From an uncultured bacterium (GTDB lineage Bacteria; Verrucomicrobiota; Kiritimatiellia; CAIKKV01; CAITUY01), in NCBI GenBank assembly GCA_903908715.1, contig CAIVSY010000033.1, positions 1-64,000 on the forward strand: a DNA stretch of 64,000 nt, given 5' to 3'. Shown here piece after piece: positions 1-64,000 of the stretch. How positions within the stretch are numbered: position 1 is the first letter of the stretch; each line of letters starts with the position of its first letter. A model generated the notes under the pieces. It was not told where the DNA came from, did no database searches, and worked only from the letters and a program-made list of their open reading frames with translations. Both the position numbers and the translations under genes were made by a program.

Positions 1-534
1 GAAGGTGAAGCCATCGGCGGAGCCATAGAAAACCACGCGCTTCGGGCCGTGCGGGTCGTACATGGCGGTCTGCTTCTCCCCGCTCAGAGGCTCGATGACC
101 ATGGCCTTGATCCGCTCGTTATCCGGCACTCCGGGACGGGTATCGCGCCACGGCATGCCGTTGTACTGGAACAACGGTTCGCCGGTATCCGTGGCGATGA
201 TATTCGTGTCGCGCCGTCCCCGGTGGCCCACCAACCCCAGCACGGGCTTGATCCAGGTGGCTCCGCCATCCTCACTGAGCGCAACGCAGGCCAGGCCCGT
301 CGTGTTGCCCTCATCCGTCAGCGACCACCCCCGATAGTACATGTGCAGGCGGCCGTCCAGTTCGAACACCGACATGCCCATGTTGGCCGGTCCTTCCCAC
401 GGCTTGTCGATGCCGATCGCCACGCCGCCGGAGACAGGTTCATGCAGCTTGAGCTGCGTGTTCTGGAGGCTGTCGATCAGCAGGTGATCGACAAACAGTT
501 CGCGCCGGTTACAGATATCGAATGTGCGTTTCAT
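1..534 (-). CDS. GH32/43-like beta-propeller protein, C-terminus outside window
   Basis: The protein starts at 534 and runs off the left edge, so only about 178 N-terminal residues are visible. Near the N-terminus it reads ELFVDHLLID followed by LQNTQLKLHEPV. This opening is typical of large PVC families annotated as glycosyl hydrolase or sialidase-like five-bladed propellers. Further motifs, such as MYYRGWS and SEDGGATWIKP, fit propeller blades that bind carbohydrate. There is no signal peptide at this start. The start codon overlaps the stop of the upstream MFS transporter gene by four bases (ATGA), so the two are co-transcribed and probably translationally coupled. The likely job is processing or recognising the sugar that the transporter imports. 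The exact enzyme activity cannot be told from this fragment. Confidence 0.7.
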   Translation of the reverse strand, partial: MKRTFDICNRRELFVDHLLIDSLQNTQLKLHEPVSGGVAIGIDKPWEGPANMGMSVFELDGRLHMYYRGWSLTDEGNTTGLACVALSEDGGATWIKPVLGLVGHRGRRDTNIIATDTGEPLFQYNGMPWRDTRPGVPDNERIKAMVIEPLSGEKQTAMYDPHGPKRVVFYGSADGFTF

Positions 535-1811
535 TTCTTATCCTCGAGTTGCCGCTGTCCATAGAGCCTGACCCACAAGAGACCACCGAGCCCGGCCAGA
601 GGGAACAGCGAGGCCGGAATGAAAAGGATCTTCCACATCTGTGCCTCCCCAAGATGGTCGGCCAAGGCGCCGAGCGATGTTCCCAGGGCGAAGGTGGTGA
701 GGCCGGCAACCGCCGAGAAGATTGCGATGGCGTTCCCGAAGCGCGGGCCGGCGCCGGTCAGGGCGGCGATGAATACGGGGCATTCGACCGACCACAGGAA
801 GGCGCCTGCCACGAAGCCGACGGCGGTCCAGGCCTGGTTCTGCGTGAGGATGCCGGCGAGCAGGACTGTGCCGCCGAGCAGGCCCGGGAACACCATGAGC
901 CGCCGCCGCCAGCGGTTCTCGGGTAACAGGCTCAGGAGAAACCGCGAGACCACATAGCCCAGTGAGTAGGCGGACATGACCGCGCCCGGCAGGAAGGGTT
1001 GGACCGCATAGCTCGTGCTGGACAGTACGCGGGGCATCCAGATCGAGAGGACCGTGTCGGCGGTCCCGTGCAGCGTAAGCAGGACGACCAGCAGGACAAT
1101 GGCGCCCGTCGAGAGGGTCGAGACCGACGAGGCGGTGGCAGCTTCCGTGTGCGTTACCCGTGCGCTTCCTGTCATTGCCAGGAGGCCAAGGAGCAGGACC
1201 GCCGCTGCGGCGGCGTAGAGTCCGTGGATGACCCAGCCGAAATCCGACGGGTGCCCGGGGCGTGTGAACGACAGCAGCAGTTCGGCCAGCAGCGGGAACA
1301 GCATGAAGAAGACGGAGGAGGCCACCAGGCTGAGCGAGAGGATCTTCCGGCGCCGGTCGGGGAAGAGGTCGCTCAGGTACGCCTGCATCGCGAAGTTCAT
1401 GGGCGCGACGAAGAAGGCCGTGACTGCGAGCGCCGTGAGGAACAGGATCCAGGAGCCAGGCCAGATGGCCAGGGCCATGCCTGCGATGGCTCCGGCGAGG
1501 CACACCATCAGCATGCGGCGCGGTCCGATCCTGGCCATGAGCGGCCCGCCGGCCAGGGAGCCTGCCACGCCCACGAAGGCTCCCATGTTCAGCAGCAGGC
1601 CGTAGCGGGTTGTCGAGAGGGAGAAGTAGTCCTGGAGCCGGTCGCGGAAGATCGGGATCGCCGCTCCGATGCTGGCTATGGCCACGAGCACGATCACGAG
1701 GGCGGCCTGTGCGCCGCGTGGTGTTGCACGTGCCGCTGACAGGGTATCCGTGGATTCCTTTGTGGTTTGCCTCACGCGCACACTCTGGACGAGCAGCCGT
1801 CCCAAGTCCAA
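531..1811 (-). CDS. MFS transporter
   Basis: About 426 residues with roughly twelve hydrophobic segments. The first segment is around residues 36-52 (ALVIVLVAIASIGAAIP). The cytoplasmic loop between helices 2 and 3 reads GGPLMARIGPRRMLM, the usual MFS signature position (G-x-x-x-D/R-R-x-G-R-R). It is an inner-membrane secondary transporter, probably for a sugar or small organic acid given its neighbours. No ATG lies near the N-terminus. The coordinate given is a TTG start at 1811; GTG codons at 1781 and 1775 are alternatives and would remove 10-12 residues without touching a helix. It is transcribed away from the AraC gene that begins at 1895 and is followed by the overlapping GH-like gene. 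The AraC protein is the obvious candidate regulator. Substrate unknown. Confidence 0.85.
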   Translation of the reverse strand: MDLGRLLVQSVRVRQTTKESTDTLSAARATPRGAQAALVIVLVAIASIGAAIPIFRDRLQDYFSLSTTRYGLLLNMGAFVGVAGSLAGGPLMARIGPRRMLMVCLAGAIAGMALAIWPGSWILFLTALAVTAFFVAPMNFAMQAYLSDLFPDRRRKILSLSLVASSVFFMLFPLLAELLLSFTRPGHPSDFGWVIHGLYAAAAAVLLLGLLAMTGSARVTHTEAATASSVSTLSTGAIVLLVVLLTLHGTADTVLSIWMPRVLSSTSYAVQPFLPGAVMSAYSLGYVVSRFLLSLLPENRWRRRLMVFPGLLGGTVLLAGILTQNQAWTAVGFVAGAFLWSVECPVFIAALTGAGPRFGNAIAIFSAVAGLTTFALGTSLGALADHLGEAQMWKILFIPASLFPLAGLGGLLWVRLYGQRQLEDKK

Positions 1812-1894
1812 GCCACGAATATGCGAATTCTTCTTGAAATATATGAAATCTTACAGATGATCTGCAGAATTATGCCTGTATCAGGTGATTGTAT
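1812..1894. promoter_or_regulatory. Divergent control region MFS / araC
   Basis: This short A/T-rich gap separates two divergently transcribed genes. The decamer TATATGAAAT occurs twice in the same orientation, at 1840-1849 and 1892-1901, the second over the araC start codon. AraC proteins normally bind direct repeats, so these are possible half-sites, but the 52-bp spacing is not diagnostic. AGGTGA at 1883-1888 is a good ribosome binding site for the ATG at 1895. No convincing -35/-10 pair was assigned. Confidence 0.3.
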
Positions 1895-2800
1895 ATGAAA
1901 TGTTTGCCTGCCAGGACCGGTTCCCCTGCGGAAGAGGCTTTCAAGAGGATTGTGCAGGCGGGGATGACCTGCCTGCTGGCTCCTGCGAGTGTACAAGGGG
2001 TGGCATTGAGGCCGGGGCACCATGCCCATGATGCGTGGGAACTGTTTCTTCCGCATGAGGCTGTTTTCCGGTTTGAAGTGGCGGGCCGCCCGTTGCTCAA
2101 GGTGCGGCCGGATGTCCTTTTGCTCGTTCCGCCGGGATGTGTGCACATGGGGATCAACATGATCCGCCAGTCCAGCCGGCTGTCGATCTCCGTCCTCTTC
2201 CTGCCCGGCAGCGAGTCCCCGAACGGCAGCCTGAGTCATGGCGGGTTATTGGAGCGGGGCTACAGGTTCCTGATGACACCCGAAGGGTATGAGGAGTGGC
2301 GCGCGATTCTCGGGATGTCGCCGGAGGAGATGCTGGTGCGGGCGGCGGCGGGGCTTGGAGGCGATGGATGGGGCAGGGAGCGTGGCCAGGCGCAGGTCCG
2401 CTTGGTGCTGGGCGCGTTTGCGGAGGCAGCCGCCCGCACACGGGAAAGGGAAGGCGGGGTTGTCGGCGAGCAGCGCGTCCGGCGGGCGGAGCAGATTGTG
2501 CGCGAGCGCTTCTACGAGCCGGACCTCAGCTTGTCGGGTGTGGCGGCGGAGGTGGGGCTCTCGCTGACGCACATGGCGACGCGGTTCAAGGCGGTGACAG
2601 GCCGGACGTTCTGGAAGACGCTTGTTGAACTCCGCTTGAGCCGGGCGCGGAGCCTGCTGGAAGAGGGGCGGCACTCGGTGAAGGAGGTGGCCGCCCTGAC
2701 GGGATGGAGCAGCCAATTGTACTTCTCCGCGGCGTTCCGTCGCCGCTATGGAATGCCCCCCTCGCGGGTCAGGAAAGGGAGGGGCTTGTCCGCGGAATGA
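1895..2800 (+). CDS. AraC-family transcriptional regulator
   Basis: About 301 residues. The N-terminal half (about residues 1-130) has the histidine-rich pattern of a cupin effector-binding domain (PGHHAHDAWELFLP, then VPPGCVHMG). The C-terminal 100 residues form two helix-turn-helix motifs: LSGVAAEVGLSLTHMATRFK and VKEVAALTGWSSQLYFSAAF, ending in YGMPPSRVR, the classical AraC/XylS tail. The start was placed at the ATG at 1895 because AGGTGA lies six bases upstream; an in-frame TTG at 1889 sits too close to that site. It is divergent from the MFS gene and convergent with the GH95 gene (12 bases between stops), so it probably controls sugar uptake and degradation here. The effector is unknown. 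Confidence 0.9.
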   Translation: MKCLPARTGSPAEEAFKRIVQAGMTCLLAPASVQGVALRPGHHAHDAWELFLPHEAVFRFEVAGRPLLKVRPDVLLLVPPGCVHMGINMIRQSSRLSISVLFLPGSESPNGSLSHGGLLERGYRFLMTPEGYEEWRAILGMSPEEMLVRAAAGLGGDGWGRERGQAQVRLVLGAFAEAAARTREREGGVVGEQRVRRAEQIVRERFYEPDLSLSGVAAEVGLSLTHMATRFKAVTGRTFWKTLVELRLSRARSLLEEGRHSVKEVAALTGWSSQLYFSAAFRRRYGMPPSRVRKGRGLSAE

Positions 2801-2812
2801 GAGGCGGGCGGG

Positions 2813-5440
2813 TTAGAGATCCTCGAGGTTCTTGCGGATTCCGTTGGTCGCCATGAGCTTCAGCAGGTAGCGTTCGCGGTAGAGGCGGCTGGCATGGCAG
2901 ATCGTGCGGGTGGGCCCGTCGCTTTCGCCGGTGCCGTCCGGGCGGCAGGCGGTGACCTTGTAGGTGATGTAATCCTCGTCCCCGAAGTTCACGGTCGTGT
3001 CGGTGAAGGAGAGGTCCTTGACCGGCCCGGCGATCCGTTCATAGCCCGGTGCGCTCCTTGTGTTGCGATAGACTTGATAGCACGCGCCGGAATCCTCCGA
3101 TGCGGGCCAGCGGATTGTCATGCCGGCGGGGTCGACGGTCACGGATGCCGGTGCGCGAACGCGCACGGTGGCGGGGATATCCGTGAGGACGTAGGAGCAT
3201 CCGGCCCGGGTTTCGAGGGTGATCCGGTCCGGCCCGGTTGCGGAGAAGGGCACCGGTTCGCCCTGGAGGTCACGGACGGTGGCCCGCGACAGCTGCGGGT
3301 AGTGCACGCAGAGTTTGCCGCCGACATTCGAGCGGAGGGTGATCCGGGTCGCGCGGCTGTTGCGCCATTCAGCATCGACGGTGAAGTTGCCGCGGGCAAC
3401 CAGGCCTTTGAAACGACCTGTGGACCAGGCCGTCGGCAGGGCGGGCAGGATCGACACGCAGCCCGTGTGGCTTTGCAGCAGCATCTCGGCGATGCCTGCC
3501 GTGCCGCCGAAGTTGCCGTCGATCTGGAAGGGCGGGTGCATATCCCAGAGATTCACCGCTGTACACTCGTCCAGCAGCCGGCTGAGCTGGTGGTGCGCCC
3601 TTTCGCCGTCGCCGGTGCGAGCCCAGGCGTTGAAGCGATGCGCACAACCCCAGCCTGTGGACCTGGGTCCGCGCTTGTCGAGAGTCACCTTGGCCGCGTC
3701 CATCCAGGCGGGGGTGTCCTGCGTAATCCGTGTGCCGGGCATCAGCGCCATGAGTTGCGAAATGTGGCGGTGGTGGTATTCGCCGATCTCGCCGTAGAAG
3801 TTTTCCTCGCGGAACTCCTTGATCTGCCCGGACCAGCCGATCTGGATCGGATCGTAGCGGTCGATCTGTGCCTTCTGACGTCGTGTGATCTCATCCTCCA
3901 GGCCCAGCGCATTGGCGCAGGCCAGCAGGTCACGGCCGTTCTCCTCGATCATTTGCTGGTCGAAGGCGCAGCCGATGCTGTTGTAGTAGGTGCCGTTGGC
4001 GACATAGGGCCCGTTGGGCATCTGCTCCGGCGAGGCGGAGAAGGAGGCCAGCAAAGGGCCGTCGTAGTCGCGGACCGTGCGGGTGAGAAAGTTGGCCATC
4101 CCGTGGATCGTAGGATAGACGTGCTTGCGCAGGATCTTCTCGTCGCGGGTGAAGTCCCACCAGTCGCGGAACATCTTGGTGGTGAGCCCGCCGGTGCCCG
4201 GTCCGGAATGTCCGCCGGGGCCTTCCCAGGCGTCATAGGGGTAGACGGCGGTGCCGACGCACCAGCCAAGATCCTCTCCTTCCTGATACTGTTCCGGAAT
4301 GCGGTCGAGCAAATACTCTCCGGCAAACCGGCGGACCTTTTCCCGGAAGGCGTGGTTGAAGTCGCTGTAGGATGTGAAGAGTTCGGCCAGGTTGGTTGAG
4401 AAGACCGGCCAGTAGTTCATCTGCACATTGATGTTGTGCCAGTAGCCGCTGCCCCAGGGCGACTTCTCATGCGCGTTCCAGATGCCCTGCAGGTTGGCCG
4501 GCAAACAGCCTTCGCGGGAGCAGGCGATGAGCAGATAGCGGCCGTACTGGAAGTAGAGCGCCTCCAGCCAGGTGCTGCGGTTGCCCTTGCAGTAGGCCTT
4601 GAGCAACGCATCGGTGGGGCCGTCATCCAGGGGGTGGCTTTCGCCAAGCTCGAGCTCGACCCGCCCGAAGAGGGCGCGGTAATCCGCCACATGAGCTTTC
4701 TTCAGGGCATCGTAACCCTTGACGGCAGCGGCCTCGACGCGCTTGGCGATGCGCGGTGCCGGGTCCACGGGGTCGAGCTTCCTTTTGGGGTCCATCTCGC
4801 TGAATACCCGGCTGCCTAACACATAGTTCGTGCCGCAGGAGAAGCAGAGGACCGCCTCGGTGGCGCCGCGGATCTCCAAAGTGTTTCCGGCGGCCTTGCA
4901 CTTCCCGTCGGTTGTCACCTTCAATTGCGCCGCCAGGAGGATCCCGTAGAACTCCAGGTGGCTGTGCATCGTGATCGTATCGCCCTGCGCCTTGACCGAA
5001 CCGGTGCGGCCCATGCCCTCCTCGCCGCCGTCGAAGGGGTGCGGAAAGGGAATCTCCGGTGCCATCGTGAACGAGAGAGCGCCCGGCTTGTCGGCGGTGA
5101 GCCGGACGACGAGTACGCCGTCCGGATAGGAAGTAAAGTACTCGCGGGCGTAGTTCACCCCCGCGGAAGAATAGCGGCAGTAGGCGGTTGCCGTGTCCAG
5201 GACCAGGCCGCGTTCATAGCCGGTCGCATCCCGGTGCGGGAACCGCAGGTAGAGTTCCGCCGCGTTCGTAAGATTCGACCGGGTGAGGACGGAGTTTTCG
5301 GTGATCTGAATCCGTTCCCGTTCCACGATTCCGAACACATTCGCCCCGAAATGCCCGCAACCCAGGGGCAGGGAGTTTTGCTCCCATCCTTCGATGCTGT
5401 CGGGCGCGGGGGCATCATATTTCATGATCCAGGGCTTCAT
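2813..5440 (-). CDS. GH95-family alpha-L-fucosidase-like enzyme
   Basis: The protein has 875 residues, close to the usual GH95 length. GH95 landmarks are present: NLQGIWN (316-322); HNINVQMNYW (335-344), which holds the two asparagines that activate the catalytic water; SPEQ with Glu472 at the general-acid position; and FQIDGNFGG with Asp641 at the second catalytic position. An N-terminal beta-sandwich precedes the (alpha/alpha)6 barrel. The last 110 residues look like a fibronectin-III-type module (YQVYRNT, YKVTACRPDG), an extra domain for the family. There is no signal peptide, so it should act in the cytoplasm on imported oligosaccharides. The start at 5440 is preceded by AAGGA. GH95 also includes alpha-L-galactosidases, so fucose specificity is likely but not proven. 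Confidence 0.88.
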   Translation of the reverse strand: MKPWIMKYDAPAPDSIEGWEQNSLPLGCGHFGANVFGIVERERIQITENSVLTRSNLTNAAELYLRFPHRDATGYERGLVLDTATAYCRYSSAGVNYAREYFTSYPDGVLVVRLTADKPGALSFTMAPEIPFPHPFDGGEEGMGRTGSVKAQGDTITMHSHLEFYGILLAAQLKVTTDGKCKAAGNTLEIRGATEAVLCFSCGTNYVLGSRVFSEMDPKRKLDPVDPAPRIAKRVEAAAVKGYDALKKAHVADYRALFGRVELELGESHPLDDGPTDALLKAYCKGNRSTWLEALYFQYGRYLLIACSREGCLPANLQGIWNAHEKSPWGSGYWHNINVQMNYWPVFSTNLAELFTSYSDFNHAFREKVRRFAGEYLLDRIPEQYQEGEDLGWCVGTAVYPYDAWEGPGGHSGPGTGGLTTKMFRDWWDFTRDEKILRKHVYPTIHGMANFLTRTVRDYDGPLLASFSASPEQMPNGPYVANGTYYNSIGCAFDQQMIEENGRDLLACANALGLEDEITRRQKAQIDRYDPIQIGWSGQIKEFREENFYGEIGEYHHRHISQLMALMPGTRITQDTPAWMDAAKVTLDKRGPRSTGWGCAHRFNAWARTGDGERAHHQLSRLLDECTAVNLWDMHPPFQIDGNFGGTAGIAEMLLQSHTGCVSILPALPTAWSTGRFKGLVARGNFTVDAEWRNSRATRITLRSNVGGKLCVHYPQLSRATVRDLQGEPVPFSATGPDRITLETRAGCSYVLTDIPATVRVRAPASVTVDPAGMTIRWPASEDSGACYQVYRNTRSAPGYERIAGPVKDLSFTDTTVNFGDEDYITYKVTACRPDGTGESDGPTRTICHASRLYRERYLLKLMATNGIRKNLEDL

Positions 5441-5553
5441 GTGATATTCCTTGTCGGATTTCTTCCGGTGAACGATTTCGCGGATATTGGTTACCGGCTG
5501 GCGTGGCCGTCAATGAAATTGTATTTCTGGCCGGATGCTCGCGGAGGTTGGGA

Positions 5554-5583
5554 TTGCCGAGCCGGACGGGAAAGATGTATCGT
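5554..5583 (+). promoter_or_regulatory. Candidate sigma-70-type promoter for recCBD
   Basis: TTGCCG (5554-5559) and TATCGT (5578-5583) are separated by 18 bases, upstream of recC in the divergent gap between the GH95 gene and the rec operon. The -10 hexamer ends exactly seven bases before an ATG at 5591. The match is moderate. Confidence 0.35.
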
Positions 5584-5590
5584 TACCGCC

Positions 5591-5614
5591 ATGCGATGCG
5601 GAGCTGAATCATGA
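5591..5614 (+). other. Possible seven-codon upstream ORF (MRCGAES) overlapping the recC start
   Basis: An ATG at 5591 opens seven codons that end in a TGA at 5612-5614, overlapping the recC ATG at 5611 in an ATGA junction. This is the same coupling used between recC, recB and recD. If the promoter at 5554-5583 is real, transcription would begin at or next to this ATG. It may be a leader that sets recC translation, or chance. Confidence 0.2.
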
Positions 5615-8600
5615 CGCTGGGAGTCCAGTGGAGCGATCGCCTTGAGAACCTGGCGGAACAGATGTTTGCCTCGGCTGGACGGCCGGAGAACCCCTTTGCG
5701 CTCGAGTGCGTGGTGGTTGGCAGCCCGGTTGTGGAAGGGTGGCTCAAGCAGTATTACCTCTATGACTACGCACGGCGTTCCCCGCGGCAGCGGGTTCTGG
5801 CTAACTGGGAATTCCAGCCGTTGCACCCCTTTGTCAACGACTGGGTCGCCAAGGCCGGCGGCGGGATTGAGATCGGCCGGCGCAATCCCGCCCAGCATCC
5901 CTATTCCAAGGGTGTTCTTGCGTGGCGGATCTGGAACGAGTTATTGCGGGAAGAGATTCGCGCGTACTGCATCCTTCGTGAATACATCGGGGACGATCTT
6001 AAGGCGGCGGGCCGGAAGCGATGGGGCCTTGCGAACAAGCTGGCCCAGATGTTCGACGATTATCTGAATTACCGTCCGGAGATGCTTGCGGAGTGGGAGC
6101 GGGGCCGGACGCCGCGCGGTCCGGACGAATGGCAGGGGGTTCTGTGGCGCAGACTGGTGGAGGCCGAGCCGGAGACCTATCTCCGGCAATTTTCCGCGGC
6201 GCCGGCGAACCTGGCCGGGTGCGGCATCCGCCAGGCGTTCAAGCGGGTCTCGGTTTTCCATGTAACGGCCATGCCCAGGGCCTACCTGCATTTCTTCACC
6301 CAGTTGGGACGCTGGATGGATGTGCAGATGTATGTTTTCAATCCATCCGAGGCCTTCTGGATCGAGGATCCGACCGTACAGCAGCATATGCGGGCTCTTG
6401 CCTGCAGCACGGAGTCCCCCGAATGGATGCAGCCGCCGCATCCGCTCCTGAGCTCGTTCGGGCGCGGGACGCAGGCTTTCCTTGCAACGCTCCTGGATAT
6501 ATCCGGCGGCCAGACACATGAGTGTTCCTGGGGCCGGGATGCGCAGGATTGCCTGCTGCACCAGGTCCAGCATGATGTGCGGAGCAAGGGCGGGCTGCAA
6601 TTGAATGCGACGGAAAGCGAATCGATCCAGGTTCACGCATGCCACAGCCCGATGCGGGAAGTGGAAGTGGCCAAGGATCTCCTGCTGCAGTGGTTTGCGA
6701 GTCATCCAGATGCACAGCCCCGGGATGTGCAGGTCCTGGTGGCTGGTCTGGAGACCTATGCGCCCTTCATCGAGGCCGTGTTCCAGGTCGGGGAAGCCGG
6801 CGCCCCGATTCCCTGTGTGATGAGCCGACGCCCGGGACCCGGTTCGGGCTCGGTGGGTGCGGTTTTCACCCGCCTGCTCAGGCTTGCGGACAGCCGAATG
6901 ACCGCGCCGGAAGTGATGGAACTGCTGGAAGTCGAGCCTGTGCGGGAGCGGTACGGATTGAGTACGGAGGATGTTGCCGGTCTGCGGGCCCTGGTGGATG
7001 CGGCCGGCATCCGGTGGGGGCGCGATCAAGCCGCTGTCGACGCCGCACTGGGTGTAGGAGTGATGAGCGATACGGTGACCTGGCGCCGCGGTCTTGACCG
7101 CCTCCTGGCGGGAATGGCGATCGGTCGTGTCGCCGGGGACGGCATGATCCGGGCCGGTGCGCTCGGAGACCTGCTGGTGTGCGACGGGGTCGAAGGCGCC
7201 TCGGCCGAGCGGCTCGGGAAGCTGGGTCAATTCTATGAAGACCTTTGTGCAACCGCGGCGGTCCTTCAAGGGGATCGCAAGGTTTCACGATGGGCCGAGG
7301 AATATGGCTCCGTGCTCGAGCGTTTCTTCCAAGCCACGGAGGATGCTTTCATTGAAATTGGGGCCATCCGCAAGGCGGTGCGTGCCTTGCGTGACTCGGC
7401 TGTGCAGGCGGGGGACCCTGAAATACCGGCTGCGGTCATGGCCATGGCCATCGAATCCCAGATAGGCAGTGTGGTGTCCCAGGGGAACTGCACGGCCAAT
7501 GCCATCCTTTTCAGCCCGTTGCAGACCATGCAGGTGACGCCGCGCAGGGTCATTCTCATGATGGGCCTCAATGAGGGCAGTTTTCCGCGCTCCGATGACC
7601 GGACCGCCTTTGACTGGATCGGCCGGAATCCCCGGTACGGCGACCGTTCCCTTCGCTATGAGGACCGGTTGGCATTCCTGGAAGGAGTCATGGCGGCGCG
7701 TGACCGCTTGCTGATCACCTTCACTGGCAGGAGCGTGGCCGATAATGCGCCGGTTCCGCCATCGCCGGTGGTCACGGAGTTCCTGCAGTATCTCGGCGGG
7801 CGCGCGGGCTGCACGGTCCAGAAACTCCATGCGTTTGACCCGGCCTATTTTCGCGCGGGCGGGCCGCTCGTTTCCTATTCCGGTTCAAACTATGATGCGG
7901 CCCAGGTCATAGCGGCGGGCGGGCCGCCGCGGACCGGCTGGAAGAGCCGGACGGGTTCCGTTCCCGCCGCGGCGCCCGTGCCGGGTTGTCCTTTGCCGGT
8001 CACCGCGGGCGCGGCGGTATCCGGGGATATACAGCCGGTCGAGTTGCGGGATCTGCAGGATTTCTTTTCGAACCCGGCTCGAGCCTTCTTCACGCGGATA
8101 CTCCAGGTGAGGATCGATAACCCCTTGCGCGGTCTGCTGGCCGACTGTGAAGTCATGGGCGACGACACCAGCGAGGATTCCCGGATGCTGGAAGCCGTGC
8201 TGGATCACAGGGTCAAGGGCGGTCGGGCGGATGAAAACGACCGGTTTGCGTTGTTTCTCCGGGAGCGGGGCCTGATTCCACCGGGGGTGTTCGGTTTCGA
8301 GCGGACAAGGTCCCGGATCCGGGAGATGGACGAGTGGCTGCATCGCGAATCCAAGCAGGCCGGGGTTCCCATTCTCCAACTGCTCCAGTTGATCCGGGAG
8401 GCGGCCGCTGTCCGTTTATCGGCTTCCACGGGTGCCGGGAGCGTTTGCGGGAATCTTCCGCTGGTTGTCTGTGGCGGCGTGGAACTGAACGTTTGCTTCC
8501 GGTATGCCACAACCTCGGCGCGCGATGCGGTTCGCGCGTGGGTGGGCCATGTGGCGGGAAATGCGGCCGGACGCAAATTTGCCACGCTGGTTCTGGGCAG

Positions 8601-8988
8601 GAAATCGGAGCATGTGTTCAAGCCGTTTGAGCAAGCGGACACGGCGCTTGCCAATCTGAGTGTCCTTCTTGAATTGTACCGGCAGGGTCAGGTTTCCGTT
8701 CTGCCGTTCGCGCCGGAGACCTCGCAGGCCTACGTGAAGAACCTTTCGTCCCTTGATCCCGGCGATAACGAGGCCCGGGCCGAGGCTCTTGAGCAGGCGG
8801 CGTCGAAGTGGGCCGGGTGGGAGCATTCCGAAAGTCGGGATGCCTATAGGGTTGCCGCCTGGGGCAAGGAGGGGCCTTGCGGTCAGGCGAAGTTTGGTGA
8901 GGTTGCGCTTGCGTTCTGGAAACCCCTGCTGGATGCCTGGCAAACGGCAAGAGCGGCGGCTCCGGGCAGGAAAGGAGCGCGCCGATGA
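5611..8988 (+). CDS. recC: Exodeoxyribonuclease V gamma subunit, RecC
   Basis: The protein has 1125 residues, matching E. coli RecC (1122). It is the Chi-recognition and DNA-splitting subunit of the RecBCD helicase-nuclease, which processes double-strand breaks for RecA. Characteristic segments, in order, are LFDQYL-like LAQMFDDYLNYRPEMLAEW, HACHSPMREVEV (in E. coli HVCHSPQREVEV), ADSRMTAPEVMELLEV, DAAGIRWG, NAILFSPLQTMQVTPRRVI, MMGLNEGSFPR, and GDRSLRYEDRLAFLE. The C-terminal part corresponds to the inactive nuclease-like domain that binds RecD. It is the first gene of an operon in which recB starts inside the recC stop codon (ATGA at 8985-8988). The order recC-recB-recD differs from E. coli, where the unrelated ptr gene lies between recC and recB. 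Confidence 0.95.
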   Translation: MTLGVQWSDRLENLAEQMFASAGRPENPFALECVVVGSPVVEGWLKQYYLYDYARRSPRQRVLANWEFQPLHPFVNDWVAKAGGGIEIGRRNPAQHPYSKGVLAWRIWNELLREEIRAYCILREYIGDDLKAAGRKRWGLANKLAQMFDDYLNYRPEMLAEWERGRTPRGPDEWQGVLWRRLVEAEPETYLRQFSAAPANLAGCGIRQAFKRVSVFHVTAMPRAYLHFFTQLGRWMDVQMYVFNPSEAFWIEDPTVQQHMRALACSTESPEWMQPPHPLLSSFGRGTQAFLATLLDISGGQTHECSWGRDAQDCLLHQVQHDVRSKGGLQLNATESESIQVHACHSPMREVEVAKDLLLQWFASHPDAQPRDVQVLVAGLETYAPFIEAVFQVGEAGAPIPCVMSRRPGPGSGSVGAVFTRLLRLADSRMTAPEVMELLEVEPVRERYGLSTEDVAGLRALVDAAGIRWGRDQAAVDAALGVGVMSDTVTWRRGLDRLLAGMAIGRVAGDGMIRAGALGDLLVCDGVEGASAERLGKLGQFYEDLCATAAVLQGDRKVSRWAEEYGSVLERFFQATEDAFIEIGAIRKAVRALRDSAVQAGDPEIPAAVMAMAIESQIGSVVSQGNCTANAILFSPLQTMQVTPRRVILMMGLNEGSFPRSDDRTAFDWIGRNPRYGDRSLRYEDRLAFLEGVMAARDRLLITFTGRSVADNAPVPPSPVVTEFLQYLGGRAGCTVQKLHAFDPAYFRAGGPLVSYSGSNYDAAQVIAAGGPPRTGWKSRTGSVPAAAPVPGCPLPVTAGAAVSGDIQPVELRDLQDFFSNPARAFFTRILQVRIDNPLRGLLADCEVMGDDTSEDSRMLEAVLDHRVKGGRADENDRFALFLRERGLIPPGVFGFERTRSRIREMDEWLHRESKQAGVPILQLLQLIREAAAVRLSASTGAGSVCGNLPLVVCGGVELNVCFRYATTSARDAVRAWVGHVAGNAAGRKFATLVLGRKSEHVFKPFEQADTALANLSVLLELYRQGQVSVLPFAPETSQAYVKNLSSLDPGDNEARAEALEQAASKWAGWEHSESRDAYRVAAWGKEGPCGQAKFGEVALAFWKPLLDAWQTARAAAPGRKGARR

Positions 8989-11900
8989 CGCTCTCCAAAC
9001 AGGTTTTTCAGCCCGGGTTCGACATGAGCGGCATCCATCTGGTGGCGGCCAGTGCGGGGACTGGGAAGACCTACAGCATCCAGACTCTTTACCTGCGGTT
9101 GCTGTTGTTGCAGCAGCTGACCGTGCGACAGATTCTTGTGGTGACTTTCACCAATGCGGCGACCAAGGAGTTGCGGGAGCGGCTTCAGCGGGTTCTGCGC
9201 GACGCGCTGGAACATTTGGAGGGATGTGCCGGCCGGACGGAAGCGCGGGTGGTGCAACTGGTCGACCTGGCCAGGTCGGAAGGAGCGAGTACGGAAGGAC
9301 TCCTGCATGCGGTGCGTCAGGCGCTGCTGGATTTCGACCTTGCCTCCATCTACACCATTCATGGATTCTGCCAGCGCATGCTGCACCGTTTCGCCTTCGA
9401 GACCGGGCAGGCCTTTGACCTTGAACCGCTTGAGAATTCCGATGCGGAGATCATCCGGATTTGCAGGGACTGGTGGCGTCGTCACGTGTACGGTGCTGAT
9501 CCGGAGCGACTGGCCCTGCTGGAGGAGCAGGGCATTTCTCTGTCCCTGCTGACCGAGGTGGTCAAGAGGTGCATCGCAAAACCCGATGCCACGCTCCTGC
9601 CGCCCGGCATCACCCGCGAGGAGTGGGACGAGGGCGGCGAACGGCTGCGCAAAGGCAAGGCTGGCATTCTCAACTGGGCGGCTGAATCCGTTGCCCGTCT
9701 GTATCGCGAAAGCCGGCCGGCCGGGACAACGGCCACGTTCGACGATTATCTGCTCAACCTGAGGCGGGCGCTGGAGGCGGAAGGTCGGCAGGGGCCGCTG
9801 CACACCGCCTTGCGTACGGAGTTCCGGGCCGCGCTGATTGATGAATTTCAGGATACGGATCCGATCCAGTGGGGCATCTTCCGGGACGTGTTCGGCGAAC
9901 CGGAGGATGTGCCGTGCTTCCTGGTCGGCGATCCCAAGCAGGCGATTTACCGGTTCCGGAACGGGGATATTGAAACCTATGTGAGGGCGACAGGCGGAAT
10001 CCGTGCCTCCGCGCGGCACGAGCTGACGGTCAACTACAGGGCCGAGAAGCGGCTGATTGACGCGGTCAATCAGGTGTTTATCGATCGCCAGCGCGGCGAG
10101 GACCGATACACCTTCAAGCATGCCGCGATTGCCTATGCGAAGCCCCTCGCGGCACAGGGTAAGCCGGACGAGGCGTCCCTGACGGTCGGCGGGAAAGTCG
10201 ATGCGAGGCCGTTCAAGCTATGGGTCATACCCAGCCGCGGCGGCTCCCGGATTCCGGGTAAGCAGAGTCCCACAGCCCGCATGGCCTACCGGATTACGGC
10301 CGCGGGAATTGCGCACATCCTGAATGACCCCGCGACCCGGATTGGCGGCCGGCGTGTGAATCCCGGCCAGATCGCGGTTCTCGTCCGGACCCATGATGAA
10401 GGCAGTTCCATTGCCGATGCGCTGAGGCGATTATCCATTCCGTGCGTTCGTCAGGGAACGGGTAACGTCTGGGGTTCCGAGGAGGCCCGACAACTCTGGA
10501 TGCTGCTGCAATGCGTCCGGAGTCCGGGTGACCTGGGTTTCCTGCGGGGCACGCTGCTCACTCCATGGATCGGGTTTTCTGTGGACGATATCGTGGCGCT
10601 GAATGACGGGGAGACGGTGCAGGTGGAATTTCCGGGCGGGCCGCGCGGGATGGCCATGCAGGAGTGGGTGGCCTTTTTTGACAGGCTGCGCGACGTCTGG
10701 AACCGGCGCGGGTATGCGGCCATGTTCCGCAAGCTGGCTGGAAGCCTCGGGATACGCAAGAGGCTTGCCGGTATGCCGGACGGCATTCGCAAGCTGGCGA
10801 ACCTGTTTCATCTGTCCGAACTCATCCATACGGCCATTGTCAACCAGCGCATGACGCCCGATGGGGTCCTGGCCTGGGTGCGCGGCCAGTTGGAAGAACC
10901 CGCCGGAGGAGGGGATGAGGCCCGGATCCGCATGGAAAGCGATGCCAGCGCCGTGCGGATCATGACGGTATTCACGAGCAAGGGGCTTGAGTTCCCGATT
11001 GTTTTTGCCCCGACCCTTTTCATGCTGCAGCCGGGCGCGGCGCGAAGGGTGTTCGAATACCACGAGCCGGACGGAAGCCTCCGGATGACCTGCGCGGAGG
11101 AGGGTAAGGTCAGGGACGACGAGGAAATGTTTGTCGAGCATCTCCGCCAGATCTACGTGGCGCTCACCCGGGCGGCCCATCGGACGGTGGTGCTGGCCTT
11201 GCCGTTCAGCGCGGAGACCGAGAACTGGCCCCTTGGCTGGCTGCTCGGCAGGGGTTGCACGACGGGCGGAGCCAGTGACGAGTATTTTTCCCCGACCGAT
11301 CCCGGTCAATGCGCGATTGAAGTCAGTGATTGCAACGCCGTACCTGCGGCCGTGCCGTACAAGCAGGAGATTGCCCCGGTGGACTCCTTCCCGGATCAAC
11401 CGGTGATCGATGTCTCCCGCGGGCATGGGAGCTTCACGTCGCTGGCCCCCCGTTCGGATCTGGAGCCCCTGCCGGCCGGGGACGCCAGGAACCGCGATGG
11501 CGAGACTGCGGGGGAGGAAGGCGGGGAGGCGGAGACGATCCGGCCCTCCGGGATCTTTGCGTTTCCCGCCGGTGCCAAGACCGGCACGTGCTGGCATGAA
11601 ATTCTCGAGGAGATGCCCTTCGACGCGGACGATGAGCGGATCCGGTCGTTGGCCGATGAGAAACTCCGGATCTATGGTTTCCTTGCCGGTGAAGACCAGA
11701 AGCGCGAGCGGCTGGAGGCGACGGTCGGAATGCTCTGCAAGGTCCTTCGCAGTCCGTTACCTCCTCTGCCGGGTGCGCCCTGCGGGTTTGCCCTTAAAGA
11801 CATCGCGGGGCAGGACCGTATCAACGAATGGGAATTCAGTTTTCCATCGTTATCCGGCAGGACAACAGCCGAGTTGCGGGCGGCCATTTCCGCGACGCCC

Positions 11901-12302
11901 GGCTACGAGTCCGTGGCCGGCCCCGCGGGGGCATGGAACCAGCCGATCCCTGCGGGGTACCTGACCGGATTTATCGACCTCTTGTTCCGCAAGGACGGGC
12001 GATACTATGTCGCGGACTGGAAATCCAACCGGCGGGGTGGTCAGGCGGCCGATTTCGGGCCCGCGGGTTTGCAGGAGGAAATGCGTACGCACGGCTACTG
12101 GCTTCAGTCGTTGATCTACAGTGTGGCGGTGCATCAGTATCTTCGGGGCGCGATGGAGGCATACGACTACGAACGGCACTTCGGAGGCGTCTATTATGTT
12201 TTCCTGCGCGGGATCGACGGGAAGGGCGCCGGTGTACACGCGGCGCGTCCTCCGAAGAGCCTGATTGACTCGTTCTCCGCCATCCTTGGGGACTTCGCAT
12301 GA
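8985..12302 (+). CDS. recB: Exodeoxyribonuclease V beta subunit, RecB
   Basis: The protein has 1105 residues, a 3'-5' SF1A helicase followed by the nuclease that cuts both strands. Walker A is ASAGTGKT (Lys28) and motif II is LIDEFQDTDP. Motif III region is VGDPKQAIYRFRNGDI, motif IV is VNYRAEKRLI, motif V is MTVFTSKGLEFPIVF, and motif VI is QIYVALTRAAHR. The C-terminal nuclease domain has His871 in GTCWHEIL, Asp998 in GFIDLLF, and Asp1011-Lys1013 in DWKSN, matching the E. coli catalytic residues, so the nuclease looks active. It overlaps recC and recD by four bases on either side. Confidence 0.96.
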   Translation: MTLSKQVFQPGFDMSGIHLVAASAGTGKTYSIQTLYLRLLLLQQLTVRQILVVTFTNAATKELRERLQRVLRDALEHLEGCAGRTEARVVQLVDLARSEGASTEGLLHAVRQALLDFDLASIYTIHGFCQRMLHRFAFETGQAFDLEPLENSDAEIIRICRDWWRRHVYGADPERLALLEEQGISLSLLTEVVKRCIAKPDATLLPPGITREEWDEGGERLRKGKAGILNWAAESVARLYRESRPAGTTATFDDYLLNLRRALEAEGRQGPLHTALRTEFRAALIDEFQDTDPIQWGIFRDVFGEPEDVPCFLVGDPKQAIYRFRNGDIETYVRATGGIRASARHELTVNYRAEKRLIDAVNQVFIDRQRGEDRYTFKHAAIAYAKPLAAQGKPDEASLTVGGKVDARPFKLWVIPSRGGSRIPGKQSPTARMAYRITAAGIAHILNDPATRIGGRRVNPGQIAVLVRTHDEGSSIADALRRLSIPCVRQGTGNVWGSEEARQLWMLLQCVRSPGDLGFLRGTLLTPWIGFSVDDIVALNDGETVQVEFPGGPRGMAMQEWVAFFDRLRDVWNRRGYAAMFRKLAGSLGIRKRLAGMPDGIRKLANLFHLSELIHTAIVNQRMTPDGVLAWVRGQLEEPAGGGDEARIRMESDASAVRIMTVFTSKGLEFPIVFAPTLFMLQPGAARRVFEYHEPDGSLRMTCAEEGKVRDDEEMFVEHLRQIYVALTRAAHRTVVLALPFSAETENWPLGWLLGRGCTTGGASDEYFSPTDPGQCAIEVSDCNAVPAAVPYKQEIAPVDSFPDQPVIDVSRGHGSFTSLAPRSDLEPLPAGDARNRDGETAGEEGGEAETIRPSGIFAFPAGAKTGTCWHEILEEMPFDADDERIRSLADEKLRIYGFLAGEDQKRERLEATVGMLCKVLRSPLPPLPGAPCGFALKDIAGQDRINEWEFSFPSLSGRTTAELRAAISATPGYESVAGPAGAWNQPIPAGYLTGFIDLLFRKDGRYYVADWKSNRRGGQAADFGPAGLQEEMRTHGYWLQSLIYSVAVHQYLRGAMEAYDYERHFGGVYYVFLRGIDGKGAGVHAARPPKSLIDSFSAILGDFA

Positions 12303-14134
12303 GCAAGGCACACGAGACATGGGACAGGATCCAGCGAGCCGGCTTCTTCCGTTCTCTCGATCTGCAGATGGCCGGCTTGGCCGGGCGGATAGCTGGCCGG
12401 GCCGGCGAGCCCGTCTGGCTGGCGGTGGCACTGGCCAGCCGGTCGGTGGGGAGAGGGCATTCCTGTGTTGACCTGGCGGACTGGGCGGGCCGCAAGTGGG
12501 CGGATGTGATTCAGGAGGAGAGGCGGACCGGTTCCAGTACGGGGGAGGAGCCGGCGCCTGAAGTCGAGGACCTTGGGGTATTGCCGGCCTGGGAGGAGTG
12601 GAAGGCTCGGTTGACTTCCAAGGACAGCCGGCTCCTTGTCGGCGGGCCTGCGGATTCCACGTTGCTGGTCCTGCACGGCAGCCGGTTATATCTGCGGCGG
12701 TACTGGGAGTATGAACGCAAGGTCGAGGCGCGGCTGCAATTGCTGCATCAGATTCCTGTGGGGGATTCTCCGGAGGGTCCGTGGGTGGAGCGATATCTTG
12801 CCGGAGCCAAGCCGGCCCAGGTCGAGGCGGCGCGAAAGGCGCTCATGCGTCGCCTGAGCCTGCTCAGCGGGGGGCCCGGGACGGGCAAGACGTATGTGCT
12901 GGCGCGGATTCTCGCGCTGTGGGTGCAGGGGAACTGGGGGCGGCCGCTGAACATCCGGATTGCGGCGCCGACCGGGAAGGCGGCCGCACGTGTGGCGGAC
13001 AGCGTTCGGGAGGCCAAGGCCCAGATGCGGGAATGTGGCGTCGAGGAGGCCGTGTTGGCCGCGATTCCCGAGGAGGCCACCACCTTGCATCGGTTGCTTG
13101 GCGCCCGGCAACATTCCCCGTATTTCAAGCACGATGCAAGCAATCGGCTGGTGGCGGATCATGTGATTGTCGATGAATGCAGCATGATCGACCTGCCCCT
13201 GATGGCCAAGCTCGTTGATGCGTTACCCGACGATTGCCGGCTACTGCTTGTGGGGGACCGCGATCAGCTGGCGTCGGTCGAGCCTGGCAGCGTATATGGC
13301 GACCTGTGCAGGGCGGCGATGGACGGCGGCCCGCTCGAGGGATGCCTGACCCAGTTGACCGACAGCACAAGGTTCCCGGAGGATTCCGCGATCGGCAAGG
13401 TCAGTCAGGCGATACGGCGTGGCGATCCGGATGCATGGGCCTGTCTGGGATCCGCGTCGGATCGCTGTCCCTCGTTGCGCGTCATGGACAGTACGGTTCT
13501 GGATTCCTCGAAGGGGTTCAGGACTCTGGTTGAGCGCCAGTTCGCGGATTACCTTGCGGCCCGTGATCCAGGGGTGGCGCTCGAGGCTTCGAAGCGGTTC
13601 CGGATCCTCTGCGCGTTGCGGCGAGGCCCCTTCGGGATGATTCGCATCAACCGGCTTGTGGAGGAAATTCTTGCCGGGGCGGGGCTCAAGCCGGGTGCGC
13701 GCTTCTATGATCACCAACTGATCCTTGTCACCGCCAACACGCCTGCCTTGGGCCTTTTCAACGGGGATGTCGGCGTTGTGCTGGCTTCTGGAGGAGAGGA
13801 TGGGAATGCAGCAGGGGAATTGTTTGCATGGTTTGCCGGTGAGAACCAGGTTCTGCGTGCGGTACCGGTGCACCTGCTGCCGGGCCACGAGACCGCATTT
13901 GCCATGACGGTGCACAAGTCGCAGGGTTCCGAGTTCCCGAACGTGGCGATGATCCTTCCGGCCGACGGGGATTCGGCGGTCCTTACGCGGGAGTTGCTGT
14001 ACACGGGCATGACACGCGTCCGGCTGGGGCGAATACCTGGAGATGGCTGCCTGATGCTCTGGTGTACACAGGCCAGTTTCACGGCGGCGGTTCAGCGCAA
14101 GACGGAGCGGGAAACGGGATTGTTCGTTTCCTGA
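12299..14134 (+). CDS. recD: Exodeoxyribonuclease V alpha subunit, RecD
   Basis: The protein has 611 residues, like E. coli RecD (608). It is the 5'-3' SF1B helicase of RecBCD. Walker A is GGPGTGKT with Lys197. Walker B is VIVDECSMIDLPLM, and the motif III region is LLLVGDRDQLASVEPG. The C-terminal motifs VTANTPALGLFNGDVG and FAMTVHKSQGSEFPNV (motif V) and LLYTGMTRVR (motif VI) are intact. It starts in the recB stop codon and ends the operon. No terminator hairpin is obvious after it. Confidence 0.95.
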   Translation: MSKAHETWDRIQRAGFFRSLDLQMAGLAGRIAGRAGEPVWLAVALASRSVGRGHSCVDLADWAGRKWADVIQEERRTGSSTGEEPAPEVEDLGVLPAWEEWKARLTSKDSRLLVGGPADSTLLVLHGSRLYLRRYWEYERKVEARLQLLHQIPVGDSPEGPWVERYLAGAKPAQVEAARKALMRRLSLLSGGPGTGKTYVLARILALWVQGNWGRPLNIRIAAPTGKAAARVADSVREAKAQMRECGVEEAVLAAIPEEATTLHRLLGARQHSPYFKHDASNRLVADHVIVDECSMIDLPLMAKLVDALPDDCRLLLVGDRDQLASVEPGSVYGDLCRAAMDGGPLEGCLTQLTDSTRFPEDSAIGKVSQAIRRGDPDAWACLGSASDRCPSLRVMDSTVLDSSKGFRTLVERQFADYLAARDPGVALEASKRFRILCALRRGPFGMIRINRLVEEILAGAGLKPGARFYDHQLILVTANTPALGLFNGDVGVVLASGGEDGNAAGELFAWFAGENQVLRAVPVHLLPGHETAFAMTVHKSQGSEFPNVAMILPADGDSAVLTRELLYTGMTRVRLGRIPGDGCLMLWCTQASFTAAVQRKTERETGLFVS

Positions 14135-14471
14135 CCGGTTGAAAGGTCAGCCGGTACTACGGGCTAACCCTGACCCTGCGTGCGATTGCCGCTGCACTCT
14201 CTGTCTGGAATACGGCCTGGTCCACAACATCGCGAAGGTCCTGAACTTCGGGCACAGTTATGCGATGGCGACAGCTTGAAACGGGGAAACGCAAGAAAAC
14301 CGCCTGTTTGCCGGCGATATCGGCCTTTGCGCGGAATTTCCGGGATTGAGCGGCCCGCTCGGACCTGACTTTCAACGCAGGCGGCGGTTACGCGACCTGA
14401 TTCGACCAGAACCCCGGGATTCCTGAAAAAGCGCTGTACTCATGCAGGTTTGCTTGGATATACTGGAGCGC
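14135..14471. other. Intergenic gap with a possible gene relic
   Basis: The 337 bases between recD and the lipoprotein gene hold no credible gene. A plus-strand frame from about 14136 to 14279 reads continuously and contains LCLEYGLVHNIAKVLNFG, which looks protein-like but has no start codon and no recognisable family. It could be a decayed gene end. A TATACT hexamer at 14459-14464 lies seven bases before the next start. Confidence 0.3.
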
Positions 14472-14798
14472 ATGAAAGTTGCTGTTCTTCTTGTCCTCCT
14501 GCTGTCCGGGCTTGCGGGAACCTCCTGCCGTCAGCGAGATATCCGTACGACCACCATCCTATGCCCGAAGGTCATGAACGAAAAGAGTTCGGAGATTGTT
14601 TTCAGGGCGTTAAGCCGCACGGACGGTGTGCAGCCCGATTCCATCCGGTTTGAAAGCGGAAAGGTTACCGTGACGTACGACAGCATGAAGGTGGCCATCA
14701 AGAATCTCGAGTACGTCATTGCCGAGGCGGGTTTTGACGCGGGGGAGTTTCCCGCGGATCCGAAGGCAAGGGAGGCCTTACCGGAGGAGTTGCGCTAG
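14472..14798 (+). CDS. Small lipoprotein with heavy-metal-associated (HMA)-like domain
   Basis: The protein has 108 residues. The first 19 form a hydrophobic signal ending in GTSC, so Cys19 may be lipidated, although the lipobox is imperfect. The rest resembles an HMA ferredoxin-like fold (TTTILCPKVM, then GVQPDSIRFESGKVTVTYD, then LEYVIAEAGFDAGEF), but the usual CxxC metal site is reduced to one cysteine. It may therefore bind metal weakly, or have reused the fold for something else. The start is chosen by GGAG at 14465-14468. It lies between recD and the recombinase gene; no functional link is evident. Confidence 0.65.
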   Translation: MKVAVLLVLLLSGLAGTSCRQRDIRTTTILCPKVMNEKSSEIVFRALSRTDGVQPDSIRFESGKVTVTYDSMKVAIKNLEYVIAEAGFDAGEFPADPKAREALPEELR

Positions 14799-14840
14799 TC
14801 GTATGGGCGGACGGGATTTCCTGCTGCCTGCGGGACACGA

Positions 14841-15728
14841 ATGATCGCGCTGGTTGACCAATTCCTGGATTATGTTTCCTTCGAGTGCGGGTTGAGTCCC
14901 ATGACCCGTGCGGCCTATGGAGATGACCTTTCCGCGTTCTCGCGCTTTGCACAGGCGCAGGGGGTTCATTCGCCGCGCGAGGTAACCCGCAAGCTGCTGC
15001 TGGATTTCCTCGAGAGCGAGCGGGATCGGGGCCAGGCGGTCAGTTCCATTGCCCGACGCCTGGTGGCGATCAAAGTCTTCTTCCGGTATCTTGTGCAGGA
15101 GAGCCTTCTCCAGAAGAACATCACGGCGGTAATGGAGTCGCCTCGCCTCTGGAAGGTCCTGCCTGGAACTCTTTCCTGCCGCGAGGTGGAATCATTGCTG
15201 GGGATTGTAAAAGGGGAAAAGGCGGGCCAGATCCGGGACCGTGCCATACTGGAACTGTTGTATGCCAGCGGATTGCGGGTTTCCGAAATGACCGAGTTGC
15301 GCATGGAGGACCTGCATTTTGACAACGGGTATGTCCGTTGCACGGGCAAGGGGAACAAGACGCGGGTTGTTCCCGTCGGTTCGCAGGCGCGGATCGCGGT
15401 GGATCGTTATTTGCGCGAGGTCCGGCCGCAACTGGCGAAGGGGCGTGTTTCCCCCCATGTATTCCTGACGGTTCGCGGGGGCAAATTCAGCCGGAAGACG
15501 GTGTGGAAGATGATTCGCCTGCATGCCCGGCATGCGGGTATCACCCGGAAGGTTTCCCCGCATACTTTGCGGCATTCCTTTGCCACGCATCTGCTGGCCA
15601 ATGGCGCGCCCCTGCGCATGATCCAGGAAATGCTCGGGCATGCGGATATTGCAACCACGCAAATCTATACCCATGTGGACCAGAACCGGTTGAAGTCTGT
15701 CCACCAGCAATTTCATCCGCGGGCATGA
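14841..15728 (+). CDS. Tyrosine recombinase XerC/XerD family
   Basis: The protein has 295 residues, the standard Xer length. The N-terminal SAM-like core-binding domain is about residues 1-90. The C-terminal catalytic domain carries the full set of active residues: Arg146 (ASGLRVSEM), Lys170 (GKGNKTR), His241 and Arg244 (HTLRHSFATHLL), His267 (LGHADIATT) and nucleophile Tyr276 (IYTHV). Such enzymes resolve chromosome dimers at dif during division. No integron or phage features surround it and it sits just before rnc, so a housekeeping Xer is more likely than an element integrase. Whether it is XerC or XerD cannot be decided from sequence alone. Confidence 0.92.
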   Translation: MIALVDQFLDYVSFECGLSPMTRAAYGDDLSAFSRFAQAQGVHSPREVTRKLLLDFLESERDRGQAVSSIARRLVAIKVFFRYLVQESLLQKNITAVMESPRLWKVLPGTLSCREVESLLGIVKGEKAGQIRDRAILELLYASGLRVSEMTELRMEDLHFDNGYVRCTGKGNKTRVVPVGSQARIAVDRYLREVRPQLAKGRVSPHVFLTVRGGKFSRKTVWKMIRLHARHAGITRKVSPHTLRHSFATHLLANGAPLRMIQEMLGHADIATTQIYTHVDQNRLKSVHQQFHPRA

Positions 15729-15747
15729 GGAGGACGGCAAGGGGCGC

Positions 15748-15759
15748 AAGGAGGTGATC
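15748..15759 (+). promoter_or_regulatory. Full-length Shine-Dalgarno sequence for rnc
   Basis: AAGGAGGTGATC directly abuts the ATG at 15760 and is complementary over twelve bases to the standard 3' tail of bacterial 16S rRNA. It decides the start: the in-frame GTG at 15754 lies inside this site and is not the initiator. Confidence 0.8.
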
Positions 15760-16512
15760 ATGGTACTTGGATTCGGAAGAAGGAATCCCTACAAGGTACT
15801 GGAAGGCAAGCTGGGCTACGCTTTCCGGAAGCGCAAGTGGCTGGAGATGGCCTTAACGCATCGGTCCTACCGGTTTGAGACCCGGGATGTGAACGAGGAC
15901 AACCAGCGGCTTGAATTTCTCGGGGATGCCGTGCTTGGGTTTATCGTCGCGGCGCACCTGTACGAGGCGCACGCGGAGGGGCGTGAGGGTACGCTGACGG
16001 ATTTACGGAGCAGTGTGACCAGCGGAAAGGCTCTCGGGGCGATCGGGAAGGAGATCGGGTTGGGTGAGTTTGTCCGTCTGGGGAAGGGGGAGGAGCAGGC
16101 GGGCGGGCGCGGACGCGCATCGCTTCTTTCCGATTGCCTCGAGGCGGTGATTGGTGCGGCCTACCTTGATGGGGGAGTCAAGGCGGCCGAGCGGATTGTC
16201 GCCAGGATTGTGATCCCGCAGTTTTGTCCGGCGAAGGGAAGCGACTGGAGTGAGAATCCGAAGGGCAAGCTCCAGGAGTTGTCGCAGAAGGGGTGTGGGC
16301 GGGGGCCGGAATACCGGCGGGTGTCGGAATCGGGTCCGCCGCACTGTAAGACGTTTGTGGTGGAGGCCATTGTCAACGGCCGGGTGCTGGGTTCCGGCAG
16401 CGGGGCCACGCGGCGGGACGCCGAGGCGGAAGCCGCGCGGCTGGCGGTCATGGCTCTACTGGAGGAAGCGCGCGGAGTGAAACCGGGCGCGGGGCGCGGT
16501 TCTCCTGAATGA
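15760..16512 (+). CDS. rnc: Ribonuclease III
   Basis: The protein has 250 residues, slightly longer than E. coli RNase III (226). It cleaves double-stranded RNA in rRNA processing and mRNA turnover. The signature NQRLEFLGDAVLG (residues 48-60) gives catalytic Glu52 and Asp56, and a second acidic cluster is in LLSDCLEAVIGAAYLDGG. A C-terminal dsRNA-binding domain runs from about 166 to 236 (NPKGKLQELSQ, then TRRDAEAEAARLAVMALL). The unusually complete ribosome binding site suggests strong translation. Its 3' end overlaps the convergent bat gene by 65 bases. Confidence 0.94.
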   Translation: MVLGFGRRNPYKVLEGKLGYAFRKRKWLEMALTHRSYRFETRDVNEDNQRLEFLGDAVLGFIVAAHLYEAHAEGREGTLTDLRSSVTSGKALGAIGKEIGLGEFVRLGKGEEQAGGRGRASLLSDCLEAVIGAAYLDGGVKAAERIVARIVIPQFCPAKGSDWSENPKGKLQELSQKGCGRGPEYRRVSESGPPHCKTFVVEAIVNGRVLGSGSGATRRDAEAEAARLAVMALLEEARGVKPGAGRGSPE

Positions 16513-18976
16513 TCGTGGTCAGGCTGCTGGTTCCGGCGAGGACGAAGATCAGTATCGCGATCCAGAAAAGAGGCAGGATAATCCTGCGGAATCCGAGCAG
16601 GAGGAGTGTTGCCAGCAGCCAGACGCAGAGGAATGCGCCGGCTGCAAAAGTGGCGCGCGTGGAGCAGGCTGGGCTGTAATGCCAGAAGAGTACCATGCGG
16701 CTCCAGGGGGTGAACGGGGTTTTCATTCCGGCGGCATGTCCCCATGCGATGGAAAGATTCCGTCGGACATCCGGACGGGCCCCCTCGTAGCGCTCAGCGC
16801 GAAGGAGAGTCATTGCCGCTTCGCGGTGTTTCCCGGCCAGAAGCAGGGCGGTTCCCTGATTGAAGAACAAGTCACCATTCCGCGCGCCGGAGTCGACGAG
16901 TTTCTGGTAGATCGACGCCGCCTCCAGGAATTCTTCCGGCTGGCTGGCGGATAGCATTGCGGCATTGGCCTCATTCCAGAGGAATTCCCGGTTCGTGTCC
17001 TGCGCGCGGGTCGAAGTCGCGGAAGCCATTGACAGGGCCAGCAGGAGGGCGGTCATCGGGATGCCGGAACTCAGGCGCGACGGTTGCCGCAGGGCCTTTT
17101 CAACCGCATGCAAGACCCGGATCGATTCCGTGGGGTCGGGTCTTGCCGGTTCCGTTCCTGCGGAATGGAACGCACGGTCAAAGTGTTCCTGCAGGCGGTC
17201 CGCGAAAGCCGTTGCTGTCTCTATGGGGACCTTGTGCTTCAGCAGGGAGGCATGCGCCTCTGCGGGAGTCAGGCTGGCGGACGGGATCTGCAGCCGCATT
17301 CCGAGATACAAGCGGAAAGCGCGGCACGCGTTGGCGTCGAAATCGGTCCGGGCGCGGGCTGCGTTAACCAGTTTTCGCGTGGCGATGGACAGCGCACGCC
17401 GACTGCGAATCGATTGCAGGATGTGGTCGCGGCGTCGGAAGAGGAAGCGGATCATCAGGGCCAGGAAGAAAACCGCGGGGCCTGTGGCCATGGCGGCAAG
17501 CCGTATGATTCCCCCGCCAGGGAGGGAGCGGGTATCCGTACCGTTGCGGCCCATGCGCATCCCCGCGGGGGCCATGTCGGACTGCAGGGGTGCTCGTCCG
17601 CCGGCCGCGGTATTTGTGCTGCCGCCGATGACCTGGGAAACGGTGATTTCTGTGGATTGGCGGACCTTCAAGGGAATCGGCCTGGTGGCCACGACGCAGT
17701 ACTGGCGGTTTGATGTGTCATAGTATGTGACTTCAATGGGTGGAAGTTCGATGGAGCCCGGTTCACGCGGACGCAGAGTATAGCGGCAGACCAGTGTGCC
17801 GTCCTTCCGGGAAGTCTTGACGGTGTCGTCATACACCTCGAAGAGTGATACGAGGCTGGATTGCAGACCTAGCTTGGGTGGAAAGACATTCCGCATCTGT
17901 ACTGGGCCTGAGATGGAGAGCGTAAGGGTGAGCGGGTCCCCGACATTGCAGGTTTGAGCGTCGATGGCCGATTCCACGTTCAGGCCGCTGCCGATGGCGC
18001 CGATATAGGAGTCTGGTCGGTTCTGCTCCGGAGGCGGGATCACGCGGACGATGGCCGCCGGGCCGACGGCAAAGATGTCGCGCGCTTCCGCAGAGCCGTC
18101 CTCCCGGATGTTGGTTGGAATCCTGCCCTTGAAGAGGACGGGGCCAAAAGTATGAGTTGCCTCGTTCAGCGCGGTGTAGCGAATCGTAAGCGAATATTCC
18201 CAGCAGGGGTGTCCATCCGGATCGACCGATTCGCGATCCAGTTTGAAGCGGGCGGGTATGCGCTGTTGGGCCATGAGGGCGCTGAAGTCAAAGATGTCCG
18301 GCTGGATGGAAAAGTCGTTGATGGTGAAAGCCGCCTGATCGCGGTTCGCGAGGCGGTCATTTAGCAGGCGCTGGATATCCGGCCCGTCCAGACCCTCGGC
18401 GGGCTGGGGGGTTACGAAAGGCAGTTCCAGATGTGGAGGTTCACCGCGGAACAGGGGGTCGGTCCCGGCGAAGTTGCCCGGGAGTTTGCGAATGCGCACG
18501 GCGAACCGGATCTCGAACGGTTCATCGACGAGAACGGCATCGCGGGAGGGGGTAACGGAAACCGATACAATGTCCTGGGCCTCGATCCCGGTCACCTGGA
18601 TGGAGGGGCCCTCGCGGGTCAGGGTTTTCCCTCCGATGCGGGCGGTGACGGGACCGAGAACGAGGGTTCCCTGGCGGATCGGTGTCACCTTGTAATGGAA
18701 CGCCCTTCCGGTGAATCCTTCACGGCGCATCTGTCCGTTGACGATAACGATTGTCTGGTGGCTGATGTTCTGACTGCCCAGCAATTCCACGCTTGCGTTG
18801 GTGATCCGGGAGACGTCTGGCGGATCGGGTTCGGCGGAGCCGCCGACCTTGATCTCAAGGATCAGAGATTCACCCAGGTAGAGGTTCTCCCGGCTGGGTG
18901 ACAGGTCGAGTGTAGGTTCGGCAATGGACGGCAGGGCGAGGGATAGAAGAAACAGCAGGGTCGGGAGCCGCTTCAT
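16448..18976 (-). CDS. BatD-BatE fusion (oxygen-tolerance / stress envelope protein with TPR)
   Basis: The protein has 842 residues. A signal peptide (MKRLPTLLFLLSLALPSIA) is followed by the BatD domain with its repeated beta-sandwich segments (SRENLYLGESLILEIKVGG, DAVLVDEPFEIRFAVRI, CNVGDPLTLTLSISG). A membrane segment lies around residue 540. The C-terminal third has a second hydrophobic segment, then TPR-like repeats (EAASIYQKLVDSGARNGDLF, NQGTALLLAGKHREAAMTL), then two more membrane segments, as in BatE. The start at 18976 is one base after the stop of the upstream Bat gene. It is the last gene of the long minus-strand operon and its 3' end overlaps rnc tail-to-tail. Bat proteins are linked to oxygen or stress tolerance in Bacteroides and Leptospira, but their biochemistry is unsettled. 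Confidence 0.85.
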   Translation of the reverse strand: MKRLPTLLFLLSLALPSIAEPTLDLSPSRENLYLGESLILEIKVGGSAEPDPPDVSRITNASVELLGSQNISHQTIVIVNGQMRREGFTGRAFHYKVTPIRQGTLVLGPVTARIGGKTLTREGPSIQVTGIEAQDIVSVSVTPSRDAVLVDEPFEIRFAVRIRKLPGNFAGTDPLFRGEPPHLELPFVTPQPAEGLDGPDIQRLLNDRLANRDQAAFTINDFSIQPDIFDFSALMAQQRIPARFKLDRESVDPDGHPCWEYSLTIRYTALNEATHTFGPVLFKGRIPTNIREDGSAEARDIFAVGPAAIVRVIPPPEQNRPDSYIGAIGSGLNVESAIDAQTCNVGDPLTLTLSISGPVQMRNVFPPKLGLQSSLVSLFEVYDDTVKTSRKDGTLVCRYTLRPREPGSIELPPIEVTYYDTSNRQYCVVATRPIPLKVRQSTEITVSQVIGGSTNTAAGGRAPLQSDMAPAGMRMGRNGTDTRSLPGGGIIRLAAMATGPAVFFLALMIRFLFRRRDHILQSIRSRRALSIATRKLVNAARARTDFDANACRAFRLYLGMRLQIPSASLTPAEAHASLLKHKVPIETATAFADRLQEHFDRAFHSAGTEPARPDPTESIRVLHAVEKALRQPSRLSSGIPMTALLLALSMASATSTRAQDTNREFLWNEANAAMLSASQPEEFLEAASIYQKLVDSGARNGDLFFNQGTALLLAGKHREAAMTLLRAERYEGARPDVRRNLSIAWGHAAGMKTPFTPWSRMVLFWHYSPACSTRATFAAGAFLCVWLLATLLLLGFRRIILPLFWIAILIFVLAGTSSLTTIIQENRAPRPVSLRALPPVEP

Positions 18977-18977
18977 G

Positions 18978-21698
18978 TCACCAGTCCCTTTCGGCGGGTG
19001 ACATCGGGATCTGCCGGTCACGGTCCCGGATATCCTGTTCGTGTTCCTTCTCCCTCTGGCGGGCCTTTTCCAGTAATTGCCGGGCATTATCCTCGGACAT
19101 GCGGTCCTTATCGGGCCGTTCCTCGCGCGGCGGGTCCTTGGCTTGCTGATTCTCTTGCGGAGACTGTTGGTCCTGTGCTTGCGGCCGGGGCCGGGAGTTC
19201 TGCTGCTCCTTTGAGTCCGGCAGCTGCTGTGGCGAGGACTGCTTGGGAAGCATTTCTTCGATCTCCTTCAGGCGTGCATAGGCTTCCCGCTGGGGCGCAA
19301 GGGAGGCAGGCAGGTTCCCGGGGATCCGGCGCAGGGCTTCCTGCTGCTGTGCGGCGGCCTCTCCGGCCAGGGTTATGATCCGGGCGCGGGTTTCCGGGGT
19401 GATCAGTTTCTCCACCCGGTTGGATGCCGGAGCGTTGGTGGCGGCGGCCGGCGTGGGTGCGTCGAGGCCATCCGGCGGAACCTGTTGTTCAAAGCGAGTC
19501 AGGAAGAGGGAAGTCAGGTCGGCGGCTTCCTTCTGGTCCGCCTGCAGGCTTTCCGTGAGTTCCCGTTCTGGCTGGCCCGTGACGGCGAGCGCCTGGCGCA
19601 GGGTGTTGCTTTGGCGTTGGAGATCCTCGTGGAGCAGGGCGGGATAATTGGCGATGCCTTTCCAGAGGTGGTAGATACCGGATTCCGCCTCTTCGGAATT
19701 TCGAACCGAGGCCCGGTCCAGGTTCCGCATTTCCTCCGCCGACTCTTTCATGCGGTCGCGCAGGGACTCCACAAAGGCGTTCAGGACTGCGAGCTGCTGC
19801 TGGGGCGAGGGTGCGTTTGAGGGCGCCGTTTGTGCCGGCGCCTGCGAAAGGGCCTGCGCGATTTTTCCCTTCAGGGGGATGAGTAGATTGGCGTTGGCTT
19901 CCTGGGCGGAAGCGAGCGACTCGAGGTCGGTAATGAGGGCCGGGGTAGTGTTGGAAAAGGCGGTCGAGAGGTCCTGCCGGAGTTTCCGCTGTTCCGCCAG
20001 CATATCTCCCGCGAGTTGATCGGGTGGTGTCTGGCCGTAGCGGGCCATCAGCCCTGCGATCAGCGCCTGGGTTTCCGCCTGCGGCAGGGAGTTGGCCACC
20101 ACGGAAAGGTTGTGGCGGCCCTCCTGCATTTCCGGCGAGAGTTTCAGGGCCTGCTGGAAGGCGGCGGCGGCCTGCCGGATCTGACGGACCCGCTGTTCGG
20201 CGGCGGCGGGATCCATCGACTCCGCCGCGGGAGCGCTTGTCACAGCGGATTGAGCGAGGCTGTAGCCGAGGTTATAGGCGGCGGCGGAAGCCTGTGGCTG
20301 ATGTTCCTCGCCGACGGAGCGGAAAGTGTCGGCGGCGGCCTCGTGTTCGCCAGCCTTCAGATGGGCGCAACCGGCGTTGAAGAGCCAGGTGTCACGATGG
20401 GCGGCGGACTGCGCGGCAGCCTTGTAGGCGGCGGCCGATTCACCATATCGGCCCCGCAGGTATAATCCCTGTGCCATACGGGCTCCGCGGCGTCCCGGCT
20501 GAATCCGGGTGGCCAAAGGGGCGGGAGCCTGCGAGGATTGTGCGGGGGGAATGGCCTGTTCCGCGGCTTGCGTGGTCAGACATCCGGAACCTGTCAGGAG
20601 GCAAACGAGCGCCAGTTTACGGAGACCGCTGGCGGGTGGGGTGAGGTCCCGGGTCTTGGGCGTATCGGTGCCGATCGCTGTTTTGGTGAACTTCACGGTC
20701 GTGGCGATGCGACCGCGGCTCAGGAAGGCTGTGGCAAAGAAGAAGAGCAGGGCGGCGCACAGGAACAGTTGGTAGCGCTCAATGAATCGGCGCTGGAGGG
20801 ACTCCTCCTGTTCACGGGCGTTGATCCGGCTCAGGTGATCGCGATAGAGGTTGCCCAGTTTGACATTTGCCATTCCCACCGGCACATAGGCGCCGCCGGT
20901 ACGGGTTGCCACATCGCTCAGGAGTTCGTGGTTCAGCCTGGAGAGGACTTCCGTTCCCTGGTAGGTCAACACGGCCCTCTTGTCCCCCTCGGCGGGGACA
21001 CGGGCGCCATCGGAACTGCCGAAGCCGACGGTGAAGATGGCGACATTCTGTTCCCTGGCCTTCCGGATGGCTGGTTCCAGGCGGCCTGCGAGGTCTTCGC
21101 CGTCCGATACGAGAACGATGGCGCGGTGTGAGCCTGCATCCCCTTGGAAGGTGGCGAGGGCCTCTGTAATGGCGTCGCCAATGCTGGTTTCGCCGCGGGG
21201 GGCGGAGTGGGGTCCCGCGCCCTCGAGAGCCTGCGTGAAGAATCCGTAGTCCGTGGTCAGGGGGCAGAGAAGGACAGGCCGGCCGCGGAAGGCGATCAAA
21301 CCCACGCGGTCGCCGCGCAGTTGCTTCACCAGGTCAACGAGGTCGACCTTGGCCCGTCCCAGGCGGCTGGGGTGGACATCATTAGCCAGCATGGATCGGG
21401 AGACGTCCAGGGCGATCAGCAGGTCGCGGCCTTTCTGATAGACGGTTTCCTCCCGCATACCCCATTGAGGGCGGGCCGCGGCCAGAAGTGCCAGGAGCAG
21501 GCCGGTGAGAAAGAGGATCATCTGCCAGAGCCTGCGAGCCGGCTGAACGACCGGCGCCAGACGCTCGGCCATGGCGGCTGAAACCAGTCCGCAGGCTGGA
21601 TTGGTGCGGCGGTTGATGGTCATATGCCAGACCAGTCCGGCAGCAGGCACCAGCCACAGCAGGTACAGCACCCACGGGTATTGGAATTGCAGGTTCAT
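18978..21698 (-). CDS. BatB-BatC fusion (VWA domain plus TPR)
   Basis: The protein has about 906 residues. The N-terminal third is a membrane-anchored von Willebrand A protein: helices near residues 5-22 and 55-75, then the MIDAS motif DVSRS (in ALDVSRSMLAN), IAFRGRPVLLCPLT and VLVSDGEDLAG, then a third helix (LFLCAALLFFFATAFL). A second signal-like segment ending in LLTGSGC begins a TPR region (QGLYLRGRYGESAAAYKAAA, NAGCAHLKAGEHEAAADTF) like BatC. The last 150 residues are a charged Gln/Pro/Glu-rich coiled region. The ATG at 21698 follows the batA stop by seven bases; a TTG at 21713 would overlap it. The fusion implies that the VWA and TPR parts act together on the periplasmic face. Confidence 0.85.
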   Translation of the reverse strand: MNLQFQYPWVLYLLWLVPAAGLVWHMTINRRTNPACGLVSAAMAERLAPVVQPARRLWQMILFLTGLLLALLAAARPQWGMREETVYQKGRDLLIALDVSRSMLANDVHPSRLGRAKVDLVDLVKQLRGDRVGLIAFRGRPVLLCPLTTDYGFFTQALEGAGPHSAPRGETSIGDAITEALATFQGDAGSHRAIVLVSDGEDLAGRLEPAIRKAREQNVAIFTVGFGSSDGARVPAEGDKRAVLTYQGTEVLSRLNHELLSDVATRTGGAYVPVGMANVKLGNLYRDHLSRINAREQEESLQRRFIERYQLFLCAALLFFFATAFLSRGRIATTVKFTKTAIGTDTPKTRDLTPPASGLRKLALVCLLTGSGCLTTQAAEQAIPPAQSSQAPAPLATRIQPGRRGARMAQGLYLRGRYGESAAAYKAAAQSAAHRDTWLFNAGCAHLKAGEHEAAADTFRSVGEEHQPQASAAAYNLGYSLAQSAVTSAPAAESMDPAAAEQRVRQIRQAAAAFQQALKLSPEMQEGRHNLSVVANSLPQAETQALIAGLMARYGQTPPDQLAGDMLAEQRKLRQDLSTAFSNTTPALITDLESLASAQEANANLLIPLKGKIAQALSQAPAQTAPSNAPSPQQQLAVLNAFVESLRDRMKESAEEMRNLDRASVRNSEEAESGIYHLWKGIANYPALLHEDLQRQSNTLRQALAVTGQPERELTESLQADQKEAADLTSLFLTRFEQQVPPDGLDAPTPAAATNAPASNRVEKLITPETRARIITLAGEAAAQQQEALRRIPGNLPASLAPQREAYARLKEIEEMLPKQSSPQQLPDSKEQQNSRPRPQAQDQQSPQENQQAKDPPREERPDKDRMSEDNARQLLEKARQREKEHEQDIRDRDRQIPMSPAERDW

Positions 21699-21705
21699 AG
21701 GGTGT

Positions 21706-22737
21706 TCAGACAACGTTCCGTGTCAGCCAGGTATTCAAAACCGCACCCGCCAGCAGGAGGATCAGTCCCGGCAGAAGGAAGCGGAGGAAATGCTCGTCAT
21801 ACTTGTTGTATTGCTCGATATCGATCGTGGTACGCTCCAGTTTGCTGATGGTTTGCAGGACTCGTTCCAGGCCGCGGGTGTCCTTGACGTTGAAGTACTG
21901 GCCGCCTGTTGTGGTTGCGATCGATCGCAGGAGATCCTCGTCCAGGCGTACTTCGCCGTATCGGATCACTTCACGCCCGAAGTTGTCCCGCACGGAGAAA
22001 GGAGCTTGCGTATTCGAGCCGACGCCGATGGTGTAGACCTTGATTCCGAGCGTCTTTGCCGCCTTGGCGGCCTCTTCGGGCTTGATGATGCCGGTATTGG
22101 ATTCGCCGTCTGAGAGCAGCACGAGGATACGGGACTTGAGGGTGTTGTTTTCAAAGCGGGCACAGCCTGTGGCGAGGGCGTCGCCAATGGCCGTCAGCAT
22201 TTCCTCCTGGTTCAGCAGGCGCCCGTCGGGGCTGAAGACATTGCGGGCGGTTTCGACACCTTTCAGACTGTGCAGAAGAGCGGTGTGGTCCAGGGTCAGG
22301 GGGACACGGCTGGAAGCGAATCCACCGAACGTGACCAGTCCGATCAAGTCCGACGGGCGGTTCCGCACGAATTCCGCGAAGGTTTCCTTTACGACATCCA
22401 GGCGGGTTCGTGTGGAGGTGGGCGTGGAGAAATCCAATGCCTGCATGGAGCCGGAACAGTCCACCACCATCTGGATTCCTATCGCGTCCGACCGGCGCAG
22501 GGTCTGGGAGAAGACCGTCTGCGGGCGGGCAAGGGCCAGGATCAGGAGGGCTGATCCCGCGAGGAACAGGACGGGGCCTGCCGGGCGAAGGAATATGCGC
22601 CAGGTCCTGCGCTGAGCGGGGATCCTGTGGAACGGGGCAAACAACAAAGCCTGCCGGACCCTGCGCCGGTAGATGAACCAGGACGCGACGGCCCACGGGA
22701 TCAGGAGCAGCAGAAAGTATGGACTTCCGAATCGCAT
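21706..22737 (-). CDS. BatA-like VWA-domain membrane protein
   Basis: The protein has 343 residues. Two N-terminal membrane segments (YFLLLLIPWAVASWFIY and AGPVLFLAGSALLILALA) precede a VWA domain with a complete MIDAS: DCSGSMQALD, a Thr/Asp region GLVTFGGFASSRVPLTLD, and VLLSDGESNTG. A C-terminal helix (FLLPGLILLLAGAVLN) re-anchors it. VWA domains bind partner proteins through a divalent metal. With the adjacent second VWA gene it should form the membrane platform for the MoxR ATPase encoded upstream in the operon. It starts ten bases after the preceding gene. Confidence 0.9.
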   Translation of the reverse strand: MRFGSPYFLLLLIPWAVASWFIYRRRVRQALLFAPFHRIPAQRRTWRIFLRPAGPVLFLAGSALLILALARPQTVFSQTLRRSDAIGIQMVVDCSGSMQALDFSTPTSTRTRLDVVKETFAEFVRNRPSDLIGLVTFGGFASSRVPLTLDHTALLHSLKGVETARNVFSPDGRLLNQEEMLTAIGDALATGCARFENNTLKSRILVLLSDGESNTGIIKPEEAAKAAKTLGIKVYTIGVGSNTQAPFSVRDNFGREVIRYGEVRLDEDLLRSIATTTGGQYFNVKDTRGLERVLQTISKLERTTIDIEQYNKYDEHFLRFLLPGLILLLAGAVLNTWLTRNVV

Positions 22738-22747
22738 AAGGATGGGT

Positions 22748-23776
22748 TTATCCGGTAGTGGCAGATGACGAACGGGTTGGTGCTGTCCGAGACGCCGGCG
22801 GGGGTGTGGCGGCGTCGGTTTCGATATAGTTCCGGGCCGTGGCGGTGGCCTGTTCCACGGTAGAGCGTTCCGGGTGGAACGCCGCGTACTTCACAAGGTC
22901 GGCCGCGCCGAGGAAAAGGCGGAGGCGGTTGACCACCTCGCCGGGGAAACGTGAATCGCGGCTGACGGCGGAAAGGAATTCCTCGGTCGTCTGTTCCGGC
23001 GCCCGGATGGAATGAGCCCGTTCGATGTAGCAGCGCACGATCATAGTCAGTTCGAAGTAGAACTCCTTGACCTTGTCCTTTTCCACCAATTTTCTCTGGA
23101 GCAGTTCGGCCAGTTCAAACAGCGCTCGTTCCCGTGGCGACATCCTTTTCAGCTGGATGGCCCGGTGTGCGCGGCGCAGGAGGCGCCAGGCGAGAGAGAG
23201 GAGGGCGGCGGCAAGGAGGGTGGCGGCCAGGTAAGCCAGCCAGGTCGCGGGGTCGGGGTAGACATGGAAAGGGCCTTTGGGGGCCGCCAGGGATGCGGGC
23301 GGATCCTTCATGAGCGGCTCGATCTCGAGCAGCACGGGCCGGGTCGGGAACCACTGTTCCCTGCGATCACCGAACCGTGACCAGGTGATGGCCATCGGAG
23401 CGATGCGATAGCGGGCGGCGGCCTTCGGTGTCAGGCGGACATGTCGTTCCAGGACCATACGGCCGTCGCGGGTCCGGGGCTGGCTGTCGTATGCCCGGGC
23501 AACGAGGAAACCCTCTGCCCGGCTTTCGATTGCCGGCAGGGTGACCACCGAGTTGGACGGCGCCGATACCCGCAGGTTGAGGAGCAGGTCGCGATCCAGG
23601 CGGACCGTTGGCGGGGTGAAGGTCAGGGTTACGGTCACGGGGCCGGACGACGACTCCTCGACGCGCGATGCGCGGGAGGAGGCGGGCTCCGGTGCGGCGG
23701 GGCTGCGATTGCAGCCGGCGGCCAGGCTGACGGCCAAAGGCAGGGCCAGGCAGGTTATCCAGGCGTGCAAGTTCAT
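22748..23776 (-). CDS. Bat-operon lipoprotein (DUF4381/BatD-like)
   Basis: The protein has 342 residues. The N-terminus is a lipoprotein signal ending in the lipobox LAAGC (Cys22). A periplasmic beta-sandwich follows (TLTFTPPTVRLDRDLLLNLRV), then one membrane helix near residues 178-200 (WLAYLAATLLAAALLSLAW), then a helical cytoplasmic tail with LVEKDKVKEFYFELTMIVR. Proteins of this layout commonly sit between the DUF58 and VWA genes of MoxR operons. The start overlaps the DUF58 stop by four bases (ATGA). It probably contributes to the membrane complex; no enzymatic motif is present. The family assignment is by layout and position. Confidence 0.65.
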   Translation of the reverse strand: MNLHAWITCLALPLAVSLAAGCNRSPAAPEPASSRASRVEESSSGPVTVTLTFTPPTVRLDRDLLLNLRVSAPSNSVVTLPAIESRAEGFLVARAYDSQPRTRDGRMVLERHVRLTPKAAARYRIAPMAITWSRFGDRREQWFPTRPVLLEIEPLMKDPPASLAAPKGPFHVYPDPATWLAYLAATLLAAALLSLAWRLLRRAHRAIQLKRMSPRERALFELAELLQRKLVEKDKVKEFYFELTMIVRCYIERAHSIRAPEQTTEEFLSAVSRDSRFPGEVVNRLRLFLGAADLVKYAAFHPERSTVEQATATARNYIETDAATPPPASRTAPTRSSSATTG

Positions 23777-24663
23777 CCTCGTGGTATCCGGCTTTGGCGT
23801 TGACGGAACAATTTATGCACATCCTCCATGAAAGGTCGCTCTGTGGAGAGGAATAGGGCGTCGATCTTGAGTTTCCGGAAGGAGCGCCGGAGCGAGACCT
23901 CCTCAATTTCAGCGGCGGTGCGGAACGCGTCGCGCAGTGAGCGCGAGGAAGTGTCGAGGAGTACAAGTTCGCCCGACTCGGGATCCTGTATCTCCACGAT
24001 TCCGGCCTGGGGCAGTTCCCGCTCGCGCGGGTCGTCGATAGCGCAGCAGATCACGTCGTGATGACGTGCGGTGACTCGCAGTTCCCGCTCATAACCAGAG
24101 GTCATGAAGTCGGAGAGGATGAACACCACAGCCCGCTTCTTCTGGGCCTGGTTCAGGAACCGGAGTGCGGCCGTGAGATCCGTGCCCCGGCGGGTTTCCT
24201 CGGCGGCAAGGACCTCGCGCACCAGGCGCATGGCGGCGGTGCGGCCCTTGCGGGGAGGAATCGACTTCTCGATCCGGTCACTGAAAAGGATCAGACCGAT
24301 CTTGTCCTGGTTCTTGATGGCCGAAAGCGCCAGGAGGCAGGTGATTTCCGCGGCCACCTCGGCCTTCGAGCGCGCCACGGAACCGAACGACTGCGAGCCC
24401 GAGACGTCGACCAGGAAGAGGATGGTCAGTTCCCGTTCCTCGCAGAACCGCTTGACGAACGGGTGTCCCATCCTGGCGGTCACGTTCCAGTCGATGGAGC
24501 GGATGTCATCCCCCGGCGTGTACTCGCGCACCTCGTCGAACTCGATCCCGTGCCCCTTGAACACGCTGTGGTATTCGCCTGACAGGTGCTCATCGACGAG
24601 GCGGTTGGTGACCACGCGGATCTTCCCGACCTGCTTCATCAACTCTTTGACATCGACTGGCAT
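23773..24663 (-). CDS. DUF58 domain protein (MoxR-associated, VWA-like)
   Basis: The protein has 296 residues with the DUF58 hallmark GIEFDEVREYTPGDDIRSID (about residues 39-58), followed by NVTARMGHPFVKRFCEERE. A degenerate VWA core follows: LVDVSGSQSFGS keeps the DxSxS metal motif, and ILSDFMTSGYE marks the later strand. It is predicted to be soluble. DUF58 proteins are nearly always encoded next to MoxR ATPases and are thought to link them to membrane VWA proteins, and that is the arrangement here: moxR lies 24 bases upstream and the lipoprotein gene overlaps downstream. Confidence 0.92.
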   Translation of the reverse strand: MPVDVKELMKQVGKIRVVTNRLVDEHLSGEYHSVFKGHGIEFDEVREYTPGDDIRSIDWNVTARMGHPFVKRFCEERELTILFLVDVSGSQSFGSVARSKAEVAAEITCLLALSAIKNQDKIGLILFSDRIEKSIPPRKGRTAAMRLVREVLAAEETRRGTDLTAALRFLNQAQKKRAVVFILSDFMTSGYERELRVTARHHDVICCAIDDPRERELPQAGIVEIQDPESGELVLLDTSSRSLRDAFRTAAEIEEVSLRRSFRKLKIDALFLSTERPFMEDVHKLFRQRQSRIPRG

Positions 24664-24687
24664 GGTTGGACAGGGAATCGGGGATGG

Positions 24688-25680
24688 TTACGGGACGGGG
24701 ATTTCCCCGAGGATCCTGGCGAGGATGTCCTCGCTCCGCTGTTCCTCGGCCTCGGCCTCATAGGTGAGTATGACGCGGTGGCGGAGGACATCATAGGCGA
24801 TCTCCTTGATGTCCTGGGGTGTGGCATACGCGCGGCCGTGAAGCAGGGCATTGGCGCGGGCGCACAGGTTCAGGTAGATGCTCGCGCGGGGTGAGGCGCC
24901 ATACTGGATGTGATGGTCGATATCCAGCTTGTAAGCAGACGGCTTGCGGGTGGCGAAGACGATATCCAGGATATAGTCACCGACCTTCTCGTCGCAGTAG
25001 ACCTGGTCCAGCGTGTTGCGGAGCAGGATCAATTGTTCGGCTGTCATGACCGGCGACAGGGTGATGTCGTTCTTCCGGGCGAACCGGTTCATGATGCGCC
25101 GCTCGTCGTCCTTGGAGGGGTAATCGAGGCGGCATTTCAGCATGAAGCGGTCGATTTGCGCTTCCGGCAGGGGGTAGGTGCCTTCCTGCTCGATCGGGTT
25201 TTGGGTGGCCATGACGAGGAAGGGTTCCGGCAGGGGGTAGGTCTTGTCGCCGATGGTGACCTGTCTTTCCTGCATCGCTTCCAGAAGCGCGGATTGTACC
25301 TTGGCGGGGGCACGGTTGATTTCATCCGCGAGGAGGATATTGGTGAAGACCGGTCCGAGGCGCGGGGTAAAGGTGCCTTCCCTGGGATTGTAGACCATGG
25401 TGCCGATCACATCGGCGGGCAGAAGGTCCGGTGTGAAACTGATTCGCTGGAATTTCAGCCCGAGTGTCTGTGCGAGTGTTTTGACGGCCGTGGTTTTGGC
25501 AAGACCCGGGACGCCCTCAAGCAGGATATGCCCGTTGGCAATCAAGGCGATCATCATACGGTCGAGGAGATGTTCCTGGCCGACCAGGATCTTGGCGACC
25601 TCGCGGCGGACATTATCGATGAGTGTTTTCTGCTGGGTGATCTGCTGGGTTGCGGCGGCGAGCGAGTTTTCCATAGTCAT
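24688..25680 (-). CDS. MoxR-family AAA+ ATPase
   Basis: The protein has 330 residues. Walker A is GVPGLAKT and Walker B is LLADEINRAP. The region ALLEAMQERQVTIGDKTYPL followed by VMATQNPIEQEGTYPLPEAQ is the MoxR signature, including sensor 1. MoxR ATPases are chaperone-like motors that help mature or insert partners into complexes, usually working with VWA proteins, several of which are encoded directly downstream. A clear ribosome binding site (AGGAAAGGAA) precedes the ATG at 25680. Confidence 0.95.
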   Translation of the reverse strand: MTMENSLAAATQQITQQKTLIDNVRREVAKILVGQEHLLDRMMIALIANGHILLEGVPGLAKTTAVKTLAQTLGLKFQRISFTPDLLPADVIGTMVYNPREGTFTPRLGPVFTNILLADEINRAPAKVQSALLEAMQERQVTIGDKTYPLPEPFLVMATQNPIEQEGTYPLPEAQIDRFMLKCRLDYPSKDDERRIMNRFARKNDITLSPVMTAEQLILLRNTLDQVYCDEKVGDYILDIVFATRKPSAYKLDIDHHIQYGASPRASIYLNLCARANALLHGRAYATPQDIKEIAYDVLRHRVILTYEAEAEEQRSEDILARILGEIPVP

Positions 25681-25688
25681 TTCCTTTC

Positions 25689-26840
25689 CTAAGGTTTTGC
25701 GATTGTCTCGGGGGTTGCACCGGGTGCGGACTTGTCCTTCAGCAGGTCGGAATATCCCAGGATGAGGGATTCCGCCTCATATTTTCCGAGGACATACGTC
25801 CAGGATCTCAGTTTTCCTGAAAGGCGAGCCACATCCGCGGCGGTCTTTGCGTTCTGTTCCGACAGCGTTGTTGCCGGGTTGTTCGTTGAGGCCGCGGGAT
25901 CGGCCGGGAGGGCTGGCGGGGTATGGGACAAGGTTACGGTCACCGGCCGCTTGCCCTCCTGTGACAAGGGCTGGCCGACCTGAATCGTGCAGGTGACCCC
26001 TTTCGAGGTTGAGGCGGTCAGCCGTACGGGCTGCTGCAGACCGAGTGCGGCGGGGTCCGCCTTCGGGTCGGCCACGTCATCAAACCGGAGGTAAGCGAGG
26101 GCGGACGTCAGGCGTGAGATCCTTGTCTCATCCGCCTCCCTGCCTTCGGGGATTGAGGGCAGGGTGAAGGGGGTGGTGCCGCTTGTGCGGGTCAGGCGGA
26201 TTGCACCGTTGGTGGTCCCGGTGACCTCGAGGGAAAGGATCTCCTCCGCCGGAATGCTGATGAACTCCTCATCCATCCATGAACGGGGCAGGGGCATCGC
26301 CTCTTCCAGGGTTTCGCCGGCGAGATGGATGGTGCCCGAGCGGGTTGCGACGAATCGGCTGTCGGGATAACCGCCATAGGGGCCGGCGCCTTCGCCTTCT
26401 CGCAGGCGTTCCTTGCCGAGTACGAGGGTTTCCATGACGCCGCCGGAAGAATTCCGCAGGGTGATCACGGAAGGCTGTTTCGCCGGTTCGGACACGCCAT
26501 CCACCAGGTGCAGATCCGCTCTCTGCTGCGGGGTGGTCTCAAGGGTCCGCAAGGACTTCAGGGATGCGAGCTTATTCAGGAGGCTGCGGACCTTGTCGAA
26601 ATCCGCGGGGTACTGGAATTTTTCTGCGATCCGCCAGAGGCCATCCAGGCGGGCAACGGTGGTGGTGCCGGAAGGGGTGCGGATTTCGAAGGATTGGACC
26701 TCGTTCACCGCGAGGCCGGGCAAGATCTTTCCGGCGGGTGAAGCGGCGGGTTGCCGTCCGGAACGTTGCCTCGAGAGGATTGCCAGCGAGACCAGGAGCA
26801 CGGCTGCGACAGCCAGGATGGTGAGGGATTTGCCTTTCAT
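25689..26840 (-). CDS. DUF4340-type membrane-anchored protein
   Basis: The protein has 383 residues from the ATG at 26840. The first 30 residues hold one membrane anchor (SLTILAVAAVLLVSLAIL). The rest is an extracytoplasmic repeat-containing beta protein with the DUF4340 pattern of a strand, GLWRI, then a helix (IRTPSGTTTVARLDGLWRIA, FDKVRSLLNKLASLKSLRTL). DUF4340 genes regularly follow gldG-like genes. The longer reading frame back to 26912 would overlap the gldG coding end, so the shorter start is preferred. It is probably an accessory subunit of the ABC system encoded upstream. Confidence 0.75.
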   Translation of the reverse strand: MKGKSLTILAVAAVLLVSLAILSRQRSGRQPAASPAGKILPGLAVNEVQSFEIRTPSGTTTVARLDGLWRIAEKFQYPADFDKVRSLLNKLASLKSLRTLETTPQQRADLHLVDGVSEPAKQPSVITLRNSSGGVMETLVLGKERLREGEGAGPYGGYPDSRFVATRSGTIHLAGETLEEAMPLPRSWMDEEFISIPAEEILSLEVTGTTNGAIRLTRTSGTTPFTLPSIPEGREADETRISRLTSALAYLRFDDVADPKADPAALGLQQPVRLTASTSKGVTCTIQVGQPLSQEGKRPVTVTLSHTPPALPADPAASTNNPATTLSEQNAKTAADVARLSGKLRSWTYVLGKYEAESLILGYSDLLKDKSAPGATPETIAKP

Positions 26841-26853
26841 GGGACGGGTTCCT

Positions 26854-28746
26854 TTACCGGGTTGATTGTTTGCGGACGACGCCGAGCAGGATGCCGGCTG
26901 CGGCAACCACAAACGGCACCAGCAGAATATTGATCAGTTTGACCTTCATGCCGAGCGACTCGATACCTTCCCGCAGGTTACGCCGCACACGTTTCAGTTC
27001 CGCCTTGTATTTCAGGACTTCCATCCGGAAGCCCTCCAGTTCCCGGTCCTGTTCCGGACTGAGGACAAAGCGCTGTTTCTCATCCTTGCTGCTCTGGAGT
27101 TCCTGCATGCGCTGCTGGGTTTCGGCCAGGTTCTTTTCCAGGCGTTGTTCCTGCTCCATCCATTTCTTCTGGGCTTCCACCTGCAGGGCCAGGACCCGGG
27201 TGAACGGGCGCTGGGAACTGCCGCGGCACCGGATACGGATCAGGTCTTCGCTCCCGGCCAGTTGTTCGATCAGGTTGGCGAGGAAATTCATGTTGTCGTT
27301 GATGGCCTGCTGCAGGCCGAAGAACCCGATATCCCGCACACAGAAATCATTACTTAGCAAGTCGGCGTCGGCAACCAGCATTACGGTGCCCGGCTTGGAG
27401 GACGACTGGAGCCCGTCCCTGGCGCCGGCAGGAGTGTTTGTGCCGTCCGCCTCCACGGGGAGCCCGTCGGGGAAGGCGGTCTTGAAGGTTCCATCCAGCC
27501 GGACCGCAAGATTGTACACCTTGCGGCTTTGCTGGAAGTCCCGCTTGAATGCGGTCGGGTTGAACTGGAGCATCATGGCGTCGGTCAAGGCCGTCTGCTC
27601 CGATGACTGGATCAGGGGCTTCAGCCGGAGCCCCTCGGCCGATTCGTTCCCGAATCCGCCGGCCATGACCATGAGGACCAGATCCAGCGGGGAGGTGATG
27701 ATTTCATCCGCGGCCATGTTCGGGTTGCGCAGGCTCAGGTAGAGGGGGTTGTTTTCCACCGTGTTGTCCTGGTTGCGCAACGGGGTCATGGCCTGCAGGT
27801 CGCCGACAACCTTGCCGGGGTTGTACGTCAGGCCCCACGCATCAAAGAGTTTTCCGAGCGACGAGGAACGGCTGCCTCCCATGTTGAAGGGGCTCATGCC
27901 TGCCGGTTCCTGGTCGGATACGCACAGGGGATCCACGAACGCCAGCAGGCGGCCGCCCCGCAGGACGAACTGGTCGATAGCAAACAGGGTCTTATCTTCC
28001 AGGTTCTTCGGATGTACGACCAGCAGGGCGTCGATATCGTTGCTGATCGTCTCGACGGAGGGATCGAGGGGGCGGACGGAATAATCGCGGTTCAGTTCCG
28101 CAAAAGCTGCCCATGGCGGTTCCTGGCGGGGCCGCTGGCCGGGCATCATGGGGGTGGGCTGTGATCCCATGACGGGGAGGGGACTGAGGATGCCGAGGAC
28201 GGGCTTCCGCGTGGTTGTGACGCGGTAGATCATGCGTGTGATGTTGTATTCGAGCAGTTGTTCCGTGCGCGGGTCAATCAAGGGAATGACAGCCTGAAGG
28301 TCCCCGGAGACGGCGACCAGGCCGAGGTACAGCATTCCGCCGCCGACGGTGACGGCCTGTGGGTTCACGCCGAACCGCATCGCCAGATCCTCGGCGTCGG
28401 AATCGGGTTTGGGATCGTACTGCTCGATTTTCACAAGGCCTCCGCCGGCCAGCCGGTACTCATCGAGGAGGTCCTCCACCTGCTGTGCGAAGGCTTTCAG
28501 TGGCGCGGGGATTTCCGGCGAGCTTCCGTTATAAAAGAACATCAGGGTGACATTCCGGTCCAGTTTGGAGAGGACTTGGCGGGTTCCCTGGGAAAGGGTG
28601 TAGAGCTTCTCGCTCGTCAGGTCTGTCCGGAGGCGGGACTGGCCTGCCAGGATGTTCACGGCCACAAGGATGACCAGGAACAGGAGTAATCCGGCGATGC
28701 TGCCGCTCAGTTTCCAGATTCGATGGGATTTCGCGTTCTTTGCCAT
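26854..28746 (-). CDS. GldG-like ABC transporter auxiliary protein
   Basis: The protein has 630 residues. An N-terminal membrane helix (IAGLLLFLVILVAVNILAG) is followed by the GldG/IFT52-like periplasmic domain (LRTDLTSEKLYTLSQGTRQV, FFYNGSSPEIPAPLKAF, IDALLVVHPKNLEDKTLFAI). A charged coiled coil lies near residues 525-595, and a second helix at the C-terminus (KLINILLVPFVVAAAGILLG). This double anchoring is standard for GldG homologues. In Flavobacterium GldAFG is needed for gliding. Elsewhere, and probably here because no other gliding genes are visible, related modules have unknown export roles. Confidence 0.85.
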   Translation of the reverse strand: MAKNAKSHRIWKLSGSIAGLLLFLVILVAVNILAGQSRLRTDLTSEKLYTLSQGTRQVLSKLDRNVTLMFFYNGSSPEIPAPLKAFAQQVEDLLDEYRLAGGGLVKIEQYDPKPDSDAEDLAMRFGVNPQAVTVGGGMLYLGLVAVSGDLQAVIPLIDPRTEQLLEYNITRMIYRVTTTRKPVLGILSPLPVMGSQPTPMMPGQRPRQEPPWAAFAELNRDYSVRPLDPSVETISNDIDALLVVHPKNLEDKTLFAIDQFVLRGGRLLAFVDPLCVSDQEPAGMSPFNMGGSRSSSLGKLFDAWGLTYNPGKVVGDLQAMTPLRNQDNTVENNPLYLSLRNPNMAADEIITSPLDLVLMVMAGGFGNESAEGLRLKPLIQSSEQTALTDAMMLQFNPTAFKRDFQQSRKVYNLAVRLDGTFKTAFPDGLPVEADGTNTPAGARDGLQSSSKPGTVMLVADADLLSNDFCVRDIGFFGLQQAINDNMNFLANLIEQLAGSEDLIRIRCRGSSQRPFTRVLALQVEAQKKWMEQEQRLEKNLAETQQRMQELQSSKDEKQRFVLSPEQDRELEGFRMEVLKYKAELKRVRRNLREGIESLGMKVKLINILLVPFVVAAAGILLGVVRKQSTR

Positions 28747-28783
28747 GGTTATACCTCTGTCAGATCAGGATGTTGGAAGTCGA

Positions 28784-29542
28784 TCAACTCGCCTTTCGGT
28801 TTTCGAGGACCAGATGGGTGGCGAACAGCATGAAGGCCATGATGCTGATGAAGTAGACCCAGTCCCGTACGGCCACCACGCCCCGCTGGATGTTCTCGAA
28901 ATGCGGCATGAAACTGAGTGACGAGACCGCCTGCAGGATCCATTGCAATGCCGGTGAATCCTGGGCGGCCCGAACGAGGAAATCGGTGACCGGCGGCCAT
29001 CCGGCCAGAAGGAGGAACAGGCACGCAAGGACGGAGACGACAAAGCTGATTACCTGGTTCCGGGTCATGGCGGAAGTCAGCATTCCGACCGAGAGGTAGG
29101 TCCCGGCCAGGAAGAAACTGCCGATGTAGCCGCAGAGGATGACACCCGAATCGGGGCTGCCGAGGTAATAGGTTGTCAGGATCACCGGGAACGTCAGGAC
29201 GAGCGCGATCGCCAGGAAGGTCCATGCGGCCAGGAATTTCCCGAGTATGGCCTGGCTCAGCGTGACCGGCAATGTCAGCAGGAGTTCGATGGTCCCCGAG
29301 CGGCGTTCCTCGGCCCAGAGTCGCATGGCCGCCGCGGGTACGAGGATCAGGTAGACCCAGGGATGCCACCAGAAGAAGGCCCGAAGGTCGGCCTGTCCGT
29401 TCTCGTAATACCGACCGACCATGAAAGTCAGGAAGGCCGTAAGCATCAGAAACACGACCAGGAATACATAGGCTATGGGGGATTCGAAGTAGGACTTCAA
29501 TTCCCGCTTGATAATGGCTTTTGTGTTGTGCAGACAGTCCAT
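28784..29542 (-). CDS. ABC-2 type permease, GldF-like
   Basis: The protein has 252 residues with six hydrophobic segments. After the first helix comes the typical ABC-2 coupling stretch RLWAEERRSGTIELLLTLPV. The opening TKAIIKRELKSYFESPIAYV is characteristic of GldF/NosY-type permeases. It forms the membrane pore for the ATPase encoded immediately upstream (21-base gap) and works with the GldG-like protein encoded downstream. Substrate unknown. Confidence 0.9.
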   Translation of the reverse strand: MDCLHNTKAIIKRELKSYFESPIAYVFLVVFLMLTAFLTFMVGRYYENGQADLRAFFWWHPWVYLILVPAAAMRLWAEERRSGTIELLLTLPVTLSQAILGKFLAAWTFLAIALVLTFPVILTTYYLGSPDSGVILCGYIGSFFLAGTYLSVGMLTSAMTRNQVISFVVSVLACLFLLLAGWPPVTDFLVRAAQDSPALQWILQAVSSLSFMPHFENIQRGVVAVRDWVYFISIMAFMLFATHLVLENRKAS

Positions 29543-29562
29543 GAGAAAGGTCTCCTTCGGGT

Positions 29563-30501
29563 TCAGTTCAAGCGGTTGGAGGTATCGGGGCCGAGGGTCA
29601 GTTCACGGAAGACATCCTCCAGCCGGCCTTCAATGTGCTTCAATCCGGTCGGGTGCCAGTCGTGCTGTCTGACCAGTTGTGTGACATCCGTGAACAGCCG
29701 CTCCGGGTTGCGCGGATAAATGGTATATTGCGGACCGTCCTGCTCGACGCGGGCGGCGCTGGGCAGGCCCGATAACTCGCGATAGATGGCTTCCTCGGGC
29801 TGTTTGACGGTGAGTTCCACGGCGCCATGCAAATTGCTCCGGGCTTTGAGTTCCGCGGGGGAGCCGTTGGCAACGATGCGTCCGTTGGCAATGATGATGG
29901 CGCGGGAGCAGACGGCTTCCACTTCCTCAAGGATATGGGTTGAGATGACGATCGCCTTGCGGGACGCCATTTCCCGGATCATGTTCCGCACAAGGTGCTT
30001 CTGGTTCGGGTCCAGCCCGTCGGTGGGTTCATCCATGATCAGGACCGGCGGGTCATGCAGGATCGCCTGGCTGAAGCACACGCGCTGTCGGTAGCCTTTC
30101 GAGAGGGTTCCGATCGTCTGGTGGCGCACGCTGGATAGCCGGGCCTTTTCGATCGCGGCATCGACGCGCAGGTCGCGATCTTTTCCGGAGAACCCGCGGA
30201 CTTCGGCGATGAAGCGTAGGAAATTCGTCACCGTCATGTCCCCGTAGGCCGGTGCGTTTTCCGGAAGGTAACCGATTTGCCGCTTGGCCTCGACCGCATC
30301 ATCCGTGATGTCATGTCCGTTCAGCCTGGCCGTTCCCGAGGTAGGCGGAAGGAAGCCTGTGATCATCCGCATGGTGGTCGACTTGCCTGCGCCATTCGGT
30401 CCGAGGAAGCCGAGCACCTCGCCTTTTTCCACCTGGAACGATACGCCGCGCACCGCCTGTATGGGGCCGAAATGCTTGTGAAGTTCCTGTATTTCCAACA
30501 T
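29563..30501 (-). CDS. ABC transporter ATP-binding protein, GldA-like
   Basis: The protein has 312 residues. Walker A is GPNGAGKST, the Q-loop region is GYLPENAPAYGDMTV, the ABC signature is LSKGYRQRV, Walker B is VLIMDEPTDGLDPNQ, and the switch histidine is in IVISTHILEEVEA. The last 90 residues form the regulatory extension found in GldA/NosF/CcmA-type exporters. It has a strong ribosome binding site (AAAGGAG) and follows the Hsp20-like gene by 35 bases without a terminator, so both may be on one transcript. Confidence 0.93.
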   Translation of the reverse strand: MLEIQELHKHFGPIQAVRGVSFQVEKGEVLGFLGPNGAGKSTTMRMITGFLPPTSGTARLNGHDITDDAVEAKRQIGYLPENAPAYGDMTVTNFLRFIAEVRGFSGKDRDLRVDAAIEKARLSSVRHQTIGTLSKGYRQRVCFSQAILHDPPVLIMDEPTDGLDPNQKHLVRNMIREMASRKAIVISTHILEEVEAVCSRAIIIANGRIVANGSPAELKARSNLHGAVELTVKQPEEAIYRELSGLPSAARVEQDGPQYTIYPRNPERLFTDVTQLVRQHDWHPTGLKHIEGRLEDVFRELTLGPDTSNRLN

Positions 30502-30536
30502 GCCTTTACTCCTTTATAACCTTTGCAGACAAGGCG

Positions 30537-31370
30537 TCAGATCACCTTGACTTCACCTTGTTCATAATCCTTTCCGGTTCGCTTGGGAACAACAATCCGC
30601 AGGATCCCGTTCTCGAGGGTGGCCTTGACATGACCGGGTTCGGGATCCGAGCCCGGAAGGCGTATGCGTTGCTCGAACCGGCTGATCCGGCGCGATGCCA
30701 CCGTTCCGGAGGCGGGCGCCTTGGCTGGCTCCTGCCGGGAATCGCTGTGGTCGACATACAGGGTAAGGATAGAGCCGTCCAGAACCAGCCGGATATCGGA
30801 CTTGTCCACATCGGGGAGGGATACAGTGATTTCGAACCGTTCACCCAGGTCCTTGACGGTCATCCCGGGTGTGACGGCGAGGTTCGCCCAGCCGTCATCA
30901 AAGCTTGCGTGGCTCCACCTGGCGTCGCGTAGCGCTTCCTGGAACAGGGCGTCGATTTCACGATGCATATCGTGCATCCGGCGGAATGGATCCGGCGGCG
31001 CACTGCCGTTGGAGGTCGGGGGAGAGGACGCAACGGCAGGCGCCAGGGGGAACCGGAAACTCTCATTAAAGGCTTCTTCAAACATCCGGTTGATGCGCGA
31101 ATGCATCCGGGCCATTCGCAGCGAGTCATTCCAGACGGTGTCCGGGGTAACGGGTTTGCGGGAAAGGTCGTCTTCCCGCACCCACGGAAGGTGGCGGCGT
31201 ACCCATTGGCTTACGGAGCCGGCAGAATGGGCGGTGGCGTAAGGCTTTCGTTGCAGCATGACTTGCCGCTGGAAAAGGATGGCAAGTTGAAGAAGCACCA
31301 CAAGGGTCAGCAGGACCGTAAGGACCGACCAGATCCTTTTTCTCTTCGGTGTTGTGCTGTTTGTGTCCAT
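30537..31370 (-). CDS. Membrane-anchored Hsp20 / alpha-crystallin-like protein
   Basis: The protein has 277 residues. A charged N-terminus (TPKRKR) leads into one membrane helix (residues about 12-33, IWSVLTVLLTLVVLLQLAIL). A linker of some 130 residues follows, then a C-terminal alpha-crystallin domain with its usual landmarks: FEITVSLPDVDKSDIRLVLD, the mid-domain RFEQRIRLPG, and VKATLENGILRIVVPKR. Ordinary small heat-shock proteins are soluble and 140-160 residues long, so the tether is unusual; the crystallin domain should lie outside the cytoplasmic membrane. The start at 31370 is preceded by GGAG and by a sigma-54 promoter. The longer frame upstream has atypical composition and crosses that promoter, so it was rejected. 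The role is probably a periplasmic holdase serving the downstream Bat/MoxR/ABC proteins (inference). Confidence 0.8.
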   Translation of the reverse strand: MDTNSTTPKRKRIWSVLTVLLTLVVLLQLAILFQRQVMLQRKPYATAHSAGSVSQWVRRHLPWVREDDLSRKPVTPDTVWNDSLRMARMHSRINRMFEEAFNESFRFPLAPAVASSPPTSNGSAPPDPFRRMHDMHREIDALFQEALRDARWSHASFDDGWANLAVTPGMTVKDLGERFEITVSLPDVDKSDIRLVLDGSILTLYVDHSDSRQEPAKAPASGTVASRRISRFEQRIRLPGSDPEPGHVKATLENGILRIVVPKRTGKDYEQGEVKVI

Positions 31371-31392
31371 TTCAAATCTCCGCAAGGCAGTG

Positions 31393-31410
31393 TAGCAAGG
31401 GATGTGCCAA
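31393..31410 (-). promoter_or_regulatory. Sigma-54 (RpoN) promoter of hsp20-ABC-moxR-bat operon
   Basis: Read on the minus strand the site is TTGGCAC, five bases (ATCCC), TTGCTA. This matches the RpoN consensus YTGGCACG-N4-TTGCW at all conserved positions except the G after CAC, with correct -24/-12 spacing. The predicted start of transcription, near 31383, gives a very short leader before the ATG at 31370. No enhancer-binding activator is encoded in the window. Confidence 0.7.
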
Positions 31411-31554
31411 CTTCTTGCGAAATCGGCGCGGAGTGCCGTTCTGCCGGGGCGGGGCCTGTGTCCAGTCTCGTGGGAGTGTAATATATGCGATGAAAGGGTG
31501 TTGGAGTCCGCGCAGTGGTGGTAACGGGGCCGACTGAGTTGCAGGGGAAAGGCC

Positions 31555-31587
31555 GGACAATATGTCCGATGCCCTGACAATTTGTCC
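31555..31587. promoter_or_regulatory. Two tandem palindromic sites, candidate operator
   Basis: GGACAATATGTCC (31555-31567) and GACAATTTGTCC (31576-31587) are near-identical palindromes whose centres lie about 20.5 bp apart, two helical turns, on the same face of DNA. They lie in the 304-bp gap between the divergent hsp20 and pseudopilin genes. This is the layout expected for cooperative binding of a dimeric regulator. The rest of the gap shows only the sigma-54 site and the pilin ribosome binding site. Confidence 0.45.
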
Positions 31588-31674
31588 TGTTTTCCGGGGC
31601 AAGGAGTTGAAGAAACCTGTGGAAGACAAGGATGACATGTGCAAGGATAGCGATGAAGATCAGGAGGTGAGTTT

Positions 31675-32139
31675 TTGATCCATTGCCGCAGGCGAACCGG
31701 TTTTACAATGGTGGAGATCCTGATGGTTGTCATGATCATCGGACTTTTAGCCGCCATTGCGATTCCCACAATGGTGCGGATGCGGCAAAAGAGCCAGGTC
31801 ATACGGTTTATTCGTGATATCGGCGTGGCTTCAGCCGCGTTCGAGATGTATCGGCTGGAGCACAAGGAATATCCCCCCGACACGATGGCGGGCGTGGTGC
31901 CCGAGGGGATGGCCCCTTATCTGCAGGGGATCCGGTGGACGCAGGAAACTGCGATTGGCGGTCTATGGGGCTGGGATGTCGGGCGGTTCGGGTTCAGGGC
32001 GTCGATTGCGGTTCTTGTAGGCGGGTCGGCGCGGGACGAGGTGTGGCGTGAGGTTGACCGCCGGATGGATGACGGCGATTTGGAGAGCGGACGTTTCCGG
32101 CGTCGTTCGAACGGATTCACGTACGTGGTTGAATACTGA
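31675..32139 (+). CDS. Type IV pilin-like pseudopilin
   Basis: The protein has 154 residues. A short basic leader (MIHCRRRTG) ends in Gly, followed by FTMVEILMVVMIIGLLAAIA, the class III signal cut by prepilin peptidase, with the conserved Glu at mature position 5. The C-terminal part is a short globular domain with WGWDVGRFGFRA. It starts at a TTG codon, supported by AGGAGG at 31662-31667 seven bases upstream; the next ATG lies inside the signal. Such proteins build type II secretion or type IV pilus fibres. No secretion genes adjoin it, so it is an orphan here, as is common in PVC genomes. Confidence 0.85.
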   Translation: MIHCRRRTGFTMVEILMVVMIIGLLAAIAIPTMVRMRQKSQVIRFIRDIGVASAAFEMYRLEHKEYPPDTMAGVVPEGMAPYLQGIRWTQETAIGGLWGWDVGRFGFRASIAVLVGGSARDEVWREVDRRMDDGDLESGRFRRRSNGFTYVVEY

Positions 32140-32155
32140 GGCACCGGGTCCGAAT

Positions 32156-33874
32156 TTACGGCCGGTCCGTCAGGATTTCCAGGACTCTCACGCCGCAGGG
32201 TTCCATCCGCAGGGTGGACATTCCTGCATTGAGGGCGAAGGTTTCCCCGGAGAGCGCATCTCGAAGTTTCAGGGGGAAATCCAGGGCGCAGGATGAGAGG
32301 TCCGGGGTTACTTCCTGCGGGTGATAGATATCCAGGTTCACGAACAGCAGGAATGACGGCTCCGCGCAATGGGTTCCGCCCCGGAAAGCGCCGAGAATGG
32401 CTTCATGTCCGCGATCGATAAACGTTATGTTTCCGGAATGGCGGAAGGTGGAGTGGCGGGCGAGGAGCGAGTTGATGCGTGTGATGAAGTCCCGGAAGTC
32501 GGGACCGCCCGACAGGTCCGGCCGGTGGGATTGTCCGATAAACGGCAGCCGTTCACGGATCCCGTGTTCCACGCCCTGGACCAGGCCGGTCTGACCGGTT
32601 GTAAAGAGGGCGCAGGCGGCATAGCGCGGCAGGGTGGCCTGTGCGGAACCGAACAAGACTGCCGGGACTCCTGTGTCGTGTGTGGAAATCGAGCAAAGGT
32701 GGCGCAGGCGGCCTGATACCTTGTGCAGGTATTGGAGGTAGTGGCGGAATGGGGGGCAGAAAGGATATTCCCAGCTGTTGGCCAGGAGCAGGTTGACGCC
32801 CCACTCCGGCACGGTTTTTTCCAGGGTTAGCTCATCCGTGAAGTATTCGCCGATGATCGGCAGATCCGGGAACTCCTTGCGGATCGCGCCGCTGAGGTTA
32901 GCGATGAAGGGGCCGTAGCTGCTGTGCAGGTTGTCGAACCGGACCATACCGCCGGTATACGCGGCATAGTTTGACCAGAACAAGGCGTATTCCTTCATGT
33001 AGTCCCAGATGTCCTTCCGGATGAAGGTATTCGGGTGATCGTAATGGATTGGAACCAGGTCTTCCCATCGGATCCAGTCCTGCATGTGCCAGCAACCGGC
33101 GCGCTTAAGGCCATTGGGCTCCGAATCGTCAGGGATGATCCAGTCGGGGCACAGGTTCGCCATCTCGCTGTCGACGGCAATGTGGTTCAGGACAAGGTCA
33201 AGGCAAAGCCGGATATGAAGGCGCTTGCACTCATCGATGAACTCTTCGAACTGCTCCAGTGCCGTGCCTTTTGCGGCCGGGTCACGATAGCGCGGGTCGA
33301 TGTCGAACAATTGCCGGGCGGAATAGGGGCTCTGGGACTGTCCCATGGGAGTGATGGGGAGGAGGTGAAGGGCATCGAATCCCATGGCTGCGATTTCGGG
33401 GAGCCGTTCCCTCCAGTCGGTGATGTTACCTGAAGCGCTGGGGATCAGGGTGTAAAGGCGCACAGTCCGCAGGGACGGCGGGTCAACCAGTATATAGGAG
33501 TAAGGGACGCGGTCCCAGTACCATTGCTGTCCGCCGTCAAAGGAATACTTCACCCGGAAACTGAAGAGGCCGCAGCGGGGGAGAGGCAAGTGAATCTGGA
33601 AAGTGTGACCGTCCGTCGATTCAAGGCGCAGGTCCTGCCACTGGTCGGGTTCCCGGGTGCCGATGTTTGTGTGAAGGGCCACAATCGCGGGAGGTCGGTT
33701 CGAATCGTGGCCGTTGAGGGTAACGGTCAGTGACAGCGGCTCATCGCGGAAATGGCGCAGGAAATCGCGGGGCCCATGGCGGAACGACCGCTGGATGATA
33801 CCGGCGGCACCCGGTTGTACGGGGCGGGGCACCAGTTCGGGGATGCGGTGGCGCTGGATATGGATGCGTGTCAT
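32156..33874 (-). CDS. GH13-family alpha-amylase-type enzyme
   Basis: The protein has 572 residues. An N-terminal beta-sandwich (about 1-140, CBM48/E-set-like) precedes a TIM barrel with the GH13 regions: DLVLNHIAVDSE (region I), GGMVRFDNLHSS with the nucleophile Asp (region II), LPIIGEYFTDE with the acid/base Glu (region III), and SISTHDTGVPAVLF (region IV, Asp). The layout, with no signal peptide, resembles cytoplasmic maltosyltransferase or glucan-branching relatives more than secreted amylases. The exact reaction is undetermined. The start at 33874 is supported by a promoter at 33902-33930 that leaves the longer frame (to 33928) untranscribed. It is convergent with the pilin gene. Confidence 0.8.
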   Translation of the reverse strand: MTRIHIQRHRIPELVPRPVQPGAAGIIQRSFRHGPRDFLRHFRDEPLSLTVTLNGHDSNRPPAIVALHTNIGTREPDQWQDLRLESTDGHTFQIHLPLPRCGLFSFRVKYSFDGGQQWYWDRVPYSYILVDPPSLRTVRLYTLIPSASGNITDWRERLPEIAAMGFDALHLLPITPMGQSQSPYSARQLFDIDPRYRDPAAKGTALEQFEEFIDECKRLHIRLCLDLVLNHIAVDSEMANLCPDWIIPDDSEPNGLKRAGCWHMQDWIRWEDLVPIHYDHPNTFIRKDIWDYMKEYALFWSNYAAYTGGMVRFDNLHSSYGPFIANLSGAIRKEFPDLPIIGEYFTDELTLEKTVPEWGVNLLLANSWEYPFCPPFRHYLQYLHKVSGRLRHLCSISTHDTGVPAVLFGSAQATLPRYAACALFTTGQTGLVQGVEHGIRERLPFIGQSHRPDLSGGPDFRDFITRINSLLARHSTFRHSGNITFIDRGHEAILGAFRGGTHCAEPSFLLFVNLDIYHPQEVTPDLSSCALDFPLKLRDALSGETFALNAGMSTLRMEPCGVRVLEILTDRP

Positions 33875-33901
33875 GCCTGTGTGTTCCCTGCCTGGAAAGC
33901 G

Positions 33902-33930
33902 AAGATAGGACAATGGCTGGTCCGGCACAA
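33902..33930 (-). promoter_or_regulatory. Sigma-70-type promoter for the GH13 gene
   Basis: On the minus strand TTGTGC (33930-33925) and TATCTT (33907-33902) are separated by 17 bases, with the coding start 27 bases downstream of the -10 hexamer. Confidence 0.5.
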
Positions 33931-33997
33931 GGAGGAAGACTCGGCCGCCTCGTCGAGGCGGCCTGTCCGGCGTGCGATCTGTCCTGTCGGAGAGCGG

Positions 33998-34200
33998 CTT
34001 AGCCGGAACGATTCAGTTACCGGTTGCAATTCCCCTCACCTCAATCCTCTCCCGCAAGGGGAGAGGAAGTGCCAACGACCCCACTTATGCCGGCACCAGA
34101 AGGTGATGCCGCTGGGCCCTCGCAACCATTCAAAATTTCCTCTCCCTGGACGGGAGGGGGGCAGGGTGAGGGTGTTTTGAATGGAATCGTTCCGGCTCAG
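33998..34200. repeat. Non-coding repeat element, copy 1, with terminal inverted repeats
   Basis: The 203-bp element is bounded by CTTAGCCGGAACGATTC (33998-34014) and GAATCGTTCCGGCTCAG (34184-34200), inverted repeats matching at 16 of 17 positions. The interior holds the stem-forming CTCTCCCGCAAGGGGAGAG and a GGGTGAGGGTG block. There is no reading frame for a transposase. Two further copies lie at 53510 and 55649. The last bases supply the TGA stop (34199-34197) of the GH2 gene. It behaves like a MITE or REP-type element and probably folds into hairpins that can end transcription. Confidence 0.85.
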
Positions 34201-36656
34201 TTGCCGATTCGCAGGATCTTCGGTTTGCCGAGATGAGCGGGCCAGTCCAATACGGTTGGGATTCCGGGGAACACGTCGAAGAAGTTGTCTGGCAACGCCC
34301 GTTCCCCGTCGAGATCCAGGCAGACCCGCCAGGCGAAGGTGCGGCTGGTGAAGACCGCCTTGCCGCCCGCGAGCCGGACATTCACCCTGGCCTTCGGCCA
34401 TTTCATCTCGCGGAAGAGGGGGAGGATGAGCGTGTCGCGCGCCACTTCACGGCCGTCCATGTTCAGCACGGCGAAGGCGATATGCGACTTCTCGCCCAGC
34501 TTGTCCCATCGGGCGGCGTTCCATTCCGCGACTGGCGTGCTGGCATTGGCGGGGAGGGTAACGGCGGTGGTCTGGTCCAGCGGATAGGATCCGTTCAGGG
34601 CCATGAGACCGAAACGGAGTGTAGCGGTGGTTGCCGGGCCCTCGTTTATGCCGTAGATGCGGACCTTGCCACCTTCGCGGATGATGGCGACGGTGAGGGG
34701 TGCCATGGCGCGCTTCACCGGCCAGAAAGCCGGGGTACGGCGCAGGTAGTAATCCACGGTCGTCCAGCTTCTCGTGCAGGGCCAGACGTCATTGTACATC
34801 CAGAAGATGGCCGCGGAGCTGCTGAACATCCGGCGGCGGAAGTTGCGGATATATTCGCCGAGCGCGGCGCCCTGGATAAGACCGCCCCAGTAGACGTAGT
34901 CCTCGATCGTCATGCCGGATATCGGTCGGCCGGTCCAGTTCGCGATCATCTTGTCGGGTGTGTAGCAGGGCATCCAGTGCCAGTATGTTACGCTGTTGTC
35001 GTGTAATTCCCATGCGAAGGAACCGACGCGGTCAGTGCAGGCGCGAACGGTCGGGAGGGAATTCGGTCCGAGAATTCCGCCCTCGTTGGGGAAGCGGCTG
35101 ATCATGTCGCGGTACTTGCGGAAGTCCGTCTTGCTGAACCCGACGCCCCACGGATGCTGATCGCCGATGTGATCCGCGCCGGGGTTCTCGGCCACGTTGC
35201 CGGGTGAAAAGGGGGAACTGGGTTGATAGTAGCGGGTGCCGTCCTCGGCCGCGAGGATGCGGGGCAGCACCATGTGGAAGAGGGCGTAGTCCGGGAATGC
35301 GACGCCCTGGTCGTAGCCCCAGTCGTAGTTGCCGCACTCCATCTCGTTGTTGCCGCACCAGATGACCAGGCTGGGCCGGTGCGCGAGGCGGCGGACCTGG
35401 TAGGTGGCTTCGCGCTTGACGTCGGCGAGGAAAGCGGCGTCGGTTGTCGGGTACTTTGCGCAGGCGAAGATGAACTCCTGCCAGACGAGGATACCGTGCT
35501 GGTCGCAGAGGTCGTAGAAGTCCTCGCTCTCGTAGAGGCCGCCACCCCAGACACGGAGGAGGTTGAAATTTGACTCCAGGGCGAGTGCGATGAGGGCCTT
35601 GTAGCGTTTGCGGTCGATCCGCGAGAGGATGAGGTCTGCCGGCACGAAGTTGCCGCCCTTGCAGAAGATCGGCTTGCGGTTTACCTCGACGATGAAATAG
35701 CGGCCGGTTTCAGGGTGCTTCTCCTGGCTCACGCGCACATGGCGGAAGCCGACACGCTTTGTCCTGCTGCCGACATCCTTCAGTTCGACTTGGACAGTGT
35801 AGCGGTTCTGGGCGCCATGGCCGACGGGCCACCAGAGCTTTGGTTTTGCGACTGGTACGGTGAGTTCCAGCCGGTTCATGCCGGGTTTGAGGGTGACATC
35901 CTGCGAGACGCTGTGGCCGGCAACCTTGACGGTGAGGCTTGTCTTGAGGGGCGTTTCGCCAAGGTTTTCGGCGAACACCCGTGCCGTGACCTTGCCGGAC
36001 ACCAGGTCGTCCGCGAGTTCCGACAGCACGACACAGTCGTCCCAGCGCGACGACCTGGCAGTCTCGAGCCAGACATGGCCCGGGATGCCGACATTGAGCA
36101 GGCGAGGCGACCAATCCCAGCCGTGTTCGCTCTGGGTTTTGCGTAGCCAGGGTCTCTTTGTAAGCTGGGTGTTCTCGGTGTGCATCAGGCCGTCGGCCGA
36201 TCGGTGCATGGCGTGGAACAGACCGCTTTCCACCTGAACGATGAGCGTGTTCTCTCCTGCGGCGAGATCGGCTGTGACCTCGACCCGGCAGGGATAGAAG
36301 GCGTTGGCGTGGCGGCCTACCAGTTTGCCGTTCAGATAGATGGCGGCTGCGAGGTCCAGGCACTCGAACGTGAGCCATGCGCGCTCACCCCTGGCCAGTT
36401 TCGGCATTCGGAAGGTGCGGTGGTAGCACCATTTCATTTCCTCAACCCAGCGGCAGCGGAGCACATTCGCTTCGAGATTCGGGTCTTCGATCACGCCGTG
36501 CTCCAGGAGTGTCTCGTGCACGCTGCCGGGGACCTGTGCCGGCCATGCGCGGTCCAGTGCGGCGGTTCCATCGAGCATATGCTCCAGGCGGTCCCCCCGT
36601 TCGGTGTCATTCCAGCGGATTTTCCAGACGCCGTCCAGGCTGATGCGGTTCTTCAT
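34197..36656 (-). CDS. GH2-family glycosidase, beta-mannosidase-like
   Basis: The protein has about 819 residues from the ATG at 36656. The N-terminal jelly-roll domain starts at once (RISLDGVWKIRWND) and includes LTFECLDLAAAIYLNGKLVG. Then come the immunoglobulin-like domain and the TIM barrel. The acid/base Glu lies in SLVIWCGNNEMECGNYDWG, typical of beta-mannosidases. The nucleophile is probably the Glu in SRFPNEGGILGPNSLPTV. No signal peptide is seen. Homologues begin close to this Met; an upstream ATG at 36749 would add 31 unlikely residues. The sulfatase gene lies 116 bases upstream on the same strand. The stop codon is provided by the repeat element at 33998-34200, so the native C-terminus may have been altered. 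Confidence 0.85.
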   Translation of the reverse strand: MKNRISLDGVWKIRWNDTERGDRLEHMLDGTAALDRAWPAQVPGSVHETLLEHGVIEDPNLEANVLRCRWVEEMKWCYHRTFRMPKLARGERAWLTFECLDLAAAIYLNGKLVGRHANAFYPCRVEVTADLAAGENTLIVQVESGLFHAMHRSADGLMHTENTQLTKRPWLRKTQSEHGWDWSPRLLNVGIPGHVWLETARSSRWDDCVVLSELADDLVSGKVTARVFAENLGETPLKTSLTVKVAGHSVSQDVTLKPGMNRLELTVPVAKPKLWWPVGHGAQNRYTVQVELKDVGSRTKRVGFRHVRVSQEKHPETGRYFIVEVNRKPIFCKGGNFVPADLILSRIDRKRYKALIALALESNFNLLRVWGGGLYESEDFYDLCDQHGILVWQEFIFACAKYPTTDAAFLADVKREATYQVRRLAHRPSLVIWCGNNEMECGNYDWGYDQGVAFPDYALFHMVLPRILAAEDGTRYYQPSSPFSPGNVAENPGADHIGDQHPWGVGFSKTDFRKYRDMISRFPNEGGILGPNSLPTVRACTDRVGSFAWELHDNSVTYWHWMPCYTPDKMIANWTGRPISGMTIEDYVYWGGLIQGAALGEYIRNFRRRMFSSSAAIFWMYNDVWPCTRSWTTVDYYLRRTPAFWPVKRAMAPLTVAIIREGGKVRIYGINEGPATTATLRFGLMALNGSYPLDQTTAVTLPANASTPVAEWNAARWDKLGEKSHIAFAVLNMDGREVARDTLILPLFREMKWPKARVNVRLAGGKAVFTSRTFAWRVCLDLDGERALPDNFFDVFPGIPTVLDWPAHLGKPKILRIGN

Positions 36657-36772
36657 GGGTTTGTCTGCTTTCGGGTTAGGTTTTTCTGAGTGGATCGGTT
36701 TTCTATGGGAAAGCTGCGGATCATGCGCACGAGCAGCCGTCATGTTCATCCGGTCTGTCGGGTGTTTTTTTG

Positions 36773-38332
36773 TCAGTAGTCATCGAGTAGCGCGGCGTCA
36801 ACTTCAGGCATTGTGTCGAGCTTCCAGATGTCGACAGGCACATCATTTTCCTGTTTCGGGCCGGGAGTGCTGCGTCCGTCAGCGACCAGTTGCTTCAACG
36901 AATGGACCAGTTCCTTGACCTTTTCCGGTTGTTCGGCTTGCAGGTTGTGTGTTTCGCCGGGGTCTGCCTGTATGTCGTACAACTGGACCAGGGGGCGGCC
37001 GGATCGGGCAGCCTCGGCATCGTCAAGGGTCCAGCCGCCTGATCCGGGGCAAAGCACGAGTTTCCATTGGCCCTGACGAATGGCAAACTTGCCGCTGATA
37101 GAGTGATGCACCATTGTCTTGCGGCCGCTGATGTCCGTTCCCCTGAACAGCGGCATCATGCTGAAGCTGTCCTCCCCGGCATTGTCCGGTAGTTCTGCGC
37201 CAACGATATCCGCACATGTCGCCATGAGGTCTGACAGGCATACCAGGGAGCCACACTCCGTTCCGGGTTTGATCATTCCGGGCCAGCGGGCCACGCATGG
37301 GATGCGATGGCCGCCGTCCCAGGCGTCCGATTTGTACCCGCGATATGGGCCGCTGGGGAAGTGCCCCTGTTCTTCCAGGTCCCTTGCGCCAATGTAGGGC
37401 GCGCAACCGTTATCGCTGGCAAAGATCACAAGCGTGTTGTCGGCCACGCCGTGCCTCGCAAGTGAATCGAGCACGCGACCGAATACATCGTCGGTCTCGA
37501 TGACCAGGTCGGCGTAGAGATTGTTCAGTCCGCTTTTGCCGATGAAAGGCTTGTTGACCGACAGCGGAGTATGCGGAGAGGTCATGGGGAGATACAGGAA
37601 GAACGGTTCAGCGGCTTCGGCCCGTTCCCTGATATAGCAGTCTGCCTTCTCTGCCCACGTCGGCAGCAGTTGCTCGAAATGCCAGTAAGGCATGGCCGGT
37701 CCTTGCAGGCTGGCCTGATTACTGCCGAGCAGGCGTGCGGGCAAGAACTCAGACGGAATGCCGACCGTGTGGTCATTCTCAATGAAGCAATAGGGTGGCC
37801 AGTTCGGGATGTCGACGCCAAAATAGTAGTCGAACCCGCGCCTGGTTGGCCCTCCTGTTGTGGGTTTCTGGAAGGCCGCCCGCCAGCGCAGCCGTTGCTG
37901 TTCGCTTGCTTGCAGATTGTGGGCGGGAGTACTGTCATACCCGTGCGCCGGACGGAAGTCTTCGTCAGCCTCGAAGTCCCACCCCTGTCCGAGATGCCAT
38001 TTGCCGATGCAGGCACTGTGGTAGCCGTGCTGCTTGAGGAATCCCGGCACGGTCAGGCGGTCTGCCGCAATGAGCGGGTCGCCGTACACCTCGACAATTC
38101 CCTGCTGCAAGCGGGAGCGCCAGTTGTAGCGACCGGTCAGCACGCTGTAGCGTGATGGTGAACAGACTGCCGAGCTGGAGTGGGCATCCGTGAATTTCAT
38201 GCCCTCACAGGCCAGGCGGTCGATGTTTGGGGTCTTAATCCTTCCATGCGGGTTCAGACACGACGCATCGCCATAACCCATGTCATCAACGAAAAAGAAG
38301 ACAATGTTTGTTTTTGCAGCTTGTGTTGACAT
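36773..38332 (-). CDS. Formylglycine-dependent sulfatase (arylsulfatase family)
   Basis: The protein has 519 residues. Asp16-Asp17 (FFFVDDMGYGD) begin the calcium site. Cys57 in the motif SAVCSPSRYSVLTGRY is converted to formylglycine, the catalytic aldehyde, by a maturase encoded elsewhere. Further landmarks are GKWHLGQ and FASDNGCAPY. There is no signal peptide, so it is probably cytoplasmic or periplasmic by an unseen route. The start at 38332 is supported by AAGGA seven bases upstream. It probably removes sulfate from an oligosaccharide later attacked by the GH2 enzyme encoded downstream. No sulfatase-maturing radical-SAM enzyme lies next to it. Confidence 0.93.
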   Translation of the reverse strand: MSTQAAKTNIVFFFVDDMGYGDASCLNPHGRIKTPNIDRLACEGMKFTDAHSSSAVCSPSRYSVLTGRYNWRSRLQQGIVEVYGDPLIAADRLTVPGFLKQHGYHSACIGKWHLGQGWDFEADEDFRPAHGYDSTPAHNLQASEQQRLRWRAAFQKPTTGGPTRRGFDYYFGVDIPNWPPYCFIENDHTVGIPSEFLPARLLGSNQASLQGPAMPYWHFEQLLPTWAEKADCYIRERAEAAEPFFLYLPMTSPHTPLSVNKPFIGKSGLNNLYADLVIETDDVFGRVLDSLARHGVADNTLVIFASDNGCAPYIGARDLEEQGHFPSGPYRGYKSDAWDGGHRIPCVARWPGMIKPGTECGSLVCLSDLMATCADIVGAELPDNAGEDSFSMMPLFRGTDISGRKTMVHHSISGKFAIRQGQWKLVLCPGSGGWTLDDAEAARSGRPLVQLYDIQADPGETHNLQAEQPEKVKELVHSLKQLVADGRSTPGPKQENDVPVDIWKLDTMPEVDAALLDDY

Positions 38333-38606
38333 TGTTTCCTTATCCTGCAACGGGATGGTCGAAAAACTCAAAATGGCACCTCAAAGCTGTCCCTTTCCTG
38401 TGAATCGGACAGAATATTTTACTTTTCAAAAAAAGCACATAATAAACTGCCTCGTTGTATCGTTATGATCAGCTATCAGGGTGATATGCGTCACCCTGCC
38501 TGCGTTCGGCCGTTCCGGCCGTTCTGCCGAATGTTGTTCACAGCATCGACAGGCATGGTACACTCCAGCCGCGGGCAATAATCAATTCCGGAATCGGAGG
38601 CGTCAC
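38333..38606. promoter_or_regulatory. Divergent intergenic region with a 22-bp perfect dyad
   Basis: The gap between the sulfatase and the TPR gene contains CAGGGTGA, six bases, TCACCCTG (38477-38498), a perfect inverted repeat with eight-base arms, a plausible operator. The part next to the sulfatase (38401-38460) is much richer in A/T than its surroundings. A weak -10-like TACACT lies at 38559-38564, and GGAGG at 38596-38600 is the ribosome binding site of the TPR gene. Confidence 0.4.
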
Positions 38607-41600
38607 ATGAAGAACGGTATGATTGCGACATTGATTTTGGCGGGATCTTTGGCTTGGTCTGGTGAAGTTGGGTCTGAGCTGCTGGGTGCCCGGGCTGTCA
38701 TTGAAAAGGCCCTGTCTGAATCCGGGCAGAAGACGGTGGAACAAACGCCTGCCGTCAAGGCTCGTATGGAATTGCGACGCGATATTGCCGCATTCCGCAA
38801 CGAGGCGACAAACCGTACGCCGCAGGAGGCGGCCGGGCAGTGGATGGGGCTTCTCGATCGGCTTTGGTCTTTGCCCGTCGATCCAGATGCGGATCCTTAT
38901 GCAAGTTCATCCTTCGGCGACTGGGAGGATGACGGTGCGGATTCCGAAGAGACCGGTGAAGAACAGATGGCCGGCCGACCCCTGTCGTTTGAGGAGCTTC
39001 TCAGGGCGCTTCCCGGGCCGGATGCCTGGCCGCACATGAAGGAAATGGCGGATCAGCGGGCGGACGCCACTCCCGGGTCGCGCGAGACGGCGCTCCGGTT
39101 GTTGTTCCGGTTCCTCGATGGGGACTGGGCGCAAATGGATGAATCGATCCAGCAGTTGGACAAGGCCCTGCGGGAAAGTTCGGGACGGTCGTATTACGGG
39201 GGGATGTATGGCGGAGCGGGGGATGTCCGGCGGGTATGGCTGCAGGTGAAGGGATTCACCTCGCCGGGCGATGTCGTACGCCAGTTCCGTGATGCGCTTG
39301 AACAGGCAAGCCGGGAGAACATGGGGCCGCCATCGATCGTTGTGCCTCCGCTTGTCGATCTGACGAGTGCCGAGGAGTCTGACGAGTTGCTTCGCAAGTG
39401 TCTTTTGACTCCCGGCCTGCGTCTGGAGATGCATCACCAGGGGGCAACGATGGACCGCCTGAAGGCCCTGGCCGTGGAAAGCATCGACAAGTTGCCGGCT
39501 CCGCGTTGGGAACTGGTCCGTTCCGTCAAGGATATCGCGTTGTTCGAGGCGATGGAGCGGCGTTTCCCCTCACGCAAGGAAGAAGAGGACCCTGCGAAGG
39601 TTGAGAATACCTTCGTGCGACAGGACGGGGTGCATGACCAGTACCGCAGGCAGGCGCAGCAAGTCTACGTGATGGCGCTGCTCAAGGCGGGGCGTGTGGA
39701 AGAGGCGTTCAGCCGGAGCCGTTCGGGCGATGGGCTGCAGGAGAACCCCGACCGGTTTCTGTTCGAGAATCTCGGATCCGAGCAGGTCGCGCAGGCAGGG
39801 CTGAGCGAGGTGGAGGCGGAACGGATGTTCAAGGCCATGGAACCCTTTGCCTGGAAGAATCCGGACCGTTTTCCGTGGAGCCTCTGGATGAATCTCGGCC
39901 TCATGGCGGGCCAGGGGGATGCCGTGGTCAAGACGCTGGCGACAGTCTCGACCAATACAAGCCTGGGCGTACGTCCGAAGATTACCCTGTTGGGTTCGCT
40001 TTCGCGCGCCTGTTTTGCGCTTGACCGGGTGGAGGAGGGCTTGACCGCGCTTCGCGGAATCACCACCGTTGACATAAGCAGGCTGCCGCCTGACCAGCAG
40101 AGGGAACTGATGGCCGGACAGAGGTCGATCGTGCTGAGCCTGCTGCGGCTGGGGCATCTGCTCCAGCGTGCGGATCTTCTTGAGGAGGGGCTGCGGCTGT
40201 CGTCCGTTAAGAGTGGGGGTTCCTACGACTATATGGAAGCCTCGCTGGGGCGCGATTTCCGTTATCCTACGGTATTGGGTTTGCTGGTGCAGTCGGGGCG
40301 TTATGCGGAGGCCGAGAAAAGGTTGCAGGAAGCGCTGGCGCAGGTTTTCAAGTCGTCGACCGAGCCGGGTGGCCGGATCCTGCCGCAGGCGCGTCAGCAG
40401 ACAGGGCAGATCATGGGCGCATTGCTGGCGGTCTACGAAAAGGCCGGACGCGATGAGGATGCGCTCTGGTTACTCGACGAATCCCCTTGGTGGCCGGACC
40501 GGGATCTGGGTGAGTCGCTGGTTTTTTCCGGTGAGGAGTTCATTCCCGCTGCGGCGCGCGTACTGGGAAAGGCCGGGCGGAACGGGGAAGCCGTCAGACT
40601 GGTGAAGGCATATTTGAATGCGCATCCCTCGGATGACCGGGCGTACGAGGTGCTGGTGTCGCTGGGCGACCCGGATCTGTCTGGCTGGTTGGACTCCCTG
40701 TACATGAGGGACCGGTTCGAGGAGCGTCCCTTGATCTGGAAGGCGGTTGTGTTGCGGCAGGCGGGCCGGCTGAAGGAAGCGGAAGAGGTTTGCCGCCGCG
40801 CCCTGAAGGTGGATCCGACCGACGGAGAACAGGAACCGGGCCAGCGTGTGAAGGCTTATGCCGTTCTGGCCGACATCCTGGAGGCCGGGCAGAAAACGGA
40901 TGATGCAAGGTTCTTCCGGAATGTGGTCCGGGCCGTGCGCATTGCGGAGGAGGGGGATGAGTTCTTTGAGGCTGGCCTTACTGCGAGGAGCCTTGCCAAG
41001 TTCCAGGAGGCCGAGGGACTGTTCGTGGATGCCTACTGCGTCCAGTGGCGCCTGGCGGAGCGGTTGTGGGCGGCAGGCAGGTTCGAGGAGGCCAACCGGC
41101 ATTATGCCATCGCCTTCGAGCGGATGCCGGAGCAGTTTGGCCAGGTGGCGAGTTTCTGTTTCGGCTGCCAGGGGGTATTCGAAAAGGAACAAAGCCGGAC
41201 GGTGGCGGAGCAGGTGTTGACACGCCTTTCGTCGACGCAGGGAGAGCGGCCGCAGGTGCATTTCCTGCTCGGGCAGCTTCGCGAGGCCCAGTATCGCTAT
41301 GCCGATGCCTACCGTTGTTTCAAGCGGGCGGTTGAACTCGACCCCGACTATCTTGATGCCTGGCGCAAGCTGTACGAGTTAAACCAGGCCCTGTATCTGC
41401 CCGGCAAGGAACGTGATGCCATCGTGTTCCGCGGCATGGAACTGGATCCATTGCGCCGTCATTTTGGTGCGGGATTGGAATCCGTGGGGGATATGCGGCG
41501 TTTGTGGGCACTGGCCGCCCGCCATTCGGGATTATCTGCGCCGCGCGGAAAGGTGTATGAACTCAAGGGTTCCGCCAAGGCGATTGCCGCGGAGAGGGCG

Positions 41601-41738
41601 GCGATCAGCGGTTCCCGTGAACTGCAGATGCGGTACAGTTATCGCCCGTATTGGGGATGGCGGGAGCCGGAAGCGAATCCGTCCGCCTTGTTGCTGAGGC
41701 ACCAGATGGTGCAGGCGCTTTGCCGGATCCTGCGGTAG
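38607..41738 (+). CDS. Large secreted TPR-repeat protein of unknown function
   Basis: The protein has 1043 residues. A signal peptide (MKNGMIATLILAGSLAWSGE) is followed by an acidic stretch (SSFGDWEDDGADSEETGEE). The rest is almost wholly helical TPR-type repeats; clear ones include KAVVLRQAGRLKEAEEVCRR and LAERLWAAGRFEEANRHYAI, and near the end QYRYADAYRCFKRAVELDPD. No catalytic domain is visible. It should be a periplasmic scaffold. The start is fixed by GGAGG six bases upstream; the longer upstream frame lacks a signal and is not credible. The small envelope gene 71 bases downstream may be its partner. Confidence 0.75.
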   Translation: MKNGMIATLILAGSLAWSGEVGSELLGARAVIEKALSESGQKTVEQTPAVKARMELRRDIAAFRNEATNRTPQEAAGQWMGLLDRLWSLPVDPDADPYASSSFGDWEDDGADSEETGEEQMAGRPLSFEELLRALPGPDAWPHMKEMADQRADATPGSRETALRLLFRFLDGDWAQMDESIQQLDKALRESSGRSYYGGMYGGAGDVRRVWLQVKGFTSPGDVVRQFRDALEQASRENMGPPSIVVPPLVDLTSAEESDELLRKCLLTPGLRLEMHHQGATMDRLKALAVESIDKLPAPRWELVRSVKDIALFEAMERRFPSRKEEEDPAKVENTFVRQDGVHDQYRRQAQQVYVMALLKAGRVEEAFSRSRSGDGLQENPDRFLFENLGSEQVAQAGLSEVEAERMFKAMEPFAWKNPDRFPWSLWMNLGLMAGQGDAVVKTLATVSTNTSLGVRPKITLLGSLSRACFALDRVEEGLTALRGITTVDISRLPPDQQRELMAGQRSIVLSLLRLGHLLQRADLLEEGLRLSSVKSGGSYDYMEASLGRDFRYPTVLGLLVQSGRYAEAEKRLQEALAQVFKSSTEPGGRILPQARQQTGQIMGALLAVYEKAGRDEDALWLLDESPWWPDRDLGESLVFSGEEFIPAAARVLGKAGRNGEAVRLVKAYLNAHPSDDRAYEVLVSLGDPDLSGWLDSLYMRDRFEERPLIWKAVVLRQAGRLKEAEEVCRRALKVDPTDGEQEPGQRVKAYAVLADILEAGQKTDDARFFRNVVRAVRIAEEGDEFFEAGLTARSLAKFQEAEGLFVDAYCVQWRLAERLWAAGRFEEANRHYAIAFERMPEQFGQVASFCFGCQGVFEKEQSRTVAEQVLTRLSSTQGERPQVHFLLGQLREAQYRYADAYRCFKRAVELDPDYLDAWRKLYELNQALYLPGKERDAIVFRGMELDPLRRHFGAGLESVGDMRRLWALAARHSGLSAPRGKVYELKGSAKAIAAERAAISGSRELQMRYSYRPYWGWREPEANPSALLLRHQMVQALCRILR

Positions 41739-41774
41739 GCTGGCCGGTTCTTTCCCGGCGGCAAGAAAAAATCC

Positions 41775-41802
41775 TTGCGCTGGCAATGGACGTGCTTATC
41801 AT
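41775..41802 (+). promoter_or_regulatory. Candidate promoter for the small envelope protein
   Basis: TTGCGC (41775-41780) and TATCAT (41797-41802) are 16 bases apart. The ATG at 41810 lies seven bases after the -10 hexamer, so the message would have little or no leader. Confidence 0.35.
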
Positions 41803-41809
41803 GGCTCCC

Positions 41810-42334
41810 ATGAAAACAAACACACTCATATTGCTGTCCGGGTTGGTCCTCCTGTTGGCGCTGGCGATCGGGAACGAGAGCCGCGCCGGAAATGTCCTGA
41901 GCCTTGGCGGCCGCTACCATCAGGCCCATTCGGCGTTCACGGATCTGCCGTACGGGGATGGAGACTTGTCGTACGGCGCTCTCTATGAGGTTCGCGAGGG
42001 CGACAGCACAGTGCAACTGGGCTGTTCCATGACGCCTGAGTTCGAGGACCGGGATGATATCGACTATGCCGTGACACCGGAACTGAACCTGATGTTCATC
42101 GACCGCATCTTCCAGGGTGGGGTGGGTATCCTTTCGTCCTACCTGAGCAAGACCGAGGAAGACAGTGAGTGGATGGACCTCTATTGGCAGTTGCTGCTTG
42201 GCTTGCGCATGGATCTTTCCAAGAGCGTGAGCTTGCAGGTGAGTGCCAGCTACGTGTTCGAGTCGTGGGATGATCTTGGCGACTTCGATTTCGAGGATGT
42301 GGAAGGCGTGGCCTATATCGGGTACGCGTTCTGA
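41810..42334 (+). CDS. Small outer-membrane beta-barrel-like protein
   Basis: The protein has 174 residues. A signal peptide (about 1-26, LILLSGLVLLLALAIGNESRA) is followed by amphipathic alternating strands: VLSLGGRYHQAHSAF, YGALYEVREGDSTVQLGCSM, DLYWQLLLGLRMDL, SVSLQVSASYVFES. It ends in IGYAF, and a C-terminal aromatic residue is usual for outer-membrane barrels. It resembles generic autotransporter-like or OmpW-size barrels but matches no named family by eye. In-frame ATG codons at 41801 and 41810 are both possible. It follows the TPR gene and is closed by a strong terminator. Confidence 0.6.
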   Translation: MKTNTLILLSGLVLLLALAIGNESRAGNVLSLGGRYHQAHSAFTDLPYGDGDLSYGALYEVREGDSTVQLGCSMTPEFEDRDDIDYAVTPELNLMFIDRIFQGGVGILSSYLSKTEEDSEWMDLYWQLLLGLRMDLSKSVSLQVSASYVFESWDDLGDFDFEDVEGVAYIGYAF

Positions 42335-42353
42335 TCGGTTCCGCGGGATGAGC

Positions 42354-42390
42354 GGGGAGATGGCGTTTGGCCATCTCCCCGTTTTTGTTT
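42354..42390 (+). terminator. Rho-independent terminator
   Basis: A perfect ten-base stem, GGGGAGATGG / CCATCTCCCC (42354-42363 and 42371-42380) with a seven-base loop, is followed by GTTTTTGTTT. It ends the envelope-protein transcript just before the promoter of the next operon. Confidence 0.85.
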
Positions 42391-42393
42391 GGT

Positions 42394-42422
42394 TTGATCG
42401 TGGGCGGGGATTGTCCTATGAT
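42394..42422 (+). promoter_or_regulatory. Sigma-70-type promoter for trpR-like gene and ileS
   Basis: TTGATC (42394-42399), 17 bases, TATGAT (42417-42422). This good match lies immediately after the terminator and about 45 bases before the regulator start. Confidence 0.6.
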
Positions 42423-42467
42423 GCGCGGCCTTATGAGAAGCAGATTCCAGGGGCTCTTCGGGAAAGG

Positions 42468-42785
42468 ATGCGGGCCGTGACGCGGCGTTCCGCCAATGGC
42501 GAAGCGGCGTTGCGGGAACTGGCCGGTGTGCTGAATCGCATGGACACCGCCGCCGAGGTCTACGAGGTGCTGTACGCGCTGCTCACTGCAAGGGAGCGGG
42601 AGAAGATCGCATTGCGCTGGAAACTGGTGGAATTGCTGGAGAATGGGATGCCCCAGCGCGCCATAGCGGCGGAGTTGGGAGTGAGCCTGTGCAAGATCAC
42701 GCGCGGCTCCCGGGAATTGAAGTACGGACCGGACGGATTCCGCAAGGCGATTCGCCGGGCTTTGGATCAGCAAAGGCAAGGGTAG
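42468..42785 (+). CDS. TrpR/YerC-family DNA-binding protein
   Basis: The protein has 105 residues. It is all-helical and carries the Trp-repressor pattern: LLTAREREKIALRWKLVELL, then the helix-turn-helix PQRAIAAELGVSLCKITRGS and RELKYGPDGF, closely paralleling the E. coli TrpR region ending ITRGSNSLK. Whether it binds tryptophan is unknown; the YerC/YecD branch of the family has no defined ligand. The reading frame continues upstream without a stop, but the promoter at 42394-42422 limits the start; ATG 42468 is preceded by GGAAAGG, rather close. It is followed after four bases by ileS, so it may regulate that operon or simply be co-expressed. Confidence 0.8.
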   Translation: MRAVTRRSANGEAALRELAGVLNRMDTAAEVYEVLYALLTAREREKIALRWKLVELLENGMPQRAIAAELGVSLCKITRGSRELKYGPDGFRKAIRRALDQQRQG

Positions 42786-42789
42786 GGGA

Positions 42790-45700
42790 ATGACGTTCAA
42801 GCCGGTATCACGCAAGGTGGATTTCCCGGGCATGGAGAGGGAAGTCCTTGATTTCTGGAAACAGGAACAGACATTCGAGAAGTCCCTCGAGCAGAGGCGG
42901 GGTGCTCCGGAATACGTTTTTTATGACGGGCCGCCTTTTGCCACGGGCCTTCCGCACTACGGGCATCTGCTGGCCGGGACGATCAAGGACATTGTGCCCC
43001 GCTATCAGACGATGCGCGGCCATTACGTCAAGCGGCGTTTCGGCTGGGACTGCCATGGTCTGCCGGTGGAGTACGAGGTCGAGCAGGACCTGAAGATCAG
43101 CGGCAAGAGGGATATCGAGAAGCTGGGCGTGGATGTGTTCAACGAGCGGTGCCGCAGCATCGTATTGCGCTATACGCGTGAATGGCGCGAAATCGTGACC
43201 CGCATGGGGCGGTGGGTGGATTTCGACCACGACTACAAGACCATGGATCCCGACTACATGGAGTCCATCTGGTGGGTGTTCCGTGAGCTCTGGAACAAGG
43301 GATTGGTCTACGAGGGATACCGGGTCGTTCCCTATTGCCCGCGTTGCACGACCCCGCTCTCGAATTTCGAAACCAACCAGGGGTATGAAGAGGTGCAGGA
43401 TCCCGCGATCACGGTACGTTTCCCGGTTGCAGGGGAAGAGCACACATATATCCTCGCCTGGACGACCACTCCGTGGACGCTGCCCTCCAATACGGCGCTG
43501 GCCGTCGGCAAGGACATCCGCTACGTCCGGATCAGGGACGGTGAGGATTTTTACTATCTGGCCAAGGACCGGCTGGGCGCCTACTACAAGAAGGGGGCCC
43601 TTCCGGAGATGGTGGCCGATCTGTCCGGCGCGGAACTTGTGGGACTGCGCTATGAACCCTTGTTCCCCTATTTCGCGGAGTATGGCGGCAAGGGCGCGTT
43701 CCGGGTTGTGGCGGCAGATTTCGTTTCCACCGAGGACGGCACCGGCATTGTGCATATCGCGCCTGGATTTGGCGAGGATGACAGCCGGGTCGGGCAGGCG
43801 GAAGGACTGCCGGCGCCTTGCCCCGTGGATGAGGAAGGGCGGTTTACAGCCGAAGTGCCCGACTACAGGGGGCGCGAGGTCAAGGAAGCCGACCCGGATA
43901 TCATCAAGCGCCTCAAGCAGGAGGGAAAACTGGTCCATCAAGGGGTTATCCAGCACAGCTATCCGCATTGCTGGCGGTGTGATACGGCGCTGATCTACCG
44001 GGCGATCTCGGCGTGGTATGTCCGCGTGGAGAAGATCCGCGACCGCATTCTGGAATCCAACCGGCAGACATCGTGGATGCCGGAGCATCTGCGCGACGGT
44101 CGTTTCGGCAAATGGCTGGAACAGGCGCGGGACTGGAACATTTCACGCAACCGGTACTGGGGAACACCCTTGCCTGTCTGGCGGAGCGCGGACGGGAAGG
44201 AAGTGGTTTGTGTCGGATCCCGCGAGGAGTTGGAGAAGCTCTCCGGCCAGAAGGTCGATGACCTTCATAAGCATTTTGTCGACAAGATCGAGATTCCGTC
44301 CCGGGAGGGGCGTGGACCGTTGCGGAGGATTCCCGAGGTGCTGGACTGCTGGTTTGAGAGCGGGGCCATGCCGTACGCGCAGGCGCATTACCCGTTCGAG
44401 AACCGTGCGCAGTTCGAGACGCACTTCCCGGCCGACTTTATCGCCGAGGGACTGGACCAGACCCGTGGCTGGTTCTATACGCTGATGGTTCTGTCGACCG
44501 CGTTGTTTGACCGGCCGGCCTTCCGCAATGTCGTGGTCAACGGGCTGGTGCTTGCCGAGGATGGTCGCAAGATGAGTAAGCGGCTGAAGAACTACCCCGA
44601 CCCGTCTTATCTGATCAACACCTACGGAGCGGATGCCGTGCGGCTCTACCTCATTCATTCGCCGGTGGTCCGGGCGGAGGATCTCCGGTTTTCCGAGCAT
44701 GGGGTCCAGGAACTGATGCGCAACCTGCTGATTCCCCTTTGGAACGCCTATGGTTTCTTTGTGACATATGCCACGGTTGATGGGTGGACACCCGCCCGGC
44801 AGGCTGGCCGGGCCAGTTCCAACCTGCTGGATCGCTGGATCCGCAGTTCAATGGAGAGCCTGTCAATGGATGTGACAGCGGCCATGGACCGGTATGATCT
44901 CCAGGCTTCCGTGAGGCCGTTTGTCCGGTTCATTGAGGACCTGACCAACTGGTACATCCGGAGGAGCCGTCGCCGGTTCTGGAAATCGCAGGATGACGCC
45001 GACAAGGCCGATGCCTATGAAACCCTGCATTATGTGCTGCTGCAGTTGAGCCGGATTGCCGCCCCGTTCGTGCCATTTGTCAGTGACGCCATCTACCGCA
45101 ATCTGCGAGTGGAGGGCATGCCGGACTCGGTGCACTTGTGCGATTTCCCAGCGGGTGACGCAAGTCGGCGTGATATCCGGCTCGAACGCCAGATGGCGGC
45201 GGTCATGACCGTTGTCACACTGGGCCGTACCCTGCGGGCGGCGCATGATCTCAAGGTTCGCCAGCCGTTGCGAAAGATGCAGGTCGCCTGCCGCAACGCG
45301 GAATTGCTGCAGAGCGTGGCTGATCTGAAGGATATCATCCTTGATGAGCTGAACGTCAAGGATGCGGAGTTCCTGATGCAGGCGTCCGGTTTCGCCACGG
45401 CCCGTGCGAAGGCCAACTTCGCACGGCTGGGTCCGAAGCTCGGCCCTGTCGTCAAGAAGGCCGCGGGCGTAATTGCCGCGCTGACCAGTGAGCAGGTGGA
45501 AGAACTGGCGGAGGGGAAGACGCTGGTGCTTGAAATCGGCGGACAGAAGGTGGAACTGGAGCAGGAAGATGTGCTGATCGAGCATATCCCGCACGAAGGC
45601 AGCGTAGTGGCCGCGGAGGGCGGGATTGTGGTGGCGCTCGACAAGGCGCTCACGCCGGAACTGGTTGAGGAAGGCCTGGCCCGCGAGTTCGTCAGCAAGT

Positions 45701-45921
45701 TGCAGAATATGCGGAAGACCGCGGACCTGGAGGTTACCCGGCGAATCCGGGTGCGTTACACCGGCAACGAGGCCGTGCGGAATGCGGTTCGCCGCCATGG
45801 GGAGTACATCATGGTCGAGACGCTGTGTGTTTCGCTGGAGGCGGTTGAAAGTCCTGCCGAAGGTGCGTCCGAGTGGGATCTGAACGGCCATGCGTGCTCG
45901 CTGGCACTTGCCGGCGAGTAG
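42790..45921 (+). CDS. ileS: Isoleucyl-tRNA synthetase, type 2 (eukaryote-like)
   Basis: The protein has 1043 residues. It is a class I synthetase: the HIGH motif is HYGH (residues 56-59) in ATGLPHYGHLLAGTIKD, and KMSKS is KMSKR (594-598). The opening GPPFATGLPHYGH and the later segments WDCHGLPVEYEVE and ILAWTTTPWTLPSNTALAV are those of the IleRS2 / eukaryotic group, unlike the common bacterial type. The C-terminal zinc-ribbon of type 1 enzymes is absent. IleRS2 enzymes are generally much less sensitive to mupirocin. The editing domain (CP1) appears complete. It is preceded by the TrpR-like gene and convergent, two bases apart, with the ABC permease. Confidence 0.94.
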   Translation: MTFKPVSRKVDFPGMEREVLDFWKQEQTFEKSLEQRRGAPEYVFYDGPPFATGLPHYGHLLAGTIKDIVPRYQTMRGHYVKRRFGWDCHGLPVEYEVEQDLKISGKRDIEKLGVDVFNERCRSIVLRYTREWREIVTRMGRWVDFDHDYKTMDPDYMESIWWVFRELWNKGLVYEGYRVVPYCPRCTTPLSNFETNQGYEEVQDPAITVRFPVAGEEHTYILAWTTTPWTLPSNTALAVGKDIRYVRIRDGEDFYYLAKDRLGAYYKKGALPEMVADLSGAELVGLRYEPLFPYFAEYGGKGAFRVVAADFVSTEDGTGIVHIAPGFGEDDSRVGQAEGLPAPCPVDEEGRFTAEVPDYRGREVKEADPDIIKRLKQEGKLVHQGVIQHSYPHCWRCDTALIYRAISAWYVRVEKIRDRILESNRQTSWMPEHLRDGRFGKWLEQARDWNISRNRYWGTPLPVWRSADGKEVVCVGSREELEKLSGQKVDDLHKHFVDKIEIPSREGRGPLRRIPEVLDCWFESGAMPYAQAHYPFENRAQFETHFPADFIAEGLDQTRGWFYTLMVLSTALFDRPAFRNVVVNGLVLAEDGRKMSKRLKNYPDPSYLINTYGADAVRLYLIHSPVVRAEDLRFSEHGVQELMRNLLIPLWNAYGFFVTYATVDGWTPARQAGRASSNLLDRWIRSSMESLSMDVTAAMDRYDLQASVRPFVRFIEDLTNWYIRRSRRRFWKSQDDADKADAYETLHYVLLQLSRIAAPFVPFVSDAIYRNLRVEGMPDSVHLCDFPAGDASRRDIRLERQMAAVMTVVTLGRTLRAAHDLKVRQPLRKMQVACRNAELLQSVADLKDIILDELNVKDAEFLMQASGFATARAKANFARLGPKLGPVVKKAAGVIAALTSEQVEELAEGKTLVLEIGGQKVELEQEDVLIEHIPHEGSVVAAEGGIVVALDKALTPELVEEGLAREFVSKLQNMRKTADLEVTRRIRVRYTGNEAVRNAVRRHGEYIMVETLCVSLEAVESPAEGASEWDLNGHACSLALAGE

Positions 45922-45923
45922 CC

Positions 45924-47282
45924 TCAGGGTAATTCGCGGCGTGTGAAGAGACGCATACCCGGCAGGGCGGCCCCGAGCGTGAAAAGGACTGCCAGTATTG
46001 CGAAAGCCTGCAGGGCAAACGTGGCCGATACCATCCGTCCGTCGGCGAGCAGCGGGAGTGGGTCCAGATGGGCCAGCGGGCCGGTGACAGAATCGAGCAA
46101 CTGCAGGATGTGGAGGACGATCCGGTTCAGTCCCTCGGGCGCCACGACCTCGCCGTGATGGGTTTCCAGAACCGCCCCGGTTGATACCACACGGGTCACG
46201 AACCCGGTCATGTGCAGGACGATCAGCAGGGCGAACCCGGAAAAGACCGATACGGGTGTCGAGAGCAGGCATCCGAGGGTCACTCCCACGGCTGCCACGA
46301 AGCATAAGCGGAAGAGGAGTGACAACAGGGCTCTCGCCAGATTCGGTGTGAAGGACCCGGCCGGCACGAGCAATTCGGGCGGTTCGCCGCGAGGGGCGAG
46401 CATAAAATGGCCGGCCTTACCGGAATCGGTGCGAACCAGTGAAATTAAAAGGGAGTCGGAAGGCTTCTCGAAAGGCGGGATCAGGATCCGTGTGGGCACG
46501 CCCGGCCGGTTCGTGAATGCGATCTCCCTGGTTTCGCCCGAGAGGGATCGGATCCGCCAGACCCCGGAAAGGAATCCGCCTTCCGGGCGGGATGACTGGA
46601 TGATGCAGCGCAGTTCCGCCCGCTGGCTTGGCGTAAAGACGGGCACCTGGCTGTAATGCAGTTCAAGGGTGCCCATGGGCGGGACGATCATACTGCCGCG
46701 GATGACCTGCTGTCTTGCCATTTCGCGCGGTTCCTGGCCCTTGGCGGCCGGATCCCGTCGCAGGGCGAGTTCCCGTCGGGTGATCCGGTCGGTGATTTCC
46801 GGCGGCAGATCGGGTTTCAGGGCTAACCGGGCCGTCAGCAGGCGGGTCCCCGCTTCCACGCGCTCCGGCGAATCCGGCGGGAGGCGCGAGAGAGTCAACT
46901 GCAGCATGCCCCAGACAAGAAGACCGGCAAAGGCGAGAAGGGCGGCATTCATGCTCAGGATGCCGAGCCATTTGCCGGCCCAGAAATCCGACCGGCGTAC
47001 CGGTTTGGCAAGGACGAGATAAATCCGGCGGTCCGCGATGTCGCCGGCGACGGCACCGCAGGACGCCCACAGGGTGGTTATGGTAAGCAGGAAGAGGACG
47101 GTACTCATCGAGTAACGGAGGAGCACGAACATGCGGCTGGTTCCGGCGCCGGAATCCGTGATGAGGAATGGAAGGCCGGTGATGACCAGGACGAGCAGAA
47201 ACCCCACGGAAGGCAGGAGGCGGGACCGGGAGGCGTCGCGCAGTGTGAGACGGGCAATGGCGAGTACGTGGCGCGGATTCAT
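45924..47282 (-). CDS. ABC-2 type transporter permease with large extracytoplasmic insert
   Basis: The protein has 452 residues. Hydrophobic segments lie near residues 25-42, 55-75 and 110-130, followed by a long soluble stretch (about 150-310) and then three or four C-terminal helices (LLFRLCFVAAVGVTLGCLL, VFSGFALLIVLHMTGFV, ATFALQAFAILAVLFTLGAA). The coupling motif GAVAGDIADRRIYLVLAKPV is that of ABC-2 permeases. The soluble insert is beta-rich and probably periplasmic. It is encoded directly after its ATPase (four-base overlap). Substrate unknown. Confidence 0.82.
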   Translation of the reverse strand: MNPRHVLAIARLTLRDASRSRLLPSVGFLLVLVITGLPFLITDSGAGTSRMFVLLRYSMSTVLFLLTITTLWASCGAVAGDIADRRIYLVLAKPVRRSDFWAGKWLGILSMNAALLAFAGLLVWGMLQLTLSRLPPDSPERVEAGTRLLTARLALKPDLPPEITDRITRRELALRRDPAAKGQEPREMARQQVIRGSMIVPPMGTLELHYSQVPVFTPSQRAELRCIIQSSRPEGGFLSGVWRIRSLSGETREIAFTNRPGVPTRILIPPFEKPSDSLLISLVRTDSGKAGHFMLAPRGEPPELLVPAGSFTPNLARALLSLLFRLCFVAAVGVTLGCLLSTPVSVFSGFALLIVLHMTGFVTRVVSTGAVLETHHGEVVAPEGLNRIVLHILQLLDSVTGPLAHLDPLPLLADGRMVSATFALQAFAILAVLFTLGAALPGMRLFTRRELP

Positions 47283-48145
47283 GGAGCGGCGTTACGTTTC
47301 GAAACCACTTCGACGTAAAACGACTCCAGGCTTCGGCCGGAGTGATCCACAACGGGACTCGCGCCGGTTTCCTTCTCGATATACTGGAGGAGACCGGGCA
47401 GTTTTTCCGGCGGCAGGCCCGTCAGCGTCAACTGCAGGCGGCCGGTGTCGTGCAGGAGATCAGGAACGGCGCCGTGCGCGCAGATGCGTCCATCCAGGAG
47501 AATGGCCACGCGGTGGCAGATATCCTGCATATCGGCCAGATGGTGCGAGCAAATCAGGATGGTTTTTCCGCGGGCGGAGAGAGAGAGGAGGAGGTCCTTC
47601 ACCTCGCGGCAGGCAACTGGATCGAGTCCGGAGGTGGGTTCGTCCAGCAGGATCAAGTCCGGATCGTTCAGGAGCGCCTGGGCCAAACCGACGCGTCTGG
47701 CCATGCCCTTGGAAAACTCCCCGATCCGGCGGTGCCGAGCGCGTTCGAGGCCGACACGGGTGATGAGGGAATCGACGGCCTCCTGGCGGGCGGAGGGCGG
47801 GATTCCGCATAGGCTTGCGAAGAAGAGAAGAATCTCCGTTGCTGTCAGGTACTTGTACAGGTAGGACTCCTCGGGCATGAATCCGATGCGTTCCTTGATC
47901 GAGACATCGGTCGCGGGCCGGTCGAAAACGCGCAGGGTTCCTGCGGTCGGCCGCAGGAGTCCGAGGATCATCTTCATGGTGGTGCTTTTCCCGGAACCGT
48001 TCGGGCCCAGGAGTCCGAAGATGCCTCCGGATGGCACGGACAGGTCGATTCCGTCGACGGCTCGGACCTTTGGGCGGCCCCAGAAATCGCGGAATACGCG
48101 GGTCAGGTTTATCGCCTCGATCACGTTGTGCCGGGATGGGTTCAT
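47279..48145 (-). CDS. ABC transporter ATP-binding protein
   Basis: The protein has 288 residues. Walker A is GPNGSGKST, the signature is FSKGMARRVGLAQ, Walker B is LILLDEPTSGLDPV, and the switch region is ILICSHHLADMQD. It has the C-terminal extension of CcmA/NosF-type ATPases. It pairs with the permease encoded next, overlapping by four bases, and its own start overlaps the end of the dehydrogenase-like gene in the same way. Confidence 0.93.
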   Translation of the reverse strand: MNPSRHNVIEAINLTRVFRDFWGRPKVRAVDGIDLSVPSGGIFGLLGPNGSGKSTTMKMILGLLRPTAGTLRVFDRPATDVSIKERIGFMPEESYLYKYLTATEILLFFASLCGIPPSARQEAVDSLITRVGLERARHRRIGEFSKGMARRVGLAQALLNDPDLILLDEPTSGLDPVACREVKDLLLSLSARGKTILICSHHLADMQDICHRVAILLDGRICAHGAVPDLLHDTGRLQLTLTGLPPEKLPGLLQYIEKETGASPVVDHSGRSLESFYVEVVSKRNAAP

Positions 48146-49374
48146 GGTGTAGGGAGGGAAGCAGCCGATTGCAGGGCCTTGAGGACCGTGGCCTTCTCTG
48201 CGGTGTCCGGGGCAGCGGGGGCCCAGAGGGAGTCAAGCAGGCTCCATGGGTCCTGCGCCTTGCGCTCGGCGGCCAGGAATCGGAGCGCGGCCATGGCGCC
48301 GGCGGCCAGATGGTGCGGGTGAATGTTCTGGCTGAGGCAAAGTCGCATGGCGCCGATCAGGCGGTCGTCCCAGCCAAGTTTGCGCGCCGGATCACGGATG
48401 ACCCGGTCGACGGTATCGCCCAGCCACGGATTGACCATGCGCGGCAGGAGGTCATCGGCATACGCCCGGAATCCCTCCGCGGTGGCCAGCGGGTCTGATC
48501 CGGCGTACTTCCGGCAGAGGGCGGCGCCCGATTCCCGCAGAAGGGTATCCCGGGCGGCCATCATGAGGTCCGGGTGATTGGTCATTTCCGCCATACCCGT
48601 GCAGTTCCGGGCGTGGAGGAAATACCCCGACATGGCGTGTACGGCGTTATGCCCGTACAGTTTTGTTTCTTCGAAAAGCGAGAGATCATCCTTTTCCGTG
48701 AAGGTCGGGATGACCCGGTTATATGCCTTGAGTGTGATGCGCGACATCAGGATCCGGTTGAATTCCTCCACGAGGAATGCCTTGCCCGAATCCGGGGTGG
48801 ACGGGACCAGTTTACGGCGTGTGATTTCGGCCGGGTCGACGACCACCTGGCTCATTTTCCCGATGACGGTATTCAGGCACTGGAAGAGGTTCGGGGCGAG
48901 GGGTTGGCCGGCCTGTTTCCGGATAGCGGCCTCAAGCAGTTCGGCGGCGTGGATGTTATTTTCTCCCGTGAAGATCACGGAAGGCGGGTGACCGGCCTGC
49001 GTTTTCCGGAGCAGTCCGGCCGCCAGGATCCCTGCAGGGGCTGTCGGCCCGCCGCGCTCGAAGAATTCCACGCTTGGCAGGGCTGTGGCGATATCTGTGG
49101 CTTCTGCAAGCGCGAGGGTTAATGCGGTCCGGTCTTCGGGATTGGCCGGGTCCAACAGTTCCACTTGCGGGATGAATTCCGTGCGGATCCCGCCCGGTGT
49201 GGCGATATTCACGCTGTACCCGCCGGCGGCCCTGACCTTGCGTACGACATCCGGAACCACTTCTGCCACAACAAGTCGGCGGAACAGGCCGGTCTTATGG
49301 GCTTCGTAAAGGAACAATCCTGACTGGATGGGGCCGAATCCGAACCCCACCATGGTACGCTGCTTCTGTGTCAT
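48142..49374 (-). CDS. Long-chain polyol dehydrogenase-like protein (mannitol-1-phosphate 5-dehydrogenase-like)
   Basis: The protein has 410 residues. The N-terminal nucleotide-binding region reads VGFGFGPIQSGLFLYEA, with the glycine pattern of the polyol-specific long-chain family, and ADIATALPSV-like TDIATALPSVEFFE follows the second strand. The middle holds FTGENNIHAAELLEAAI, and the likely catalytic lysine and histidine region is KLYGHNAVHAMSGYFLHAR (family K-x5-N-x2-H). It would reduce a ketose phosphate to a polyol phosphate, but the substrate is not certain. It heads a three-gene operon with an ABC exporter, joined by ATGA overlaps, an odd partnership. Confidence 0.7.
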   Translation of the reverse strand: MTQKQRTMVGFGFGPIQSGLFLYEAHKTGLFRRLVVAEVVPDVVRKVRAAGGYSVNIATPGGIRTEFIPQVELLDPANPEDRTALTLALAEATDIATALPSVEFFERGGPTAPAGILAAGLLRKTQAGHPPSVIFTGENNIHAAELLEAAIRKQAGQPLAPNLFQCLNTVIGKMSQVVVDPAEITRRKLVPSTPDSGKAFLVEEFNRILMSRITLKAYNRVIPTFTEKDDLSLFEETKLYGHNAVHAMSGYFLHARNCTGMAEMTNHPDLMMAARDTLLRESGAALCRKYAGSDPLATAEGFRAYADDLLPRMVNPWLGDTVDRVIRDPARKLGWDDRLIGAMRLCLSQNIHPHHLAAGAMAALRFLAAERKAQDPWSLLDSLWAPAAPDTAEKATVLKALQSAASLPTP

Positions 49375-49398
49375 GTTCTCCCCTGTATTTCTGCCTGG

Positions 49399-49429
49399 AT
49401 GATACCGTAAAGCCCCCTGGATCCGTCAA
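49399..49429 (-). promoter_or_regulatory. Candidate promoter for the dehydrogenase-ABC operon
   Basis: On the minus strand TTGACG (49429-49424) and TATCAT (49404-49399) are separated by 19 bases, longer than ideal, with the start codon 24 bases downstream. Confidence 0.4.
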
Positions 49430-49463
49430 GTTCCGGTGCGCGGGAATGCTGCGGGCTTCGGTT

Positions 49464-49492
49464 TTGCATTTTATGCGCAACCGACCTATAGT
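49464..49492 (+). promoter_or_regulatory. Sigma-70-type promoter for the glucuronokinase-galU operon
   Basis: TTGCAT (49464-49469), 17 bases, TATAGT (49487-49492), about 60 bases before the ATG at 49555. Confidence 0.6.
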
Positions 49493-49554
49493 GTGTTTAT
49501 CTTGACAGTCCAGATTGCTCCGTGTCCGATCGGGGCGAAACGTGCGGGGTCACT

Positions 49555-50574
49555 ATGATCATACGATGCAGGGCGCATCCGAGGGCCGGCTTGATTGGCA
49601 ATCCCTCGGACGGGTATTTCGGGAAGACCATATCCTTCACCTTCAGTGATTTTCATGCGGAGGTGGTTCTTTACCAGACTCCCGAACTGGAGATCCTGCC
49701 CAGCGCCAGGGATCACTCGCGATTCCTGAGCATTCACGACCTTCACCGTGATGTACGGCGTCATGGCTACTATGGCGGCATCCGGCTGCTCAAGGCGGCT
49801 GTGAAGCGGTTTTACGACTATTGCCACGACAGTCACATTGAGCTGGACGACCGCAATTTTACGATCCGCTACAGCAGCAATATTCCCGCGCAGGTTGGAT
49901 TGGCCGGTTCAAGTGCGATTATCACCGCGTGTATGCGGGCGCTCATGTCCTTTTACCAGGTGACGATTCCCAAGCCCATACTGGCCAACCTGGTGCTGTC
50001 GGTTGAGGCATCGGAGCTGGGGATTCCGGCCGGGCTTCAGGACCGGGTGTCCCAGGCCTATGAGGGGCTCGTGTACATGGACTTCAGCAAGGAGCTGCTG
50101 GACCGGCAGGGGTACGGCCGGTACGAGGAAATGGATCTCGCGCTTCTGCCGCCGTTGTACATTGCGTATCGTCCCGAACTGGCGGAGGGGACCGAGGTGT
50201 TTCACAACAACATCCGAGCCCGCTGGGAGAACAGGGATCCGCAGGTTGTGGCGGCGATGAGCGAATGGGCTGAGTATGCGGAAAAGGTGCGGACCCTGCT
50301 GTTGCAGGGGCGCGGGGACCAGATTGCCCCGCTGGTCGATGCGAATTTCGATTTGCGGCGGCGCATTTACAGGATCAGCTCCAGCAATATCCAGATGGTG
50401 GAAACAGCCCGGTCGGCAGGCGCGAGCGCCAAGTTCACCGGTTCGGGGGGAGCCATCGTCGGAACCTACAAGGATGAAGCCATGTACAAGAAGCTTGAAG
50501 CGGCCTTGACCGGGATCGGGATCCGGGTTTTCAAGCCGAAACTCGTGCATTCAACAGGAGAAGCCGCCATATGA
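49555..50574 (+). CDS. GHMP kinase, homologue of plant glucuronokinase
   Basis: The protein has 339 residues. It opens with AHPRAGLIGNPSDGYFGKTI, strikingly like plant glucuronokinase. The GHMP phosphate-binding motif is PAQVGLAGSSAIITA (residues 111-125), and the third motif is KFTGSGGAIVG. Plant-like stretches continue with ELGIPAGLQDRVSQAYEGLV and YMDFSKELLDRQGYG, then NFDLRRRIY. The predicted reaction is ATP-dependent phosphorylation of glucuronic acid (or a related uronic acid or sugar) at C1. It is followed, with a four-base overlap, by a UTP-dependent uridylyltransferase gene, which would turn the product into a UDP-sugar. The ATG at 49555 is preferred over a GTG at 49522 because a GGGGT site lies just upstream. 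Confidence 0.8.
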   Translation: MIIRCRAHPRAGLIGNPSDGYFGKTISFTFSDFHAEVVLYQTPELEILPSARDHSRFLSIHDLHRDVRRHGYYGGIRLLKAAVKRFYDYCHDSHIELDDRNFTIRYSSNIPAQVGLAGSSAIITACMRALMSFYQVTIPKPILANLVLSVEASELGIPAGLQDRVSQAYEGLVYMDFSKELLDRQGYGRYEEMDLALLPPLYIAYRPELAEGTEVFHNNIRARWENRDPQVVAAMSEWAEYAEKVRTLLLQGRGDQIAPLVDANFDLRRRIYRISSSNIQMVETARSAGASAKFTGSGGAIVGTYKDEAMYKKLEAALTGIGIRVFKPKLVHSTGEAAI

Positions 50575-51434
50575 TCCGGAAAGCTGTCATACCCGCCGCG
50601 GGGTTCGGGACCCGATTCCTGCCGGCAACGAAGTCCCAGCCGAAAGAGATGCTGCCCATTGTGGATACGCCCACGATCCAGTATGTCGTGGAGGAGGCTG
50701 TGGCCTCCGGGATTACCGATATTCTTATGGTGATCGGGAAGGGCAAGCGAGCCATCGAGGAGCATTTTGACCGAAACTGGGAACTGGAGAGTGAACTGGA
50801 GGCGAAAGGTAAGCTCAAGGAACTGGCGGATATCCGCCGCATATCGGATCTGGCCAACATTCACTTCGTCTGGCAGAAGGAATTGCGGGGGCTGGGCGAT
50901 GCGGTGCTTTGCGGCAGGGAACATGTGGGGAGCGAGCCGTTTGCCGTGCTGCTTGGGGATACGGTGATGGATGGTGTCCGCAAGCCCGTCACACGGCAGC
51001 TGATGGATGTGTTCGACCGTTATCAGGAATCCGTGGTTGCGGTTGAGGAGGTTGAACGCGCCAAGGTGAGCCGCTATGGCGTTATCAAGGGGAAATGTGT
51101 GACGGATAGCTTATATCTGCTGGAGGATTTTGTGGAGAAGCCTGCTCCCAGCGAAGCCCCTTCCAACCTTGTGATTGCCAGCCGTTATGTGTTCACGCCG
51201 GACATCTTCGACTTCCTTGGCCGGACCGGCCGCGGGAAGAACAACGAGATCCAGCTGACTGATGCAATGCGCCAGCTGGTTCGCAGCCGGGCGATGTATG
51301 CGCTGCAGTTCTCAGGTGTGCGCTATGACATCGGCAACAAACTGGACTTCATCAAGACAAACCTGGTTTTCGGCCTCAAACAGAAGGATCTGGCCCGGCC
51401 GCTGAAGTCGTTTGTGAAGTCCCTGCGCGTCTAG
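50571..51434 (+). CDS. galU: UTP-glucose-1-phosphate uridylyltransferase (GalU type)
   Basis: The protein has 287 residues, the GalU length. It opens with the nucleotidyltransferase signature AVIPAAGFGTRFLPATKSQP followed by KEMLPIVDTPTIQYVVEEA. Further hallmarks are FAVLLGDTVMD (metal-binding Asp), LEDFVEKPAPSEAPSNL and ASRYVFTPDIFDFL. It joins UTP and glucose-1-phosphate to UDP-glucose. Coupled to the kinase before it by an ATGA overlap, it may accept a uronic-acid phosphate here. It is convergent with guaB. Confidence 0.93.
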   Translation: MIRKAVIPAAGFGTRFLPATKSQPKEMLPIVDTPTIQYVVEEAVASGITDILMVIGKGKRAIEEHFDRNWELESELEAKGKLKELADIRRISDLANIHFVWQKELRGLGDAVLCGREHVGSEPFAVLLGDTVMDGVRKPVTRQLMDVFDRYQESVVAVEEVERAKVSRYGVIKGKCVTDSLYLLEDFVEKPAPSEAPSNLVIASRYVFTPDIFDFLGRTGRGKNNEIQLTDAMRQLVRSRAMYALQFSGVRYDIGNKLDFIKTNLVFGLKQKDLARPLKSFVKSLRV

Positions 51435-51487
51435 GGAGATCCCTTATTCTGCCGGTCGGGCCGGAGTTCTGTGCATTCCGGTCGGGA

Positions 51488-52981
51488 TCAGGAGCGGTAG
51501 TTGGGCGCTTCCTTGATGATCTTGACATCATGCGGATGCGCTTCCGTGACTCCCGCAAGCGAGACCCGGACAAAACGCCCCCGCTGCTGCAATTCCGAGA
51601 GTGTACGGCATCCGCAGTATCCCATGGAGGCCCGGAGCCCACCGGTGTACTGGTGGAGAATTTTGCGGATAGGTCCCGAGTAGGGGACAATGCCCTCGAT
51701 GCCCTGGGGAACGAGATCTTCCTCCCGGCTGCTGCTCTGTCCGTATCGTTCGCGGCTGGCGGCGCCTTCCTTCATGGCGGCCAGGCTGCCCATGCCGCGA
51801 TAGACGACGTATTGCCGGCCCTGGTGAATGATCTTTTCGCCCGGGCTTTCGTCGCTTCCGGCGAACAATGATCCGCACATGACCACATCTGCCCCGGCCA
51901 CAATGGCTTTCGGGACATCGCCGGAGTGGCGGATTCCGCCATCGGCAATGATGGGAATGGAGCCGGCCAACGCCTTTGCACACTCGTAGATGGCGGTGAT
52001 CTGCGGGATTCCCACGCCGGCTACAACCCGCGTGGTGCAGATGGAACCCGGTCCGATGCCGACCTTGACGGCATCGGCACCTGCGTCCCGAAGCGCGACC
52101 GCCGCCTCCCCGGTGGCGATGTTCCCTGCGATGACGTCGATGTCCGGGTGATGCTTCTTGACCCATTTGACCATGTCGATCACGCCCTTGCTGTGTCCGT
52201 GTGCCGTATCGACCACGACCACATCCACTTGTTCGCGGGCCAGGATGGCGACCCGTTCCTGGTCTGACGGTCCGATGGCGGCGCCTGCGCGCAGCCGGTA
52301 CTTTTCGTCACGATTATAGAGCGGCTCGACATTCTCCACGAGCGTACGCACATCGCTGAAGCTGTAGAGGCCTGCCAGCTTGCCGTTCTTGTCCACCAGG
52401 GGCAGTTTGCCGATGCGATTGCGCTTCATGATCGCATAGGCTTCCTTGAGGGTTGTCTCCGCAGGCGCGGAGATGACGTTGGCCGTCATGACGTCGGTGA
52501 CGAGGGCCTTGCGGTCGGAGGCGAACTTGATGTCGGCGGCGGTGAGGATGCCGACCACCCTGTCATGCTGGTCAACAATGGGGAATCCGCTGAAAGTGAA
52601 GCCTCTTTGCTGCTTGCTCTTCAGGACAGCCTCGAGAGTGTCGGTGGCCCGGAAGACAATGGGGTCGTGGATCATGCCGTTAAGATAATGTTTTACCCGG
52701 GCGACGTGGGCGGCCTGCTGTTTTGGCGGAAGGTTCTTGTGGATGATCCCGATGCCACCTGTGAGAGCCATGGCGATAGCCATGGCGCTTTCCGTCACGG
52801 TGTCCATGGCGGCGCTGGCGAACGGGATATTGATGCCGATCCGTCGGGTCAGGCGGCTTGTAATATCGGCATCATCCGGAAGGAAGTCGGCGTATTGTGT
52901 GATCAGGGATACGTCGTCGAAAGTGAGCCCTTCCTGCGGGAAGCGTTCCATGAATGATTGTACAAAGGCATTCAAACTCAT
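51488..52981 (-). CDS. guaB: Inosine-5'-monophosphate dehydrogenase
   Basis: The protein has 497 residues. It oxidises IMP to XMP, the committed step of guanine nucleotide synthesis. The TIM-barrel start [17 protein letters not shown], two CBS domains (about residues 105-220), the active-site loop [13 protein letters not shown] with Cys315, and the later [19 protein letters not shown] and [10 protein letters not shown] are all canonical. The start at 52981 fits a ribosome binding site AAAGGTG and the promoter at 53022-53050; the longer frame runs into that promoter. Confidence 0.96.
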
Positions 52982-53021
52982 CGGCAACACCTTTCGTAAT
53001 GGTTCAACGTGTTGCCAACGC

Positions 53022-53050
53022 ATTATGGTTCTATGGGCGGGCGAGGTCAA
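53022..53050 (-). promoter_or_regulatory. Sigma-70-type promoter for guaB
   Basis: On the minus strand TTGACC (53050-53045), 17 bases, CATAAT (53027-53022). The start codon is about 40 bases downstream. Confidence 0.65.
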
Positions 53051-53283
53051 TCACCAATTTGCGGGTAAAGCGTTGGTGCGATGGCTGCTCAACAGGTTGG
53101 CCTCACTGAGGCGGGCGCTCTTGATATGACTCACTTAATACTGAAAAGAGGGTTCCTGTGCTTTCCTGGAGTTTTGCTCATTTGATGAGAATGAAATCTT
53201 GATTTCCTGCCCCGCAGAAGGAATCTTGTGCTGAAGATATGTTTTGCAACGGTCTCGTCCCCCGGGGGATTGATCATGTGGAG

Positions 53284-53505
53284 ATGGAGCGCATGATTTC
53301 AGATGGTCAAAGTCGATTGCTGAAGGATCCGGCAACGCGAGAGAAGATCAGCAAGGCAACGTCGGAAATCGAAGGGCGATTCCGGCGTGAGATGGCTGGG
53401 GTAGGGATCCTCGGCAAGATAAAATTGTTGATCAGGATGAAAAAGGCGATTCGTAAAACAAGGGAGAGCATTGCCCCATCATCGGGATGCTACTTGAAGA
53501 CATGA
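53284..53505 (+). CDS. Small hypothetical protein
   Basis: About 73 residues, strongly helical and charged: LLKDPATREKISKATSEIEG, then RFRREMAGVGILGKIKLLIR, then MKKAIRKTRESIAP. No family is recognised and no membrane segment is present. An upstream ATG at 53239 gives 88 residues; ATG 53284 removes an atypical stretch, and a third ATG follows at 53293. A repeat element begins five bases after its stop. It could be a genuine small gene or the tail of a lost one. Confidence 0.45.
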   Translation: MERMISDGQSRLLKDPATREKISKATSEIEGRFRREMAGVGILGKIKLLIRMKKAIRKTRESIAPSSGCYLKT

Positions 53506-53509
53506 AATG

Positions 53510-53786
53510 CTTGGCCGGAACGATTCAGTTACCGGGTGGAATTCCCCTCACCTCAATCCTCTCCCGCAAGGGGAGAGGAAGTGCCAACGACCTCGCTTAT
53601 ACTGTCACCAAAAGGTCATGCCGCTGGGCCCTTGCAACCATTCACAATCGCCTCTCCCTGAGCGGGAGAGTCAAGAAGCCAAACCTCCCTCTCCCTGGAC
53701 GGGAGAGTCAAGAAGCCAAACCTCCCTCTCCCTGGACGGGAGAGGGTCAGGGTGAGGGTGTTTTGAATGGAATCGTTCTGTCTTAG
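53510..53786. repeat. Non-coding repeat element, copy 2, with internal tandem hairpins
   Basis: Ends are CTTGGCCGGAACGATTC (53510-53526) and GAATCGTTCTGTCTTAG (53770-53786). The body matches copies 1 and 3, but a 37-bp unit containing the hairpin CTCTCCC-TGGAC-GGGAGAG is iterated: 53652-53688, 53689-53725, and a partial third from 53726. This makes it about 75 bp longer than the other copies. No reading frame of interest is present. Confidence 0.85.
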
Positions 53787-53858
53787 AACCGGCCGCAACT
53801 GGCTATTGGCGCTGAAGCGCCTCAGCCAAAGCGGTTGCCTTCAGTGGGAGAGTCAAGG

Positions 53859-54149
53859 ATGAGACCCCGCATATGCAAGATGTCGATCATTGGCGCAATG
53901 GCGTCCATGACGCCAGCCGCAGTGTTTCTGCTCGGGCCGCAGCCGTACGTCATATTCATTATCGTTTGTGGGCCGATTGTGGCAGTCGTCCTTGGCATCC
54001 TTTCCCTCATGCGAATTCGAGTATCCAGTGGACAACTGTGCGGTCGAATCTGGGCCTGGTGGGGGATCATCGGCGGGCTTGGCTTTGCACTACTCTGGCT
54101 TGGATTGCTCGGTTTCGTGTTCGGAGGTGGAGCAGGGCTGGCAAGATGA
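53859..54149 (+). CDS. Small two- to three-helix membrane protein (DUF4190-like)
   Basis: About 96 residues. Three hydrophobic stretches are visible: MSIIGAMASMTPAAVFLL, PYVIFIIVCGPIVAVVLGIL, and WWGIIGGLGFALLWLGLLGF. The short connection SLMRIRVSSGQLCGRIWA, ending in a Gly-rich tail, resembles DUF4190-type inner-membrane proteins. ATG 53859 follows AAGG; an earlier ATG at 53835 is possible. Just upstream (around 53850) is GGGAGAGTCAAG, also found inside repeat copy 2, so this start region may derive from the element. Function unknown. Confidence 0.5.
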   Translation: MRPRICKMSIIGAMASMTPAAVFLLGPQPYVIFIIVCGPIVAVVLGILSLMRIRVSSGQLCGRIWAWWGIIGGLGFALLWLGLLGFVFGGGAGLAR

Positions 54150-54375
54150 CCGGCGAACCAACCAGTGGTGGTCACATCGCTTTACCCCGGCTTTACCGGA
54201 ACCGGTCAACGGAAGGATTGCTTGGACGGCTGAAGACAACTGGGCGCTATGCCGTCGCCTGCTGGATGCCATAGATGCCGAAGCCAGCAACCCAATGGTG
54301 TTCGAAGCGCTGAAGAGAAACATGCCGTCCCGCGAAATGCAGGTCGGCATGCTGTGGATCCGCGAAACGCGGCAA
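54150..54375. other. Intergenic gap, possible decayed gene
   Basis: Between the small membrane gene and trxA no complete gene is visible. The plus-strand stretch 54205-54380 reads as a protein-like helical segment (NWALCRRLLDAIDAEASNPM) with no start or stop of its own before it runs into the antisense of trxA. A short perfect hairpin CCGCGAAACGCGG (54360-54372) sits three bases past the trxA stop, without a T-run. Confidence 0.3.
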
Positions 54376-54705
<330 letters not shown>

Positions 54706-54719
54706 TTTCAAACTCCTGA

Positions 54720-55556
54720 TTAAAGCATTACTTTTCCGGGGAAATTCCATCCGAGGTTCGGGAACGCCTGCAGTAACAGCACGTAGACCATGACGCACAG
54801 CAGGACAACTGCGGCGGCGGCCAGAACGGGGAAGATCGCATGGGGGGCTGCCACGTTCTCCTCCGCGACGCGCGCCGCGGCCTGGGCCTCTACCCGTGCT
54901 ACGGCCATACTGCGCGGTACGGGCCTGGCGGGGCTGCCATCGGGCCTGCGAATCTTGATTGTTTTGCGCTGAGTCGGCTGGCCTTCCTCGCTGGGCTGTT
55001 CCTCAGGCAGGTCAATTCGTGACGTGACCGATTTGGCGGCCGGCTCAGCCGGAGCCGGCGTATCCGTTGCCTGTGGTTCAGGCGGCTGGATCGGCGGAAT
55101 CGGTGTGGCCGCAAGCCCGGCAGGCCGCTTGATACGGATGGTCTTCGGAGCGGCAATGGGTGTACCGGAATCGGTCCGTTCCCCGCCTGCTGTTTCGAGT
55201 GGAATTCGCGAGGTTTGGCGCTTGAGTTCCTCGGGGAGGAGGGCGGCCGAAATCGCCTTAGGCGACGGGGTTATTGTGATTGTGGGAACCGGGCCCGCAG
55301 GTGTCAGCCGGATGGTCTTTGCCGCGCCAACGCCAGCAACGGGTGCCCCTGTGGGTGCGCCGGGTTCTGCGCTCACCTGGTCAAGGGGAATCCGAGAGGT
55401 TTTCTTCTTCAGCGTACCGGCTGTCTCCGGGGGGGTGGGCTGCGGCAGATCAACACGGGCTGTACGTTTCTTTGCCGCATCCGCTGGCGGGGCATCCGAA
55501 TCCTTGAAGTTCAATTTAGGGGGAATCGCGCTGTCACCATTTGTGTTGCTTGTCAT
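54720..55556 (-). CDS. Tail-anchored protein with alternating TSRI and KTI(R/K) motifs, function unknown
   Basis: The protein has 278 residues, rich in Pro, Ala and Thr. Two short motifs alternate. Motif A is RTARVDLP (31), KTSRIPLD (52), QTSRIPLE (114) and VTSRIDLP (177). Motif B is KTIRLTPAG (80), [10 protein letters not shown] (138) and [10 protein letters not shown] (198). The order is A-A-B-A-B-A-B, linked by disordered spacers. One membrane helix lies near the C-terminus (residues about 241-263, [20 protein letters not shown]) with a short tail. With no signal peptide, the repeats should face the cytoplasm. The threonine in every motif invites comparison with phosphothreonine docking sites, but this is speculation. 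It is encoded just before trxA. I recognise no named family. Confidence 0.7.
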
Positions 55557-55648
55557 TGCGTGCCAACCTTTTCGTGACCCATTCCAATCATTTCAATGAT
55601 GCGGCTAGGTTACGCTGTGCCTGGGCATTCGTCAAAGGAAAACATGTC

Positions 55649-55851
55649 CTTAACGGGAACGATTTAGTTGCCGGGTGCAATACCCCTCACCTCGATCCTC
55701 TCCCGCAAGGGGAGAGGAGTGCCGCCGAATCTCTTTTATGTCGTCATCAGAACGTTATACCGCTGGAGCCTTGCACCGATTCAGAATTCTTTCTCGCCTG
55801 ACGGGAGAGGGCTGGGGTGAGGGTGGTTTAAGCTGAATCGTTCCGGCTTAG
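55649..55851. repeat. Non-coding repeat element, copy 3
   Basis: Ends are CTTAACGGGAACGATTT (55649-55665) and GAATCGTTCCGGCTTAG (55835-55851), imperfect inverted repeats. The interior again has CTCTCCCGCAAGGGGAGAG and GGTGAGGGTG. The right end supplies the TAA stop of frr (55850-55848). At 203 bp it has the same length as copy 1. Confidence 0.85.
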
Positions 55852-56411
55852 ACGGCCATCATTTCCTTTTCCTTGGCCGCGAGTACATCATCCACCTTGG
55901 TGATGTAAGTGTCGGTGTCCTTCTGGATCTGGTCCAGAGCCTGATCCCTTTCGTCCTCCGTGATTTTGCTGTCCTTCTGCAGGACCTTGATCCGGTCATT
56001 GGATTCACGGCGAATATTGCGGATGGCGACACGGCTTTCCTCGGCCATTCGCTTGGCCACCTTGGTCAGATCCTTGCGGCGTTCCTCGCTCAACTCCGGG
56101 ATAATGATGCGGATCACACGCCCGTCGTTCATGGGGGTTACGCCAAGATTGGCGGCCAGGATCGCCTTCTCGATGGCCGGCAGGGCGGACGGGTCGTAGG
56201 AATTGACGACAATCATGCGCGCCTCGGGCGTTGCGATACCGGCGATTTCGCGCAGGCGGGTCGGTGTTCCATAGTAGGGGACCATGACATTCTCAACCAG
56301 GCTGGGCGATGCCTTGCCCGTCCGTAATCCGGTGAATTCCTGCAGAAGAAACTGCAGGCACTTTGTCATTTTATCGTCTGCTTCCAGCAGGATGTCGTCA
56401 AGTGTTTCCAT
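55848..56411 (-). CDS. frr: Ribosome recycling factor
   Basis: The protein has 187 residues, the usual length. It splits the post-termination ribosome together with EF-G. Diagnostic segments are FTGLRTGKASPSLVENVMV, YYGTPTRLREIAGI, and the hinge-adjacent IPELSEERRKDLTKVAKRM. It follows pyrH after three bases, the classic pyrH-frr order. The stop codon lies inside the terminal repeat of the adjacent mobile element, so the last residues (KEMMAV) may not be ancestral. Confidence 0.97.
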   Translation of the reverse strand: METLDDILLEADDKMTKCLQFLLQEFTGLRTGKASPSLVENVMVPYYGTPTRLREIAGIATPEARMIVVNSYDPSALPAIEKAILAANLGVTPMNDGRVIRIIIPELSEERRKDLTKVAKRMAEESRVAIRNIRRESNDRIKVLQKDSKITEDERDQALDQIQKDTDTYITKVDDVLAAKEKEMMAV

Positions 56412-56414
56412 GGT

Positions 56415-57158
56415 TCAGGCTCCTTCATCTGATACAACCGTTCCGATCATAGCGCCGGTCACGACCTTTTCAAGGTTTCCTTCCTTGAAGAAGTCGAAAA
56501 CCACGATGGGAATGTGGTTTTCCATGCAGAGCGCAAAAGCGGCTGCATCCATGACCTTGAGCTGCTTGGCCAGTGCTTCCTGGTAGCTGAGCCTGGAGTA
56601 GCGTTTGGCGGATGGATTCTTCACAGGGTCGCTGGTGTACACGCCGTCGACTTTGGTAGCCTTCAGGAGGGCATCGGCATCGATTTCGCTGGCGCGGAGG
56701 GCGGCCGCGGTATCGGTGCTGAAATAGGGATTGCCGGTCCCGCCGCCAAAGATGACTACGCGGCCCTTGTCAAGATGACGGACCGCGCGGCGGCGGATGA
56801 AGGGTTCGGCGACCTGACGCATTTCGATGGCGGTCTGCACGCGGGTGTTGACGCCGGCTTTTTCCAGCGCGTCCTGGAGGGCGAGCGCATTGATCACGGT
56901 TGCGAGCATCCCCATGTAGTCCCCGGTATTGCGATCGATCCCCCGGCTCTCGCCGGCATGACCGCGGAAGATGTTTCCGCCGCCCACGACGATGGCGATC
57001 TCAATGCCCAGCTTGCGCACCTTGCGGATCTGCTGGGCGAAACCGGCGACGACTTCGGGGTCGATGCTGAGGCCCGTTTTCTTGCTCTGGAGGACTTCCC
57101 CGCTTAACTTCAGGAGTATCCGTTTGAACCTGGGTTTGACGGCCGTTTGGCGTGGCAT
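56415..57158 (-). CDS. pyrH: Uridylate kinase (UMP kinase)
   Basis: The protein has 247 residues. It phosphorylates UMP to UDP and belongs to the amino-acid-kinase fold. Landmarks are [47 protein letters not shown], and [20 protein letters not shown], followed by [17 protein letters not shown]. It starts at ATG 57158 and has its own promoter upstream at 57205-57233. Confidence 0.97.
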
Positions 57159-57204
57159 GGATGTACCTTTGGGTGACAGGCTTGTGTTTTGGCAACCGGG
57201 CAGG

Positions 57205-57233
57205 ACAATAGCCCAAAGAGGGTGTGATTGTAA
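57205..57233 (-). promoter_or_regulatory. Sigma-70-type promoter for pyrH-frr
   Basis: On the minus strand TTACAA (57233-57228), 17 bases, TATTGT (57210-57205). It lies in the 88-bp gap between the cyclase gene and pyrH. Confidence 0.55.
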
Positions 57234-57246
57234 AGTGGATATGAGG

Positions 57247-59085
57247 TCACGATTGAGGTGACGATTGGGATTCGCGCGTGGGGAGTGGATGGGGTCTCCG
57301 TCCTCCGGCCTTTGTGTGTACGAACCCGCGCAGGGCGGAGATTGAGAAGAGGAGCGGGTAGAGTTGTTCGGAATACCAGAGCCGGGCGAAATACAGGCCG
57401 ATGGGGGCGGCCGGCAGGTATTTCCCGTCGTGCGTCAGGTCGAGGAGCTGCTTCAGGTTGTGTTCGACGTCAAGCAGCGATCCCGAGCGTGTCAGGGCGG
57501 CAAGGGCCATTGCGGTTTCCTCGATTGCAGGGATGGCGCCGGGTTGTGCGCCCCATCCGCCGTCGGCGTGGCTGGCCCGGATGAGGAATGACCGGCTCTT
57601 CTGGATGAGTGGCTGCAGCAGGGGAATGCATGGATCCGTTGCCGGTAAGTTCAGGCGGGTCAACGCCAGCAAGGTCCTTGCGGTTCCGTACACCGGATTG
57701 CTCTCGTCGGGGTGCGCCTGGGAGCCAAACCAGAGCGGCAGCCAGGCGCCTTCCCTGGTTTGGCTCTTGGAGAGATATCTCAACATACGGGCCATACCGC
57801 GATGGATCCGCTTCGCGAAGGCGGGGTCCATGGCCGGTTTCCACTCTGACAAGGCTTCCAATGCGTGAGCCGTGAGGTCCGGGCAACTGCGGTCGAACGG
57901 AAGTTTTCCCCACCCGCGGCTGAACGTGGGGATCCCGCCATCGTGGTTCTGGAGGGAAAGCAGCCATTCGATGGCCTGGCGGGCCGCCTGTTCCTGTCCG
58001 GTCTTCCGGTCATCCAGACGCCGGATTGCGAGCAGCACGGCGGCCGTATCATCGGCATCCGGCATGGCGCCGGGTAGATCCGTCCATCCCCAGCCTCCGG
58101 GGGCTCCGCCGGTAAGGGGGTGACGCCGCACCTGTTGCTGCTGAAGAAGCCAGCGCAGGATGATCCTCTTTTCGGCAGGCGGGATTCCGGGCGGGGACCC
58201 CGGTTCGAGCAGGATATTGACGGCATTAGCCGTTACCCAGGTGGCGAGGTCCGAATCGATGGGCCAGCTTCCATCCGGGCGTTGCGAATGGCGGAGGAAG
58301 GCGAGTGCCCTGTGCACAATCCTATGGTCGGAAAATCCCGCGGCGATGAGGCTCATCGATACGAATCCGGTGAGCGGTGTGGCCTCCTCGTACCCGCCGT
58401 TCGGCGGTTGCATACCTTCGGCCATGGCCAGCAGGCGCGAGGTGAGCCGATCCCTCAACCATCGCACAGGGACCGTGCGGGAGGGGGCGCGGCGATGATG
58501 GACAAGGCCCATGGAGATCAGGGCGGGCAGGGCGTAGCTGACGACCCCCATGTTGAGGAATCGGAACCATGCGCGGGGCAGTGCTGCCAACTCGAGGGGC
58601 AACTGGGTAATCCGTTTCCACGCTTGAGGCTCCGGTCCGAGGCAACCCGCCAGGGTGCCCATCGTGAGGATTGGGACCGAAAACGTCAGATCGTGTCCGT
58701 ATCGCTGGCGGATGGCCTTGGTGATCGCTTCGGCGGACAGTCCTCCGATGTGTTTTTGCAGCCATGTAGCGCCCATGACCGGATCGCCTGATGAGGCAAA
58801 CCAGGTGAGCAGTGTGGCTGTAAGATTGGTGGGGCTTTCCGGTGAATCGCCCCAGCCGCCATCTGGATTTCGTGTTCGGCGAAGCCAGTCCTGTCCGGCC
58901 TCGATGGCTTGCCGGTCGGTTTCCTGGCCCGCCTTGCGAAGGGTGAAGATGGCGATGGCCGTTGAGATGGCGCTGCTGCTGAGTTGCCCCCGCCAGGGTC
59001 TCTCAGGATTGAACTCCGCCAGTAGGCGGGCTTCCATCCGCTCCAAGGCGGCTTGTGCCCGCAGGGAGAGGGATGAGGTGATCAT
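57247..59085 (-). CDS. Squalene-hopene cyclase-like class II terpene cyclase
   Basis: The protein has 612 residues, a little shorter than typical squalene-hopene cyclases (630-680). The protonating motif DADDT (343-347, in [16 protein letters not shown]) is intact. QW-type repeats are spread through both barrels: NPDGGWGDS (73), RPDGSWPID (269), HADGGWGAQ (506), and a degenerate [13 protein letters not shown] (445) at the usual DGSW position. A membrane-dipping hydrophobic stretch lies near 160-195 ([19 protein letters not shown]). It should cyclise a linear polyprene by acid-triggered cascade. No squalene synthase gene is present nearby, so the substrate need not be squalene. It begins in the stop codon of the next cyclase-like gene. 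Confidence 0.82.
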
Positions 59086-59987
59086 GCTTTGCTCCCCGTT
59101 TCCGGGTAAAGGCTTCCCAGCCCCAGAAGGCCGTAGTAGGTGTATTCTATATCCGCTATCGGATCCAGTTCATGGCCCCTGTAGCCGCCGGATGGATCAA
59201 GGAGCCCTTCGATGAACGCTTGGCACGGTGTGGCAATGTCCTTCATGGCCAGCCCGTGGGTTCGAAGGCTGAAGAGCGCGATTCCGGTGGAAAGAAGGTC
59301 TGGCAGGGGCGATCGGGGAAACGCGAGGAAACCGCCGGGGGTGAAGCACTGTTCCAGAAGCCATTCAACGGCGGATGGCGAATCGAGCCCGGCGAGGCAG
59401 TGTCTTGCGATAATGGCAGCGGATGTGGCGGGCACATTGCCCGCACCGGCAGCCGCGTAATTGGCAAAGCTTCCATCCGGGTTTTCCAACGTCTGGAGGA
59501 TCTTCAGGAAGGGGGCCGGGGAGGGAGGTAGGCGATCGAGCGACTCGAGAGCGGTCCAGGCCATGAATGTTGCGGTGGCTGAGGGAGTGCAACTGCCCGG
59601 ATTGACATCAAATCCGCCATCCGGGCATTGAAAGCGGAGAATGGCGTTCGACAACTTCAGGCGCCATGCAACGGGTGTTTGTTGTGGCAGGATCCGCATG
59701 CGGGCGCGGGCCAGGCTTACAAGATCCATGAATCCCAGTCCCTGCCCATCCTCCCTGCCGGCCAGGTAGGCGGCCAGGGCATCGGTTGCCGGATCCGGCG
59801 GCATCTGCGAAAAGATCTCGGCTCCGAACGCGGTATAATACAGGTCGCTCTGGCCGCCTCGTGACTGGAATGCCCCGTCGGCATTCTGCCTTGCGGCCAG
59901 GAAACTCCGGATTTGGTCGGAACCGGATCCGAGCGCCACAAGTCCGTCCTGAACCGCATGGACCATGTTATGGAGAATTGATGTCAT
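59082..59987 (-). CDS. Single-barrel prenyltransferase/squalene-oxidase-repeat protein
   Basis: About 301 residues, half the size of the cyclase. It is built of alpha-alpha repeats with QW-like turns: QNADGAFQSRGGQSDLYYTA, QCPDGGFDVNPGSCTPSATA, ENPDGSFANYAAAGAGNVPA, FTPGGFLAFP, and LDPSGGYRGHELDPIADIEY. This is the fold of protein prenyltransferase beta subunits. It has no DxDD motif, and a zinc site is not obvious, so it may be a binding partner, a second barrel, or a specialised prenyl-binding enzyme. The start at 59987 was chosen over 60092 because homologous repeats begin soon after. It overlaps the cyclase gene by four bases. Confidence 0.72.
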   Translation of the reverse strand: MTSILHNMVHAVQDGLVALGSGSDQIRSFLAARQNADGAFQSRGGQSDLYYTAFGAEIFSQMPPDPATDALAAYLAGREDGQGLGFMDLVSLARARMRILPQQTPVAWRLKLSNAILRFQCPDGGFDVNPGSCTPSATATFMAWTALESLDRLPPSPAPFLKILQTLENPDGSFANYAAAGAGNVPATSAAIIARHCLAGLDSPSAVEWLLEQCFTPGGFLAFPRSPLPDLLSTGIALFSLRTHGLAMKDIATPCQAFIEGLLDPSGGYRGHELDPIADIEYTYYGLLGLGSLYPETGSKA

Positions 59988-60150
59988 TCGGGGCCTTGTG
60001 TTTGCCGGGTTCGCCAGTATGGCTTTCCTTCGTCTGGTGGAAACGATAGCATGCGACCGGATCGAGTGCAGGGAAAAGTTGAGCGGTGTCATCGCAATGG
60101 CCTGGGCAGGCCGGGCGGGATACAGCCCGGCCTTTCCGGAAGAGGGTGGA

Positions 60151-61344
60151 ATGAAAGTCAGGGCATTGTGGCGGCTGGCGATGGAGCCGGATCCGCGTTG
60201 CGTGGCGCGGTTCGGATGGAATTTCGGATGGAAGGGGATGCAGGCGGTCCGGCATTTTGAGCGCCGCCTGAGGCAGGGCCGTTATTTCCCGGCCTTTCTG
60301 TTTGTCTCGTTGACCAATGCCTGCAACCTGGAGTGTCAGGGTTGCTGGGTGACGCCTTCCAGCCCCGCGCGGGAAATGGATTCCGGGACGCTCGATAACG
60401 TGATCCGCGAAAGCCGGCGGTATGGCGGATCCTTTTTCGGGCTGCTGGGGGGTGAGCCCTTGCTCTACAGGGGGCTGTTCGACGTCATCGGGCGTCATCC
60501 GGAATGCTATTTCCTGTTGTTCACTAATGGGACTTTGTTAAGCGGTGAAATGGCGCGGCGGATGCGTGCGCTGGGGAATGTTTCGCCCCTGGTCAGTATT
60601 GAAGGCATGGAGAAAGTCAGTGACCTGCGCCGGGGCGGAGCCGGTGTTTTCCCGCGGGCCCTGGAGGGGCTGGAGCATTGCAGGCGGAACCGGTTGGTGA
60701 CAGGTGTGGCGACGAGTGTGTGCCGCTCCAATTTTGCTGAACTGGTTTCCGAGGCCTTCCTTGATTTCCTGGTCGGCCGAGGGGTGCACTACATCTGGTA
60801 CTACATCTATCGGCCGGTGGGGCCCCGACCGACTCCGGAACTTGCGTTGTCGGCGGAGGAGGTCCGGAAACTGCGACGGTTCATTGTGGAAATGCGGTGC
60901 AGGAAGCCGATCCTGATCATTGACGCCTACTGGGATCATGAGGGTCGAGCGCTTTGCCCGGCTGCAACAGGCATTGGTCATCACATCAGTCCCGATGGCT
61001 TTGTGGAACCCTGTCCGCCGCTGCAATTGTCGAAAGACCCGATTGGGGACGGGAAAGGGATGGGGCCCCGCATCGAGAACTCGGAATTCTTGAGGGATTT
61101 CAGAGCGGTCGCTGCGTCCGCAACACGGGGTTGTGTGATCCTGGATCGTCCGGATCTTGTGGTCCAGCTTGCAGAGCGGCACGGGGCCGTCGACAGCAGC
61201 GGCCGGGGGACCGTGATCCGGGAGATGCAGTCCTTGTGCCCCTGTGCGAGTCACCAGCATGAGGGCCCGCCGATTCCCGAGAAGAGCCTGGCATACCGGC
61301 TGGCCAAGAAGTACTGGTTTTTCGGCTTCGGGGCTTACGGTTGA
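60151..61344 (+). CDS. Radical SAM enzyme with SPASM-like C-terminus
   Basis: The protein has 397 residues. The radical-SAM cluster motif is CNLECQGC (Cys58, Cys62, Cys65). GGEP (in LLGGEPLLYRGLF) is the SAM-binding motif. The C-terminal part contains further cysteines (ALCPAATG, VEPCPP, SLCPCASH) that could hold auxiliary iron-sulfur clusters. Start ATG 60151 follows AGAGGGTGG. The gene lies between the cyclase pair and the polyprenyl synthase, on the opposite strand, and overlaps the synthase 3' end by ten bases. A role in modifying a polyprenyl or cyclised product is inferred from position only; the reaction is unknown. It differs from HpnH in its cysteine spacing context. Confidence 0.83.
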   Translation: MKVRALWRLAMEPDPRCVARFGWNFGWKGMQAVRHFERRLRQGRYFPAFLFVSLTNACNLECQGCWVTPSSPAREMDSGTLDNVIRESRRYGGSFFGLLGGEPLLYRGLFDVIGRHPECYFLLFTNGTLLSGEMARRMRALGNVSPLVSIEGMEKVSDLRRGGAGVFPRALEGLEHCRRNRLVTGVATSVCRSNFAELVSEAFLDFLVGRGVHYIWYYIYRPVGPRPTPELALSAEEVRKLRRFIVEMRCRKPILIIDAYWDHEGRALCPAATGIGHHISPDGFVEPCPPLQLSKDPIGDGKGMGPRIENSEFLRDFRAVAASATRGCVILDRPDLVVQLAERHGAVDSSGRGTVIREMQSLCPCASHQHEGPPIPEKSLAYRLAKKYWFFGFGAYG

Positions 61345-62969
61345 GCCGGTGGTGGTACGGCTTGCGCGAGGAACCGGTGCAGCAGGATTTTCAGGTTGCG
61401 GTTCTCCAGCGGCTGCAAGGCCTGCAGGGCCATGAGCCGGAATTCCGAAAGATGTGTACGTGCCAGGGATTCGCTGTTCGTGGCGATGGCCGCTTCCCGG
61501 AGGAGGGCTGCCTTTCCGGGACTGTTGGAATCGAAGGCTTTTGCAATCCTGTCCCGCAGCGGAGCGGGGGCGTGGGCCGACGCCAGAGCGGTGACATAGC
61601 TGGGGCAAAGGGTCTGGAAGTCCTCCGTCTGTCCTTGTGTGCGCCAATCCTGCAGGTCGTCCTGGATCTGGTAGGCTGTGCCGAGGGCGTCGCCGAATGC
61701 CTGGAGGAGCCCGGATAATCCGGGGTTGCCGGCAAGGATGGCACCCATGGATAACCCGACAGTGAAAGCGGGCGAGGTTTTGAGGCGGAAGATCCGCAGG
61801 ATTTCTTCCGGGGTCAGCAGGCGCTGGTGGTGCACCGCCCAGAGTTCAGCACCCTGGCCCCTGCAGAGTTCAAGGTGAGCATGACTGGTGATGTCGGTCA
61901 TGGCGGCAACCGTTTCGGGTGCTGCGCCGCTGGTGGCGATCAGTCGGTAGCCGAGACCGAGCAGGTGGAGGCCGGCGGTGGTGGCAAGGGGGATGCCATG
62001 TTGCCGGTGAAAGGTTTCCCGGCCATATCGCACGTTGTCGTTATCCTGAATGTCGTCGAATATCAGCGAGGCCTTATGCAGGCACTCGACAGCAATGGAA
62101 ATGTTCCGCAGGGAAACGGGGAAGGCATCGGGTTGGCATCCGGTGATGGCCGAGTAGGTTGCGGCGGTCAGGAATGGGCGCCATCGCTTGCCGGAAAAAG
62201 CCAGCCATTCGAGGGTGGCATCTTCCGTGCCGGAGGAGGATTCGGGCAGGAGTTGACGAAGGGCGTTCGGCTGAAACCAGGCGTCCACCTTTCGCCGGAT
62301 GGCGTGGTAGTCGGGGAACCCGGCGGAATCCGTCCTGTGGCTCCGGATAAGGGACTGCAGGTGCGCCATGGAGACATGCGTGTCGCGGCAGCCGTCACGC
62401 AGGAGGGGTATGGCCAGTCCCGGCGTGCCGCTGTTCACAAGGAAATGAAACGAGCGCTCCAGTGCGGGCATGCAACCGACGCCGATGATGGCATCAGCTT
62501 CGCCTCTGGCGAGGAAGGGTTCAATGACACGCGTGCTTTCCACGATCAGGACTGCATAGCCTAGCGACTCGGCCTCCGTGGAGAGATCGCCGAGGCAGCA
62601 ACGACCGCAACGGGCGCAAACGAGCCCGTAGGCATCGGCGGTGGCCGGGCACTCCTTGCTGGATCGGAGGCACGGGGGGAGCATCAGGATCCGGCGTTCC
62701 ATGGGAATCGACTCCACGACTGGCTGCCAGATGGCGTTATGCAACTGTACCATGAGGAAATCGCGGTACTGAGAGTCGAAGGGAGCGGACTGGAGAAAGT
62801 TGTCGGCCGTGTTGCGGAGTTGCTCCAGAGTCAGTGGCGGCGTCAGCGGTTTGCATTCCAGGTAGCGGAGAATGCACGGGCGAATGGCATCCCAGACGTC
62901 GGCTGGCGGGACTGCAAGGGGAGGGCTCGAGGCTCCGGCGGGATTTTCATTCAGGGCGGGGGCAGTCAT
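61335..62969 (-). CDS. DUF116 - polyprenyl synthase fusion protein
   Basis: The protein has 544 residues with two parts. Residues about 90-200 match the DUF116 pattern (RILMLPPCLRSSKECPA, VCARCGRCCLGDLSTEAESL, AIIGVGCMPALERSF) and offer cysteines at 100, 107, 118, 121, 124, 125, 166 and 194, probably an iron-sulfur site. Residues about 240-540 form an all-helical isoprenoid synthase: GKRWRP (260), the first Asp-rich motif DDIQD (305-309), and the second DDLQD (437-441). It should condense isopentenyl and allylic diphosphates, or couple the reaction to a redox step. DUF116 domains are usually separate proteins, so the fusion is unusual. It begins in the stop codon of the ferredoxin-like gene. 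Confidence 0.85.
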   Translation of the reverse strand: MTAPALNENPAGASSPPLAVPPADVWDAIRPCILRYLECKPLTPPLTLEQLRNTADNFLQSAPFDSQYRDFLMVQLHNAIWQPVVESIPMERRILMLPPCLRSSKECPATADAYGLVCARCGRCCLGDLSTEAESLGYAVLIVESTRVIEPFLARGEADAIIGVGCMPALERSFHFLVNSGTPGLAIPLLRDGCRDTHVSMAHLQSLIRSHRTDSAGFPDYHAIRRKVDAWFQPNALRQLLPESSSGTEDATLEWLAFSGKRWRPFLTAATYSAITGCQPDAFPVSLRNISIAVECLHKASLIFDDIQDNDNVRYGRETFHRQHGIPLATTAGLHLLGLGYRLIATSGAAPETVAAMTDITSHAHLELCRGQGAELWAVHHQRLLTPEEILRIFRLKTSPAFTVGLSMGAILAGNPGLSGLLQAFGDALGTAYQIQDDLQDWRTQGQTEDFQTLCPSYVTALASAHAPAPLRDRIAKAFDSNSPGKAALLREAAIATNSESLARTHLSEFRLMALQALQPLENRNLKILLHRFLAQAVPPPAQP

Positions 62970-63688
62970 GAGGCAGGCAGGCCTTTTTCGTCGGGTGGCT
63001 CAGCCGGTCGGTTCCGGCGTTGCGCGAGGATGGAGTGCAGGGTGTTGCCGGGTGCCGAGGGATCTGCCTTGGCCGCCAGATCCCTCATGCGCACCAGATC
63101 TGCCTCGGTTACATCGGCTCCGTTGATCGGGGTTTGATCGACCTTTGGGAAGATGATCGCCAGGGTTGGGCAGATGCGGGCGCAGGCAGGGCAGTTGTCC
63201 TTGCAGTTTCGGGGCTGAACCACGCGGACCTGCCGGTCCTTTACGGCATAGACGCCAAAGGCGCAGAAGTTCACGCACTGCCTGCAGCCTGTGCAACGAG
63301 CGTAATCGATCACTGGGAACCATGCGGGCCAGGACTGCCCTTCGTCCGGGGGCGCGGAGGGGGCCGCTGGATTCGTCGCGGGAATGCCGGTGGGCGGGCG
63401 GAGGTCCCGGAAGAGGAAGTCTGTGACTGGACGCTCGACGCCGGAGTAGCGGAGGGTCCAATATACGGCGCGCGGATGACACGCCGCAACCAGAAGGGTG
63501 GGGGCCTTTGTGAGAGCGGTAAGCGAGGAGGGGTCCGTGGCGGCCATGCGGCACAGGTCTGGCACCTCGGTGATCCGCCAGCCTTCTGCCTCCAACGAAA
63601 CCCGGGCTTGCACGCGTTCGTTCCGCGGCAGAAGTCGGCGTTCGGAACAGGCGCACATAAGGGCATGTTTTTCCTGAATATCCGTCAT
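62966..63688 (-). CDS. Two-cluster 4Fe-4S protein with HdrA-like N-terminal segment
   Basis: The protein has 240 residues. Two CxxCxxCxxxC-like sets lie at Cys132/135/138/142 (CTGCRQCVNFC) and Cys162/166/169/173 (CKDNCPACARIC), a 2[4Fe-4S] ferredoxin domain. The first 90 residues (HALMCACSERR, EVPDLCRMAATD, LLVAACHPRAVYW) resemble the opening of HdrA or MvhD-like proteins. It probably delivers low-potential electrons to the DUF116-polyprenyl synthase encoded in the same transcript (four-base overlap) or to the radical-SAM enzyme. The start at 63688 is chosen because the upstream extension is atypical; no strong ribosome binding site is seen. Confidence 0.8.
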   Translation of the reverse strand: MTDIQEKHALMCACSERRLLPRNERVQARVSLEAEGWRITEVPDLCRMAATDPSSLTALTKAPTLLVAACHPRAVYWTLRYSGVERPVTDFLFRDLRPPTGIPATNPAAPSAPPDEGQSWPAWFPVIDYARCTGCRQCVNFCAFGVYAVKDRQVRVVQPRNCKDNCPACARICPTLAIIFPKVDQTPINGADVTEADLVRMRDLAAKADPSAPGNTLHSILAQRRNRPAEPPDEKGLPAS

Positions 63689-63813
63689 GCTTGACCTGTT
63701 TCCGCCTGCTCTGCTGATCCTTCCGCCGTGCAGCGCCACAAGGCGCGTCGTAGTCCTGTAGAATACCCGATATCAGTGGGAGCAGGCAAGTGTTCTGCTT
63801 TCTGCTTTCCTCT

Positions 63814-64000
63814 TCATAACTCATCCAGCGGGCTTTCGGCTGCGGAATCCATCCCCCGGATCACATGGGTGTAGATCATGGTGGTTTCCATGCTGGCGTG
63901 GCCGAGGTACTTCTGCACCTCGCGGATGTTCACGCCTTGTAGCAAGAAGGATGAAGGATGATTTATGAAATAACCGCCTTCGACTTTTTGGAGATCGCCG
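63814..64000 (-). pseudogene. Integron-type tyrosine integrase, C-terminal relic
   Basis: Reading from the right edge to the stop at 63814, the last 41 residues are GVNIREVQKYLGH, ASMETTMIYTHV, and RGMDSAAESPLDEL. The final TTMIYTHV plus SPLDxL is characteristic of integron integrases, and His and nucleophile Tyr are intact. The sequence before it is not the expected HSFATHLL region: it reads GGYFINHPSSFLLQ, made of the short repeat CATCCTTC (63937-63963). The coding sequence is therefore broken. The rest lies outside the window, so whether a full integrase is present is unknown. Confidence 0.6.

Follow-up and report, generated by a model that had tools for sequence, protein, structure and literature searches.

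A predicted membrane-anchored, disordered protein of Kiritimatiellae with repeated threonine motifs: a candidate phosphothreonine scaffold for FHA-domain proteins

ORF X, the open reading frame described here, is located in a stretch of 64,000 nucleotides from an uncultured bacterium of the class Kiritimatiellia (the window) and is single-copy in its genome (Table 1). It belongs to the gene order pyrH-frr-X-trxA, which recurs even around very divergent members of the family. The strongest synteny is that with the thioredoxin gene trxA: in 30 of 36 members this gene follows immediately downstream of X, at a median distance of 33 bp. In the present genome 17 bp separate the two genes, a search for terminator-like sites gave none and, judging from the sequence, X and trxA are likely co-transcribed. 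In the X-less genomes sampled, neither frr nor pyrH nor an X homologue was found adjoining trxA. The adjacency might indicate that X is tied to thioredoxin itself, as its membrane anchor or as a redox client, with the threonine motifs of X serving TrxA. However, the tails of 36 members contain only 3 cysteines in 10,070 aa, and the relatives of X outside the class are not located beside trxA, and we consider such a role very improbable.

Two direct copies of an intergenic repeat (53510-53787 and 55649-55852) are located on either side of the X-trxA pair, and a further match to it was observed in the window at 34034-34066. The repeat carries CCCCTCACCTC.ATCCTCTCCCGCAAGGGGAGAGGA, its second half GACGGGAGAGGG...GGGTGAGGGTG, and it looks like a dispersed repeat element.

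Table 1. Features of ORF X, its neighbours in the window and examples of related proteins outside the class
Feature	Position	Strand	Remarks
ORF X, 278 aa + stop	54720..55556	minus	ATG at 55556, stop 54720-54722; open reading frame and homologues
N-terminal element IPPKLNF, residues 11-17	55506..55526	minus	consensus PP[KR][LI]xL, alignment
Motif A1 KKRTARVDL, Thr32	55446..55472	minus	
Motif A2 KKKTSRIPL, Thr53	55383..55409	minus	Thr53 invariant in alignment A1
Motif B1 AAKTIRLTP, Thr81	55299..55325	minus	
Motif A3 KRQTSRIPL, Thr115	55197..55223	minus	Thr115 invariant in alignment A1
Motif B2 APKTIRIKR(P), Thr139	55125..55151	minus	Thr139 invariant in alignment A1
Motif A4 KSVTSRIDL, Thr178	55008..55034	minus	
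Motif B3 QRKTIKIRR(PDG), Thr199	54945..54971	minus	most conserved motif of the family
Juxtamembrane element RSMAVARVE, residues 215-223	54888..54914	minus	partly conserved
Predicted transmembrane helix, residues 241-264	54765..54836	minus	alignment and AlphaFold2
C-terminal tail, residues 265-278	54723..54764	minus	predicted extracytoplasmic; PGK recurrent in the family
trxA (thioredoxin)	54376..54702	minus	downstream of X, conserved partner
frr (ribosome recycling factor)	55848..56411	minus	upstream neighbour, conserved synteny
pyrH (UMP kinase)	56415..57158	minus	upstream neighbour, conserved synteny
Out-of-class multi-B-motif proteins, examples	L223:2134-3012; L220:2722-4185		

The first approximately 236 residues of X form a tail rich in Pro (16%), Ala (16%) and Thr (10%), from which Cys, Trp and Tyr are absent and whose net charge (residues 1-236) is +7. 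AlphaFold2, run with a 22-sequence alignment, assigned residues 1-230 pLDDT values mostly between 45 and 60 and no strands, a weakly predicted helix to residues 219-233, and one confident helix to residues 241-264, followed by an end of 14 residues. This single membrane helix, at most about 15 residues from the C terminus and with no second one elsewhere in the protein, is kept in the family; within it Tyr258 and Leu260 are nearly invariant and Gln263 is invariant (alignment A1), and Y-x-L-x-A-Q is a constant part of the X family. Based on these predictions X would be a C-terminally anchored single-pass membrane protein, inserted so that the tail faces the cytoplasm and the C-terminal end lies outside it. 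At the other end of the protein, both prolines of the PP[KR] element are invariant among the 22 aligned members. No Pfam-A or NCBIfam family matched X at E values up to 1, and our literature search yielded no paper on the X family, nor any in which Kiritimatiellae and FHA domains were brought together.

Seven copies of a threonine-centred motif are distributed along the tail. They fall into two classes, motif A with the consensus K-x-x-T-x-R-I-x-L and motif B with the consensus P-K-T-I-R-I-K-R-P. The pattern T-x-[RK]-[IVL] occurs seven times in the predicted cytoplasmic part, against a mean of 0.51 and a maximum of 5 in shuffled sequences, and none of 100,000 shuffles reached seven; over 50 members of the family the motifs exceed the expectation from composition 10-fold (320 versus 32). 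In the 1.44 Mb of DNA examined, several motifs per protein were found in X-family proteins only, and the other matches were isolated and mostly chance-like. The preliminary description of this DNA had reported the seven motifs in the order A-A-B-A-B-A-B within a disordered region that is followed by one C-terminal helix, and the positions, the shuffles and AlphaFold2 agree with this. Its emphasis on regular alternation did not hold to the same extent: the alternation is present in X, but it is not improbable in itself, since 7 of the 35 possible orders of four A and three B motifs give at least six runs, and it is not a family-wide property. In the family of X itself the order is A-A-B-A-B-A-B or near to it, and other members have AAAAAAAAAB or ABBBBBAAABAB. 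What is constant in the X family is the last A-B pair, closing in an 11-residue sequence, together with the N-terminal PP[KR][LI]xL element. This invariant element, the conservation of the helix and the short C-terminal tail had been overlooked in the earlier list of features, of which the motifs and the helix were borne out.

Relatives of X were found by direct search in 37 of 58 related genomes, and with a profile built from 37 diverse members X was detected in 149 of the 192 class genomes that are at least 85% complete. A single-sequence scan of genome contigs with X gave no match; the alignment-based scan recovered 43 loci. Among 22 members, the motifs have a column identity of 54%, compared with 21% for the linkers and 41% for the membrane helix. 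In six pairs of close relatives, dN/dS was 0.00-0.07 in the motifs versus 0.17-0.68 in the linkers and was lowest in the motifs in all six, these values being simple Nei-Gojobori counts from a small number of pairs whose pS is fairly high and three of which have sequences in common. Loss of the motifs in orthologues that keep the linkers had been named in advance as refuting the proposed docking role of the motifs; the opposite was seen, as the motifs are kept and the linkers drift. It could be argued that the tail is a generic low-complexity spacer and that the functional part consists of the membrane helix and the tail outside, given that the helix is itself conserved, with its near-invariant Tyr, Leu and Gln. 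The motifs nevertheless exceed the helix in conservation and have the lowest dN/dS in every close pair, and we find a mere spacer barely credible. We are highly confident in describing X as a disordered protein with multiple motifs and a membrane anchor, in which selection acts specifically on the motifs. The conservation of the motifs, the purifying selection specific to them, the disorder and the single C-terminal helix best support a membrane-bound platform for multivalent docking, a reading that retains the core of the preliminary proposal without the weight that it had placed on regular alternation.

Outside the class, in other classes of the phylum, proteins of the families f46, f53, f58 and f82 (L218-L229) gave weak HMM matches (E 5.7e-10 to 0.05). 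They resemble X in having five to eight repeated KxT[IL][KR]L motifs, a Pro/Ala-rich tail and a C-terminal membrane helix; they differ from it in that A motifs are absent and neither trxA nor frr adjoins. Common ancestry of X and these proteins is likely. At one of these loci, L223, a Hanks-type kinase gene is located 1.5 kb from the B-motif protein.

The central residue of the motifs is almost always Thr. When windows were scored by their flanks alone, with position 0 left out (the within-class motif seeds having been chosen with Thr there), position 0 was Thr in 160 of 161 A windows and in 102 of 103 B windows (262 of 264 in total), and Ser once. The +1 position of motif A swaps freely among Ser, Ala and Thr, and the linkers contain slightly more Ser than Thr (778 versus 708, or 52% Ser among Ser and Thr); therefore, the preference for Thr is not an effect of composition. 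A cleaner test is provided by the out-of-class relatives, since these played no part in motif building: in front of [ILV][KRQ][LIV] they have Thr 56 times, Ala three times, Pro once and Ser never, and their tails contain 271 Ser and 251 Thr. The residue at +3 is Ile, Val or Leu in 158 of 159 A windows and 100 of 102 B windows. FHA domains bind phosphothreonine and reject phosphoserine by means of a pocket for the methyl group, in which they differ from BRCT and WW domains (PMC3146460). The third residue after the Thr contributes to FHA selectivity (PMC5549992), and a pTXXI ligand has been recorded for an FHA domain, the +3 rule not being universal among FHA domains (PMC4037201). A need for both the hydroxyl group of Thr (no Val or Ile) and its methyl group (no Ser) would match the requirement of FHA domains, and strict Thr with an aliphatic +3 residue fits putative phosphothreonine sites that are read by them.

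The same residues bear on two other possible functions of the motifs. Docking might be independent of phosphorylation, with the alternating polar/aliphatic peptides (T-I-R-I-K-R-P) occupying a groove of a cytoplasmic partner as additional beta strands and X acting as a multivalent membrane tether for that partner. The motifs do resemble short beta strands between prolines, the B motifs are basic-aliphatic, and the PP[KR][LI]xL element looks like a B motif minus its Thr; a strand site, however, would accept Val, Ile or Ser at the position of the Thr, where they are almost absent, and AlphaFold2, which describes the unbound state only, puts no strand in the motifs. We regard this kind of docking as rather unlikely. 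It is less probable still that X is a kinase substrate without a reader, in which multi-site phosphorylation would alter the charge of the Lys/Arg-rich tail and thereby switch its attachment to lipid or nucleic acid. The tail is net basic, basic residues stand beside each Thr and kinases are abundant, but for a charge switch Ser would do as well as Thr and the aliphatic +3 residue would be superfluous.

If the motifs are read by FHA domains, readers and kinases should be encoded in the same genome. Ten FHA domain matches, in about nine proteins, and ten strong matches to Hanks-type kinases (Pkinase) were found in the genome of X. The FHA set comprises P0002, two ATPases in which FHA is joined to T2SSE, an FHA-sigma54 activator, and others. 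P0002 (L068, G000:C78) is a protein of 169 aa with an FHA domain and a C-terminal membrane helix; homologues were detected at E values up to 1e-6 in 147 of the 192 class genomes, the weakest of which may be other FHA proteins. Our searches found no description of an FHA plus membrane-helix protein of this type. A TTRIEV sequence in the linker of P0002 was considered as the same motif in cis and dropped, as it is not conserved in the orthologues; P0002 itself stays a candidate reader. Its orthologues (L182-L211) have a conserved SPFG.R juxtamembrane motif, and no close match is present in the families f22 and f29. The two ATPases (L074 and L076; G000:C18 and C16) are of the T2SSE secretion type and have the FHA domain at the N terminus.

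Across the class, X is absent from all 16 genomes without FHA domains (Fisher P 3e-12) and from all 11 without kinases (2e-8) at the thresholds used, but these P values overstate the case and the co-occurrence is not independent evidence, since the FHA-less and kinase-less genomes all belong to the families f22 and f29 (31 genomes, all X-less), in which the absence of X is perhaps a single loss. Of the 161 genomes outside these two families, 149 have X, and all of them carry FHA domains and kinases; in the other 12, FHA is present and X undetected, for which incomplete assemblies or divergence may be responsible. The genomes of f22 (G120, G055 and G083 are examples from f22 and f29) have nearly no Hanks-type kinases and lack most FHA domains; those of f29 have kept kinases, have few FHA domains and, like f22, lack X. 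FHA genes were located near X in 1 of 106 neighbourhoods and kinase genes in 3 of 106, and FHA genes do not figure among its synteny partners. In our judgement, the earlier speculation about FHA domains has gained support from the preference of Thr over Ser, from the aliphatic +3 residue and from the presence of FHA domains and Hanks-type kinases in every sampled X-bearing genome of the class.

We propose that X is a cytoplasmic scaffold that would be anchored in the inner membrane by its C-terminal helix. Hanks-type Ser/Thr kinases would phosphorylate the single conserved Thr in each of the approximately seven motifs of the disordered tail, and the resulting phosphothreonines would recruit several cytoplasmic or membrane FHA-domain proteins at once. 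Candidate readers are the small, class-wide FHA protein with a membrane helix, the two FHA-T2SSE ATPases, the FHA-sigma54 activator and the other FHA proteins. The topology in vivo, the phosphorylation and the FHA binding, as well as the particular FHA protein and kinase involved, are inferred, and we assign a probability of about 0.5 to the proposal that FHA domains recognise the motifs as phosphothreonine sites.

To our knowledge, few physiological ligands of FHA domains have been identified in bacteria. The genomes of the group to which X belongs contain many FHA proteins and Hanks-type kinases, and X offers a defined target, with about seven near-identical candidate phosphothreonine sites that would be displayed at the membrane, to be set against the nine or so FHA proteins and about ten kinases of a single genome. 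Moreover, the family that it represents is widespread and matched no model in Pfam or NCBIfam.

Known systems resemble the proposed scaffold in part. The SQ/TQ clusters of eukaryotic DNA-damage proteins (e.g. Rad53-Dun1, Mdt1) are read by FHA domains (PMC4037201 and references therein). They share with X a disordered region with many phosphothreonine sites for FHA reading, in X candidate sites, and a ligand of the pTXXI type is known (PMC4037201); in contrast, the core in X is T-x-[RK]-[IVL], an S/TQ core is absent, and X is bacterial, predicted to be membrane-anchored and its phosphosites are putative. In Agrobacterium type VI secretion, the inner-membrane protein TssL is phosphorylated on an N-terminal cytoplasmic Thr and is then bound by the FHA protein Fha (PMC3953482). 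The likeness lies in the arrangement: TssL has one site (Thr14) where X has about seven repeated motifs, and X is encoded in the order pyrH-frr-X-trxA, not in a secretion locus, and lacks the linkage to kinase and FHA genes seen in T6SS loci. In Mycobacterium tuberculosis, a pTXXV site of Rv2623 at T237 is recognised by the membrane FHA domain FHA I of Rv1747 (PMC5549992). Rv2623 likewise presents a phosphothreonine with a permitted +3 residue, as the putative sites of X would, but on a folded soluble universal stress protein instead of a disordered array. X belongs neither to the SQ/TQ clusters, because it has no TQ core, nor with TssL, in which the site is single. Tentatively, and with somewhat less confidence than we place in FHA reading as such, X might be the founding member of a group of bacterial membrane-anchored multi-phosphothreonine scaffolds that gather several FHA proteins at the inner membrane, as a counterpart to the multisite FHA scaffolds of eukaryotes, and in which the A and B classes of motif may address two different readers.
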